Source: Trichodelitschia bisporula
Taxonomy: Eukaryota > Ascomycota > Dothideomycetes > Phaeotrichales > Phaeotrichaceae
DNA length: 64,000 bases
NCBI GenBank assembly: GCA_010356995.1
Contig: ML996697.1
Coordinates: 62,001 to 126,000 of the forward strand
Direction: 5' to 3'
The notes beneath the pieces are model-generated. The model was not told where the DNA came from. It worked only from the letters and a program-made list of their open reading frames with translations, and searched no databases. Below, piece after piece: positions 1 through 64,000 of the stretch. The translations under genes were made by a program, and so were the position numbers. The first letter of the stretch is position 1. The number at the start of each line of letters is the position of its first letter.

Positions 1-922
1 CCGCCATAGGCGTAGCCTCGGGTATCGCCGGCCTGGTTACGGACTTCGTACCGCTCGTCTTTCCAGCCTTGATCCTCGCGCGCTTCCGCCTGCCCTTGCG
101 GAAGCAAGTCGAGCTCATACTCATCCTTCTCTTAAGCCTAATGTACCTCCCCCTCCCCCTCCCCCTCCCAATACCCCCCTAACCAAGGGCAGAATAATCG
201 CCTCAGGCGCATCCCGCCTCGCACTCGCCATCCCCGCCCTCCACGCACCAACCTTCGACCCCGCGGCCGCGCGGAGGAGGCTGATTACCGAAATGTGGGA
301 GTACCACCTCCTCCTCATCTGCGCCTGCGCTCCGCCGCTGCACGCCCTCTGCCGCATCCAGCCGGGCGAAGTAAGCGGCACCTCGTCCTTCGGTCCGCGG
401 GGCGACACGTCGCGGAGCGTGCGCCCACCACCACCGGTGTTCACGCCGCGCTTCCCGTCCGCGGGCGTAACCATCGCCGAAGCCTACGGCGACGCGGAGA
501 AGCCGCCGGCGAGGCGCAGCCACGAGCTGAGGCGTAGTTGGGGGGAGAGTGTGTTGAGTTGGGGGAGTAGTGGGAAGAGGGGATCTAGTGGGAAGAGGGG
601 ATCTAGTGGGAAAAGGACGAGGCCTGTGCCCGGGGAGTTGGTGGATGTGGGCGGGTTGATTACGAGTAGCCCCGGGGAGGAGAAGGCTTGGTGTGCGCTT
701 TGTAGGGTACGGCATACGGGACGGGAGGGGTGTGTGGGGATGAGTGGGGGGGAGTGGTGGGGGGAGGTGCAGAGGGAGTTTTGGGAGGGTGGAAGGGGGA
801 GGAGGGAGGATAGAAGAGCACGTGGCGGGCAGGAGAGAAGAGCAGAGGGGAGGGATGGGAGAAGGTCACAAGGAGAGGCGATGAGAGGAGGGGAGAGAAA
901 GGAGATAGGGGAGGTAATGTAA
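1..922 (+). CDS. SAT4/rhodopsin-like integral membrane protein, 3' part
   Basis: The gene is cut by the window edge; the reading frame is entered at base 3. Coding is 3-142 and 193-922, with a 50-nt intron (143-192, GTACCT...CTAAC...CAG, phase 2). Two hydrophobic segments flank a short basic loop (LPLRKQ), and a third segment begins with WEYHLLLICAC. This order matches the last membrane helices of the fungal SAT4/rhodopsin-like family (Pfam 'fungal rhodopsin domain'), where the final helix usually reads W-x-x-x-E-...-IICA. The remaining ~190 residues are a polar, low-complexity cytoplasmic tail with a repeated GSSGKR motif (three copies). Family members are seven-helix plasma-membrane proteins of mostly unknown ligand. 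The family call is fairly secure; the function is not known. Confidence 0.8.
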   Translation, partial: RHRRSLGYRRPGYGLRTARLSSLDPRALPPALAEASRAHTHPSLKPNVPPPPPPPPNTPLTKGRIIASGASRLALAIPALHAPTFDPAAARRRLITEMWEYHLLLICACAPPLHALCRIQPGEVSGTSSFGPRGDTSRSVRPPPPVFTPRFPSAGVTIAEAYGDAEKPPARRSHELRRSWGESVLSWGSSGKRGSSGKRGSSGKRTRPVPGELVDVGGLITSSPGEEKAWCALCRVRHTGREGCVGMSGGEWWGEVQREFWEGGRGRREDRRARGGQERRAEGRDGRRSQGEAMRGGERKEIGEVM

Positions 923-1270
923 TAGACGTAATGCATGATGTTATGATGGATTTGCCGTGGCTGGGTAGGCGTGATGAGTACGAGTTCGGAGCAGATGATG
1001 GTCGGCTTCGGATCCTCGGTGCAGTAACCGCGTCTTCGGAAGGTACTCACAATTCGCCAATCCCATGATTCGGCAATCGCCACCACCAGTGAAGCCGCAT
1101 GTCGCGCTGGCTCCCGAACCGGCTGCCACAGATTTTGGTTCCGCTTCACTCTCGCAAGACGCCGTTCAAAGCAAGCTGCACCTCATTCAACATTATGCTA
1201 CTACGTTATGCCGCACTTTTGCAGCGCTCTGCTTTTGGTGATGGTACCAACTAGACGATGGAGCATAGAC
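923..1270. other. Intergenic, no gene seen
   Basis: Only short open frames without family resemblance. It leads into the first copy of the dispersed repeat. Confidence 0.5.
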
Positions 1271-1446
1271 TTGATACATGTAATGGCTACGGTGTGATAT
1301 AAAAGTTAACAAAATCAAAGAGGTGAGAGAGGAGAGAGACGCTCGATACTGAATACAGGATGTCGCAAATGTCCTCCAATGCTCCTTCCTTCTACCATGA
1401 GTACATTACGTCATGCTCATTCCGGAGATGAGTATACTCCTTCTTG
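1271..1446 (+). repeat. Dispersed ~190 bp repeat, copy 1
   Basis: This stretch aligns by eye with 13981-14172, 18437-18622 and the reverse strand of 63262-63462. Shared landmarks in order are a GAGGAGA-type purine tract, a CTCGA block, an ACTCCTTCC-like block, a CATTACATCAT-like block, and a final CTCCTTC. This is the most diverged of the four copies. No reading frame is shared among them, so it is a non-coding element of unknown class. Confidence 0.55.
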
Positions 1447-2220
1447 ACGAAACAGTGCTCAGGCCTCGTGGCTACATCAAGGATGCATAATGGATCGCGC
1501 CCTATCGATCGCTGAATTTGTGATCTCGGCCTGAGCTCCGCACCGGCACGGGCCATCCCGTGAACCATAGCTTGACCACGTGAAATGACCCTCTCCACAG
1601 CCTTGCGGCTCCCCTCGGCTAACAGCAAAGCATCTCTCAGTCATACGGACCTGTCCTCCCAGCCCAAATGGCACTCCGCAATGCGAGCACTTATCTCCTC
1701 CTCGTACACATGCCAGTCTCCCACTCCCATTACTTCAAATTCCGGAATGTAAGCAAATGTCAAACCGAGGCCTCTGGAAAATGCTATGCTCCCAAGAGCG
1801 GCTTCATACCACTGTAAAAGATTCCTCAGCTCTGCTAGGTGGCGCTGGAGTATGTCGCTGTTTAGTAGCTCAGGATTGTGTCTATTGGTGGTAAGTATCA
1901 AACATTCTAAGTCGATCATTTGGATGGCGCGATGGGATAGTTTCTCGGTGGCGCGCCACCTCGCCTTGGGCAGGTGTGAGGGAAGCGGGGGGTAGAATTC
2001 AGCTGGAATCTGTTAGCTTTGAACTTGTACGGGTGGAGGGAGTCGAGGGACACATGAGAGATCTAAGGAATTGCACATAATGAAATCTCGAGAGACCCGC
2101 TAAAGCACATATTTGAGTAGATGACGGGAAGACGCTGCTGAGACACAGTGAGGCCTTTATGTTTCTCTGCGGACTTGCCAGTGGGTTATCTTTCTTTGTT
2201 CTCTTCACATGGATCGCCAC
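1392..2220 (-). CDS. Possible multi-exon hypothetical gene
   Basis: On the minus strand, 1919 to 1641 reads as a good protein segment (MIDLECLILTTN... to ...CHLGWEDR). It extends in frame upstream to a likely 3' splice site CTAACAG near 2010, giving IPAEFYPPLPSHLPKARWR. A second frame, 1628 to 1392, ends in ...NEHDVMYSW and could follow it, but the apparent intervening GT...AG would be only ~32 nt. An upstream piece starting at the ATG at 2220 is in another phase and needs an intron I could not fix. I do not recognise the protein. The 3' end overlaps repeat copy 1, which weakens the model. It may be a decayed gene. Confidence 0.3.
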
Positions 2221-2397
2221 GTCTTCAATTATTGTACTTTCCTTTGAGTGTGTCTCATTGATCTAAGATAAACCTACAAACAAGACCAGACAAAGAAACC
2301 ATTGTAAATTTAAGCTCATAACCTCATGGATGCGCCAGTGCCCCAACTCCCGCTAAGAACGCATGAAGAAAAAGTCCACCTTTGCATCATGTAGCCC

Positions 2398-3455
2398 CTA
2401 CTTGAAGTCCGGCACAGTCTTGAGCAGCCAGTTCGCGCCCTCCTCCTTTACCATCTTCTCCGCATACGCGGGATTGATCTTGCGCCAAAGTTCCACGGCC
2501 TCCCGGTTCTTTTCTTCCCAGGTCTTGACGCCAGCCTTGCCCAGCTCCGCGGCCAGCTCATCCTCTTCAGCGCGCTCCTTCTCCCGCTTGGCCTGCTCCT
2601 CCTTGTATTTCTTCACCCACGGAAGCTGCTCCTCTACAGCACGCTTCTCAGCCACAACACGCTCATACTCGCGCTGCTTGGCCTGTTGAAGCTTCCATTC
2701 AAGCTGAGCTTGCTCATGCGGGGAGAACTTGACGTCGCGGATGCGCTTGCACGGGCGGCTCGAATCGGTACAGGACGCTTCATCCGTCTCGATGTGCTTC
2801 GGGAACAAACGATTGGGCAGGGGCTTGAAGACGCGCGACCCCGGCGGCGGAGACGGAGGTGCGTTCTCGTTGTTCTCATCATCCGGCTGTGGGGGTCAGT
2901 GAGGCATGTTTAAGGAAGGTATACGTACGCCGCGCTTGCCCAGGATAGACGGAATGGTGGTTGGCTTATTCCGAGGTCCGATGAACGGGGGAGGGGCGTT
3001 TTCAGATCCAGGTGGGCCGTTGTGGAGAGACGAGATGGTGTCGATCATGGTGACATCGTTGTCAAACTGTTGAGGTTAGTGAGGCGAAGTTAAGAGAGGT
3101 ATACATACGCCACGCTGGCCGAACACGGAAGTGACGGGGGCTGGTATGCTACCGGTGCCGAAAATGCGAGGAGGGAAGTTCTCGGACCCGGGTGGGCCGA
3201 CAGGGTGAGACGAGATGGCGTCCATCTTGTAGTCATCAATATCTGACTGTGGCGGGGTTAGTGGGGGCTGGTTAAGAGAGGTATACATACGCCATGCCTG
3301 CCCGGAAAGGAAGAGATGGCGGTGGGATGGTAACGAGGACCGAGGACGCGTGGAGGAATGTTTTCGGATCCGGGTGGGCCTTGAACGGGAGAAGAGATGG
3401 CGGGGGTAGTGCCCGTGAAGGAAGCCATTTCGTTGGAGAAATGGAAGAGCGACAT
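2398..3455 (-). CDS. Hypothetical protein built from repeated exons
   Basis: Coding on the minus strand is 3455-3291, 3246-3109, 3066-2929 and 2886-2398 (309 residues). The start is the ATG at 3455, with A at -3. All three introns (44, 42 and 42 nt) are phase 0 and homologous to each other. Exons 2 and 3 are each exactly 138 nt. Exons 1-3 encode versions of the same unit, ISS...GPPGSENxPPR...G, followed by ...RHG, QRG or KRG at the donor site. Exon 4 begins with a shortened version (ENAPPSPPPGS) and then has a charged ~100-residue helical, probably coiled-coil segment rich in K, E, R and Q, ending in LLKTVPDF. No known domain is recognised. The N-terminal half is predicted disordered. Tandem duplication of an exon-intron pair is the simplest origin. 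Confidence 0.7.
2887..3290 (-). repeat. Tandem exon-intron units (three homologous introns)
   Basis: Introns at 3247-3290, 3067-3108 and 2887-2928 share the donor GTATGTATACC (GTACGTATACC in the third), a CTCTTAA or CCTTAAA core, a CACTAAC or CACTGAC branch site, and a CACAG or AACAG acceptor. They alternate with the 138-nt exons of the gene at 2398-3455. Confidence 0.75.
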
Positions 3456-3600
3456 GATTGAAGACTGATATTGCACCTTAGTGTGTAGTAAAAGAAGCAG
3501 AGGGGGAGAATCACAGGAGAGAAATGGTGGTGGTGGATGGTTGTATTAAGAAGAAGAGTTCAGGTTTTGGAAACTGGTTTGTGGGATATAGGGGGGGGAG

Positions 3601-3875
3601 TGTTGACAGCCCAAGACTTTACAACGCGTGAGCGCGAGCACAAGCCTAAACGTTTTTCCAGCTCTTGTGTTGACGTGTTGCACTGCCGAGCGTGTACATC
3701 CAGTGGTGGAAGAAGGGTATAGAAGGGTACGGATAAGGGGGACTCGGTGAGAGTCCAAGACTTCCCTTGCCTGCCCACGCGCACCGTGACCACTGCTTTT
3801 CCGGCCTCATCACTGGCGTCCCGCACTGCCAAGCGCGTTTCTCCGGTGGTCATAGAAGGGTATAGATAAGGGGTG
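3601..3875. repeat. Two diverged tandem copies of a ~138 bp unit
   Basis: Copy A is about 3601-3740 and copy B about 3741-3875. Both carry CCAAGACTT near the left end, a GCACTGCC block in the second half, and end in AGAAGGGTATAGA...GATAAGGGG. The many point differences suggest an old duplication or a mutation process that targets repeats. No convincing reading frame spans both. Confidence 0.6.
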
Positions 3876-4300
3876 AATTGCTGCGCTAAGGGTGATATAC
3901 TGCCGAAGATATATGGGATGGGAAGACGACATTCCGTCTGATGTCGTTGACTGGAGGTCATGTGTCAGCCTTGCGGGACCGAATAGGGATACTGCCGCAA
4001 CGACATTTTGCGAGAGACTCTCACATAGCAAATGAGTGCGCAGAAGATGATTGAATGTGCTATCTACCTCGAAAAGCTCCTCCTCTGCTCCGCTTAGACT
4101 ACTATCCGAACTCTTGCTCCGATCACCTCGTGCAACGCACGGTAGGACCACGGCGCTGACGTGTAGAACGGCGCACCCACGGAGCGTCGTCGTCTTCTGG
4201 AACATGCTTAACAGCTGCAGTCCCAGGTGACTTCCCTTGCCCCTGAACGGCCATGCTGCTCATAGAAGTACTGGCGCCCCGCTTCCGCGAGCTCGCAGTG
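3876..4300. other. Intergenic, no supported gene
   Basis: A minus-strand open frame (4205 to 3810) crosses into the repeat and shows no family signal, so I treat it as chance. This is the 3' flank of the gene at 4301-7015. Confidence 0.45.
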
Positions 4301-7015
4301 TCATCGGAGCTTCAACTCCATCTCCAAGAGGTTGGGGCGCTTGCTCGCCTTCTGAGATGAAGTCTTAGATTTCCCACCCCTGGCGCGTTTAGTCGGTCTC
4401 TCGGCGGGAGTCGCAACTTCCTCGTCCCTGAAGCGCTTTCCTGCCTTCTGAGCCGAAGTCTGAGATTTCTCACCCCTGGCGCGCTTCGTCGGTCTCTCGG
4501 CGGGAGTCGCAGCTTCCTCGTCCCTCGGGCGCTTAGCCGTCTGAATAGGAGCCCCGAGTCGCTCGTTCCGGGAGTGCTTGGCTGATTTCTGAGCAGAAGT
4601 CTCAGCTTTCTCACTGGTAGGCTTGTCACAGGGATCCACGGAGCTCTCCTGAATCGGGCGGGAGCTCTCAGAACCGAGCGACGAGGCCGCAAAACCGAGC
4701 GATGAGGTCGCAGAACCAAGTGTCGAGGCCTCAGAACCGAGCGATGAGGTCTCTACACTGCTCAACCCGTTGTTCGCACCGAACACGCTACCTTTGGAAC
4801 TAGTAGCGCTCTCATTCTCCACGCTCGGAGCGGAGTCGACATCCTTGGAATCCTCAACGCTGGTGAGAGCATTAGGCTGCTGCTTATTCCGCCACTGATT
4901 GAAATGAGCAAGGCTCCTCAGCTTCAGGGCCTTGCCTTTGGCGCGCTTGGGTGCCCGCTCAGTAGGAGTCTTAGTCTCCACACTGCTCAACATAGTGCTC
5001 GCTTTGAACACGCTGTCTTCGGAACCAGTGGCGCTCTCACCCTCCACACCCTGCTCGGGACCGATAAGTGCAGGATTCTCAACGCCAGTGACATCATCAG
5101 GCTGCTGCCCATTCTGTATATGCTTTAGAGAAGCGAGGTCACACATCTCACGATCCAGGAGTTTAGCGCGCTTGGGTGCCCGCTCAGCAGAAATCTCAGC
5201 TTCCTCGTCCCTGGAATGCTTAGCCTCCCTGGACCGGAGTCTCAAATTTTCGGCCGACTTGGGGCCTGTGTCCGTGGCGCTTCCATTGATCGGGCGGGAG
5301 TTCTCAGAACCGAACGATGAGGGCGCGGAGCCGAACGATGAAGGCGCGGAACCGAGCGTCGAGGTCTCAGAACCCAAAGACGAGGCATCCATACTGCTCA
5401 ACCCAGTACTCGCACTGAGCACGTTGGCTTCAGAAGTAGTAGCGTTCCCACTCTCCACACCCGGCGCAGGGTCGACAACTGCGGAATCCTCAACGTTGGC
5501 AACAATATCAGGCTTCTTCCCACTCTCCACAACCGGCTCACGTTCGCCATATGCGTTATACCCAACGCCATAGAAATTATCAGGCCGCCCCCCATTCTGC
5601 AAATGCTTGAGAAGAGCGCGCTCCCGCCTCTTCCGTTTCCAGTCCCTGCCGGGCTTGGGCGGCCGCTGAAAGGGAGTCGAAGCTTCATCGTCGATGAGGA
5701 GCTTGGCTGTCTTTGAAGCAGGAGTCTCAACTTCCTCGCTAGCCGTATGCTTGGTCGGTTTTTGAGCAACAGCCTTAAATTCCGCAGTCAAGGAGCGCTT
5801 GGTCGGCTTCAAGACAATAGTCGGTTCCGGAGCGGGCTTGATCGATTCTGGCGCAGTAGTGGTCGGATTCGGGACAGGCTTGGTCGGCTCTTGAGCGGGC
5901 CCGATCGCCTCTGGCGCAGAATTGGTCGACTCTAGAGCGGGCTTAATGGGCTCTGGAGCGGGCTCAATCGCCTCTGGCATAGGATTGGTTGTCTTTGGGG
6001 CAAGCTCGGCCGGCTCTGGGGCAGGATCGGTCGACTTTAGGACTGGCTTAGTCGGCCCCGTCGCGGCCTCGATCGCCTCTGACGCAGGATCAGTCGTCTT
6101 CGAGGCAGACTCAGTCGGCTGCGGAGCAGGCTCGATCACCTTTGGCACAGGATCCATCGTCTTCTGCGCAGGAACCTTCACTTTCTCGCTGGGACAGTCG
6201 CTGTGAGAGTCCGCGGCCATCGCGAGAAGAAACGCGGCGGCTTCCTCCACGGTGCGCACGCCGGTGCTGGTACTGGTCGCATTGCTCTGGGATAGGGTGT
6301 GGCGCTGATTCCCCATGTCTGAAGCGGGATTGAAGTTTTCCTGATCGTGTACAGCAGTGCTGGTGCTGATAGTGTTGCTCTTAGACCGGGTGCGGCGTTG
6401 ATTCGCCCGGCCCGGCCCGGTGTCGCCATTCACCAGGTCTTCGACGCTGCTGCCAACATCAGGCCGCTCATTGAAATCAGTGAGGAGCTCCATCTCCCGC
6501 TCCAAGAGGTTGGGGCGCAGAGTCGTCGTTTTCGCAGCCATTTTCGCAGCCGTCTTAACTTCCTCATTTTTCGGTCGCTTGTTCGGTCTCTGACTAGCGG
6601 TCTCAATGTCATCGCCTCTGGAGCGCTTCTTCAATTGCTGAGTAGGATTCGGGAGTTCCTTGGCCTCGGTGGGCTTGGTCGCGTTCTCAGCGGGTTTCGC
6701 AGTGTCCGGGGTCGGGTCTTTGGTAGGCTCGGGATGATACCAGGCAGCAAGCCGGGCTTCCTTCGCGAGCCGGTTTGCCTTCTGCTTTGCGATCAGGAAC
6801 TCCTTGCTGTCCAAGACCGAGTGCGGGCCTGCGAGCGTTAGATTTTAATGCTAAGGGGAAGGGGAAGGAGACGAACCATAGCCAGGAGCAAAGCGCAAAG
6901 TGTGCACTGGACCGCCATCATCCGTCGTCACCGCGTCGCCGTCGCGAACAAGAGGCGGCAGATTCTCCGGATCGTATGGCTTGTAATTAGCCGCGAATTT
7001 CTTCGTGCGCGCCAT
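4301..7015 (-). CDS. MARTKK-type disordered repeat protein (888 aa)
   Basis: Exon 1 is 7015-6877 and exon 2 is 6828-4301, with a 48-nt phase-1 intron (GTTCGT...CTAAC...GCAG). The product begins MARTKKFAANYKPY and is basic, disordered and rich in K, R, P, S, T and E. Three kinds of internal repeat are visible. First, a module of the form RLLxREMxxLxxFN...PNxxxSVED recurs four or five times. Second, a P/E/K/T-rich stretch (about residues 270-395) holds variants of PAPEPTKP. Third, there are SSLGSE/STLGS runs and KR-(P/A)-R-(D/G)-EE boxes that resemble nuclear localisation signals. The REM/DFN/SVED module and the MARTKK start are shared with the protein at 16748-18241, so the two are paralogues. 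No enzyme domain is seen. A nuclear role is inference. Confidence 0.7.
5780..6170 (-). repeat. Degenerate P/E/K/T-rich coding minisatellite
   Basis: Inside the preceding gene, variants of PAPEPTKP and EAIEPA repeat about ten times with a loose 7-11 residue period. At DNA level, GGCTC and GGATCGGTCG-like words recur. Confidence 0.65.
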
Positions 7016-7423
7016 CGTGAGATTGTAGAGTTTGTAGCAATGGGAAAGTAGTGGGGGTGAGGGATGTTGGGCGCAAAGTATGGGTAAGGTACAAGAGGGA
7101 GAAAAGGAAGAAATGAACCAGTGGAGAGCTGATTGAGCCATGGGCGGCCTGTGTGCGGTGGTGGAATGAATGTTGGAGCGACGGGCTTGGCGATTGTCTA
7201 GAAATTTCTGTCGGATGTGAGTTTGTGGGGGGGTGGGATGGATGGCCTCCTCCGAGGTGATGCAGAGCGCGCAGAGTCGGGATGAGAAGTAGTGAGCCCA
7301 TCATGTCCCTACTCCAGAACAAGGCAGCGCGAAGCACCCGCACAATAGACGGAAACAGCACCCGCGCAGCAGATCCAGGTACATAACAGCAGGTCCGGAC
7401 ACGCAACAACACTCCTTCAAATC
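7016..7423. other. Upstream region of the MARTKK gene
   Basis: Pyrimidine-rich on the minus strand just before the ATG at 7015. No gene is seen. Confidence 0.4.
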
Positions 7424-7630
7424 TCCCAACCTCTAAACGCGTTATAAGTCCGTGAATCAGCCGACATATCGATATCCAAGGGTACACATACTCCTCTCAT
7501 CCCCATTGATATTCCCCGCAAGAGCATCCAGAAAACCCCCAACCTGCAAACCCGTTATGAGTCCATGAAGCAGCCGGCATACCGGGTATACATACTCCCG
7601 TCAGCTGCATTGCTATCCTCCCCTCCCGAA
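7424..7630. repeat. Two diverged direct copies (~90 bp)
   Basis: About 7424-7515 and 7538-7625 share CCCAACCT...AAAC, CGTTATAAGTCC (CGTTATGAGTCC in copy 2), TGAATCAGCCG (TGAAGCAGCCG), a TATACATACTCC-like block, and CATTG.TAT.CTCCC. Non-coding direct duplication. Confidence 0.6.
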
Positions 7631-7875
7631 CTCATCCCCCGCTGTCCCGACCCAAGTCGCTGACCCCGTCTGAATATCCTCCTTCCTAAAGCGGTTAACG
7701 CGCCGGCACGGGCCGTGCCTTCGGCCCGCAGACGCCCTGCTCCGCGCCGCTAAACCGAATCCGGTAATCGTGATAGCTATCAAGCTTCACAGAAAACCGG
7801 CGCAACAGAGTGGCCGTGACGCGCTTGGCGGCCGCTAGGTGAATGGTATACCACTCCGCCAGCATTAATACCCCT

Positions 7876-8040
7876 TCACCTCATCCGCAAAACTCCACCA
7901 CATCCGCAAACCTCCACCTCATCCGCAAACCTCCACAGCATCTGCAAAACACCACCTGATCCGGAAAACTTGACTTCATCCACCAAACCACCTCATCCAC
8001 CAAACTCCATATCTGCAAAACTCCACCTCACCCACCAACC
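7876..8040 (+). repeat. ~18-bp minisatellite before the ATG at 8070
   Basis: Around nine imperfect units of the type CTCATCCGCAAACCTCCAC run almost to the start codon. They probably lie in the promoter or 5' leader of the next gene. The pattern is purely non-coding (C/A-rich, purine-poor G). Confidence 0.7.
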
Positions 8041-8069
8041 TTCCTCTTGCCACCGACGCCACAAACAAA

Positions 8070-9430
8070 ATGGCAAAGAGCAAGAGAACCCTCGCCAAAG
8101 CGCCAAAGGGTAGGTCCCCAGAAAGCACATATTCCGTTCAAAGCAAACATAACCACCGCACACAGGCGCCGCGGCCCTTTCGTCCCGCCCCTCCCAGCCC
8201 GCGTCCTTGGACGCCGGCCCAACCGGGCCCATGCCTCGTCTCGCAGCTCGCCATCCGAGCTTGACCATCACCCACCGCGCAGCACAGCGCACCGGGACCA
8301 ATGGCGCTTCGGCGACCGCCCCCTCGGGGCCCGCTTAGGAAGCGGCCCCCCCCCCGTGGAACCGCCGCCCAGGCGTAAAAGGCGTTGCAGCCGGCCGCAT
8401 CTCAAAGAAACGCAAGACCGGGAAAAAGGCCACGGGCCGCGAGGCCGCTCAGGCCGCTAGTGCGCCGGGTGCTAACCAGCTTGAAGGTGACTCTTCCTCG
8501 CCGCCGGCCGAGGGCCTCCCTGCTCCTCCGGACTTTGCGAAGCAGGATCGGCTCGAGCTCGATGGGACGGCCAAGGTGAAGAAGGGCGCGGAGGTCGCGA
8601 CGGCTAGGCCGAGGAGTGACTCGGACGGTGGGGACGTGGATGATTCGCCGCCGGCTGAGGGTCTCCCGGGTCCTCCGTCCTTCGCGAAGAAGGATCGTGT
8701 TGTTTTGCACGAGCTCGGTCAGCACGCCATCACTGGAGTCTCCGCGAACTCGAAGAAGGGCATGGAGCGAGTCGGGTACAACAGCTGGGATATGGTCGAG
8801 GTGTCTCCCGCTTCACTGGCGGGGAATCGCCCTCCTACTCCGGTGCTTGCGAGGAAGCATCGCCCTGCTCAGCCCGAGTTCGGTCAGGCCGCCACCTTGA
8901 AGGTTCCCGTGGAATCGAAGGGCAAGGAGCGCGTCGAGGACAGCCACCAAGAAACTGACGACCTTACTTCGTCTCCGCCGACCGAGGGCTTCCCTCCTCC
9001 TCTGAATTCGAACAAAGGCAAGCAGCGCGCCTCGGACAACCAGGAAATCACCGACCTCACCACCCCACCAACCCCCTCGTCCCTCCCCACCAACTTCCAT
9101 GCGCACACCATCTCCCTCGAGTCCCGCGTCGCACGCCTCGAATCCACGCTCGCCGCTGGCTCTGCCCTGGGCGACGTCGTGTCCAAGATCCGCGCTGGCT
9201 CCGCCCTGGGCGAAGTGGCCTCCAAGCTCGCGTACCTCAATTCACAGAAGTGCATCGACGACATCGATGCCGAGATCAAGTTCAAGAAGGCCAGTCCTCT
9301 TCAAGAGGTTGAGAAGCAGAAGAAGACGGAGGAGGGGGAGAAGGAGGCGAAGCGGATGAAGTTGCGGGATGATAATGAGAGGGAGAGGAAGGAGCGGTGT
9401 AAGAAATATGGCCGTGACGACTTGATCTAG
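8070..9430 (+). CDS. Repeat-rich hypothetical with coiled-coil tail; in-frame TAG
   Basis: Start ATG at 8070 (MAKSKRTLAKAPKG). A phase-1 intron, 8110-8165 (GTAGGT...CATAAC...ACAG), leads into a frame that runs to the TAA-type end at 9430, except for one in-frame TAG at 8336-8338 next to a run of ten C (8346-8355). The downstream part has imperfect ~50-60 residue repeats keyed by SPPAEGLPxPPxFAK and SKKG/SKGKERV. It then has a possible coiled coil (SLESRVARLESTL...) with two copies of a GSALG(D/E)V unit, and a highly charged end. I recognise no domain. The TAG could be a true stop (a 75-residue product), be removed by an unrecognised intron, be a sequence error, or mark a decaying gene. Confidence 0.5.
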
Positions 9431-9866
9431 GAGGATCGGACGGCTGAGATCGCGCGCGGCAGCATGGTGTACCGTAGCTTCGTGTGAATCTACCAGTGGA
9501 CGGTGTGTGTTGACGAGAAGGATGGCGATGAGATCTCTTGCAAGTGGACTTTGCGGAACGACACCTCGTCGTAGTGCTATTCCGATCTTACATTATTAGA
9601 AAGAAAAATGCAGATGTCGGTCGTCTGTGCATACAGGTATGGATGTACTTACCGAGTGATGTCGTCGAAATGTGGAGATCGCCATCCGCCGATCAGAGGC
9701 TGGCATGTGAGACACCAGCCTCGATGTCTCGTGGCATCCATATATCGGGCTCTAACCGCCCTACGAACCACAAACTGACAAGACCCTTCGACAAAATCCT
9801 GCCAGATCCTGCCAAATCCCTCTTCCTCACATTCCCTTCATTCCTCCCAACCACAAGCCCAAAAAA
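9431..9866. other. Intergenic, promoter of the CFEM gene
   Basis: No gene is seen. A CT/CA-rich leader precedes the ATG at 9867. Confidence 0.4.
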
Positions 9867-10550
9867 ATGCATCCCTCAATCCTCCTCTTCGCTGCCGCGC
9901 TCCCCCCCCTCTCCCACGCCGCCGCAACCTCAAACTGCTACTGGACCTCACGAATCCAAGAATGGACGCCAGACTGCATGCGGGGCTGTCAAGAAAAGGC
10001 CTACCGTGAGCCGGGTTGCAAATACGAGGACTTCATGTGCCAGTGCAAGCGGCAGAACAAGATGATGGATCTAATGCACGTCTGTATGGAGGACATGAAG
10101 GAGCACCCGTGCAGCAAAGTCGAGATTCGAGGTGCGTGCTGTATATTTCCGACTAGCTGGCTAAGGGCCTTGCTCACTCCCTCAGGCTGGATAGACCTCG
10201 TCGTCCCCCTCTGCGCCCAAATGGCCGGCACGCACGACGCGTGCACGTACGACATCGACCGCCGGGCCGTCAACATCGACCGCCGGCCCACCAACATCAA
10301 CCGCCGGGCTAGCAACACGTCTTCAAGCAGCGGCGACGGAGCATGGGGCGCGCGGATTACGCCTTCGAGTACGGGGACGGTTGCAGTTGTGACCAGTCCG
10401 AGCAGGCCTGGGAATGGGGGTGTGACGGTGGGTACGGTGCCGGCTCCTTCGGATAGCGGGGCGGAGAGGGGAGGGATTAGGTGGACTGTCTTGGTCGGGG
10501 TGGGAGTGGGGGTGGTGATGGGGGGTTTGGGTCTGAATAATAGGGGCTAA
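9867..10550 (+). CDS. CFEM-domain, probably GPI-anchored protein
   Basis: Exons are 9867-10131 and 10186-10550 (209 residues). The 54-nt intron is phase 1 (GTGCGT...CAG) and a multiple of three without a stop, so retention would add 18 residues. A signal peptide (first ~19 residues, cleavage after SHA) is followed by a cysteine pattern typical of CFEM: C...C-x3-C...GCKYEDFMCQC...C...C...C. The CFEM aspartate position is filled by D in KYEDFMC. CFEM proteins act at the fungal surface, some in haem uptake or host interaction. A Ser/Thr/Gly-rich linker follows. It includes three IDRR/INRR repeats and ends in a hydrophobic tail (WTVLVGVGVGVVMGG), as expected for GPI attachment. Specific function unknown. 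Confidence 0.8.
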   Translation: MHPSILLFAAALPPLSHAAATSNCYWTSRIQEWTPDCMRGCQEKAYREPGCKYEDFMCQCKRQNKMMDLMHVCMEDMKEHPCSKVEIRGACCIFPTSWLRALLTPSGWIDLVVPLCAQMAGTHDACTYDIDRRAVNIDRRPTNINRRASNTSSSSGDGAWGARITPSSTGTVAVVTSPSRPGNGGVTVGTVPAPSDSGAERGGIRWTVLVGVGVGVVMGGLGLNNRG

Positions 10551-11142
10551 AGGATGTCTGCATATGCGTAATGGTTTACGATGGATGGGTAGGGCTTGGT
10601 TATGATCTTAATGCGACGGTGATAATCCCCGAGGTGACGCCCGGTGGGCTGTGTAACATGCGGTATGCTGTGCGATGTGATGCTGGTGCTGTGCATCTCT
10701 GCGGTGACGACGCTGGTTGGAGGTGTCAACGAGAATGTCCTCATACCTCCAATAGACATCAAAAAGTCAATGATGAACACAGCCAAAAAGAAGGCGGGCA
10801 AGGCATTTCCGCACAGTCGTCAGCAGGAAGCGGAATGCGCGTAGGATCTCCACATTTGACCGCGCAGTGACGCGTTCTGTCCAGCGTCGTGCATTATTGC
10901 GGAAAACCCAGCCACACGCCAAGACACCGGACGCCCAGCCTCCTGCCCCCCTCTCCGCCCGAATCAACAAAACACCACGACTGGGAGCTTGTCCCCACGG
11001 TGCATCCGCGTCAACAGCACATCGCCATAATTCCACCACACCCCTTCATCTTCGCTCTTTGCCGCCAAACCCCATGCACGTTGTCGGGCTGGGCAATTGA
11101 TTACTCCTTACTCGGTCTTTACTCTCTCCACCACCACCCGCC
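10551..11142. other. Intergenic between CFEM and C2 genes
   Basis: No gene is seen. The ATG at 11143 has a strong CCGCC context. Confidence 0.4.
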
Positions 11143-13818
11143 ATGGCTCGCGGTGCCTTCAAAACGCAGAACATCATGCACACGGCAGGCATCTACTCGG
11201 ACATGACCGTCGACGGCCCCGAGATAGGCACGCTCGTCGTCATCGTCGATCGCGCGAAGAACCTGCCCAACCGCCGCACCATGACCAAGCAAGACCCCTA
11301 CTGCGCCATCCGCCTAGGCAAGGAAGCAAAGAAGACAGAGACCGATAAACGCGGCGGGCAGACTCCACGATGGTAAGTCTCCCGACAGCATACCGCATGA
11401 CCATAGCTAACCCCCTCCCCCCCCAGGGACCAAGAACTCCGCTTCACAGTCCACGACTCCCCCGACTACTACAACCTCAAACTCTCCGTCTTCAACGACG
11501 ACAAAAAGACCGAGCTCATCGGCGAAACCTTCATCCAGTTAACCGACGTCGTGACCCCGGGCGGCGGGCAGAGCGATACATGGCACCCCCTTACCTGCCG
11601 CGGCAAGTACGCAGGCGAAGTTCGCATGGAGATGACCTACTACGACTCCCGCCCGAAGGAGGAAGAGCAGCGCGTCGTCGTCCCGGCGGAAGATATACAA
11701 GTCCCTTCCGTGCCTACGACGCGGGCTTCGCCGATTAAGCGCCGCCCGCTGCCGACGGATCCGATGGGTGCGACGCCCCCGCCCAAGGCTACAGTCCCCC
11801 GGTCCTCGCGGCAGCATCACTCCCGGGCCGAGCGCCACACCCCGCGCCGATCGGCGGAGCCGCTGTACGCGGAGCCAGAGGCCTATGCGCCGGATCCATA
11901 TCAGCAAATCGGCAGACAGCAATCCCTCCCCTACGAACACGACGAGGCGCCGCGGGGCCCCGCACCACCCGTCCACGAGCAGCTAGCAGACATCGATCTC
12001 GGCCCGCCGAAACACAGCCGCCACCGGTCGCGCCCGTCAGAGCATTCTGGACATGCGTATCGCGAGGCGCCGCAGCATTCGCACTCAGCGCCGTTGCTCG
12101 CACAAGTGCCACATGAGGAAATGCAGCACAGTCCGAACCCGCACCACAGTCCCAGCCCAGCGTACGCAACGGACCCACAATACATACCCTACTCCCCCCA
12201 AGCCGAAGCCCTCGTCCGGCACGACCCACAACAATTCGACTCCAGCCGTCGCCACTCAGGCTTCGACCCGCACCACTACGCCGAGCACCACGAGCACGCC
12301 GCGCACATGCAGCCAACCGTCGAGGACGAGATGATGGACCTGCCGCCGCCACCCCCCGTACATCGCGAGCCGATCCACAGCCGCACGTACCCGGCCATGG
12401 CCCCGCAGCCGCTGAACATCGCGCGCCGCTCGAGCTACGACCCTTTGCAAGATCCAGCGTACTCGCCGGGGTACGCACCGCAGCCGCAGGCGCTTCGCTC
12501 GCGGGCTTCGTCTGGCGATGCGCTTGTGCGGCCTGCAGTTATGGACGATCCGTACGCGTCGCCTGGCTATGCGCAACCGCCTCCCAGCGTAGCCGAGTAC
12601 TACCCGTCCCAAGGCTACGGGCAACCCCCGCAGCAGCCCGGGCCTGAGAAACTGGTCGCCTACGCACCAGACGACAGACCGATTTACGCCCCTGTCCCAA
12701 TGAGTATTGTCCCGCGCCGTCCCATCGGCGATCGCACGAGTCTGTACCGTGACGAGCCGTCGTCGTCGCCAGCTGAGTCACCATACCACACGCCGACCCG
12801 CGGCCGGCACAGCCAGGCCCCGTCCACCCAGCACACACCGCACCACCCCACACCGCCGAGTCATCGTTCTTCGTACCAGCAGAGCTACCAGGGCACACCG
12901 GCCTACGCCACCCCGCCCGCGAAACCGCATCCGCTTTCGCAAACCGCCGGCGCACCGGGGTACTACGACGCCCCGCTCAAACCCGCCCCCGCCTCCCCCT
13001 CCCCAGCGCCAAGCCCCGACTCGCGCGCGCGCCTCCCGCGCAAATCCGTCTCCCCACGCCCTCCCACCGCAGAGGAAAGGCGGCCTAGCGACGCCGCGCC
13101 GTTTGATCCAGATGCGTTTGACGTGTACAACCCCGCCGCAAAGCGGAGTACGGCATCGCTGGTCAGCGACCGCGGAAGCGGGACGCCGGATCGTGATCCT
13201 GCGGAGCCGATAATCGATTTCCACGGCAAGGTGATTGATCCGTCTGATCGCTTGCCCGAGACGGTCTGGGCGCCTGAACCGGAGCCTAAGGGCGCGGCGC
13301 GGGACAAGCCGGCAAGGGAACGCGAGCGATTAACCGGGGCGAGGGAATTGGGCGCGCGCAGTCCGCGGGACCGGTTCAGTTTGTCCAGTACTTCTGTATC
13401 CGCGTCGCCGGCCCCAAGTCCGCTGACCATCGCTACGAAAGCGCAAATCGCAGCCCAGGACGCAAGTCCCGGGTCCCGGAATAGATTGCAGAAGCGCGCG
13501 CCGGGACAGCGGCACAGCGTCGCTGGCGTGCCGGTTGCCGGGGCGCCGTTGCGGGATATTCCCAATCCACCGGCTTTTAGCGGGCGGGGGAGTTTTGGCC
13601 AGGGGGGCAGCCCGGGTGGAGGGTATGGAAGGGCGCCGCCGATCCCGGCGAAGGTGCCGCTGAGCAGAGAGGATTTGGCCACCGGGCCGGGAGGGGAGGA
13701 TGTCAGTGCTTTGAGCGCGGAGATGATGCGGATTGATCTGGGGCCTGCGCCTAGTACGGCGGGCTCGTCGGCGGAGAGGAGGGTGGGGGGGAGGAGGTTG
13801 TTGGGGTATCGGAGTTAG
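11143..13818 (+). CDS. fic1: C2-domain cytokinesis protein, Inn1/Fic1 type
   Basis: Exons are 11143-11372 and 11427-13818 (873 residues), with a 54-nt phase-2 intron (GTAAGT...CTAAC...CCAG) that splits a TGG codon. Residues ~28-140 form an N-terminal C2 domain (GTLVVIVDRAKNLPN..., DPYC, ELRFTVHD, ELIGE, W-x-PL). The C2 domain at the extreme N-terminus plus a very long proline-rich tail with many PxxP motifs is the layout of Inn1 (budding yeast) and Fic1 (fission yeast). Those proteins link the contractile ring to membrane ingression and bind SH3 proteins such as Hof1/Cyk3. The tail here is much longer than in yeasts, as is usual in filamentous fungi. The family is clear; the role at septa is transferred by analogy. 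Confidence 0.8.
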
Positions 13819-14431
13819 ATGGCATTTCTTGGGCGTTAGACGGGGTGGGCGCATACATAGGCGGTTTCGGTGGGCGGTTGGGTTTTGTAGGTTTCAATGT
13901 CTCTGACGGCCTTTACGGTTGGGTTGGTTTCAGCGTTTATGGCTGCTTTACGGGGATGGGAGGAATGCTCATATGCAGGCAATGGTAACTGTGTACTGAA
14001 GATTGAAGTGGATGGCAAAGAGAGGATGAGGGGAAGAGACTCTCGGGACTTAGATAGACGATTGCCAAGTGGGGTATCCTCCTTCTGCTCCTTGCTTCCA
14101 TCATGCGCTCATTACGGATGTACATCATGACCCGTAACATGTGACCTTCTCGACATAAATCCTCCTTCCATATCCATCACACAGGGCACGTGAGATCTCG
14201 GTTGCAGCTACCGCAGCGGGGGCTAGCTTGGTGCCCGGCTGGGCAAGACAGGGGGCCCTAGGATGTGCAACACGCAATGTTAACGTATCGCTGCGTATTT
14301 ATCAAGTTGCCTAGTTCTAATGCTCAACGCTATGCCGGTCGCCGTGTGATACGGCTTACCGATCGTCTATTTAACCCGTCCCGTACCCCGCATAATTGAA
14401 GCCATTGAAGAGATCGAAGAGAGATTCAAGG
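13819..14431. other. Intergenic, holds repeat copy 2
   Basis: Between the C2 gene and the MFS gene; contains the dispersed repeat (13981-14172) and no gene. Confidence 0.45.
13981..14172 (+). repeat. Dispersed ~190 bp repeat, copy 2
   Basis: Shares with the other copies AACTGTGTACTGAAGATTGA-like upstream sequence, GAGACTCTCG, GGTATCCTCCTT, CTTCCATCAT, and the end block CTCCTTCCATATCCA. It is closest to copy 4 around GGTATCCTCC. Confidence 0.6.
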
Positions 14432-16065
14432 ATGCCGCGCCCCAAATCCCCGCCCCTAACCGCCGACATCGACGAGGAGACACCGCTGCTTGCACGCGAT
14501 GCCGAGGAGCAAGAGCCAGAGGGCGAGTTCCGGCTGGGACAAATCGTGATTCTGTGCGCCTGCCGCGTGCTTGATCCGATATCGTTCTTTTGTATTATCC
14601 CGTTTGTTAATTTTATGGTTGAGGACACGGGCGTGCGCGAGGAGAATGTTGGGTTTTACACTGGGCTTATCGTGCGTCCCCCCCATTATCCCGTCCTCCT
14701 CCCCACACCCACCCACTGACCCGAGACAGGAGTCCCTCTTCTCCCTCACCCAAATGGCCATGATGATATCCTGGGGCCGAGCCGCAGACCGCTTCGGCCG
14801 CCGCCCCATCACGCTAGTCTGCCTCGCCGGCCTCACGGTCTCCAGCGCGGCCTTCGGGTTCACGCGCACGATCTGGCAAATGGCGCTGACACGCTGCGTC
14901 GCGGGCCTGTTCGCAGGAACTGTAGTCAGCATCCGAGCGATGGTGTACGAGAACGCAACCCCCTCCACCCAGGCCCGCGCGTTCAGCATCTTCGCCTTCG
15001 CAGGCAACATCGGCATCTTTGCCGGGCCGCTGATCGGCGGTCTTGCGAAGCCGGCGGAGCAGTACCCAGGACTCTTCGGGCAGGTCCCGTTCTTCACGGA
15101 CCATCCCTACGCGCTGCCGACGCTCGTCGTCGGCGGGCTCGGGGTGATATCCACGACGGTGGCGTTCTTCAGCATCGAAGAAACGCTGGGCCGGAATAAG
15201 CCGCGCGGGTCCGAGGGCGAGGTGCCGAAGCCGCCGATGAGCACGCTTGAGATTCTGCGCGCGCCGAATGTCCTCTATGTCCTCGTGCTATTCTGCTGGA
15301 TTGCGCTCCTCGCCTTCGGGTTCACGGCCGGTGCGTCCCCCCCCTTTCCCTTCTGACCAAGCTAACAGCCCAGTCGCACCGCTCTTCCTCTTCACATCCC
15401 CGCCGCTGGGCGGTCTCGGCTTTCCCCCACGCCTTATCAGCGCCTTCCTCGCCGGGTGCGGCGCCAGCCAGGCCGCGTGGCTGCTCCTCGGCTTCCCGCC
15501 GCTGCACGCGCGGCTGGGGACGGGCGGCGTGCTGCGCGCGTGTATCTTCGCCCTACCGCTTTTCTACGCCGCGCACCCGCTACTCGCGCTCCTGCGGCGC
15601 AGCGGAGCCGAAGCCGCGTTCTGGGGGCTGGCGGGGCCGGCGCTGGTGCTGGGGAGCGGGGTCGCGATGCAATTCACCGCGGTGCAGTTGGCGATCAATG
15701 ATGTAGCACCGAGTGCTGAGGTGCTGGGGACGGTGAATGGGTTGGCGCTGACGGCGCAGAGTGCGACGCGGGCATTTAGTCCGGCGGTGTTTACTAGTGT
15801 TTATGCGTGGGGGGTTGGGCGGGGTGTGCTTGGGGGGTATTTTGGGTGGGTAGTGTTGATTGTGGGGGCGGTGGGGTTGGGGGGGTATCTTATGTGGTTT
15901 CCTAAGGAGTTGGAGGGGAAGGGGGCGAAGAAGTCGGGCGGGGATGAGGAGGGGGGAGGACGGAATGCAGGGGAGAATGGGCGCGCGGAGTATGGAGGGA
16001 ATGGGAGGGTTGAGGGTGAGGGGAATGAACGCGTTGGAGCGGAGAATGAGGAGGCGTACTCGTAG
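14432..16065 (+). CDS. MFS transporter, ZIF/DHA1-like
   Basis: Exons are 14432-14671, 14730-15330 and 15374-16065 (510 residues), with introns of 58 and 43 nt. The N-terminus carries an acidic dileucine motif (DIDEETPLL), which often directs vacuolar or endosomal sorting. The first helix region reads CRVLDPISFFCIIPFVN. It is followed by ESLFSLTQM and the MFS signature GRAADRFGRRP between helices 2 and 3. R-x3-GxxAGT in helix 4 and STLEILRAPN before helix 7 also fit this family. It belongs to the fungal group related to plant zinc-induced facilitators, whose substrates are mostly untested. The C-terminal ~50 residues are Gly/Glu-rich and low complexity. A proton-coupled transporter of a small organic or metal-linked substrate is the likely role. 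Confidence 0.85.
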
Positions 16066-16747
16066 GCTGATGCGGCATCTGGCATCGGGCAGAGGATCGC
16101 TGCGAGTTTGGAAACGAACTTAGCTGTACGGCTTCTTGGGCGTTTGGATATGGAACCGCTGGTACGAGGAGCATATATCTGGCGTAGGTAGACAGGCAGG
16201 TAAAAGGTCCTTTCAATGCGCGAGAACTTCTTCAGCCTTGTTCATTGCCTCTTTATTAGCCAACGAGTTATTCATACTTCCCCTCGAGCTGACACGAACA
16301 CTCTAGGACATCGTTACAGAATCCCGTTTGAAAATATATCCTAACTGCGGCGCGACGTCGGCCTCATCGAGGACTCCCTCTTATCCATATCCTTCTGATT
16401 GACGACCGGATTGACCCCCTCGGCGATGTAGGACGTCAACTATGAAGCTGGGAAAACATCCATGGCACTGCTCACCTGCTATACGCCCTGGATCTCCAGC
16501 GCTCTTGCGGTTTCCGCCTTGCCTCGTACAGGCGCACCTTACTATCTTACTCTAGAGAAGGTACATCCCACCCTCACCACCTCTCATCTCAAATATGCAT
16601 TCTCTCTGTATCGCTTTCAGACCAGACTGTGCATCCTTTCTCTCTCTACACAAACCGATACCCAGTAGACATCACTAAGACAGCATCATCAAGTATATCA
16701 ATACAGCAATCATTCCAATAGAGCCAAAGGCGCCCAACAACCTCACA
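16066..16747. other. Intergenic upstream of the second MARTKK gene
   Basis: No gene is seen. An ACAATCATTCC...CACA leader precedes the ATG at 16748. Confidence 0.4.
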
Positions 16748-18241
16748 ATGGCGCGCACCAAGAAACCAGCGCGCAAATCCGAGAGCGACATCAGCAGCAC
16801 CAACCCCAATAAGCGCACTGGGAGAGACTCTTCATCCTCGTTCGTTCTTGAGAGCTCTCACTCGTTTAGCTCTCCCTCAATTGAGGAGAGCTCCGACTCC
16901 GAGCGCCACCGTACCGGCAAGAACCGCAAAACCTCTATTCGGAGAGTGCCTAAGCCCCCCAGGTTCGCTTTTGATAGCTCTTCCCGGCCGAGCGCCCCCC
17001 CGATTGACGAGAGCTCCGACGACTCTGAGTGCGACCCTACCGACGAGAGAGTTGAAAACTCTGCTCGGAGGGCGACTAACCGCCCTAGATTCGTTGCTGA
17101 GAGCTCCGAGGACTCCGAGCGCCACCCTGCTGGCAAGAATGGTAAACATTCTGCTCGGGGGGCGACTAAGCGCCCCAGGTCCGTTCTTGAGAGCTCTCCT
17201 TCAGCAAACTCCCCCCCGATTAAGGAGAACTCCGAGGACTCTGAGCGCCACCCTACCAACAAGAAAGGTAAAACATCCGTTCAGAGGGCGACTAAGCGCC
17301 CCAGGCTCGTCGCTGAGAGCTCTCCTTCGCCAAATTCCCCCCCAATTGAGAAGAGCTTCCACCGCCCGAGCCCCAGCCCGATTGAGAGGGGCTTCCCCCG
17401 CCCGAGCCCCAGCCCAATTGAGAGGGGCTTCCCCCGCCCGAGCCCCCGCCCGATTGAGAGGAGCTTCTCCCGCCCGGGCCCCCGTCCCATTGAGAATAGG
17501 CCTTCCCGCCCAAACCCCCGCCCGAGCCCCCGCCCGACTGAGGAGAGCTCCGAGGACTCTGAGTGCCACCCTACCGGCAATAAAGTCAAAGCCTCTGCTG
17601 GCAAGGCGACTAAGCGCCCCACGTTCGTACCTGAGAGCTCTCCCCCGCCGAGCTCCGAGGACACTGAGCGCCACCCTACCGACAAGAAATTCAACCCCTC
17701 TGCCCGGAGGGTGACTAAGCGCCGCAGGGACGAAGAAGATGGGACTCCCGATAAGAAGGCGAGCAAGCGATCCAGACTGGCCCGAGAGATGGAGAACTTG
17801 GCGGATTTCAATGAGTGGCCGGAGGGACAGGGGCCCAATGCTATCGACAGTGTTGAGGATTCTCCCCCGCCGAACTCCTCGGACTCTGAGCCCCGCCCTC
17901 CCAGCAAGAAAGCCAAACCCTCTGCCCGGAGGGCAACTAAACGCCGCAGGGACGAAGAAAATGGGACTCCCGCTAAGAAGGCGAGCAGGCGATCCAGATT
18001 AGCGCGAGAGATGAACAACCTCGCGGATTTCAATGAGTGGCCGGAGGGGCACGGGTCCAATGTTATCGGGAGTGTTGAGGATCCCATAGCCGTCGACAAT
18101 GCTCCGGACGGAGGGAGGCGGCACACTACCAGCACGGCCGGTCGTGATCCCAGCACGTCACCTCTGACTGCGGCGGTTATACGTGCTTTGGTGGATGAGT
18201 CTCGGGGACTGCGCAGCTCTAGACGCTCGCGTCGCGACTGA
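16748..18241 (+). CDS. MARTKK-type repeat protein with histone-H3-like N-terminus (497 aa)
   Basis: Single exon from the ATG at 16748 to TGA. The N-terminus is MARTKKPARKSESD. After Met removal, its first ten residues match the histone H3 tail (ARTKQTARKS) at eight positions, keeping the H3 K4, R8, K9 and S10 equivalents. The body is a chain of ~40-residue units with the pattern ESS...PIEESSEDSERHP...KK.K.SARRATKRPR. It includes a run of ~12-residue RPSPSPIER repeats (17350-17545). Two near-identical copies of a module, SRLAREM(E/N)NLADFNEWPEG...SVED, lie near residues 340 and 425. This module links it to the protein at 4301-7015. It is strongly basic with many KR boxes, so nuclear location is likely. 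No catalytic domain; the function is not known. Confidence 0.75.
   Translation: MARTKKPARKSESDISSTNPNKRTGRDSSSSFVLESSHSFSSPSIEESSDSERHRTGKNRKTSIRRVPKPPRFAFDSSSRPSAPPIDESSDDSECDPTDERVENSARRATNRPRFVAESSEDSERHPAGKNGKHSARGATKRPRSVLESSPSANSPPIKENSEDSERHPTNKKGKTSVQRATKRPRLVAESSPSPNSPPIEKSFHRPSPSPIERGFPRPSPSPIERGFPRPSPRPIERSFSRPGPRPIENRPSRPNPRPSPRPTEESSEDSECHPTGNKVKASAGKATKRPTFVPESSPPPSSEDTERHPTDKKFNPSARRVTKRRRDEEDGTPDKKASKRSRLAREMENLADFNEWPEGQGPNAIDSVEDSPPPNSSDSEPRPPSKKAKPSARRATKRRRDEENGTPAKKASRRSRLAREMNNLADFNEWPEGHGSNVIGSVEDPIAVDNAPDGGRRHTTSTAGRDPSTSPLTAAVIRALVDESRGLRSSRRSRRD
17350..17545 (+). repeat. Coding tandem repeat, ~36-bp unit
   Basis: Units encode (S/G)F(H/P/S)RPSPSPIER-like 12-mers, about five in a row, with recent near-identity between the second and third. 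Confidence 0.8.
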
Positions 18242-18436
18242 GCATTCTCCTAGAGCTGATCGGAAGAACAGCTCGGATGGGGCCTAGACGGAGAATGAGG
18301 GGTAGCCTTTGGGTGTGGAGAGCGAATTCAGTTATCTTTTGCTCGCCCATCTGCCAGGTGAGGGTTTCCGACAAAATGCGCGCCTCCGCCTCTACATGCC
18401 CAGTGATGAAGACTAGATGACGCCTTCATTGTTGTA

Positions 18437-18622
18437 GCACAGGCTCACTGGCACGTGTATACATTATGATGATTGTGAAAGAGTTGATAAAAGACGAGGA
18501 GATGACGAGAGACGGAGGTTCTCGAGGTTTAAATACACCATGTCCTTGAACACTCCTTCCCTCAATACTTGCATTACATCATAACCTTGCTTACATAAGA
18601 ATGCTCCTTCCATATCCACATC
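18437..18622 (+). repeat. Dispersed ~190 bp repeat, copy 3
   Basis: Lies ~200 bp after the stop of the MARTKK gene. It shares with the reverse strand of copy 4 an almost continuous match: AGGCTCAC..., ACGTG(T/C)ATACA(T/A)TATG, GACGAGGAGATGA, CTCGAGGTTTAAATACAC, TTACATAAGAATGCTCCTTCC and CCACATC. Confidence 0.75.
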
Positions 18623-19333
18623 ATTCATGCTGGAACGTGCAGTGAAAATAGAACATTGTAATTGCGCGCCGGGGCATTCGATGTGACGACGACACCAAGG
18701 AACTAACTAGTTCTAACCATTCCAAACATCGCCAACCTTACTCCCTTTCCCTTCCCGCACCATCGTGACATAAGGTAGACAAGCATCATAGTTGGATGGA
18801 GTATTCTTATCTCGGGAAGTCATACCCAACATCAGAAGGAAAGGACCGGTGGACACTTGTGTGTATATCCGCACGACCTCGCCGCTCCCTCTCCTCCTCT
18901 CCTCCTCTTCTCGTCTTCCACTTTGCCCTCGTTGCTCTGCGCGTTCTAAGGCACACTCCATTGGCCTTTCTAGCGGCGACACGAAATCCATTCAAGATTC
19001 CTCGGAATCCCCAAGCTAGACACTGAACATTTCTCCCATTTACGCCACCTGGCGGCCGTCACCGGACCATTCCTCAGCTCCTCCGCTATGCTTTCCCGGG
19101 ACGGCAGTAAAACGACGCTGCCTTTCCAGTCGGAAGAAACGGCAGCCAGACTCCATGGAATATCGGTACTCCATAACTCCCGCCACAGCTTGTTGCATAT
19201 CCTCGACCGACCCCCGCCCCTCGAAGAACCCATCTACGGCGGCGCACTAAGCGGCGCCCGCCCCGGCTTTACCCTACGCCCCATCAGCATCCATCCTCAA
19301 ACCCATCCCTCCACCAAAGGCAAAACTCACCCA
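18623..19333. other. Intergenic, no gene seen
   Basis: Short frames only. Flanks the duplicated secreted-protein genes. Confidence 0.4.
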
Positions 19334-19602
19334 TGGCTCCCCCCCCCACGCTTAGCACAACACTTCGCAAACTGGCCATGATCGACAGTATTATCCAGCG
19401 GGCCAGCATAACCCTGGCATAGCTTAGTCAACTCATTTTAATACGCCTTTTGCCTAACCGCCGCGCAGCAGTCCTTGGTGATCTGGTGGTTGGCACCACC
19501 GTGGCCGGACGTTTGGTACGTGCACCAGGCTGGGCCGCTGAGGAGGGCGGTGGGACCGGCGAGGGCGAGGGTAAAGAAGAGGAGGATGTAGGCGAAAAAC
19601 AT
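19334..19602 (-). pseudogene. Broken paralogue of the small secreted cysteine-rich protein
   Basis: Reads on the minus strand from the ATG at 19602. A signal peptide (MFFAYILLFFTLALAG) is followed by a mature part homologous to the gene at 19946-20287. The same cysteine landmarks are present (PAWCT, a CC pair, a single C, then FAKCC). The copy looks broken, with about one interruption, and also differs in its C-terminal end. Its upstream region is alike to that of the whole copy, so gene and promoter were duplicated together. Confidence 0.6.
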
Positions 19603-19945
19603 GTTTGGAGGTCCGGTAAGGAGATGTGGCCGTAGGTGATGATGATGATTTTACTGGTGGAGTCTGGCGGCCTTTATCCACTCCTTCGCTTCACAGCATC
19701 CCTTCACAGACACTCTTCACAGCCTGCGCGTAAAGTGCAGCCCGCACGCGTTACCGCGCACAAGATATCGCAGCTCTCAGATCCGTCAACCCTTCCGAGA
19801 ATGTGCTTTCGATTCCATGGGATATCAATACTCACACCGCCCATCCCAGCTCGTCAAGTATCCCAAGCCCCCTCCGCCTTCCCGCGCACCCATTTCCATC
19901 ACCGCGATACGCAGCCCCCATCCCAGTCCCGTCTCAAAGTCCCCA

Positions 19946-20287
19946 TCATCCACCGCCCGTCACACTCCCATCACTCCAAACAACTGTCCCACCGCTCCCC
20001 CCGTCTTTCTTGCAGCACTTAGCGAAGCCGACGTAGTCGATATCCTTGGTCCCGGACCCGAGACCCTCGTGGCCCATGCACTCCACATATGTCGAGTTAT
20101 AGTGCGCCTTGCGCTTCACCGTTGTACAACAATGTTTGGTTTTCTGGCGGTTGGGTCTGTACAGCCCGGCTTTGTCGTCGGTGCACCAGGCTGGGCTGCC
20201 GCCGATGGTGGTGGGCTTTGGTTTCGCTGACTTGGCGGGTCTCGCGAGCGCGACGGTGGCGAAGAGGAGGATGTAGGCGAAATGCAT
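19946..20287 (-). CDS. Small secreted cysteine-rich protein (113 aa)
   Basis: Single exon from the ATG at 20287. A signal peptide (MHFAYILLFATVALARPAKS) precedes a ~93-residue mature domain. Its six cysteines are in the order C, CC, C, CC (PAWCTDD, KHCCT, VECMG, FAKCCKK), consistent with three disulphides. The end is Gly/Val-rich. This layout is common among uncharacterised small secreted proteins of plant-associated and saprobic ascomycetes. It is distinct from hydrophobins, which have eight cysteines. A role at the cell exterior is likely and anything more exact would be a guess. A broken sister copy lies just downstream. Confidence 0.7.
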   Translation of the reverse strand: MHFAYILLFATVALARPAKSAKPKPTTIGGSPAWCTDDKAGLYRPNRQKTKHCCTTVKRKAHYNSTYVECMGHEGLGSGTKDIDYVGFAKCCKKDGGSGGTVVWSDGSVTGGG

Positions 20288-20440
20288 CGTTAGAGGTAAG
20301 GGAGACGTGATTGTTGGTGATGATGATTCTACCCGCGGAACTGGCGGCTTTATCCACCCCTCCGCTTCACAGCATACTCTTCACAGCCCGCGCGCAAAGT
20401 GAACCTTACACATATCGCTGCGTTTGAGATATTGTAGCCC

Positions 20441-21317
20441 AGAGGCGCTATCTCCACGATGTCAGCGAAAAACAGTATCAAACCCTCCAAATTCAGCATC
20501 GCCATCAATCCGTAGAGTAGAAGAATGGGCGGACCGCTCATGATCTCCACCTGCATACTCTGTACGCGTCACCAGATTCAGAGCCGACCCACAAAGCGAC
20601 CTGCAAGGTCCGCGACAATTCATGGACCAGGTCAGCCTCGGCCCATCTGGAAGCCGCGCATCGGCCCGCGCCGAGCACTTACGGGTAGCCGAAAAAGGTG
20701 CGCGAGTGGCGCCCTGAAATCCGGGGTTGGAGGGGTGGAGAATTGTTGTTCCGCGCAAGGCGACGAAACACCAGATCGCGCCTCACAAATGTCGACCAAG
20801 ACGGTCCACGAAGCCGCTCATGATGCCGCATGCCAGCGCCCGAGATCCCGAGCCCATACCGCGTAGGCCGATCCTTCGCGACCGGCCAGCCCGCCTCCTG
20901 TCCTAGCAAAGATGCGTCATGAAAACGCGCGCCGTCGTCGCGGCCCGCCAAGCCGCGCACAGGAAGCGACTCCTAACCGGCCATCGTGAAACATCAAGAC
21001 CCCAATGAGCAGTCCCGCGTAGCAAACGGGCCGAAAAAAATGATCTCGCCAGTTTCCTTCGGGCAGAGCCGCTTCGGCGCGCTGAATCGCGCCCAGGCCG
21101 AGCGACCGGGATACCCCCTCCAGAGCACTTAACCCGCGACACCTATACCAAGCGCGTCACGACGAAGGATTGCGACCCTGCTCTTGTACCGCCGAGACTC
21201 GAACCGCCGAGATGGCTCGAGCCAAGCAAGTATGATGTTTGCCTAACGTCTCCCAACGTCGCCTCGTCCACCTCCACCTCACCCTCTCCTGCACCATCAC
21301 TACCACGCGGGCCCATC
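20441..21317. other. Intergenic, no supported gene
   Basis: GC-rich, with several short frames on both strands but no family match. Confidence 0.4.
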
Positions 21318-22640
21318 ATGCTCCTCCCTGGTAGTAGCCCGGCGCTGCATACCCTCCTCACCACCACCCTCCTCCTCACCCTCCTCACCCTCTACGGCAC
21401 ACGGTCCTTCTACCGCGACCCAGGGAGCATATTCTTCGACCCAGCCCGCGCCCTCGAGCGCCGCTACAGCATGCTGCGCGAAGCCGAAGCGCTGTTCTTC
21501 CACACCGCCATGCTCGCCAACGCCACTGCACACCCACACGCCGGCCCGAAGCCCCTCCTCTGCGGCACCCTCCTAACCGTCGCGCGGGACGCGGAAATCC
21601 ACCCGCTTGAAGTAGGGCCTCCGCTCCCCCTCAAGCAAAGCTAACCTAGCTAGCTAGCGCTCGCATCTGCCCTGCACCCGTTCTACCCCGCCGAGCGCGC
21701 GGCATTGCATTTGGGGATCTACTTCGCCGACACGAACCCAAGTCAGCACCCAACCTCGCACTCGCCCCTCCTCGCCCTCACCGACGCGCACACAACCCCC
21801 GTCTCCTTTCTTGAGCCCGCCGCGCTCGACGCCCAGCGCGCCCTCGAGGCAGAGGGCAAGTTAGGCACGAAGGTCGGGCATGACTTTGCCGCTGCGCTGC
21901 GTTGGACGCTGCAGGTGTGTGATGCGCCGTATGTCGCGCTGTTTGAGGGAGATGTTCTCTTCGCCGAGGGGTGGATGGCGCGGACCGCTGTGGCGTTGCG
22001 GGATATTGAGGCTCGAAGGAAGACGCGGGCCGAAGGGGGAGGGTGGTTGGATTTGCGGCTGTTTAATGATGAGGGGAATATTGGCTGGGAAAGGCAGGGG
22101 TGGTTGGATAACCACGTCCCGCTTATCGCGGGGGGCATCAGCATTGGCTTATGGGTCGTGCTGCGAATCGTGAGGATTAAAGGACGGAAGGTGGCTCCTG
22201 GTGTGACGGCTGTGCTGTGTCTTGTCACCATCCCCGCGCTCGTAATATTCTTCTTTCAAGCCGGCAAGTCCAGCCTCATCCCCCGCCCCGCCGGCGTAAG
22301 TGTGCAAAATTGGGGGTGCTGCACCCAAGGCGAGGTCATGCCGCGCGCAGCCGTGGCGGGATTGGCGGATGAGCTTGAGCGGAGAGCGGGTGCGCCGCCT
22401 GACGTTGTGTTCCTCGAGTATGCGGCCCGGCTTGGCTGGGTTAGGTATGCTCTTGATCCCGTGGTGATGCAGCATGTTGGGTGGAGGTCTAGGTTGGATC
22501 CGGGGCGGGGGATGGGGGCGGAGAGGGGGCCAGGGGGGGCGGTGTGGAGTATGGGTTTTGAAGATTTGAAGATGAGCAGGCTGGGGAGAGAGCATAGAGA
22601 TATGGCAGGGATGATATGGGGCAAGGAAGCGGTGGGGTAG
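21318..22640 (+). CDS. PGAP4/TMEM246-like GPI-glycan glycosyltransferase
   Basis: Exons are 21318-21611 and 21654-22640 (426 residues). The 42-nt intron (GTAGGG...CTAAC...CTAG) sits in a TAG-rich stretch, and only one acceptor keeps the phase. There is an N-terminal membrane anchor (TTTLLLTLLTLYG). A GT-A-like core follows, with the acidic motif FEGDV near residues 195-199. The core is interrupted by two close hydrophobic helices at about 252-272 and 281-302 (GGISIGLWVVLRI and AVLCLVTIPALVIFFF). A catalytic domain split by a membrane hairpin is the hallmark of PGAP4 (TMEM246), the Golgi enzyme that adds GalNAc to the GPI core in animals. The ending QHVGW is also family-like. The donor sugar in fungi is not known to me. 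Confidence 0.75.
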
Positions 22641-23640
22641 GAGATGGACCGCATTGCTAGGTGGAGTTTGTGGGAGCGTTATTTTTACAAGTATTCATGG
22701 TCTGAAGGCGTTAGGAGAAAGCATGGGCATATGGAGGCTTACCTACTAACGGTTCGATGACGACTCGTACATCCCTAATCCGCGTAATGACAAAATAGAT
22801 GGACTGGGCTTGAGCAATCCTCACGTTAACATGCCTGTCTACCCGCGCCAAAGAGCATGCTCTTCGTACCAGCGGTTAAAGATCCGAATGCCAGAGGAGC
22901 CGCACAGCCAGGTTGTTAGGAGCGGCGATCGTCAGCCCACGGATGCATGCGTAAAGGAGTGTAAAGCCTACTGCAGGAACATAAGCGGCGAATGGAGCAC
23001 GAGCCAAAAGGCAAAAACATACAGCAGTTGGGATTCGCTGCTGGTCACCCACGCAACTACTAATCAACCGGTTCGCTGTTTAACTTCAGTGAGCAGACGG
23101 GGACTGGTGTTCTCAGCGACCTGTGGCCGTATGTGCTTGATGGTGTGGGAGACAAGTACTTGATGCTGAAGGTAGAATGTGAGTTATGCTCTTCGTGGCG
23201 ACCGATTGAGAGGGCTTGCCAGTAAGATCGCAGAGTGATATTGGTACGAATGTTTCCGGGGCGAACTGATGTTCCTCTTCTGTGTCGCTCCGTCCGTGGG
23301 CTATTTGTATGTCGTTTGAGCTCACACGCTTGGTGACTATCGCACGATTGTAGGGCTTCAACTAGAGGGGCAAATAGCAGATATGACAGAAGATGCAGTT
23401 GTCTCGCAAAGACCGAAGAGCACCCACTTGCTTTGTGAAGCCTTCATACTGAAGTTGACACCTCAGCGAGTCTTCGATTTGTTGGCCACAATAGTTGGCC
23501 GGTTGGGTCCAGCTCGCTCGAAGCATCTCCAAGTCTCCTGTGCTCGGGATTAAGAAGCCGAGCAACGAATATACCGACACCCTTCTTCTGTCCAAGGGCA
23601 GATAGAACTCGAGGGAGACTGCTCAAGCCGCAAACATCTG
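22641..23640. other. Intergenic or decayed, no firm gene
   Basis: Minus-strand frames (e.g. 23067-22876, hydrophobic; 23595-23362) read a little like exons, but I could not join them with splice signals. Confidence 0.3.
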
Positions 23641-24640
23641 TTAAGTCTCGAGTTCATGATTTCCGTAAGGTAGATGTCGATGGGGGGAAGGCCAGAGATC
23701 GACTTTCGGACTGTCAGCCAGAAATCAATGGTCAAGTCTCAACACAAACTCATACCCCATGCTCGACCTGAATAGGAGCACCCTCCCAAGTCCCTTCCAC
23801 CGTTAAATCAACAGTTTCAGAGTGTTCCGGTTCCGCTAGAAGCCGAATATGCACTTGAAAGAATAGCAGCAAATCCTCATCACTCCGAGTGTCGCCTTCC
23901 GGTGAGGTCGAGAACGACTCGGTCCCAGATCACATACGTCTAACAACAGCGTCAGTACGTCTGAGCAACAAGGAAGACGGGAACCTTTAAACTTAACCGT
24001 GCACCATTGTCAGTCGAGAGAGGTTGAGGTTCTGGGATGGCGAGCGACTCGAGGATGGTGGCAGAGAACAGCCATAAGTGAAAGAACGAACCAAGTGTCT
24101 CACCCAACGGTTCCGAACCAGAAGCCGTTGAAGCCCACGTCATACACCGATCCTGAGGCATCGGCCGCTGTATAGTCCTAACCCACGATCCACATCCCCT
24201 CAAACCATACACCGGAACAGATGCATTGTAGAAAGAAAACGCCGAGGATTCGATTTACTGACTGGCGGAGATGCCATTCCCGAGCACAGGCTCCCTAATT
24301 CTCCCATCCACATTATTAGCACGAGACATGACACACGCGGAACCCCATATAGAGCAGAAACAGTAGAGACAAAAAAGATTCTTTGAGCAAATCAGCCAGT
24401 AAGCCCCTTCCGTCGTAACTAGAAGCGGAGCCACCGAGTTCCAAGTTGCCAAAGATAAGGAAATCGCACCCGCCGCCTCCCAGTTGCCCATGATGTGTGA
24501 TACCCGCCTATAGATCCCATGCTCTCGACAAGCGCGAAAGAAAAATGCCCCGCACGTAAAAACCCTCAAAGGCAAGGCATAGAAGCTCAAGTAATAGCCA
24601 TGTCACTCGTAAGGTAATCGCCGCCCGTAAGGAAAACAGA
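23640..24640 (-). CDS. Possible multi-exon gene, unidentified
   Basis: Three protein-like stretches lie in order on the minus strand. A hydrophobic, Cys-rich stretch (24580-24255) ends RIREPVLGNGISASQ at a GTAAAT donor. A piece near 24190-24090 contains GSVYDVGFNGFWFGTVG before a GTGAG donor. A convincing stretch near 23920-23760 (SDEDLLLFFQVHIRLL...WEGAPIQVEHG) ends at a GTATGAG donor whose 46-nt intron ends CTGACAG at about 23714. A short end piece, LAFPPSTSTLRKS, would follow. Two frames compete near 23930, so the model is incomplete. No family recognised; a membrane protein is plausible from the first exon. Confidence 0.3.
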
Positions 24641-24728
24641 AGCGCACACATGCCGACCACCACAACAACCACGCACGATAGCCCCTTCTAGCCTCCTCAC
24701 AAGTCCCAAGCCGAACAAGCCAGCCACC

Positions 24729-25175
24729 CTAGAGGCCCATCTCCTTATCGACCTTCTTGACCGTGAAGACAGCGTCCTGGCCCACCATGCGACGCGCAAG
24801 CGCCCGCTCCAGCTTCGCACCCAGCGCCAGCTTGCTCAGTTCCTCAGCCTTCATCTCGCTGGTGGTGTAGCGCTGCTTCTGCAGCCGGGCGTCGTCGAGG
24901 CGCGCCAGGCCCTGCGACAGCTGCCGGATGTCCTGCGCGAGCGGGCTGGCCTTCTCCGAGGGCGTCAGCGACGGCGACGAGCTGATGTGCGAGGGCGCGA
25001 TCGAGGGCGTGATGGTCGGCGTGGTGCTGTAGGTGGACAGGCGCGTCGAGACCCGCGTGCCGGCCTGAGCGGGCGGTGTCAGATTTTGCGGGCGGAGGGA
25101 CACGGATGTGGTTGCAGCACTCGTTCTAGGACTTACGGGGTTGTAGGGGGCGCGGTGGGGGATTTCGGCCATCAT
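24729..25175 (-). CDS. Small conserved hypothetical protein (124 aa)
   Basis: Exons on the minus strand are 25175-25137 and 25064-24729. The 72-nt phase-0 intron has a perfect GTAAGT donor, a CTGAC branch site and a CTCAG acceptor. It has no stop, so an unspliced 148-residue form is also readable. The N-terminal half is Ser/Thr/Pro-rich and probably disordered. The C-terminal ~65 residues look helical and well conserved in style (DIRQLSQGLARLDDARL, then TTSEMKAEELSKLALGAK, then ARRMVGQDAVF). I recall similar short proteins in other Pezizomycotina without a known role. An alternative start is the second ATG of the doublet. Confidence 0.65.
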   Translation of the reverse strand: MMAEIPHRAPYNPVSPRTSAATTSVSLRPQNLTPPAQAGTRVSTRLSTYSTTPTITPSIAPSHISSSPSLTPSEKASPLAQDIRQLSQGLARLDDARLQKQRYTTSEMKAEELSKLALGAKLERALARRMVGQDAVFTVKKVDKEMGL

Positions 25176-28100
25176 GGTGAAGGAGGTGATGATGGGGTTG
25201 TTTGTGGGTGGGTGTTTTGGAGTTTGTAGTGCGGATGAGGCGTGGTGCGACGGGAGGGAGATCCGCGTGTTGACGATTTGGGGGGGCGATCGCGCGTGGA
25301 CAGGAAAAGGGCTAGGTGCTGAGGTGACGGGGGTGGCCCAAGGACGTTGATTTGAGATCGGCGCGAGTGAGATTGGGTGGTGTTAGGGTCAGGGTTGGGG
25401 AGTGTTCAGCAGGATGATGATGAAGAACGAGAGAGAAGATCGGCGGAGTGTGGAGAAGATGGTGTTGCTAGGGACGTGTCGGCAACGGTCTTGGAGGCGT
25501 GAGGTGAGTTTCACTGCGTGTGTAAGGAGCCGGATCGGGGAGGGGGCGAGGGCTGAGGAAGCGGCGCTCGGACTACCGGGGCTAAGGAGTAATGAAGATT
25601 TTAACAAAGGGAGGAGAGCGACGAATGGACAAGATTGACGAAAGTAGGGGGCACAGCTGCAGTTTATATTGCTTTCCTCGTCAGGTAGCTGCAGTGTGAA
25701 GTGGACCGCAGCTGGTGCAGAAATCGTATCCCCTAAGTGAGGGGAGGGATAGATAGGGAGACACGGGAGAGACACTTCGATAGCAACACTACCGTGGACT
25801 TTCAACCCCCGGATAAGCACTCTCCTTCACGGCTTCGCCTCCCAATTCCCAGTCCTTTACCTTGTAACCTCTTCCCTCCCCTCGTATATCCCCAGTTCCC
25901 CTCCTATGGATGCCCATTCCCACGTTCCCCCCCATGCTCCCACGCTTCCCACCGCCCCAGCCCGCAGCATCCCATCGCCTCCGCACCAGACAAGCACCCG
26001 CCATTGGCGCCTAGCCCTCTCCACCGCACGTGGCGCGCTCGATGTGCCGCCTCCAGGATCCCACGTGGAGGGCCTGGCCGACCGAAAAGCTCCACCTCAT
26101 TCGTCACCATCGCCTCGCCGATTGGATGTGATACACGGTCCGTCGTTGGACGTGCAGGAGGTTGCGCTTTTCTGGCTGCCGGCCGGACCGCTGTTGTGAG
26201 ACGCGGGCGCACTTGGAGCACGCGAGGAGAGCTGGAATGGTCCTTGGTCCGTCTGCCCTTGGGGAATGCCAGGGAGTGGGATCCCGTTGCCATGTGCTTT
26301 TTTACCGCGGACCTGCGACACTGGGCGTCAATTGGCTTTCTGCGTGCTTGTTGGCCATCATTACCAGTAAACCGCCCTGTCTGTCCGCTTTCTCGGCTCT
26401 GCATCTCCTGGCGTGCATCACGCTGAGGCAGCTGTAGCCGCGCTGCCCATGAAGTGAGGTGTGCGACAGCAGTTTGACATACGCCACCGCTGCAGGATAG
26501 GCCTGGTCGATTTGAAATCTGCGTTTAGGTTTATTGATTGCCTTTTCTCCTCTTTCAACTCTCTGGTGCTCGTTCCTGCTGACAGCTTTCAATTGGGATT
26601 GATAGGGCTTATTGTTGTTGTTGCATCGCTGATGTTCGCCCCTCGCCAACGTCATCACTCCTTGCCTCGTCACCGCTCTGTGAGACAAGAACGTTCAGGA
26701 CCTGAACAATGCCATCAATATCAGTCTTGGCGCTTTGATCTGCGAGTGGAGATCCGGCGAGCCGAGTCGCGCGACACTTCACCGCAGAAACTCCCCTCTC
26801 GGATCGGCAGTTTTCAGACACCGGTAAGACCCACCGGGTCTGGGTTCTATGGCATTTGACAATTCCGATGAAGTAAATGCGATGAACGAGGTGCGGGACA
26901 TCAAATATCGTACGGTAGACGGTGACTTGGAGATATCGAAGCTTGGGCAACTGTGTTGGGCTGGTAAAGTTGAAGACGCTATTGAATTTTGGCATTGCGC
27001 TGACTCTCGGTGGATCCCATAACTCGAGACGACATGCCCGACGCATCGGCATACTTTGCATGAGCAACCTTCACATGTACACCTATCCGTTGGAGTAGAC
27101 AGGGCACTTTGGAGACGGTCACAACGCCGACAAGTAGACCATATGTCGTGCGGAACAGGAGATATCGTGTCCTCGACAAGTACAAGACCGGAAGCGTGGA
27201 ATATACGGCTTAATCGCCTACGGTTCCATCGAGCTCTAGTCTGTCAAGGCATCCGCTTACGGCCACCTTTCACTTCCAACGTAGTTACTCAGGACAAAGA
27301 TACGGAGTTACAACAGAGCTCGCCAATCGGCAAGTATCAGCGTGTCGAGTATCATGACACCATCGCAAAATCGTACTCGGCAATCACAGTCACAAAGCCG
27401 CAGTTGGCCTTCGCACCCTCAACGGCTAAGTCGCTCCATTGCCGCCAACCCCTCCGGCGCATCCTACCCATACCATCCTCCGACTCTAACCCGAAAACCC
27501 TTCTCCGGTCTCCCCGCAAGGATTTCCCTCGCCCGGGCACTAGCACACCACATGCCGCGTCCGGCCCGGCTCGCGCTCAGTCATTTTGCTTACCATGCCA
27601 CCATGCACCTTATGCACAGTTTCATCTGTGGTGGGAGCGGTATGGTGATCGCAGTTGACCTCGTAGTGGGCGTGTGAACCGAACGGGGTGCGTACGAACA
27701 TGACGTCGTTGGTACTCGGATTTATGTGGTATATCGCGAAGCGCCAAGAGGGAATGGACGTACTTCTAGTGTGAAAGCAGCGCGAACACGATTAGAGCAA
27801 GCCCTGTGATGTTTGGTGTGAGCGAGCTGGACATATGCAAAGGCCTGGGAGTCATTTGGAGTGTAACAGTGCATGGCTTTGGGCACCTTCGTTTGATTGT
27901 GGCTTCAGAGCGAGAATGAGGACGAGTCTGGCGGCGAATAGAACGGTAAAGGGCCTTATTGACTTTGAACTGCCATCTTGGCCTCTCGAATATCATGTCG
28001 CTGCTTTCGTTTAAGAGCTCAGTGTCCTGGTGTTGAACCGAGGCCCGCTTGAAACTTACGAGCGTATGGATCCGCTTCTTACGCCATCCCGGAATACAGC

Positions 28101-29467
28101 ATCAGAGGAAAGAGAAAGACATCATTGTCCAAGTACGGCCCATCACGAAGCAGCCTCATTCCCGTGACCGGTCAGCCTTGTGGTCAAATGAGGAAATCAT
28201 CGGCACTGCGCGCCAGAGACTTGCATCGAGGCAAAGACAGCAAACTAGGCGCACGCGCAGCACTTAAGAATGATATTCCGGTACCACGTATTGGAATAGT
28301 GCTGGTGCTTGGATGTGCAGTAAGAAGTGAAGTCGAAGGGGGGCCGGCATTACACGGCGATTTCGAGCCGAGATTCCAAGGCCCTGGAGCACCTCGTGGG
28401 CCGGCAAGACGCGGCACAACCTTGTCTCTGCCGAGCCGGCAATGTCCAGTCGAGGCTTCTGGAAGTGATGGACCAGTTACCCCACCCCAAAAACAATCAA
28501 ATGATGAACCGGGGCGCTACGAAGCATTCGAAGGGAAGGATTGCGGTCCGCAAGCTTCACGCAAAGTTCGACTACGCAGCCGGAGAATTGAGCGCTTTGA
28601 CCGAGAACGGTAGAGACTGGAAGAAGGATTAGCACGGTTGCTGACCTCATGGAGAAGTGTGGCGCGAAGCTCCAAACAGTGCGCCCAGTCTGGGGAAATG
28701 GGGAAGCTTGAGTGTGAACAAAGTCAGCGAGTTGGACAAATACAATTTACCAGAGAAGCAGACGGGAAGATGGAGCAGATAACTGTCTTGGTATGGTATA
28801 GATGAAGTCTTGTCACTTGATTCCACATGGATGGAGAGGATTAGCAGTGGCACGAGGTGGAAAGAAGGAACTCGAAGGAGGAGATGGAGGAACGGGGCTT
28901 GGCAGATAATGCTCGGTTCAAGGCTTTTTCGCACAAGCACGCGTCAGGCCTAGCGCCTTTTCTGCCTGTCTTCCTCGCTCTGCCAAAATTCTTCCTTCTT
29001 TCCCCGTTCACCAACCTCTCTCTTCATCACCTCTCCCGCTTCACAACCATCCTCGAATCCAGAAAGCCACTTCTTTCTCACACTCCCAGCACTCCATCAA
29101 TCGCGCATCCACAATCTCCCCTCGCAAAAGTTTCATTCCCCATCCTCGTCGCAGTCTGCTATCACCAACCCTTCCTGCCAAACCTCTCACTGCTGGCACC
29201 CCATCCACTTCCTCCCACCCGACTCAAAAGCTCAAAACTCTGCACCCCGCTTCATACTCTCTTCTACCCTCTATCACCCGCACCTGCCTCCATTCCCCAT
29301 CACTTGCTCCTGCACCGTCGAACTCACCCTCAGTTCTTTGCTGCTCTCCCTGTCCACCTATCCTCATTACTGCATCAGCATCCTTCACGAGTATCTGCTC
29401 ATCCAATCGCGAAACTTCCATCCTCATTCACACTTAATTACACGTTCACCTCCGTCTGTCGTCCAAG
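25176..29467. other. 4.3 kb without a supported gene
   Basis: The first ~500 bp is the promoter side of the minus-strand gene. A plus-strand frame at 25737-26426 is long, but its composition looks like chance. Minus-strand 27200-26860 contains a Cys-rich and then a leucine-rich stretch in different frames, possibly a decayed gene. The last ~550 bp (28900-29467) is strongly pyrimidine-rich and is probably the promoter and 5' leader of the NTF2/RRM gene, as is usual for highly expressed fungal genes. Confidence 0.4.
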
Positions 29468-31229
29468 ATGGCCACTGAGCAGTCCACCATGCCCGTCAAC
29501 GGCAACTATCCCCCTCACCAACCCGGCCCCTACGCTGCCACGGACAACTCCACCGCGTCTCAGCAACAGAACAATGGTGCCGGCTACACGCCCGCTACCC
29601 AAGCCTCCACCAGCAGCGCTGATAAGATCCCGAAGGAGGAAGTTGCGTGGTACTTCGTGGAACAATACTACACGACGCTGAGCCGTAGCCCGGAAAAACT
29701 CTGGGTGCGTTTGTCTGCCATTCACTGCGCGTAGTTGCTAACTTTGGTATAGCTCTTCTTCAACAAGCGCTCTACCTTTGTCACCGGTGTTGAGGAGGAG
29801 AAGTCCACCGTCGCCGTCGGTCAAAAGGTTGGTCACGTCATGGAACAATTTTGTAGCATTTACTAATGACATGAAGGCCATCAACCAGAAGATCAAGGAG
29901 CTCGATTACCAGGACTGTAAAGTTCGCGTCACGAACGTGGATTCGCAGGGTTCTGGAGAGAACATTGTCATTCAGGTCATTGGCGAGATGTCAAACAAGG
30001 CTTCTCGCACGCGCAAGTTCGTTCAAACTTTCGTCCTCGCCGAGCAGGTGCAACCCAGCGGATACTTTGTGCTGAACGATATCTTCCGGTACCTTCGCGA
30101 GGAAGATAGTGACCGCGAAGAGGAGCTCGAGGCTTCGGCTGCGTCTAGCGGCCACCAGGAGCCAGTTCCTACGGCCGCCGATTCCGCTGCCGCTTCCACG
30201 GAGACCGTTGCCCAGGAGCCTGAGGCGGTCGAGATCACCAAGAAGCTCGACGAGGTCGCCCAGGAGGATAATGCTGCTGAGGAAGCCACTCCCGAGGTCA
30301 ACGGCACGCCTGCTGAGGAGCCTGCTGCCGCCCCTGCTGAGGAGCCCGCTGCCCCTGCCGAGACTCCCGCTCCGAAGGAGTCCAAGGCCGCTGAGGCGGA
30401 GACTGCCACCCCCGAGGCTCCCGCTGAGAAGGCGGCACCTGCTCCTACTCCGGCTCCGGCTCCCAAGGCGTCGCCGAAGCCTCCTAAGCCGGCTGTCCCC
30501 AAGACCTGGGCCCAGCTTGCTAGCGCCAACCGCGCCGCTGCCGCCGCTGCCACTCCCGCAACGCCTGCTGCGCCCGCTGCTGCTCAGCCCAAGGCCGCTG
30601 CCCCGGCTCCTGCTGCTCCCGCTGCCCCGGCTGCTACCCAGACGCCCCCCGCTCGCGAACCCTCCCCCACTGGTAGCCAGCAGGATGCTGGTTGGCAGAC
30701 TGCCGGTGCCGACCACAGCCGCAAGCAGTCGCGTGCGCAGGCCCAGCCTGCCGTCGGTGAGAATGGGCGTGTCCGCGCCTACGTCAAGAACGTGTACCCG
30801 TCTGTCGACGCCGATGAGCTGAAGGCTCACCTTGCCAAATTCGGCGAGCTGTTCTACTTCGACGTCAGCCGCCAGAAGGTGTGTTTGCCATGATCCATTG
30901 CTTTATATTTTCTAATTCCGGTTTAGAACAGCGCGTTTGTCGAGTTCTCTAACATTGCCGGCTTCAACGCCGCTGTTGCCGCCAACCCCCATAAGTTCGG
31001 CAACGACAATGTCTACGTCGAGGAGCGCCGCACTCCTGGTGGCTTCGCCCCCCGCGGTGGTGCCCGTGGCGGTCGTGGTGGTTTTGAGGGCCGTGGCCAG
31101 GCTCCCCGCACCTTCGGCGGTGGCAAGGAGGGCCCCCGTGGAGGTGGCTTCAACGCCCCGGCCGGCCGCGGTGCTCGCGGTAGTGGAGTGGGTGCGCGTG
31201 GTGGTCGTGGCGCTCCGCAGGCCGCCTAA
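29468..31229 (+). CDS. nxt3: G3BP-like NTF2 + RRM + RGG protein (Nxt3/Bre5 type)
   Basis: Exons are 29468-29704, 29753-29827, 29877-30878 and 30927-31229 (538 residues). All three introns are phase 0, 48-49 nt. After a Q/N-rich N-terminus, an NTF2-like domain runs from about residue 55 to 180 (EEVAWYFVEQYYTTLSRSPEKLW, FVTG, VLAEQVQPSGYFVLNDIFRYL). A long Ala/Pro/Glu-rich linker follows. An RRM begins near residue 400 (RVRAYVKNV as RNP2, NSAFVEF as RNP1), and the end is an RGG/Gly-rich tail. This is the exact domain order of animal G3BP, fission yeast Nxt3 and budding yeast Bre5. These proteins assemble stress granules and serve as cofactors of the Ubp3-type deubiquitinase. Probably a cytoplasmic mRNA-binding protein. 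Confidence 0.9.
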
Positions 31230-32177
31230 ATGGTGGTTTCCTTCAACACATGCGGGAAGCTATATAATACCCCTTTATATAGCTAACTGAGCCGTGTAGC
31301 GGGTAAAAGTTTTGAGTGTCTCTTATTGGTTGTATCGGTGGGGACGGGATGGGATGGAATGGAATGGGTCTACGGTATGGAGTGTTTAAGGGGTACTTGT
31401 GTCTCGATGCATAGCGCTGCTTTCTCCGGTTTGCACAAGGCATGACTATAGTCGTATTTTCCTTTGAGTTTTCGATGCGGCTGGTGGAGTGCTGTGTGGG
31501 TGGGGCTTGAGGGGCAAGTGGGGTGGGTAAAGTGGTTGTGAGGATGGTTTTTCTGGGACGCGGGAATGGGCGGGGGGGGTTCTCTCGCTTCTCGCTGTAT
31601 ATCCTGGGTTTCTTGCTGAGGGGATGTGTGCAGTGGTTAAGGGGAGGGAGTGGGGACGGGAAGGGAAGGGACGAGAGGTTCAAGTGGTTTTTCCATGTGA
31701 GATTCGGTTGTCGTGTCGTCGCTTTCGATCGGCTTTTTTGTCATGCGTGGGTGTCTCTTTCGCCTGGGGCATGCTTTTGTGTGTAAAATAGCATGGTGTG
31801 GTTGTACGATAGACACGGACGGGCGGGAATTATGAGATGGGAGATATGGAATTTTCGAACCGACTTCTGCAGTGTACGTGGACGGTAAGTTGGGAGCGGG
31901 AATGCTCTTCCCTCGAGATGGCATGGCGGCACAAAGGCATAATCGGATCATGATCAACCAGTAGGTAGAAAGGCATCACAAAGTAAAGCCAACATCTCCA
32001 CAAACACCAGAGTATCTAATCCCATGCATTATCCCGCCAACACACCACTAACTAAGCCCCCAAAACGAAGTTACCCTACCCTCCTATCCCAAATCAGAAA
32101 TCCAAGCCCACAGGACCCCCCTGCCCTCTTGTATACCCAACAAACCCCCTAGAAAAACCAAAACTACCTAACACCTA
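31230..32177. other. Intergenic, convergent 3' flanks
   Basis: Lies between the 3' ends of a plus-strand and a minus-strand gene. T/G-rich, then C/A-rich after 32000. No gene is seen. Confidence 0.45.
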
Positions 32178-35100
32178 CTACAACCACCGCCGCTTCCACC
32201 CGCCTGGAATCCCCACTCCACCACCACCTTCACTGGTCGACGTCGACGCGCTGCTGCCGCTCGACCTGGACGGCGGATCCACCGTCACTGTCACTGTAAC
32301 TGGCGTCGGGCAATTCGATGGGAGCGAGAAGGTATCCGACGCTGATGAGGATGTCGTGTCGGACGCAGTGTCAGACGCCGAAGTGCTGGTGGCCGTGTCC
32401 GATGCCGATGTGCTGGTGGCTGTGTCCGAGGCCGTGTCCGTCGCCGATGTGCTCGTCGGCGTGGCGGTGGGGTTGCTAACCGTGCTCGCCGGCGACGCGG
32501 TGTCGCCCGAGCTCGTGGCGGATGAGCTATCGGTGGCGCTGCTGTCGGAGGCCGTGGTGGTGGTGGTCGTGGCGCTGTCCGTTGCAGAGGAGGAGTCCGT
32601 TGCAGACGAGCCCGTTGCAGACGAATCCGTTGCAGAGGAGGAGTCCGTTGCAGACGAGCCTGTTGCAGACGAGGAGTCCGTTGCAGAGGAGGAGTCCGTT
32701 GCAGACGAGCCTGTTGCAGACGAGGAGTCCATCACAGAGGAGGAGTCCGTTGCAGACGAGCCCGTTGCAGACGAGGAGTCTGTAGCAGACGATGAGCTCT
32801 GCTCAGACGCGGTACTATCCGAGCTTGTCGAGCTCGAAGCGCTTGAAGCTACAGACGACGAGGATGTACTTGCTGAGCTAGTCGCAGAGTCCGAGGAGCT
32901 AGCTGATGAGCTCTCCGACGAGCTTGCCGAGGAACTGGTCGAAGAGCTGGTTGGGGCGGACGAGATGCTCGAGGAGCTCGTCGATGCCGATGAACTTGCC
33001 GAGCTGCTTGAATTGGTTGACGAATCGACTGACGAGCTTTGCGAACTTGAGGTACTCGAAGCTGCCGACGAGAACGTGGTGGCAGAGGGGCTCTCCGACG
33101 AGCTCGCCGACGAGCTGATTGAGCTGGCCGACGAGCTGATCGAGGAGCTTGCGGACGAGCCGGTCGAGGAGCTTACGGACGAGCTTTCCGAGGAACTGGT
33201 AGAGCTAGACGGGGCGGACAACCTAGCCGACGAGCTTCGTGGAGGAGCCAGCAGAAGAGCTAGGAGAAGAGCTGGCCGACGAGGTATCGCTGGAACCCGC
33301 TGAAGAACTCGTGGACGAGCTAGCAGGAGTGCGGGTCGATGAGCTTGCCGCGGAGCTAGTGGATGAGCTGGCCGAGGAACTGGCGGATGAGCTCGTCGAC
33401 GAACTGGCGGACACGGTATCTGAGGAGCTCGCCGAAGAACTCGTGGAGGAGCTTTCAGAGGAGCTAGTGGATGAGGTTGGGGGGGGGGTGGCTGACGAGC
33501 TGGAAGAAGAGCTGGTCGACAAGCTGACCGAAGAGCTCGAGGATAAGCTTGTCGACGAACTAGCTAACGCAGTATCGGAAGAGCTCGCCGAAGAACTCGT
33601 GGAGGAGCTAGCTGATGAGCTGGTCGACGATCTGGCAGGTGAGCTGGTCGACGAGCTAGCAGAAGAGCTGGTCGACGAGCTGGCAGATGAGCTTGAAGGT
33701 GAGCTTGTCGACGAACTAGCGGACGCAGTATCGGAAGAGCTCGCCGAAGAACTCGTGAAAGAGCTAGCAGACGAGTTGGTCGAAGAGCTCGCGGATGAGC
33801 TGCTCGAGGTGCTTGCAGATGAACTGACAGACGAGCTTATGGAGGAGCTGGCAGACGAGCTTGTGGAGGAGCTAGTCGACGAAATGGCAGAGGCGGTATC
33901 CGAAGAACTGGCCGAGGAGCTGGTCGAGGAGCTTGCTGACGAGCTCGTGAATGAGCTAGCGGATGAACTCGTGAATGAGCTAGCGGATGAACTCGTCGAA
34001 GAGCTTGCAGATGAACCGGCAGACGAGCTGGTCGGCGAGCTGGTCGACAAACTTGCGGACGAGCTCGTTGACGAACTAGCGGACGCGGTATCTGAGGAAC
34101 TTGTGGAGGAGCTAGCAAATGAGCTCGTGGAACTCGCCAAGGAGCTGGTCGAGGAGCTGGTCGACGAACTTGCTGGCGAACTGGTTGACAAACTAGCGGA
34201 TGAGCTCGTGGAACTCGCCGATGAACTGGCCGAGGAGCCGGTCGAGGAGCTAGCAGAAGAGCTTGTAGATGAGCTTGTAGACGAGCTGATCGAAGCGCTG
34301 GTCGAGGAGCTGGTGGAAGAACTTGTAGGCGAGCTTGTTGACGAGCTTGCGGAAGCACTGGTTGAGGAGCTGGTAGAAGAACTTGTAGGCGAGCTTGTGG
34401 ACGAGCTGGTCGAAGAGCTGGCCGAGGAACTTGTTGACGAGCTCGTCGATGAACTGGTCGAGGAACTTGCTGACGAGCTTGTCGACGAACTTGAAGATGT
34501 TGGAGACGATGTCGAAGATGACGAGGATGATGAAGTCGAAATAGATGAAGAAATTGGAGAAGACGTCGAAGATGATGAAGACGAAGATGAAGATGAAGAT
34601 GAAGAAGACGACAATGAAGACGAAGAAGATGAGGACGAGGAGGACGACGAAGAAGATGAAGACGACGAGGCCGAAGACGCAGTTGTCGATAACGGGTTGT
34701 CACTAACGTTGCCGATAAGCCACCCACTGTGTACATTGGCCGCCGCCTTCGGCAGCCCGCTGCCCCCCTTCTAGAAGCACGAGGCACCCGACGCCACGGA
34801 CGATGAATAGACAGCAACACTGCAGCCCGTCAAGGTGTAATTAGCCGAGCAGCGCTCCATGCACGTCGTCAAGTTGGTCGACGGGAAAGTCGTCGACAAT
34901 CCCTGGTACTGCAGCGCGGGAAGCGTACTGTCGACCGAGTATTTGACCTGGAAGATCTGGTTGTCGGACGTCGTATAGTAACTCGAGTTCGAGTAACCCC
35001 AGCATGTTGTCGTTTGCCGTACCCCCTTGTTGCTGACGTGTCCAAGGAGCCGAACTTGTTTTCGATCTCCGCCCGCTTTTGGGGCGTGATGCCCAGTTCT

Positions 35101-35207
35101 ACGGGATCGACGGCCTTGGGCCATTTTGGTACGGCGGCAACGAGAGACGAAAAGATGAGAAGGGCCCATAGCCAAAAGCTGGCTCGCCGGGAATCAAGGC
35201 CTACCAT
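32178..35207 (-). pseudogene. Serine-rich secreted/cell-wall protein gene, interrupted
   Basis: A signal peptide (from the ATG at 35207, ...LWALLIFSSLVAAVP) leads to a KR site and then to a small Cys domain (CWGY...ALQYQG...CMERCSANYTLTGCSVAVYSSS...SCF) resembling fungal WSC/PAN-like exterior modules. About 850 residues of nearly pure Ser with A, T, D and E follow, and a C-terminal CPTPVTVTVTV motif typical of adhesin-like proteins. The parts lie in three frame segments. There is a shift near 35030-35045, a TAG at 34771-34773 exactly after ...SCF within an otherwise open frame, and a shift near 33225-33235. No spliceable intron explains them. It is either a decayed host gene or one with sequence errors in low-complexity DNA. 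The intact form would be a mucin-like wall protein. Confidence 0.6.
33226..34700 (-). repeat. Ser-codon low-complexity tract
   Basis: About 1.5 kb of degenerate trinucleotide-like units on the minus strand encode SSTSSSASS variants; a longer period marked by SDTASASSST recurs at least five times. The plus strand of the same DNA is open as a long D/E/L-rich frame, a mirror effect of the codon bias. Confidence 0.8.
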
Positions 35208-35690
35208 GGTGGCCGCTGAGAAAATGGCCTAAAAAGAAAGACAAGACACAGTCACTATGCTAAGGGAAATACAAATGCCAAAAACGAGTGGCGGCGTGGT
35301 GTCAGGATTTGGCGGGAGGAATCAGGGATGGATTTAGGCAGGAACGGTTGACAGATGAGCCTCGCCCCGACAAGCCTTTTACATGCGATCCTACGACAGC
35401 ATAGCTTGTTTACACGCGTTAGCATGTTGCGGTGCGTTGGTGGAATGGAGTTGCGGTGCGGAATGGGCGCCCTGCCGCGCCTACACGCCACCCCTATCAG
35501 CCAAGTTAGCGGAGATCAAGCCATATCCACGGCAACGCGGCATTCTCAAGGTCGCTGATCAGCACAAGCATGCGGGAGAAGAAATGAATTGCTGTAGTAA
35601 CAGAGGGGACTTCGAACGCGCTTGCTAAGCGGCCGCGAGGCTGCCATTGCAGGGAGACCTCCTTGCCGCGGCCGCGTTTATCCCACCTGC
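35208..35690. other. Intergenic, no gene seen
   Basis: Promoter side of the serine-rich gene and 3' flank of the SDR gene. Confidence 0.4.
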
Positions 35691-36811
35691 TCAGATCTTT
35701 GCCGCGCGCAATTTTGAACTATCCATGCGGCGGCCTTCGTCGTCTTGCTCAGCTACCCTCAAATCTGGGAGCTGCGCTGGCATGATCCGTCGCGGTTCGG
35801 CGCCCTCAACAAGGGAGTACTTGGAAAAGTCGGTGACACCAACTGTGCGCAAAAAGTCTTCATCAAGCTCTAGTGAGCCGTTCACTTGGGACGTCGGGGC
35901 GCGTATCATGGCCAGGATGGCATCGGAAAAAATGGTCTGATGGCTATTAGTTGCCGCATCCTGCGCGAAGATGAAAACTTGCCGGTTTCCGAAGCTCCCG
36001 CCTATCGGTTTGGGGATTCTGAGTTGCCGCAGACTCGATGGCGGCTGCAGGCCAGATACTTGTAATCGCCATTCCCGTTTTGCCTTCGCGCTCCCAGTCC
36101 ATGGCCAGCCCCTTTGTCAAAACTGACATGCCGACTTTGCCCATGGCATACGCAGTTTTACCACGGAAGAAGCGCGAATAGATTGGCGGGCTGACGACGA
36201 TTATGCGGCCGACCCAGTTGTTCTTTTCGAAGTGCGGCAGGGCAGCCTGAACCGTCCCGTATAGCCCTAAAAGTATGTTAGCACCATCGGCGCCACCTTT
36301 CACTTTCACCGTACCTTCGATATTGACTTTCTGCATGAGCTGAAACCGCTTCATCGGCGAGTTTTGCACTGACGCCCACCAAATGGCTCCAGGATTGTAA
36401 ATCAGCACATCCAGCCGGCCGTACTTCTTCACAGTCCCATCAACCATACGAATGATGCTCTCATAATCACGCGTATCTACGGGGATGGCGGTCGCTTCGC
36501 CGCCGGCTTCCTTAATCTCGCGCACGACGGTGCTGATTGTGGACTGGGACGAGTTCGGGTTTGGGGGGAAAGGATTGGCCTTGGATGCATCGGACACGGT
36601 TTTGGCGGCGACGACAACTGAGAGGTGAGTTAGTCGGCGGTTTGGAGGCTTTTTGGCTTTGATGTACCTGCATAGCCGTTCCTGTGCCGCACGTTAGCTT
36701 TCGATGTTGAGCTCGAGGTTGAGCAGGAACAAACCTTGCAAGGTCGATGGCAATCTGTCTGCCGATGCCCCTCGACGCACCAACAACAAGTGCAACCTGT
36801 ATAGGTGCCAT
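35691..36811 (-). CDS. Short-chain dehydrogenase, HSDL2-like (307 aa)
   Basis: Exons on the minus strand are 36811-36735, 36681-36668, 36617-36315, 36266-35983 and 35936-35691; all phases agree. Exon 2 is only 14 nt and supplies RNGYA(V), needed for the expected LARNGYAVVVAAKT. The fourth intron (35982-35937) has a GC donor (GCAAGT) with a good acceptor. The Rossmann motif is VGASRGIG. The NAG position reads YNPGA. The catalytic Ser (VVSPP) and the YAMGK motif are present, so it should be active with NAD(P). The C-terminal LRKPTIFSDAILAM...DEDFLR...PRRIMPAQ is typical of the fungal and animal hydroxysteroid-dehydrogenase-like protein 2 group, which is linked to peroxisomes or mitochondria and lipid metabolism. 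No SCP2 domain is fused here. Substrate unknown. Confidence 0.85.
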
Positions 36812-37628
36812 TTGAATGTAGCACTGAGCTCTTCGAACCGTGGGAGATGCTGTTGGGAGACTGAAGCTGCAGAACTGGATACAGACGGAGTGGTTGGGTC
36901 AAACTTGTTGAAAGGGAAGGGAACTGCTCAGGTAGGATCTGACAAAGGTTCAGGCCGACTATTATGAAGCACACTCGTCTCGGGAAAGCACCGTGTGAGC
37001 TTCATCGCAGTCGGCTCACTCTCACGAGCGATTACTGAGCGACTTGACGTTCAAGGGTTCCTCGGGCCAAGATTAGAACTAGATGCGGAGGTGGCTTGCG
37101 ACAAGATCCCCAGTTCTGCCCCACAATCCCAGGCGCCACCGAACCGCATACCCGTGATGCCGCATCGGATTGTGCTCCGGTCTGACGGGTTTATCGGCAC
37201 TTTGCGCTGCAGTCTTACTTTGCCTGTTGAATCCGCTAAAGCATAGTAAATTTTTTGAGCAAACCGAGCTTCAGGACGGTGCAATGGCGTCCTGATCAGT
37301 CTGCATGACTCTCCGGTGTAATAAAAGACGGGTGATTACTGATCGACATCCTCGGCCAAAGCTCCACATGCTAGCGCCCCCCCCCCACCAACGACATCCA
37401 AGGCTGGCCGGCCTACCATCGCAACTTAATAATTCCCCAGCCTCGAAACTGAGTTCGCAATTGAATCTTTTGCCAAGTTTATGGTGCCATACTTCCTATA
37501 GCGAACGAACAGCCTTGACCAACTCAGTGAGTGGATCGTGTCTAATCCCGGGCGTCAAACAGCCAGCCAACTGATGCATGCCATGCAGACGCCAAAGACT
37601 CCAGATCTACCCTGTGGCGCTCCTGAAG
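36812..37628. other. Divergent promoter region
   Basis: Lies between the divergent SDR and glutathione transferase genes and could be shared by both. No gene is seen. Confidence 0.45.
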
Positions 37629-38630
37629 ATGGGTGGGAAAATTGATTGTTATGTCGACTGCGTGCGTCCCTGAGTTCCCGGATTGGCGGGCCCCTAACCT
37701 TATGGCATCCACGTGCTTGCATCGCTCATGTTCGCTAGAACTCGCCGTATTCGCTGTACGCCGTTATCTATCTTCGGAAGAACCGCAAGGCACTCGAATC
37801 ATATGGCGTAGAGGTTGAGTAGGTTCGACTACCCTCTGGGCTGTATAGACTGACAAAGCTTGCTAGATTCTTCCCTGTCTTCCTGTAAGTCGACACCTTA
37901 AAGGTATCGTCGCAAACGGATGCTTATTCTTGGCCAATCAAGGGGGGGTATCATGCAAAACAGCGGTAAGTTAGCTAAATGGGCCACTTGAGCACGTCTG
38001 ACGGATCTCAAGGGAATACTCCGCCATGGAAGCTTCCCGCCAAAGCGAAGCACGGGCAACTTGATGGGAAGCGCGCCCAGAAATACTTTGGTGTCGAGCT
38101 CACTCCGCCCAAATTCTTCCCCATCATGACATTGCTCGTAAGATCCCCGCACTAAAGCCTTGAACGAATTCTGAACCTAGCTTGCTAGCCGCTCCGCAGC
38201 ATGGTGTACATCAAGGAGAAATATCCCCGCGACCAGTACGAGACCATGCTGCAGGAACTCTGGACGGGCTACTGGGGAGATCACCTGGACCTTAGCAAGC
38301 CCGACATAATGTCGAAAGTCTTCGCCAGGCACTTCAAGCCCGAGGAGGTCGAGCAAATCATGAAAGCGGGAACGTCGCCGGAGTACAAACAAAAGCTGTC
38401 CAAGATAACCGGCCGGCTGGTTGAATCCGGAGCCTACGGCTGCCCGTGGTTTGAAGTAACCAACAGCAAAGGGAAGACGGAACCGTTCTTCGGCAGCGAT
38501 AGGTGAGCTTCCCCCCGTCGCCATTTAAGTCCACAACTCACCGCACGACAGGTGGCATTACATGTACCAATTCCTCGACCTCCCATTCCAGGACATCGCG
38601 CTGCCCGAGAAGCCGCAAACAAAGCTGTAG
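37629..38630 (+). CDS. Kappa-class glutathione S-transferase (223 aa)
   Basis: Seven exons: 37629-37661, 37739-37818, 37867-37884, 37943-37965, 38013-38137, 38189-38502 and 38552-38630. The phases all close. Exons 3 and 4 are microexons of 18 and 23 nt. The product starts MGGKIDCYVDC, followed by SPYS, whose first Ser matches the catalytic serine of GST kappa. It continues YGVEVEFFPVFLGGIMQNSGNTPPW and LPAKAKHG and ends with the GAYGCPWFEV loop and FGSDRW near the C-terminus, all hallmarks of the DsbA-like kappa class. Length fits the family (about 226). Kappa enzymes act in mitochondria or peroxisomes on glutathione conjugates. The ATG at 38201 inside exon 6 is not the true start. Confidence 0.9.
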
Positions 38631-41481
38631 ATATCACCCGTAGTATTATCCCCCCCATTATTCCAATACCATCACCATTAGCATCCACACATACCGCAAT
38701 GTATCCTCACATTTCCCCACCTCAAAACCATAAACACCCCACCCGCGCAGGCTATCCCAGTCACTCCACCCCTCCCCCCCCCTACCCCCCAGTCCATCAA
38801 ATCGCCCCACCCGCAGCCCACCACCGCCACCCCGCGGGCACGCACGTCTCGCCCACCCACCCGCCGCACGCACGTCGCACGCGCACCACACACCCGCCTC
38901 CCCGATCCGCCGCCGCCCACCCTAGTTCGCTACGTTCCAGCGGTCGCGGCCACGGACACAGCGCATCCGGCCGATCTTTGACAGCGGGAGGCGGGGTGCA
39001 ATCGGTGTGGGGTGGATGGTCGAGGTGGATGGATGCTGCAACTAGGTTCAGAGGTAAGAAGAGGGTGCAGCGTGCGAAGATAAGATGTGATTGTTGTTCA
39101 TGTTCGCTCCACGGCGATGCGCTTTTGATCGCGCTCGAGGAGGGCACCTGTTGCTGTCAAGAGGGGTGGTGGGCAGGGCTTTTCGACGGTCTAATGGGGG
39201 TGGCGTGTGCGGTGCTGGTCTGAGCTGTGCGACGTGGAACGTGGAAGGGGCCGCAATTGTGGGGAAGCGTGCGACTGGGTTGTGGGATGGGATGGGTGCA
39301 ATTGCCGGGTGTTAGGAGTTGGATGGCTAGCTGTTGGCAAACCGGCGAAGAAGTTGCCCGTTGCCAGTGCCGTGGGGCTTTGCTAAGTATATGTACGGAG
39401 TCAGAGAGCGAATGGTTAAGAGTCCATGGTTCGTGATGACTGGCGAGCCGTTGGGCTTTTGTTTGAATCCGTGGCGTTTGAACGGGATTTTGTATATTCA
39501 TGGTAGCTTAATGCTTTCGCATCGATGTTGTCAGGCTGTATCCCGGGAAAAGCAACGCTTTGGTAGTGAAGAGGCCGCCAGGGATTTTTTTGCAACTCAC
39601 GTTCCCACATCTGACTACTCACAATATCTGAACTCCCAAACTTCCGAGGAGGATTACGGTAGTGGATGAAGTGGAACTGGCCGTTACGAGAGGATAGAAC
39701 AAGCTTTAACTGAGGACACCCATCCACCACTAGGATCCCATGCTAGCGGCAGACCTGACAGGACTTTTGACCGAAAAGGGCCTCCACCAACCAGTGGCCG
39801 TAAATGGCATCATATGGCCGCCATGTACAGCTACGACGGCAGCAAAACGACCAGGGTAAGTGCGTCCGCGGCTCCGCAGGTTCGCCAGCGAACGTTGGCG
39901 TCGCCATCGAATCAAATCGCTCCGTCCCCGCAAGTCTCAAGCGCATGCGCACCCAAGCTCAGGTACAGGTACATGTGCGAAATGTGGGAGCAAACAAATC
40001 TGACTCTGAGCCAACGTCCATGGCCCGCGCGGCAGGGATTGCAACGTGGGCGTTAGGAAGCAGTTGCCAAGCGCGGTTGTCGATGTCAGAATACTGCACG
40101 CTGCCGCCCATCGCTTACTAGGTCTGGCCGTTCAGAGTGCTAAAGTTTTGCAGATTCTTGGGTGTGGATAGGGAAGGGGTGGTGACGGCGAAGTGTGCTC
40201 CGCTGGCTGTGTCGGGGTTGTGACTCGTACAATACGAGCAGGCCCAGCGCCGCCATGGCAGCGTCCGACGGTGGTACAAAAGAGCCTCAGATCGCGCATC
40301 AGAGATCTATTGAGTTCAATTGGTGCTCAAGCAGAGTTTTCCTTCTAGATGCCCAAATTCTCCATCGTGAAAGCCACCACCGCGGAGAGGGCCGAGGGCG
40401 AGCGTGCATGGAGAGTACAGCAGAATCGTAACCCGAGACCTTCTGCACTCTACTCTCTTTGACATGCTCTGAGCTTCATCCTCTTGAGACATCATTTCCC
40501 TTGTTAACCGCAACGTCGCAGTGGTCGAGATCCGGGGTTGCTGGCATGCCCTTCTACGGGAGCAAAGGCAATTTTCTCTTGCCGCGGCCCGCATCCGAGA
40601 CTTTTGATATGCTTCGTCCAATGGGTAGTCCCCGCGTCTGGAGAAGGAATGAGATATGTTGGCCGAATTCGGAGAGTTGGGGATACCAGACTGTGTGGAA
40701 TCGATATTAGCACTCCTGAGAATCTAGCTTTCGTCAGTATAAGTCATGAGACATTGTCATGAAGCTTGTGAAACCGCTCTTTGATTCTTTCCATCTCTCG
40801 CGTCAAACTGCACCTGCCACCTGCTGCGATTAGCCTGTCAGCTACGACCATTCAACCAGGCGGGTTTGCAAACCTCAACACCTTCCCCGCCTATCGCTCC
40901 GCGAGACAGACCCTCAGTCTCTACGAGCCACATCATCCCCGCAAATAGTCAGTGGCAAACTTTTCACCGGGTAAGCCTATGGCCCCCGCTGCCTTCCTCA
41001 TGCACACATATACGGCTAGGTAATGACGAAATGCATAATCAGAGCTTCTAGCCGTCAAAACTGCACATCCCCGAATCGGAAAGCGTGGTCAGATCGCCAA
41101 GCATTTGCTTTTGATAAATCGATTCAGTTCCACCAACGCCCACTTACTCTCGCTTCCAACTGCATTGGCAAGTGTCGCAAAGTAATACGAAACATTGCTC
41201 GACGGTCGAATATCGTCGGTAAGATCCCTCAAGGCCGAGAGAGTCAAGCGAGAGCGCGTCTCCGGCGGCTAACTGCTGCACATAGCCTGGAGCTACCGCT
41301 CTTCCGCTGCAGAGCGAATACCTGCATTTCAATCGTTGCAGAATAACCTGAAGGCGCTTAGCGGCATACTCAAAATCCTTCGGTCAATCGGGGCGGTGAA
41401 CGTCATCCAGGGAGCGGTGCCACCGGCCCCTCAGCGCTTTGCGTCGGTTGCGAAGGAGGGGAAGCGCTGTCGCGCTCCGAC
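38631..41481. other. 2.85 kb without a supported gene
   Basis: 38640-38960 is C/A-rich low complexity and 38960-39330 is G-rich; the rest has only short frames on both strands. The final ~100 bp is the leader of the Myb-like gene. Confidence 0.4.
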
Positions 41482-42917
41482 ATGATGCCTGCGCAGTATC
41501 AGTTCGCAAAACCTGAAGCGGACGAAGGACTCACTACGCGCACATTTGCATACATACAAGATGTGTTCAACCACGCGCACCTTGGCGGCATCGGAAGCCA
41601 GTTTCCCATAAACGCGGCTCCTGAATATAATGTCAGTGAGCCGAATCGAGGTATGCTGCAATGCTGACGATGTAAGTACCACATTTCGTATGCTGATGGT
41701 CGTACCGCCACAGATGAACCCAGTCTGAGCCATACATACATCGAGGAAATGGAACTGATGATGGGGACCGACTCGTTTGATGCCGGCAATGGCACTCTCA
41801 GCCATCTCATGCATAACGATGTCTCCATGGGAAACAGCGTCAATCATGTGGATCAAGCCATTGCAGACTGGCCAGTGCCTTGTCAGGGCCAAGGAGGACA
41901 TCAAGCTAGCCCGCGACCGGATAATGGTCACCCGGGTTGGAATTGGTCTCCGAAGAACGACGGGACAACTGGAATGTCTGTCGAGCACGGATTCGCCGGT
42001 CACTCCGCTCTCGTCTCCGAACCACCCGACCTTGTCAATACGCCATGTGGATTCTCTAGCTCGTTTGAGTCCAACCAGTACCCTCACAGCTCTGCACATG
42101 CCCCTGAATCATCGTACCGCGCTGTCACGTCGGTGCCCCAGGAATTCCAAACATTCCAGGATATTCACAAGGACGACATGCCGGGAGCGTGGCCTAATGG
42201 CCAGCATGTGGTATGGCCATACGAACACGTCCACGATTTGTTCCATTCTGGGCATCCTATGGATATTGATCCCCTGGGAACCGACGTCGGGACCATGGCG
42301 CCTGAGTACATCCTGCCGTCACAGTTGACTCCTGGGATGTTCGGAGAGCCGCAAGTCGCACATCCCATTTCTCCTGGAGTTCCCATCGTCGAACAGGCTT
42401 GGGAACCATTTGCGGGGCCATTTGAGGATCACATGGAGTCCTCTCCAACTACAGAGCAGGCTGGTGAAGACAGCCCGGCCAGTTTAGAGGGCGATAAAAA
42501 GGCCCTTCGTGATCAATTTCTTGTCGACTCGCGGCGTCGCGGCCTCTCGTATAGAGAGATCAAGGAGCTCGGGGGTTTCAGTGAGGCTGAATCAACGCTC
42601 CGTGGTCGGTACCGGACGTTGACGAAGGAGAAGCAAGACCGAGTGCGCAAGCCGGTCTGGGAACCAGAAGATGTAAGTTCGCATGGTGCTATCTGCCGTG
42701 AGATATGTTAATGATGCAGATTCGTCTGCTGAACCAAGCCGTCAACGAGCTTATGGGGTACGGCCGGTCTCGCAAGTCGCACCACCATGCCGATGGAGCC
42801 AGCATTCCGTGGAAGGACGTCGCTCAGTACATCGTCGACAACGGCGGTTCATACCACTTCGGCAATTCCACCTGCAAAAAGAAGTGGATGGAGATTCGAC
42901 AGAAGCGGAAGAAGTGA
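41482..42917 (+). CDS. Myb-like DNA-binding protein (441 aa)
   Basis: Exons are 41482-41650, 41714-42672 and 42720-42917, with introns of 63 (phase 1) and 47 nt (phase 0). The first ~330 residues are polar and poorly conserved. From KKALRDQFLVDSRRRG a helical region begins (LSYREIKELGGFSEAESTLRGRYRTLTK). After the last intron, a Myb/SANT-like helix set follows (IRLLNQAVNEL, IPWKDVAQYIVDNGGSYHFGNSTCKKKWME), with a basic end. This pair, a short HTH followed by a Myb-like repeat at the extreme C-terminus, is a common Pezizomycotina arrangement of unknown targets. Probably a nuclear regulator. Two ATGs stand in tandem at the start. Confidence 0.8.
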
Positions 42918-43491
42918 GATGGAAATGGGCGTTACGGTTCGGGAGTTCGGTCTGGGTCGGCTGGTTCGGGAAGGTCTGCTGCTGCATGATTTAGCTGGGT
43001 ACCTAGGCGTCTGTTTTTAGTCAAAGGTGCTCCATAGCTTCGTATGTCGACTATGTACTTAGGAAGGGGGAATAGGGGCGGTGGTTGAGGTTGAGAACTG
43101 TCAATGGAATAGGTAGCTGGATGACAAGACACGAGATTCATGGCTCTCAACACATGAGATCCATTTTGGTGAACGGGCACTAGAGGCTCAAGATCTAGTG
43201 GCTAATTGCATGCTGAAGAGGCAAACCGGCGTGTTAGCTTACAATGATATTCCAATGATCAGGCAGACGAAGTGATGGTCGTGGTCCTTGGAGGGAGCGG
43301 ATGCCGAGATATCCCGGAAGCAAGAGCGGGGCGCCACATCTCCAGCCCCGGCCGCCACAGTTGGACTTCCGTCAAACAATCCAGGGACGACGGCAAGTCT
43401 TTACAGCGGTCATCCGTCCCACAATCAAGATACCTGGTTAATCAAACGCTCGTACCGACACTGCTCACTATCCGCATTTCGCTCTGCGAAG
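42918..43491. other. Intergenic, promoter of the apa2-like gene
   Basis: The frame of the next gene stays open upstream to ~43288 but has no ATG there. No other gene is seen. Confidence 0.45.
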
Positions 43492-44642
43492 ATGGCGAGC
43501 TTACGGCTTGGCCTTACTCAACCACTTCCCGTGCTCGTGGAAGCAAGGTACCGCGCAGCAAAATCAGCATCCAGCCTGATATTCTCGCCCACGGAGCTGA
43601 CTGCAATACGTACAAACTCTGGCGTACCGGTTGGTGCTCCACATAATGACAGTGGCCTGGTGTTAAACTCGAAATAGTTTCAGCTGCGATACTGCCCGGC
43701 GCTGGGCAAAAAGCCGACTCCGCAAAGTGACAGTTCTCCCAAGAAGATCGATCCGTTTGAAAATCCGGACAAAGATCTCTTCATTACCGACGTCCCAAAG
43801 GCTGATCCAACTCATTTTCTCATCTTGAACAAGTTTCCTGTTATCGCCCAGCACTTCATCATTGCCACAAAACTAAATAAGCCTCAGACGCGCGTGCTTG
43901 AGGAGGATGACCTCGATCTTACCTACGCCTGCCTGCAGGCCTGGTCGGAGCAGGAAGCCGAAGGGAAGTCAGGGAAGTTATTCGCATTTTTCAACTCCGG
44001 AGAGCACAGTGGTGCTAGCCAGCCGCATCGGCATATCCAGTTTCTCCCCGTTGAGCGCATGGTAGGCAGTGAAGCTGCCCCTAAGTGGCAGCCGTTGCTC
44101 GACATGATAGCGGCATCTAAAGGTTCGTGCCTTCTGATTTCAACCATGAGGCTCTCCGGGCGGGGCACCCGAGCTGCACCGCATGCCATTCGTATATGTG
44201 GCTTATTCACAATCATCTAGATCCCAGTGAACTGAAACTCCCCTTCTTCTACGCCTGGCAACCGATACCGCCAGACCCAACTCCAGAAGAACTGCATGAT
44301 CTCTACCTCTGTCTATACGCCGAATCCGCAGCAGCTGTACGTAAATACATTCGCAGCAACCCCGGAGATCTTTCTCTGCATGACTCAGAGGACGGCGCGT
44401 CGCCTTTCAGCTACAATCTCGGCATGACGACGGATGCCATGATCATGTGCCCACGAAGAAGGGAAGGGAAAGTTCTACAAAGTGATAACGGTGCTGAGTT
44501 GGGTTTTGCGGGGCTCAACGGCACGCTTCTGGCGGGTACGCTGATGGTGAAGTGGCAAGAGGAGTGGGAACTGCTGAAGAGCAAACCTAGCGTACTGGAC
44601 GACGTGCTGGAGGCAATCGGGGTTCCCACAGCGGGAATCTGA
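43492..44642 (+). CDS. apa2: Ap4A phosphorylase / ATP adenylyltransferase (Apa2 type)
   Basis: Exons are 43492-43629, 43678-44122 and 44221-44642 (334 residues), with introns of 48 nt (phase 0) and 98 nt (phase 1). The start is the ATG at 43492, giving MASLRLGLTQPLPVLVEARY. Family landmarks in order are F-x-LRYCPALGKKP, KIDPFENPDKDLFI, THFLILNKFPVIAQHFIIAT, FFNSGEHSGASQPHRHIQFLP, and the C-terminal SPFSYNLGMTTDAM and FAGLNGTLLAGTLMVK. The HRHIQ segment is the histidine-triad-like catalytic site of this family (HxHxQ). The enzyme splits diadenosine tetraphosphate with phosphate and limits this alarmone. The second intron is unusually long for this locus, and an in-between exon in another frame cannot be excluded. 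Confidence 0.85.
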
Positions 44643-45026
44643 GGGTCTAAAGGGGAGCTGCTCATGACTGTGGTTGCTGCAAGGTAATACTGTTTGAACA
44701 TGTCTGTAGAAACCTGGTAGCTTTAGAGCCAGAGCTTCTCGATATTCTCTTCATAAGGCTCCCCGATATCATGAATCGTGGTCAATGAACACGACAGTCA
44801 TGCTTGCTTCGTCCTATGTCCGAAATCCTGCCTTTCGTAATCTTCCAGTGTCTGACAGCGTACTCCTCTCTTCACCTTCAAGAATATTGGTCTTCTTAAC
44901 AACGTGGCCTTGCACCTTCCCGTTCTCGTTTTCTTCCCTAGTATGCCGTAGAAATCTCGAAGGCTTGAATTTACAAAAAAAGCTACATATGTATTTAAAA
45001 GTATGTCGACTAACCATCAAATCAAT
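44643..45026. other. Intergenic between apa2-like gene and tRNA
   Basis: Nothing coding is seen. A/T-rich just upstream of the tRNA. Confidence 0.45.
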
Positions 45027-45114
45027 GGCCCAATGGTCTAGTGGTATGATTCTCGCTTTGGGTTGCTCAATCCAAGCATGCGAGAGGCCCCGCGTTCGAA
45101 TCGCGGTTGGGCCC
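45027..45114 (+). tRNA. tRNA-Pro(TGG) with intron
   Basis: Acceptor strands GGCCCAA and TTGGGCC pair fully. The D arm GGTCTAGTGGTATGATT is the fungal tRNA-Pro type. The anticodon stem CTCGC/GCGAG encloses the loop with anticodon TGG at 45059-45061. A 16-nt intron (45063-45078) follows the base 3' of the anticodon, the standard place. The T arm is GCGTTCGAATCGC. No CCA is encoded. Confidence 0.93.
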
Positions 45115-48100
45115 CATTGTCTTTTTGGAAGTTTTTCTCAATATCCAGCAGTGATGGACATGAGGTATCCGGCAATTTGGCCTTTCGCCTGATGTTGATG
45201 CGAGTTTCCTCTCACCTCTTTTTTTTTCTTGACATGGGTGAGGAGCGCCGCAACTCTTGGCAGGACTGGAAGCCAGTGAAGCTTTCGTATCTCTTCTGGC
45301 AGTCCTTACTCCCTTCGGCAACTCCAACCTTCTACCTCCGTACATCCGTATTTTCCCAACTCCGAGGTGCGCATTGCGAGCATGGCCCCTGGAGACATCT
45401 TCTCCTGCTCCGGGAGCGAGAGACAACATGAGATTTACAGCCGGCATCTGATCTCTGCAGAGTACCGGTACAAGGGCAAGGTTGAAGAATGCTGGCGAGG
45501 ACGGCATGCTCCAGCTATTGATAATATTCCTTGTCACGATCTACTCTCTGCACTTCCCAAGTCATTCCCGTCCAGTCCCTGCGCGAGCATCCAACGCTCC
45601 ACACGGCCCGCATGGTGAAAAAAAACCCGCGTCAACCAAAAGAATTGGACAGTTGTCTCCGGCAAGCGCGCCAACGCACGCGGGGTCGCGAGGCGAGCTG
45701 TTCTTTGCAGGCTCGCCACGCCTCCCGGTCATGATCTTCCTATCTTCTTGCTCCGCGAGGTGACAACGGCACCTGCGTACATCTGTACGCGTCGTCCGTA
45801 CATGAGCTATCGGGTGGCATGGCACGGCAGGTAGCCTATGACCAGCCAGCCGACGGCGATGCGGCATGTCCCGCAGGTCCAGATGGCCCTTCAGCAAGCA
45901 GCGGGCGCAGAAAACGACAGACGATAGAAAGCCCCAGCGCGTGCGCACCGCACGCGTCGCCCCGCGACCCCGACAAGCTTTTCCAAAGAGCCTGATACCC
46001 TGGAGCGCAGAGCGTCGTGCGGGTCCATGATCCCATGCTGATTGCCTGCGCAGCTCTCACGACGCTGCCGTCCCGGCCGATGTTAACCTTGCTGTTTCGC
46101 TTAGCCTGGCTATTGACGGGCTTCAAAGACCCGATACTAGCGTTCAGGCCTGACGATGAGCAGATAACCTGGGCGTTATACCCCGGGCATGTTGCTCGGG
46201 CGCTGAAGGGGTCCGCAGGTCGGGTTGTTGATTGCTCGTCGTCCTTGTCCCGCAGTTTTCCCCACCCTCCGGCCCCCGACGCCCGGTCCCGAAAGGACTT
46301 GGCCTGGGGTACCCTATGCCATACCCCAATGCGGGTGCTAGATGGACCGGTCAAGATCCAGAAATTGGCCACTGTGGCTGGAAATGGGCACAGGATCAAG
46401 GAAGACTCAGGAGAAGACGGGTGTTGCCGGCGGCGGCTGCACCCCTCCCCAGCCATTATTCAAGACGTCTCGTCGCAGAGTACAAAGCAACGTGCGTAAT
46501 CAGTGACCTGGGGACTTGCGGGGTAATGATATGGTAGGAGCTGAGGGGCGGGAAGATGGCCAAGCGAGCGGTCCAGAACACATGCAAGGGATCCGCAAAA
46601 GGGAAACGGTCGAGCGAGGGACGCACGCTGCCGCATCGAAGCGGCTCAACCGCCTGCTACGTAGTACTCTTCCCTTCATGGTGTTCAGACGAATGAAGTG
46701 GCTTGTGCTTGTTCGTCTACCATAGCAATCAATCAGTGCACCCGCCTACTGGGGATCCCGCTGCTGGAGGCAGGGAGGTGTAAGAGAAGCGAGGGCGTGT
46801 TTCCGACTGCCTGGGAATGGCTCCCTTGCGATATGTACATATCACATTATTTGGCACAGCATTTCATTAACCGCACTCACTTCGGATGCTCGAAGCGACT
46901 GTATGGGAAAGGCATACAAGGACTGCTTGCTCATAAGCAATGGGCCAGGTACCCAAAGACTATATCATCGGTTACTCCGTGCTATCATTTAATCTCTTCA
47001 GGCATACACAGCCAAATACCGTGTTTTAAAGTATAACGTTAGCTATCTTCACCCAAGCACGATTAGAACTAATTGATGGGCGACTGCTCTTTTGTGCTAA
47101 GATTAATGCTTGCAAACTCAAATCAGGAATGATACAGTTGGTGCTCTGCAGAAGATTCGTCATCTTTTATGCTCAAGCCTCTGGTCAACCAGACTGTTGA
47201 AAAGAAATAACGGTTGGAATAGCCGAGTTTAGCCCTGCGAGTGCAAGTGCCCTGTAATGCAACCAGCCGTTTCTGTTGCTATTCGTTAACATAGTGTTGA
47301 CAGCTGACTGGATATCTTGAACTTTATCGAGATCAGAAGGCGAAAATTGGATGCGATGACTAGTAACGGACGCTAAAGATCCACCTAACCGTGGACAAAG
47401 GAGTGTTGACGTTGTATAGAGTAGATGCTTGCTGGTCGGGTCGCAACTGCCGCAGTCGGGAGTAATGGCGTCATGGACTCTCTTTCAGAAAATTATATCT
47501 CAACAACTGTCCTCCACTCTTCAAAACACTCAATCAATCAACATCTGCACGTAGAGCATAATACCCGTCGTCGACAGTAAGACCGCCTCTTCGCCTTGAA
47601 TCACCTCAAGCTTGCGGCTTGACCCAATCCCGCAAATCGAAGCACGTTGTCCACCCAGTGCGCCCGGTTGGTGTCTTCTAGGTCAACTGCGGCTCTTCAA
47701 AGGTCGGACAGAAGATGGCAAGCATGGCCCGATAACGTACGTCTGCACGTACGGTTGTTGCATTATTGATAACTCAATGCGACAGCACGTCGGCACGTCG
47801 GCACGACCATCAAGACCGCCACAACTCTACAGGTATCCAAGACAGTTCGGGAGGCTGCATGACGTATATCAGCCGAGCCGATGCAGTTCCAGACTTCTTG
47901 CCACTTGGCCACGACAGCCGACGATTCAGACACTGTGCCGCACCGCCACCTCTGGCCAGCGTGTGGAAACGAGGCCGTTGTCTAGAGATTGATCGCTTCT
48001 CATCGTGGGAAGGTCAATGGCCCTGACTTCTGGCTGCCAGCGATTGAGGTAACAGTGATCGATATCGAGTCGAAAGCAGCTGTGAACCCCGGCCTGAGCC

Positions 48101-51100
48101 TCGCGCTGCGCTTCGGACTGTGGTTCAAGCCGACCTGGAGCTTCGTACCTCCAATGGCTCCTGTAGTTCTCTAACTTCGGGATGATATGCTGTCGATTGC
48201 ACTTCGTCTGTCAGCTACTAGGGCATATCCAGTCGGTCTATCGCTAGCATGAGGTTAACAAACTCACAGGATCACAATATACGACTATCATTAGCATCAC
48301 CGAAAGGCAGTGGGCCTACGGATGTATTCCTTCGTTCGATAAACTGGACCACAGTGGACTGAGCACCATCGGACCATTGTGAGGGACAGTGACAGGCGCC
48401 CTACACCATGTCAGATGAGCCTGCAGCTTCAAAATCTGTTGTTGTTGAGTCGTTACGGGAGACTGTGCAGAAGCACCCGATATGCGCTTGGTCAACCGAG
48501 GCCAGCCAAAGGCAAAAACCGGGTGTGCAGAACAACCGGAAAGGTTGAATGATATCTAATTTCATCCCATAAGTCCGGCAATCCTCCAATAACCCGCGGA
48601 AGTCCAACGAAAACACGACAGATGTCGTATTTCGACCTCGTAGCTAAGCTTTGCTAGTGAAGATCGCAGGATCGAACCACCTGAATCCCGTTAGACTTCC
48701 CGAGCGGAAACACCTCCGTGGGTTTGGGAAATTGCCCAATAATCGACGGCGGCTCCCAGCTTTGGACCAGTCAGTCCTGTCATCGTTCGTGCGGGGGGCG
48801 GCAGCCAATCACTGAGCTAGGACAGACAGTTCGCCTGGCCACCTCAAACAGAATGACGATGAAGTTTACCGTACGTGGACTTGTCGCTGACGGCCATCTT
48901 CGATTGGACGCTCAAGCAAAATGCGTTCCAGCCCAAGGCTCAAACAGAGGACCTCCGTCGTTTCGGCTGGAATGACGATGCTGGAATCGAAGCGATCGGA
49001 TTCTAAGGAGATCCAAACATAGGCCAATCCGTGACCAGTGTGCGGGAGTCGCGGAGCCTCTCGGATGAGCCTCAGGAGCTTTGGCCTTGGTGGCGCCTTG
49101 CAACTTGGAGAACGGAACCGAATCAGCAAGAGTGATGGCTGATTTTGCACACTTGACCATTTATCATCGGGGGATCCGGCCCCCAACTCGTGTTAACAAC
49201 ATTTAACGGAGCAGGCCTGCACCATGTTCAATAAAATGAAGAAAATGAAGAGCGGCACCTTCCGTTGGACTATTGTATCAACCGCAAGGCTTCCCAATCA
49301 AGCCCCAAGAAGCTAGGGAAGGGAACATTGCGCCCAATAACTCACGCACCAGGCGAAAAGAGATTGGACCACTAGGAGAAGGACCGGGCGGGAGATTTGC
49401 CCAATAATGTCTCGTAAGTGGGCGTATTTGCAACTGTGGCGGTGCAATATCGGTGTGGGATGAGGCTCGTGGCCTTATACGCTGTTTGATTGGAGTTAGA
49501 GGTCGCACAGCCTCGATTTGCGCCCCGGTGGCTCGGTCAGCCCTCCGGCCCGTCGGCGTTGCGGTTGGCCTCTTGAGCATCATCATGTTCGGCGATCCCA
49601 AATTAGCTCCAAAGACATCGTCATTACCCTCTCTTTGCGATGAGGGTACGGCCAGCAGGGTCGTGAGCTTCGCCTCCCTACGACGGCATAATATTTGCAG
49701 ACTATCGGCATGGGATATATCCGGGACAGGCTGCTCCGCAAAGGCTCCCACGACAAGCCGACTGGAAAGGGAAATGCTCTCGGGTTCGCCGTCGAACCGT
49801 TGCTTTGTGACACCGCGCGAAGAGGAATGTGGAGAATGCGTTGCGACGGTTCCCATGTCCTGACACCTTATCCGACCCTAGCCTGGTTTCCTCTCCTCCT
49901 TGCGGATTCTGAGTGGGATGGGCACCGGCATTGTGCACGCCGACGTCGAACCCCCGCCTACCTAGTTCTTCTAAAGATAGCTCCCCACGGAAGGTGCCCA
50001 TGTCGGACAACCGTACTTCAAGATGCTACGATGCTACGATCCTACAGCGAGTACGACTTCCTCGTCCGCTTCCCGTAGGTTAAACTTACCGTTATCCCAC
50101 GCCGGCGACCCCGCACCCGCTAACCGCACCGTCTTCGCGTGGTCTGCGGGGTTGCCCTGCGAGCGGGGCACGTTGGCGACTGGGGCGCGGTCGCTGACCC
50201 ACAACACACGACGGCAGAGCGGTAATGTGTCGCTGCTACTGTCATACTAACACTAGCCGACAGCGTGATGCGCTGCTTAATATAATCTATCCATTGTGGG
50301 AATATTCCCCCGCGCGCTAGTGAGCGCGCCGACGGCATAACTGTCGTGCAAACGGCTTTGCCTGCCGCGTCCACTACGGTATGAGTTCAAGGCCCGATAC
50401 GGCGGCCCGGGAGTTAGGGAACTGCGGCCGAAATGCGGCCGTTCTGGATGACAGAGGGGTGTGACGGGCAGTGTGCCAAGCGATACTAAGGCGCGCTGCG
50501 GATCTGGTTACTCCGATGCATATCGCGGGACTAACGCATGGCAGGAACAAAGAATTCCAACACGACGTTTCGCGTGGGGAGCTCGTAAACGCCGCGGAGA
50601 CCCGGCTGGCATGACTAAAAGACGGGAAGGATCAAAGGAGGCTGGGGGGCTGGCTCTCAATATGGCACGCTGTCGCTTCGCGTTTCCCGCGCAAAGGCTC
50701 AGAGCGAGATTGCAGCAAGATGTGACCCCTCAAGACCCCTCGCCGCACGCGGGACGCGGAGGAGGAACGTTGGGCGTGGAGACGGTGCATATGCGTGCCT
50801 CTTTGGGCCTGCGGTTGAAAGCTCCCGCATCTCTGCTCCCCGCCTTTCTTCCCTCGTCAGCCCTACAAGACAGTGACGGGAGGGAAGCGATGCGGCGGTC
50901 TCGACAGAGCCACTTGGCGCCGCCTCGCAGACTTGGCTTGCTGTGGCACTGTGCAGGGTACCAAAAGCAGACCAAGCGCCCAGCATCGCCATTTGGCGGC
51001 GCGAGTGACGCGACAGGGCTGGGCCGTTCTCTAGCCTGCTGGTAGCGTTTGGCGAGGGCGCATTTGCCTGCATCTCTGCGCGGGATTCTGTCGCCGAATG

Positions 51101-53700
51101 CATGCTGCGGGAGTTGAGGGGTTAGGAGGGATAAGGAGATGGAAGTTGAGATTGGAGATTTTTTTTGTCTTTTCGCGTTTCCGATGACGAGGCTGCGACG
51201 ACCAGAGGTTGAGGGGTAGGCGAAAAGGAAACGCCGTCCCGCGGTAAGCTCTCCAAACGATCGGATGAGGGACGGCGCGCACAGAGCGCGTCGTGCCCTT
51301 GGGCCCGCTGCGCGCAAACTGTTCGACGGGCCAGGGCCCCGGTCACGCTACGGCGATCCCGAGCGCAGGGGTCGAGGCGACGCGCGAGGGGTTGAGCCCC
51401 CCCAGCACGACAACTGTTCCACCAGCCCCCCGAGGGATGGAGAGGGGGAGGCCCAAGAGAGGGGCAGGAGCAGAAACATTAACAAGACGAATCACCATCA
51501 CGGAGCGCCCGCTTTGTCATCGCGTGAAGCAAGGGAAAGACTCCTTCTATGACGACGATGAGGGGATGCCGCGCTTCCGCATCGGTAAATTAACTGCAAA
51601 GACGTGGTACGCGGAGGGCGAACCGGGGAGACGATGCTAATTCGGGCGCGGCTTCTACCATTTGTGCACTCCCTTCGGCTCTACCTCCGTCTCTCGCCCG
51701 TCCTCTCGTTCTTCTACGACCAGCAACAGCATGAGGCCAAAGATGTCAACCAATGGAGGGCATATGCTCGCGCGCACACTGGATCCAGACGTCATTGGCT
51801 CGAGCCGGCGCGACCGCGTCAGGAGGTATGAAAGACATTCCCTATGCAAGCGATTGGTGTCGCAGCGGGATTCACACTGCAGGTGGCAGATCTCACGAGG
51901 GGTCCTCGGGGACGCGGAATATATTTCTTTGTGCGGGAGTGAGTGCGCAAGAAACTACCATACTGCTCTAGGTGTACCGTATCGGCAGGGGAGAGCGGCT
52001 TGCCGCGGCCGCCGGAACGCCGACGGCGCGCCCAACGTGATAGGGCTTGGTTCTACGGTACGTGTCTTGCGCCGGTGTCGGCAGCGAGGCAGACAGGACC
52101 GGCCATGCGAAAGCTGTTTCTCTGGGCCGTGGCGCCAAACGCGCGATGACTGCACACTCGTCACGATGGGCGTCAACTTTCGCTGCCGAGATATGCCATC
52201 ATGATGCCACCGCCGCGCACGGTAGCCGAGTGCACGGGAGGCAGCACGCGCCGGGCTTGCATGGCCACGCTGTTGCGATTCGGCGTGCCGCGGGGGAGGG
52301 GTAGGCGGTGGGGCTTGCGGTCCATGGCTTCTGGAACCTGGGCCGCTGGGGGTTGGAAAGAGCCTCGTCTGCTGGGTGAGTGAGCGCGGGCGCTGGGTGC
52401 GGGCGGGGAGGTGGGGTGTGTGCTGAGGGGGTTTTCCCGCATGCGTCAGCGATGCGTTGACGACGGGTCGCGCGTTGCGCGAAGGGTGCAGACCACTGGG
52501 GACCGGTTGTTTTGTTCGTCATCGCTTCGACATGCTCCTGGCCGACAGAGCCTCCAACGAGGGACGGTGGGTGCAAGAGGAGCTCAACTTGTGACAAAAC
52601 AGCCGGTGTAAAATTAGGCTGGGCGGGGGGGGGGTTGGAGGGGTGGTCGGGGGTTACGGCATTTGCCGGGCATGATGTGAGCAACGATGAACAGCGGACA
52701 CAGCCACTTTATGGGGGCGTTGGGCGAATCACTGGGCGCAAGAGTTGATTGTGGCGGTCGGGCCGGGGACTACTGGATTTTGCTGGGGTGGCAGGGCTAC
52801 GATGGGGCGCAGCGAATCATACCAAAGAGGGGAATCCGGCGGCGTGGGGTGCAGGCCCTGCCCTACCGTTAACGAAGAGCACGCACTATGGAGAAAGGGT
52901 TTTGAGGGGATAGGAGTGGAGAAGTGGAGAAGTGAAGAGCAAGGGAAGGAAGAGAGAGAGCAGCATGATATGCGGTAGGGGGGGATATGCGTGAGTACGA
53001 CGCGAGTACTGGGGGCGAGGGGAGCAGCGACGGAGTTTGGGAGAGGAGCAGTATGAAAGAGTAGCGATGTTGCAGAGAAGCGGAGAGAGGAAGGGAAAGA
53101 AGCGGAAAGGAGCGCCACGATAGCCCAAAAGGGATGGCGGACATGATATGGAGGCCATGCAGGGCGCAGGACTAGGCCGCGTCGGATGGACTGGGGCACT
53201 GGAAGAGGCTTAGGGGCTGGCAAGGGGATTAAGGTATTGGGCGATGCTGCTTGGGGATGCAGAAAGGCAGAGTTGTGGCTTGCTTCTCTGGCTTGATGGC
53301 CACACCGACACGTCCGGGGGTTGCTTTGGTGAGTTTGCGCGTCGGAGAGGGCGATCAAGGCGGGAGAATGGCGGAGTTGGCGTGTCAAGGGCTTTTTAAT
53401 TTTGTGGTGCAACTTACGGTACGCATGCCGAACTGTGGACCCATCTTCTTTGAGCCCCGTCACCATGTGCGATGCATGCAACTTGCTCTTTGAGGGGCTT
53501 TAACGAGTTGTTGATATTGTGTCTTCCTTGGTGAGCAGTACGCGACGTACATCACCACAGCCCCAGTAATGCCCTTGCCCCTCCCATACTGCCCATCCTC
53601 TCCTTCCCTGCCTATTCTGTCCATGCCTAGAACTGTAGTCCTTGCCTATTCTCCCTGTCAAGCCACATCAATTCCCCAATCGTCATTATTATCCACCCCA
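45115..53700. other. 8.6 kb gene-poor stretch
   Basis: I find no protein family on either strand. 46850-47600 is relatively A/T-rich, while 50400-52700 is GC-rich with many accidental long frames. No terminal repeats or transposase motifs were recognised. 52900-53160 is G/A-rich (C/T-rich on the minus strand) like a promoter or leader without a clear gene. Confidence 0.4.
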
Positions 53701-53798
53701 TAATCCTAGGCAAGGCAACGCCGATGTGTGTGCGCCGCGTGAGTTGTGTGGCATATACCGTACTCTTTTCCCTCTCTATGGCCCACTACTGTAAGGCT

Positions 53799-53845
53799 AC
53801 TACGGACACTACGGGGACTACGGGGACTACGGGGACTATGGTGAC
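53799..53845 (+). repeat. 9-bp tandem repeat (CTACGGGGA)
   Basis: About four units of CTACGGGGA, flanked by diverged units, lie in the region upstream of the zinc-finger gene. Because the period is nine it would read G-D-Y repeatedly, but no ATG opens that frame before the repeat. Confidence 0.75.
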
Positions 53846-55144
53846 GACGGTGAGTACGGTCTATCATCCATGCCCCATGTCCATGATGCCATTGGAATGG
53901 CATTGCTTCAATCATCCATGGGTTGCGCGCTCGACTGCCCGCCATTCCCGCCCATCAATTCAACCCCCCGCCTTGCTATTCACACCGGCTTTGGAGGTGA
54001 AGGTTACTATCGGAGCCTACAGCAGACATGCTACAGCAGACATCATACAGAGGCTCCCTATCCACACACGGTCCAAGGAAAGCACCCGCCTGCGCCATCA
54101 AAGCAAAGGGGATGCGACCGTCGACGCCGCCATCGTTTGCTGGAAGCCTGGAAGCATCTCTTGCCGCGCCTCTTTTTCAGTCGTGTCCATGAATCTCTTT
54201 TTTGCTTGCGTCCACTCCCATTCGACCACCCACCATCGCTCCATCGCTCCACACACATCCCCACCCCTCTTTAATCCATGTCATGGTAAACTGAGTTATG
54301 TCTGCTTGTCACTGAGCATTGTTCATGCCTCATAAGTTTGGGGGCCGCGAGATATCCCACCAACTATACATAGACCCAACTTCGCCTCCCTTCCCCCTCC
54401 CCCAATCCCAACCCACCATCACCTCCACATTCATCACCACAGTCCCAAACATCGAGGAATACTTGGACCACTTGTAGGACTACACAAAAGACATCACAAT
54501 TCCCCATCGCCATCTGGAACCGCCTTCAAACAAAAATCTTCCGGGTCTGGACTCTCTCTGGCGCATCCCCCCCCTCACTCTCCCCTCCACCCCCACCAAC
54601 ATCCGCGTTCGGTAAAAGTATCTGGCGATCTCTTTCCCGTGTGTTCACGCCGAAGTCACCTAAACAAGAATCCTGCCTGGTCGGAAGCAGCCATCCCTTC
54701 GCCCATCTCGAACCATATCCCTCCACCATCCAATCCTCGCGCCCAAGACACCTCCCCCGCGTGATTTTAACTCGCTGAAAACGCTTTCGCTTCCCACCCC
54801 ATCGATCGTTGAACAGGAAAAACGCCTCTTCGGTTGTTTTGTATGTACGTGCATGTAAGTGTCCACCCCGTGCAAAAGCCATCTCCCCTTTCTCCGCTGC
54901 CCTCTCCACCACTCCCACACCTCCGTTCCCCTCTACATGACCACCGATGCTTGTTGGCCAATCATGCCTTGGGCGGCAACTATCCCTCCATCCTGGCCCC
55001 CAACCTCTGTTTTTATATTACTTTGTTACTCCGCCCACTCGGAATTACAACACCAAAAGCCCTCTTGCTGATGTTAGCTTAGAAAGAGGATTGCCTCACG
55101 GTGCTACCACCGTTTTCCTGTGACGAGATAAATACCTGTCCGGC
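53846..55144. other. Long C/T-rich upstream region of the zinc-finger gene
   Basis: Strongly pyrimidine-rich on the plus strand from ~54340. It looks like a long promoter and 5' leader, often seen for fungal developmental regulators. Short upstream frames are present. Confidence 0.45.
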
Positions 55145-57589
55145 ATGACATCGTTCGCCTTCCCACCCACCATGGCTACCCACCACTTCGACCCGTACTC
55201 GTCCCACGACGCCTTTACAGACTACTCCGCTACGTCACAACCATTCCCTCCCGCAACATCCTACCAGGAGAGCCAATTCCTAACCGCCTTGTCCTCCATC
55301 GACTCCTATGCCCCCCTCACTGCCTACTCGGACATCTCCCGTTCCCAGGACTCCTTCACCGTCGACCCCCAAACTCACATGAAGCCCCACACCTACAGTC
55401 CCGACCTCTCCGAAGCAGGCCGCATGGCACCTCCCAACCTCTCCACCTCCTCCGAGTCCGGCACCTCGGCGCGAAGCACGTCGTCCTCGGCCATGGCCTC
55501 ACCGCACCTGCAGCCACAGTACCCCGCCGATCCATGGAACCGGTTGCTCCCCGGCGGCCAGGGCCTGGGTCTGGCGACGGACATGGCGGCGCAGGACGTG
55601 TTTGCGCGCGAGCCGTACTTTGTGTCGAGCGTCGAGCAGCATAACGGCTTGGTGGCTGCCGACAAGCTTCCCGGGTTCGTGGGTGAGTCTCCAGCTTCCG
55701 TACCGTACGACTCTTCACCACTCTTTTCTCCGCGCTTTTCTCCTGCTACTCCTCGCCCTTCTGTTTCTTCTCTGCGTGTTGGTGATCGCGTCCTCCCTGT
55801 TCCGCCGGTCTTGCCTTCTCAACGGGATGGCCGCAGTCCACGCCCACTTGATGAGGCGTTCAAATCGCCTGGGTTGCCGGCCAGTCGACTGTCAGTACCC
55901 AAATCACCAGGCCACAGATACCACCCCTACAGTGCGAGGCCTGGGTCGCGGAGGAATTCTCTTTTATCGCAGCAAGTTTATCCTGCTGCTCCCGATTCTG
56001 CTTCTCCTGTTTCCAGTCAGCAGAAGTCTCCATGTTCGTCGTTTCCTGCGCCTGCTTCATTCTCTTTGCCGCCACTGCTATCTGAAGCGCCGAAGCTGAC
56101 CAGCCTTGCTACAGACCCGTCCATCCTGAATCCCTTCCCCTCGCCCCTTCCCTACCCTGGATACGCCGACCTCAACGCCTCTTCTCCCCAGCTCTTCAAG
56201 CAACCTCCCTCTCCCACCCCCTCCAACGCCTCCGCCCGCAGCCAAACCGGAAAAGTCAAGCCCTCTCCTCACCAATCCCCCTACCTGCACACCCAGTCCT
56301 TCCAACCCTACTACCCCCAGGGCCGGCGATCATCCGTCTCGTCCCTCCACTCGCGGCACTCGCAACACAGCGGCAGCTTCGAACCCACTGACGAAGAACG
56401 CGAGAAAGGCCTCTGCCCGATCCCCGATTGTGGCCGCGTATTCAAGGACCTAAAAGCCCACCTCCTCACCCACCAGGACGAGCGGCCCGAGAAATGCCCC
56501 ATCCAGAGCTGCGAATACCACGGCAAGGGCTTCGCGCGGAAGTACGACAAGAACCGGCACACGTTGACGCACTACAAGGGGACCATGGTGTGCGGCTTCT
56601 GCCCCGGCAGCGGGAGCGCGGCGGAGAAATCCTTCAACCGCGCCGACGTGTTCAAGCGCCACCTCACCTCCGTGCACGGCGTCGAGCAGGCGCCCCCTAA
56701 TAGCCGGCGCAAGTCGCCGACGGTCAAGAAGCCCGGCTTCGCGATGACATCGTCGGCCGGCACGTGCTCCACCTGCAGCGTCACCTTCGCCAACGCGCAG
56801 GACTTCTACGAGCATCTCGACGACTGCGTGCTGCGCGTCGTGCAGCAGATCGACCCCGCCGAGGGCATCAACCACAAGAACCTGTCGTCCATCGCCGAGG
56901 ACGCGGGCGTCAAGGCCACGCTCGACCGGCACAACTTGTCTGGCGAGGAGGGCGCGCCCGTCGAGCCCGCGGACGAGGACGACGACGAGGACGAGGAGGA
57001 GCTGGAGGCGGACGATGCCGCGGATGGCACGTATGTTGGGCGTGGATCCCGCAAGGCCGGCTCGGCTGCTAAGCGTCGCTCCGCCGGCTCCGCGAGTTCG
57101 AGTTGACAATTAGCACACCTCGCGCGTGGCGGTGACAACATGCACGCGCAGGGTGGGCGATCGGAAACCAAGTCTGCGAGCGGTGGGTCCGGCGGTGCAG
57201 GTGGTCCCGGGAATCGCGTGGCGAAGCGGCCGCGCACGGGGCTTACGCTGAGCAAGGGCGGAGTGACGTTACACGGTCCCGCGATGAGCGGGCGCAAGAA
57301 GCGGCGCAATTATCCCGCGAGCTGGGGCAGCAGTGCCGAGAAGATGAAGATGAAGAAGAGGGTGCTGTGTGTGTATGATGGGCCCCGCCGCTTGTGGAAG
57401 GATGATATGATGATGGATGGGGAGTATGAGGTGCGGGTTGCGTTGCCGGGGGGTGATGGGCGCGCGTATGTGACCGATCTTGATGTACGCACGCTTGAGA
57501 GGGCGGTTGCGCTGCATGGTGCTACGGAGGAGGAGCGCGGGCCGTGGGTGCCGGATAATGTGCTCTGGGATGAGGGCGAGGGGTGGTGA
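55145..57589 (+). CDS. C2H2 zinc-finger regulator with C-terminal block beyond a TGA
   Basis: The ATG at 55145 opens a 653-residue frame to TGA at 57104-57106. The N-terminal ~420 residues are Ser/Pro-rich. Three zinc fingers follow at about residues 424-525: C-X4-C-X9-H-X3-H, C-X4-C-X15-H-X3-H and C-X2-C-X19-H-X4-H. A looser CSTCSVTF...H...C motif and an acidic stretch come next. After the TGA the same frame continues to 57589. It encodes RKKRRNYPASWG, KMKMKKRVLCVYDGPRRLWKDDMMMD and YVTDLDVRTLERA, a block I know as the conserved end of this protein family in Pezizomycotina. So both parts should form one protein. A 117-nt phase-0 intron (57035-57151, GTTGGG...GCAG) would remove the TGA; read-through or a sequence error are alternatives. 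Nuclear transcription factor; targets unknown. Confidence 0.75.
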
Positions 57590-60512
57590 TTTGTACTTGT
57601 ACCCTGATGTTGACGGCTCTTTAAGCGTATTTACGGCCTTGGATGGGAGGGGCAGGGAAGGTTGTAACCTTTGTCCTCTTGGGTTTTTAGGCGCATTGCG
57701 AGGGGATTTGAGCGTTTTTTCCTCTGGAGGATTTGGGGAAAATGGGATGGCACGAATGTGTGGGTCACGTACGTATCGATGAATTCGGACGTCTACTTTT
57801 TTTGATTGCTAGGCGCTCGTTTTGCTGGGGGTGCATGGGATATTCACCGGCCTCATCGCTCGGTACAGTGGGAACTCGATTTAACTCCGTCGGGTACAAT
57901 GACGGGGTAGCCTTGTGCCTTTGTCGTCCCTATCAGTCGTCTGTGGATCGCATCTCTTCATGCGCAGGATTAAGGCGATCGGAGGACGACTGACGGTGGC
58001 CATGCAGGCGTAAGGTCATCTGGCCATTGTACCTGGTGGGGACACAGTCATGAATAATGAGTTTTAATCAAGGTTTTGCTGTGACTGAGTGTGAGGTCTT
58101 TGAATGTGGGCAGTGAGGCTGTGCCCAGCAATTCCCGTTTTGTGGAGTGGTGAGGCACGTGATTCAGCCTGCTGCGACGCCGAGTCTACGGCTTCAATGA
58201 GGAATCGCCCAGCGAGTGTTACATCCGACGGAGGGACAACGGACGGGGCTTTCTCTGCTCTTAACTTAAGTTTGGAAGGCAGCTGGAGGAGCGCGCGCTT
58301 ATGAGGTTCTGCTTCTGTCTGGGGGAAGGGAGGTGGCTGGGGTGGGTGATGTTCCGTGTCTGGATTCGAATGTTGCTCTTGTGATCTGTCCCATGTCATC
58401 TGTCGCCGGTCATGGATAGTCCATTGCGGATAAAGATGTCTGGCTGTCTACCTGCCCTTGCCGCAGTGGGAGGTGCCGCGGAGGCCCCTGCCCGAGATCC
58501 CGCTGTTGCCATTCGGGCCGCGGGGAAGGACTGCTGCGAGGCTTGCGGACATCGGATGTTGGCAGGTCAGTTGAGAAATGGTGCTTGAGGTAGGAGAATG
58601 CAATTATTGCTGATAACCAGGCCCGACTGCGGTAGTGGCAGTGATGTCTGCTTTGGTAGTGGGCGGGATGAGGGAACGCGAGTGAGAACCAGTACCAGGA
58701 AACTGAAATGAAGAACAAAAAGGGCTCATCCTCCCTTTGGAGGTTCAGTTTTCGATGGAGCATACATACTGTAGACAGTTTTCGGTATGCCCCATGTGTG
58801 TAGGCTCAGCTCAGATGCTGCCCCGATCTCCTTCCTAGAGAGCGTTACCGACAGCCAGTGCCGCACGCTTTATTGGCTCCTCCCACGCGAGGATATTGGC
58901 TCTCCCTCACAGGACTCGCAAAACCACTTCGAATTCAAATCTCAGAGTCATCTGACGCCGGTGACAATGCCGAAGATGAGCTAGCAGCTTCCGCAAACGT
59001 CTGAACGCACTGTGAGCTGTGAAAAATATGATCAACAAATGTTGTGCAGCTTGCCGATGGTCTCTAGCGGCGCCATTCGCAATGCTTTGCTTGGTGCTCC
59101 TTGATAATCCCCTCGGAGTGCTGATACAGAGAGCATCAAGCAAAGCTTCGCAAATGGCGCCGCCAGGGACCTATCGGAAAGTTACACAAATCGTGGATCA
59201 TATTTTTCATAGCACACAGCGCATCCAGACGGTTGCAGAGCGTTTGCAGACAGACGAACTGTCGGCCATGTCTGTCTACCGTCTTATTATCAACGGCGGT
59301 GTTCAATGGAATTCCACGGTGACGGAAGATGTCGGGCTTCCTTCAGCATTCGCTGCAGTTTAGTGGCCGTCGGGAAAGTTTGCTCGAGATGGCAAGAGAT
59401 CTGTAGCGAAATAGCCCAACGATGGGTTTATCGTTTTCATGTGAGCGGGATGGATCGATATGCTCGATGTCCCTTTCCGAGGCTCAGGGCGTATCTGTCG
59501 CTCGTGGTCAGTGAGTAAACGGAACTTGAGCAGAATGACGTACTGTTATGTGATGAAGTGGCAGAGACCTGATGCCAAAAGGTGTCGTCTCTCGGCGAAT
59601 CTCCCATCTGAGAGCCAGTGGGTAATATGAGGTGGAGTTGGTGCTGTGAGATGGCTGAGGAATGATGGAGCCCTCAGGACAGATAAAGTGGAGAGGGGTA
59701 CATAAGAAAGTCGCTGCATGCTAATGGGTGGAGTATGGCGAGGCCGGCGGCAACTATATCTACGGATAAACAGTCTCTCCTTACCCCGGTCGACGCGGGA
59801 TGAGGGCCAGCTGTACATTCACCCAACTGGCAGCTGACGCCGTACTCCGAAGCATGACTTGACTACATCAAACAGCCTTTCTGTTCGTCTTCCCGCCGAA
59901 CAGTCCAACAAGTAGACGAGATAAAAGCTCCTCCCTTTTATTCCGTCTCTCGTCCCCTCCCTCAAGTCCTCCCAGCATCGCATCCTCCGCGTCCCGAGCT
60001 TCTCCCCTCACGACGCCTGCAAGCGCCGCGCCATCTGCCCTATCCTCCCCCGTCCTGCCCCGCTCAAGAGTGGGGGTGTAGTTCTAGACGAAGGCGCGCC
60101 CAGCTCCCACCCCAAACCTGACGCCTGCGCGAGTACAACATCCCGACGGCTGTAACAACAACGCATGAGCTCGTTGGGTGTGTGAGATATACGGGAACGG
60201 GTTGCAGCAGCGCACTCTCCTCGGGTCTCCCTCAAGACACCACCCCCACGGTTCGCGGCCCCTCGACCCCCAACTTCACACAGCGGAGCGCATTACGTGC
60301 CGCGTCCAAGAGGGTGTCGCTCTAGGTCGACGGGCTGAGGAAGACGTATCTGAGTGCGAGACGGGAGATACGTGTCGCTTCAGTTCCTCGTCGGCGTGGT
60401 ACTCCAACTTGTTCCACGCGAAACAGGCACTCGGACGCTCGCCGACCCCGCTCTTGAGGGAGTAGGCCTCACCATCCACATCTGTTCTACGCTCGCTACG
60501 TTCCCACTCAGC
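57590..60512. other. 2.9 kb without a supported gene
   Basis: Short frames only, on both strands. 59880-60060 is C/T-rich and probably belongs to the promoter of the septin-type gene. Confidence 0.4.
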
Positions 60513-62907
60513 ATGCCTCGTTCGGCCGACATCACTGCCGCCCCGCGCGAGCGTGAACGCAAGGGCAGCGTTGCGGATCCTATTGATCCGAACCCAACCC
60601 CGCTCGCAAGTGCGCAGCCGACTGTGTTCTTCCTCGCGAGAGAAGGCGACGTGGAGAGGGCGTTGATGGGGGAGGAGCATGAAGACGAGAAGAAGCGGCG
60701 GAGAGCTGATGGGAATCCTACTGCCGAGGAACGTGTAGAAGGGACGGGACATACGGGCCCGGCTTATGGTGTTGGCTCTGTTCACACCACGCATGCTTTC
60801 TCCCAACAGCGCCGTCCCTCCAGGGCGAATACTATTTCCCGCCCGCTCACGCCGCTGCAGCTCGCCAGTCCCGGGCCTGAATCTGTAGTCCCGAGCACGC
60901 CCAAGTCCGGCAGTTTCCGGAGCTTGCGGCTGAGTGACGGAGAGGAAGCTGATGCTGCGAGCCAGGCGATCGAGTCAAGCGATGAGGAAGATGTCGCACC
61001 ACCACACTTCGGATTGCGTGGTAATGCGCCCGAGCTCGTAATGCCGAGTCTGGCCATGCCGACCCGCCGGCCGTTTACCGAACGCGGCCGGTTGATGGGT
61101 AGGGTGAAGGTTTGCGTCGTTGGGCCTCCTGGTGCGCCTCTCGTTCTCGCGTTAAAGCCGAGCTAACAGATGCAGGCTCCGGAAAAACTAGCTTCATCCG
61201 CGCCCTCGTGCAGTCATGCGAGGACATCGTGCATTTGGACCCGATCTCAACGAGTGGGCCGACTTTCCATGCGTCACCGGCGTCCAAGAAGACTCGGAGG
61301 AAGCGCGGGACGGAGACGGCGCAGATCACAGAGATTTATGCCAGCACTAGAGCATATCCTGGCTGGTGGTCGGACCTGGAGGAGAGCAGAATACTGCGGC
61401 GGCGTAAGAGTATGGGCGATACGGTTCTGGAACGCAACGTTTGCTTCATTGATACCCCCGGATGCAACTACACTCATTCCACGTCGGATGGTCCGGATCC
61501 CGTTGTGCGCTACTTGGAGGAGCTCCTGCATAAGAATGCGTCTATCTCAACAATGCAGGATAGCGAGCTCCTCGGCTTGTTGACTGGTGATGGAGGCGTT
61601 CAGGTCGATGTTGTGCTTTACGTTTTCTCTCACAGTATGTGCCCCCTTTGTCTGAAGGTGCAAGGCTGACGTTCCCAGAAATGAGCTGCTTGCAAGACAT
61701 TGATTACTTCAAGCGCCTATCTGAACTTACCAACGTTATACCCGTCATCGGAAAGGCTGATCTGCTGAGCCCGCAGGCGATGGCCGATCTCAAGACCTCA
61801 ATACTGAACCAACTTCATACGTATTCTGCGAGACCGTTCCTCTTCGGGAAATCCGCCGAGGACATCATGCAAGTAACAGCAACCACTCTCCCAGCATCGG
61901 CGCCATCTCAGTCACCTGCCTCCGAAGCAGTTGCAACATCTCCGCCACCTCCGGAGCATCGTCCAACTTCCACCGAACCTCCATCTTACTCCGACATTCT
62001 ACCTCCCTTTGCCATTTCCACCCTCCACGGCTCCGACGATCTGGAAATGGACGCCTCCCTCCTCATGTCGTCCACCTACACGCCCCCACTAATGGGCTCC
62101 GACCTCTCACATTTCGTAGAATTACTCCTCGATCCCTCAACAATCGCCTGGCTGCGCCATACCGCGGCCCGGAAGTTCCTCACCTGGCGCTCCCGCAAGC
62201 CATCATCCCTGGACAGCAGCACGGCAGGTCCCAGGTCAAATCGCCTCGTCACCCGCGGCTCAAGCATGAGCCTCGGATCCCCGACTCTCAACACAGGACA
62301 CGGGCTCGCATCGCCCATGACCGACTCACCCGCCCTATTCACCTCACACACAATGATGGAGCGCATCTCACCCTTCAATCTCTCCAGCAGCGCACACCTC
62401 AGTGACTTCACCCGCGCCAGCCTGCGCGACCACGCCGCGCAGGAGGAACGTCTGGCGCAGATGCAACTCGCGCGGTGGGCGGCTGAAGTCCAGCGCGCGC
62501 TGCGCGCCGAGCGCGAACGCTTCGAGATGGTGGCAAAGGGGGAGAGGGCGCGGTGGTTGCTGGAGCGGATTGGCGAGGAGGTCAAGGCGGGGGGGGTGGG
62601 GGTTGTTGAGGGGGGGAAGCTGGAGTTGCCGAGGTGGGCGAGTAAGAAGGAGAAGAAAGTGGCTAAGGGGAGGGGGTTTGTTGGTGAGTTACCGGCGTGG
62701 GCGAGGAGGAGTGAGGAGAGGAAGAGGGTGTTTGATCCGGCTGATCCGCTTGGGCTGCTGGAGTGGGGGGATGGGGCGAGGAGGGCGGTGGGTGTTGTTG
62801 TTAGGGTTTTGGAGGGGGGGGTGGTTGTGGGTGCGGTTTGGTGGGCTGTGGCGCGGATTTTGGGGTGGGATCAGGAGAGGGGGGGGTGGTTGCCTGTGTG
62901 GTGGTGA
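60513..62907 (+). CDS. Septin-type GTPase with C-terminal membrane segment (768 aa)
   Basis: Exons are 60513-61131, 61176-61634 and 61679-62907, with two 44-nt phase-1 introns. The start is the ATG at 60513. A ~200-residue disordered N-terminus precedes VKVCVVGPPGSGKTS, the P-loop, which is rebuilt across intron 1. The switch/G3 motif is FIDTPGCNYTH and the G4 motif is IGKADLL, with KMSCLQDIDYFKRLSE between them, as in septins. A long insert rich in S, T and P follows, then a coiled coil (AAQEERLAQMQLARWAAEVQRALRA overall) and a near-terminal hydrophobic segment (VVVGAVWWAVARILGW). Septins form cortical filaments. The long insert and membrane tail place it with divergent septin-type G proteins of filamentous fungi, perhaps related to the AspE group, rather than the core septins. 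Confidence 0.8.
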
Positions 62908-64000
62908 GCTGGGGTTGTCTCTTCTACCTCTACGGGTACATTTTGTGGCCCAAGGTGGAGTGTGGAAGATGGTTGCTGAGCGGGCGTTTTTGGGCAGGTC
63001 ATCATGAGGGATGGGGACTGGGTGTAGTGTAGTTACTCTCCGATCTGGGGGTACTCTCCAATCCGGTGGGAGTTTTGGGGCTGCTGGTTTGGCGAGATGG
63101 TGCGAAATGCATCGTGAGCCTTTAGTCATATCCTTTCCACTTTCCACTTTTCTCTATAACTCTATGAGTATGAGCATCGTATGCTCTTCAACTGAGATAT
63201 CACCAACCAAGCGTGGGGAATTACTATGTTCCTTGTTCATTCCTTGTCTCTTCCGTACACTCTGATGTGGTTAACCCTTATGGAAGGAGCATTCTTATGT
63301 AAGCAGGGACATGATGTAACGCGAGTATGATGGAAGGAGGGAGTAAAGGAGGATACCTGGCATCGTGTATTTAAACCTCGAGAGTCTCCGACTCCCTTCA
63401 TCTCCTCGTCTTCCAATTCAACTTCACAATTACCATATTGTATGCACGTACCGTGAGCCTGTCAGTACACACACTCAGCTGCGCCTCTGAGCTTCTTGAC
63501 ACCATGTCATCAAAAGCTCTTGCATCCATCGCCGCAACATCAACCAGTCTATGCATCAAAGAGCGGACGCTCCCGTTCCCGTCCGCATTCGTCAAGTCTT
63601 CGGAGCAGTACCTATGTTAGACAACGTTTTGATATCCTCGGAACCCTGGATACCGCCAAGTGGCAGATGAAAGGAATCTCATCTCCCCTACAAAAAAATC
63701 TCCGAAGTCGAACTCCCTGTGGGGCGTCCCGGGGAACAACAAGTTAACGTACCTCGAGTAGCAATTCAGCGGCCTCGGGCAACCACCCTACGCATATTCT
63801 TCCCGCCGCTAACGCGGCCGTTGCAGGCCCGAGATCCGGGATAGGGGGAGGGTAAGATTGCGGATTTGCGCGTCCTGATTTACGAGGCCTGCTGGGTGTT
63901 GGCCGCGGAAATTTGCTAGAGAAGGGCGAGCTTCCGATGCGGGATGGGAATGCGTTTTCGGTGGTCTTTGAGGTCCTGGGAACCTTTCGAGGACGGGACC
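62908..64000. other. Right end, no supported gene
   Basis: Holds repeat copy 4. The last ~150 bp may begin another gene, but too little is visible. Confidence 0.4.
63262..63462 (-). repeat. Dispersed ~190 bp repeat, copy 4 (inverted)
   Basis: The reverse strand matches copy 3 almost end to end (see that entry), and matches copy 2 in GGTATCCTCC and CTTCCATCAT. Its orientation is opposite to the other three copies. Confidence 0.75.

What the first reader, a model, noticed from the sequence alone, without database searches (positions are those of the whole stretch)
16748..18241. Histone H3 tail mimic at the N-terminus of a repeat protein
After Met removal the protein starts ARTKKPARKS; histone H3 starts ARTKQTARKS. 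Eight of ten residues agree, including the equivalents of H3 K4, R8, K9 and S10, the sites read and modified by chromatin enzymes. A free ARTK N-terminus is what PHD fingers and WDR5-type proteins bind. The rest of the protein is basic, disordered and NLS-rich, unlike a histone. Either the protein competes for H3-tail readers or the match is a by-product of its basic composition; the position at the very N-terminus argues against chance.
Basis: partly seen in the sequence, partly recalled or inferred. Interest (0 to 1): 0.8.

Follow-up and report, generated by a model that had tools for sequence, protein, structure and literature searches.

The report
Fungal repeat protein resembling histone H3
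A fast-changing, unstructured protein from what looks like a fungus starts with almost the same ten amino acids as histone H3, and a sister gene near by keeps only the first half of that match, so a working imitation of H3 is possible but an inherited basic leader plus coincidence is more likely.

Summary
Window 16748-18241 (+) is an open frame of 497 aa that begins MARTKKPARKS and matches H3 residues 1-10 at 8 of 10 positions. Composition does not explain it: shuffling residues 2-11 reaches 8 matches in 1.5e-5 of trials, and ARTKxxARK is encoded at one place in the 25.65 Mb genome, here (control 1).

A related repeat gene 10 kb away (minus strand) reads MARTKKFAANYK: ARTKK-A is kept, ARKS is not, and an in-frame ATG 42 codons upstream leaves its true start open. 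A UAA-family transporter in the same genome starts MARTKPTAVYR, 6 of 10, so an N-terminal ARTK can arise where H3 mimicry is implausible. Copies of the body's repeats differ at all three codon positions without an excess at the third.

Best reading: a lineage-restricted, disordered, basic, probably nuclear repeat protein with an inherited basic leader; the ARKS half is most likely coincidence. A true ARTK mimic acting on PHD, WDR5, BIR or LSD1-type readers stays open (about 0.18). No other eukaryotic genome was held, so orthologues are untested.

The parts
16748..18241 (+). Open frame of 497 aa, the H3-like repeat protein (P0001)
   Evidence: no Pfam family at E<=0.1; no PDB chain at E<=10
16748..16780 (+). 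Codons 1-11, MARTKKPARKS; 8 of 10 residues after Met identical to H3 residues 1-10
16869..17983 (+). Seven degenerate copies of a 128-nt unit, start-to-start spacings 126, 90, 126, 318, 105, 222, all multiples of 3
17305..17520 (+). Five overlapping 72-nt copies stepping by 36 nt (proline-rich 12-residue repeat)
17632..18075 (+). Two 222-nt copies (85%) with the LAREM-NLADFNEWPEG block shared with the paralogue; two of three helices of an unconfident model (residues 336-354, 411-429) lie here
6877..7015 (-). Exon 1 of the neighbouring paralogue if it starts at MARTKKFAANYKPYD; an in-frame ATG 42 codons upstream (7139-7141) is an alternative start
6992..7015 (-). Codons MARTKKFA of the paralogue: 7 of 8 residues as in P0001; 5 of 6 shared non-Met codons identical
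6829..6876 (-). 48-nt intron of the paralogue (GT...CTAAC...CAG), called by eye
4301..6828 (-). Exon 2 of the paralogue (open to a stop at 4301-4303; a further 3' intron is possible)

Best explanation
This is a lineage-restricted, fast-evolving, intrinsically disordered and probably nuclear repeat protein of what looks like a fungus. It is one of two related genes lying about 10 kb apart in opposite orientation. Both share a short basic block, ARTKK-A, which happens to equal the first four residues of H3 plus A7. In this copy the next residues RKS extend the resemblance to 8 of 10, most likely by coincidence in a basic protein. Likely mechanism (inferred): repeats alternating between Ser/Glu-rich and Lys/Arg-rich stretches make a flexible charge-based scaffold for nucleic acid or other nuclear proteins, with the basic leader as one more contact, not an H3 decoy. 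Shown: open frame and start, match, homology to the neighbour, repeats, divergence of repeats without excess at third codon positions, no Pfam domain. Inferred: disorder (composition and an unconfident model), nuclear location, charge-based binding, absence of reader binding, restriction to the lineage (no relatives could be searched among eukaryotes).
For: The paralogue (31% identity over 147 aligned positions, E 8e-12) keeps ARTKK-A and not ARKS. In seven partly overlapping pairs of repeat copies of P0001, differences at codon positions 1/2/3 show no excess at position 3 (for example 11/12/11 and 18/15/17), so residues drift, while all unit spacings stay multiples of 3. 76% of residues are disorder-promoting and the protein lies on the disordered side of the charge-hydropathy line (formula recalled); AlphaFold2 mean pLDDT is 44.8 on a single sequence. 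No Pfam family at E<=0.1. Bipartite NLS-like strings start at residues 313 and 387 (my own expression). A UAA-family transporter in the same genome starts ARTKPTA: coincidental N-terminal ARTK occurs. Two other family fragments, at C2:394 kb and C3:901 kb, have no MARTK start near them.
Against: An 8 of 10 match is very unlikely from composition. The leader is the one collinear stretch seen at the two N-termini: 7 of the first 8 residues agree and none of residues 9-15, which may mean constraint on exactly the residues that H3 readers need. The N-terminus does not align to the protein's own repeats better than shuffles do (66% of shuffles reach the score), so it is not simply a worn repeat. 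CK2-type sites are no denser than in shuffles (16 against a mean of 15.5), so the scaffold idea has no support beyond composition.
Confidence: 0.6

Rival explanations
1. True N-terminal H3-tail mimic. After Met removal the free A-R-T-K end enters H3-tail pockets (PHD fingers, WDR5-type WD40, the BIR domain of a Survivin/Bir1 protein, or the active-site cleft of an LSD1-type demethylase) and recruits or blocks these readers; the K4 and K9 equivalents may be methylated.
For: 8 of 10 match at the start of the open frame, not explained by composition; ARTKK-A retained in a diverged paralogue. The genome encodes BIR domains at one locus (2 matches) and 4 SWIRM-domain places, so candidate reader types exist; which of them are Bir1 or LSD1 was not determined. 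Precedent: SNAG peptides mimic the H3 tail in the LSD1 cleft (PMC5896174, passages); the hSgol1 N-terminus mimics phosphorylated H3 for the Survivin BIR (PMC5711809, passages); two aspartates of the BAZ2B PHD are crucial for binding H3 at R2, a residue present here (PMC5663869, passages).
Against: ARKS is not retained in the paralogue. The paralogue has an in-frame ATG in good context 42 codons upstream, so its ARTK may be internal. 5 of 6 shared leader codons are identical, against 22 of 43 in the longest body alignment, so recent shared descent is as good a reason as constraint. A membrane transporter shows the same ARTK start. ARKS alone can mislead: in ADNP a methylated ARKS peptide did not bind HP1, although mutating that lysine did reduce HP1 interaction (PMC3022755, passages). 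No orthologue tested.
Confidence: 0.18
2. Nucleolar phospho-scaffold working like Nopp140/SRP40: acidic serine stretches phosphorylated by CK2 alternate with basic stretches.
For: Repeats alternate ESSEDSE-type and SARRATKRPR-type stretches; net charge of successive 15-residue blocks ranges from -6 to +6.
Against: CK2-type sites at shuffled density; no Pfam match at E<=0.1, hence no SRP40 C-terminal domain found.
Confidence: 0.1
3. The start or the gene is wrong: an upstream exon precedes the ATG, or the frame is not translated, so ARTK is never a free N-terminus.
For: Two other frames over parts of the same stretch are also open for 288 and 291 codons; repeat copies show no protein-level conservation; 23 open codons lie upstream of the ATG; in the paralogue 95 codons upstream are open and hold an in-frame ATG.
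Against: All unit spacings are multiples of 3; CACAATGG context; the paralogue has an ATG at the same place in the shared block.
Confidence: 0.1

Closest known systems
Histone H3 N-terminal tail
   Same: ARTK and ARKS at residues 1-4 and 7-10 after Met removal
   Different: No histone fold (no Pfam hit); match stops after residue 10; codons GCG CGC ACC AAG against GCT CGT ACC AAG in this genome's H3, whose R8 codon is split by an intron that is absent here
SNAG-domain H3 mimics of LSD1 (SNAI1, GFI1)
   Same: Short peptide acting as a mimic of the H3 N-terminal tail (PMC5896174, passages); that SNAG is N-terminal is recalled
   Different: SNAG proteins named there are transcription repressors; no Pfam domain found here; the SNAG consensus itself was not compared
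hSgol1 N-terminus (H3 mimic for the Survivin BIR)
   Same: N-terminus imitating H3 (PMC5711809, passages)
   Different: No Pfam family hit here; no binding tested
ADNP ARKS motif
   Same: ARKS in a non-histone nuclear protein
   Different: Internal, in a homeodomain; its methylated peptide did not bind HP1, though the lysine contributes to HP1-dependent association (PMC3022755, passages)
Nopp140/SRP40
   Same: Disordered, alternating acidic-serine and basic stretches (architecture recalled)
   Different: No SRP40 C-terminal domain found; CK2-type sites at shuffled density

Membership tests
Histone H3 family (PF00125) | Histone fold | tested here: not met
   0 Pfam families at E<=0.1
Histone H3 family (PF00125) | Descent of the tail from an H3 gene | tested here: inconclusive
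   Leader codons differ from H3's at A1 and R2, and the H3 intron in R8 is absent; ten codons are too few to exclude an old capture
N-terminal H3-tail mimic | A-R-T-K at the very N-terminus of the open frame | tested here: met
   Only early Met, in-frame stop upstream; start not confirmed by transcripts
N-terminal H3-tail mimic | ARTK kept at the N-terminus of homologues | tested here: inconclusive
   The sequence is kept in the paralogue, but an in-frame ATG 42 codons upstream leaves its start open; two other fragments have no MARTK start near them; orthologues not held
N-terminal H3-tail mimic | ARKS kept in homologues | tested here: not met
   Paralogue reads A-A-N-Y at H3 positions 7-10
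N-terminal H3-tail mimic | Binding to or modification by H3 readers and writers | not testable with these tools
   Needs peptides or cells
Nopp140/SRP40 | SRP40 C-terminal domain | tested here: not met
   0 Pfam families at E<=0.1
Nopp140/SRP40 | Enriched CK2-type sites | tested here: not met
   16 sites against a mean of 15.5 in 300 shuffles

The most novel reading that the evidence does not exclude
A pair of lineage-specific fungal repeat genes encodes free N-terminal ARTK tails that compete with histone H3 for the cell's own H3-tail readers. The residues that readers need are constrained while the rest of the protein drifts almost neutrally, and one copy has extended the mimic to include the K9 site.
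Probability: 0.17. Interest if true: 0.75.

Novelty: new member of a known kind. Interest (0 to 1): 0.35.

Why it matters
If the leader is read as H3, this would be an N-terminal histone mimic made by a fungus to act on its own chromatin readers, with a built-in comparison: one copy with ARTK plus ARKS and one with ARTK alone. If not, it is a clear example of how a short, famous tail can recur in basic disordered proteins, and of how a paralogue and an unrelated transporter in the same genome can temper such a claim.

Tried and rejected
Leader as a worn copy of the protein's own SARRATKRPR repeat: rejected; the alignment score is reached by 66% of shuffles.

Leader captured from the H3 gene: no support; codons differ at A1 and R2 and the match crosses the place of the H3 intron.

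More family members: the LADFNEW/R-type motif occurs at 4 places (control 1), 3 in the two genes and 1 in a frame that looks unrelated by eye. Protein searches gave two fragments at C2 and C3 without a MARTK start near them, plus a Pro/Ser-rich match at C3:1720 kb that I take for chance.

Relatives elsewhere: none in genome contigs (43 pattern matches, 0 confirmed) or viral contigs (6 matches, 0 confirmed); these hold prokaryotes and viruses, so this says little.

Subtelomeric position: of 1,500 bases fetched from the end of the 1.0 Mb contig I read 300; no telomere repeat seen by eye.

The third basic protein between the two genes (start at 8070, MAKSKRTLAKAPKG): its 284-codon body frame is not homologous by BLASTP (best E 0.15).

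Literature: searches (3 papers, 3 listed; 1, 1; 74, 20 listed; 16, 12 listed; 55, 12 listed) showed me no fungal protein with an N-terminal ARTK mimic; I saw titles and starts of abstracts, and passages of the papers named in this report. The library is open-licence PubMed Central only. PMC11624362 (passages) holds ARTK only as an H3 peptide.

I lowered the mimic reading from 0.22 to 0.18 and the novel case from 0.20 to 0.17, and raised 'wrong start' from 0.08 to 0.10 for that reason.

Full report
What is there. Window 16748-18241 (+) is one open frame of 497 aa. The window lies at 62001-126000 of contig C11 in a 25.65 Mb, 30-contig genome. Short introns, a CFEM domain and an H3 gene with introns point to a filamentous fungus (inference); no species name was available. 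The ATG sits in CACAATGG, an in-frame stop lies 24 codons upstream with no ATG between, and the next in-frame Met is residue 348. MetAP removal of Met before Ala is recalled knowledge, not tested.

The match. Residues 2-11 are ARTKKPARKS, identical to H3 at 8 of 10. Controls give 2e-8 (iid, own composition), 1.5e-5 (order of the same ten residues) and 0 of 200,000 (residues 2-31). No other 10-mer of the protein exceeds 4 matches. In 1,141 distinct ATG frames of at least 60 codons from the window and the loci then held, the scores were 8 (this one), 6 (one), 4 (four) and 3 or fewer for the rest; 20 of those loci had been fetched because they match the MARTK pattern, and shorter frames were dropped. 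Genome-wide, ARTKxxARK is encoded once in six frames, with 1 control match. A look-elsewhere correction over many windows and many famous tails was not possible.

Other ARTK starts in the genome. The pattern ATG-A-[R/S]-T-K occurs 20 times, control 8; 16 read MARTK and 4 MASTK. By what follows, I judge four of the 16 to be gene starts: H3 itself, P0001, the neighbour (with the reservation below) and a transporter. The other 12 were judged by eye from frame length and context and not modelled. The transporter (C9) reads MARTKPTAVYRTPSDL, and its second exon is a UAA-family transporter (PF08449, E 1.1e-41); HUT1 is a recalled name. ATG-A-[R/S]-T-K-x-x-A occurs at 6 places with 0 control matches; they include the same four.

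The paralogue. On the minus strand, with its ATG at 7015, a gene reads MARTKKFAANYKPYD; a 48-nt intron (6829-6876, called by eye) separates this from a long exon 2. It shares repeat blocks with P0001 (31% over 147 aligned positions, E 8e-12; three further pieces at 39-48%). The leaders agree at 7 of the first 8 residues and at none of residues 9-15; P0001 residues 14-188 align weakly to paralogue residues 710-882, far from its N-terminus (E 0.013). At H3 positions 8-10 the paralogue has A-N-Y; A7 is kept. Its match to H3 is 5 of 10, and its alignment score to the H3 tail is reached by 12% of shuffles. Five of six shared leader codons are identical, against 22 of 43, 10 of 25, 8 of 19 and 8 of 15 in body alignments; six codons cannot separate constraint from recent common descent.

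A reservation on the paralogue. Upstream of its MARTK, 95 codons are open and an in-frame ATG in good context (GCCCATGG) lies 42 codons before. The stretch between is 72% C+T, as a 5' untranslated leader would be, and P0001 has no such alternative, so I keep MARTK as the likelier start; but the paralogue's ARTK may be internal.

The body. Repeat units of P0001 have spacings that are all multiples of 3 (126, 90, 126, 318, 105, 222 and 36 among others). In seven partly overlapping pairs of copies the differences at codon positions 1/2/3 were 11/12/11, 18/15/17, 11/10/11, 8/10/9, 4/0/2, 12/9/13 and 7/9/4: the frame is kept while the residues drift. The protein is Ser, Arg and Pro rich, net charge +26 (paralogue +3), 76% disorder-promoting, with no 19-residue stretch above a mean hydropathy of 0.46. 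AlphaFold2 on the single sequence gave mean pLDDT 44.8 and three helices (336-354, 411-429, 472-487), two of them in the block shared with the paralogue. No Pfam or PDB relative was found.

Weighing. For mimicry: an extreme match at the start of the frame, A-R-T-K present in a diverged paralogue inside an otherwise drifting protein, and candidate reader types in the genome (4 SWIRM places and BIR domains at one locus; which are LSD1 or Bir1 was not determined). Against: the ARKS half fails in the only homologue with a readable start, and that start is itself uncertain; an unrelated membrane protein shares the ARTK start; in ADNP an ARKS motif mattered for HP1 association but its methylated peptide did not bind HP1 (PMC3022755, passages). 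I put the inherited-leader-plus-coincidence reading at 0.6 and real mimicry at 0.18.

Limits. No other eukaryotic genome was held (one search states that this genome has no relatives there); scans of prokaryote and virus collections confirmed nothing.

Noticed in passing
window 8070-9430 (+): A third basic, repeat-containing protein between the two MARTK genes; reads MAKSKRTLAKAPKG followed by a likely intron (by eye), with repeats of the SPPAEGLPGPPSFAKKDR type; body frame not homologous by BLASTP.
   Followed up: partly
G000 C2:394095-394382 (L034, L039) and C3:900888-901229 (L035, L040): Scattered fragments resembling the paralogue's proline- and KPTKRSLT-rich repeat region, 61% and 53% identical, in other contexts and without a MARTK start near them.
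   Followed up: partly
window 33239-34774 (+): 511-aa open frame that hits 29 Pfam families (best DUF445, 5.8e-15), perhaps a long amphipathic-helix repeat protein; another 463-aa frame lies antisense.
   Followed up: no
window 9867-10550 (+): CFEM-domain protein just above Pfam's cut-off (22.2 against 22 bits).
   Followed up: no
window 19549-19612 and 20234-20297: Two 64-nt copies at 78% identity, 685 bases apart; the surrounding genes were not worked out.
   Followed up: no
G000 C5:479935 (L003, L016): The histone H3 gene has an intron inside the R8 codon, so the first exon encodes MARTKQTA plus one base (read by eye).
   Followed up: yes
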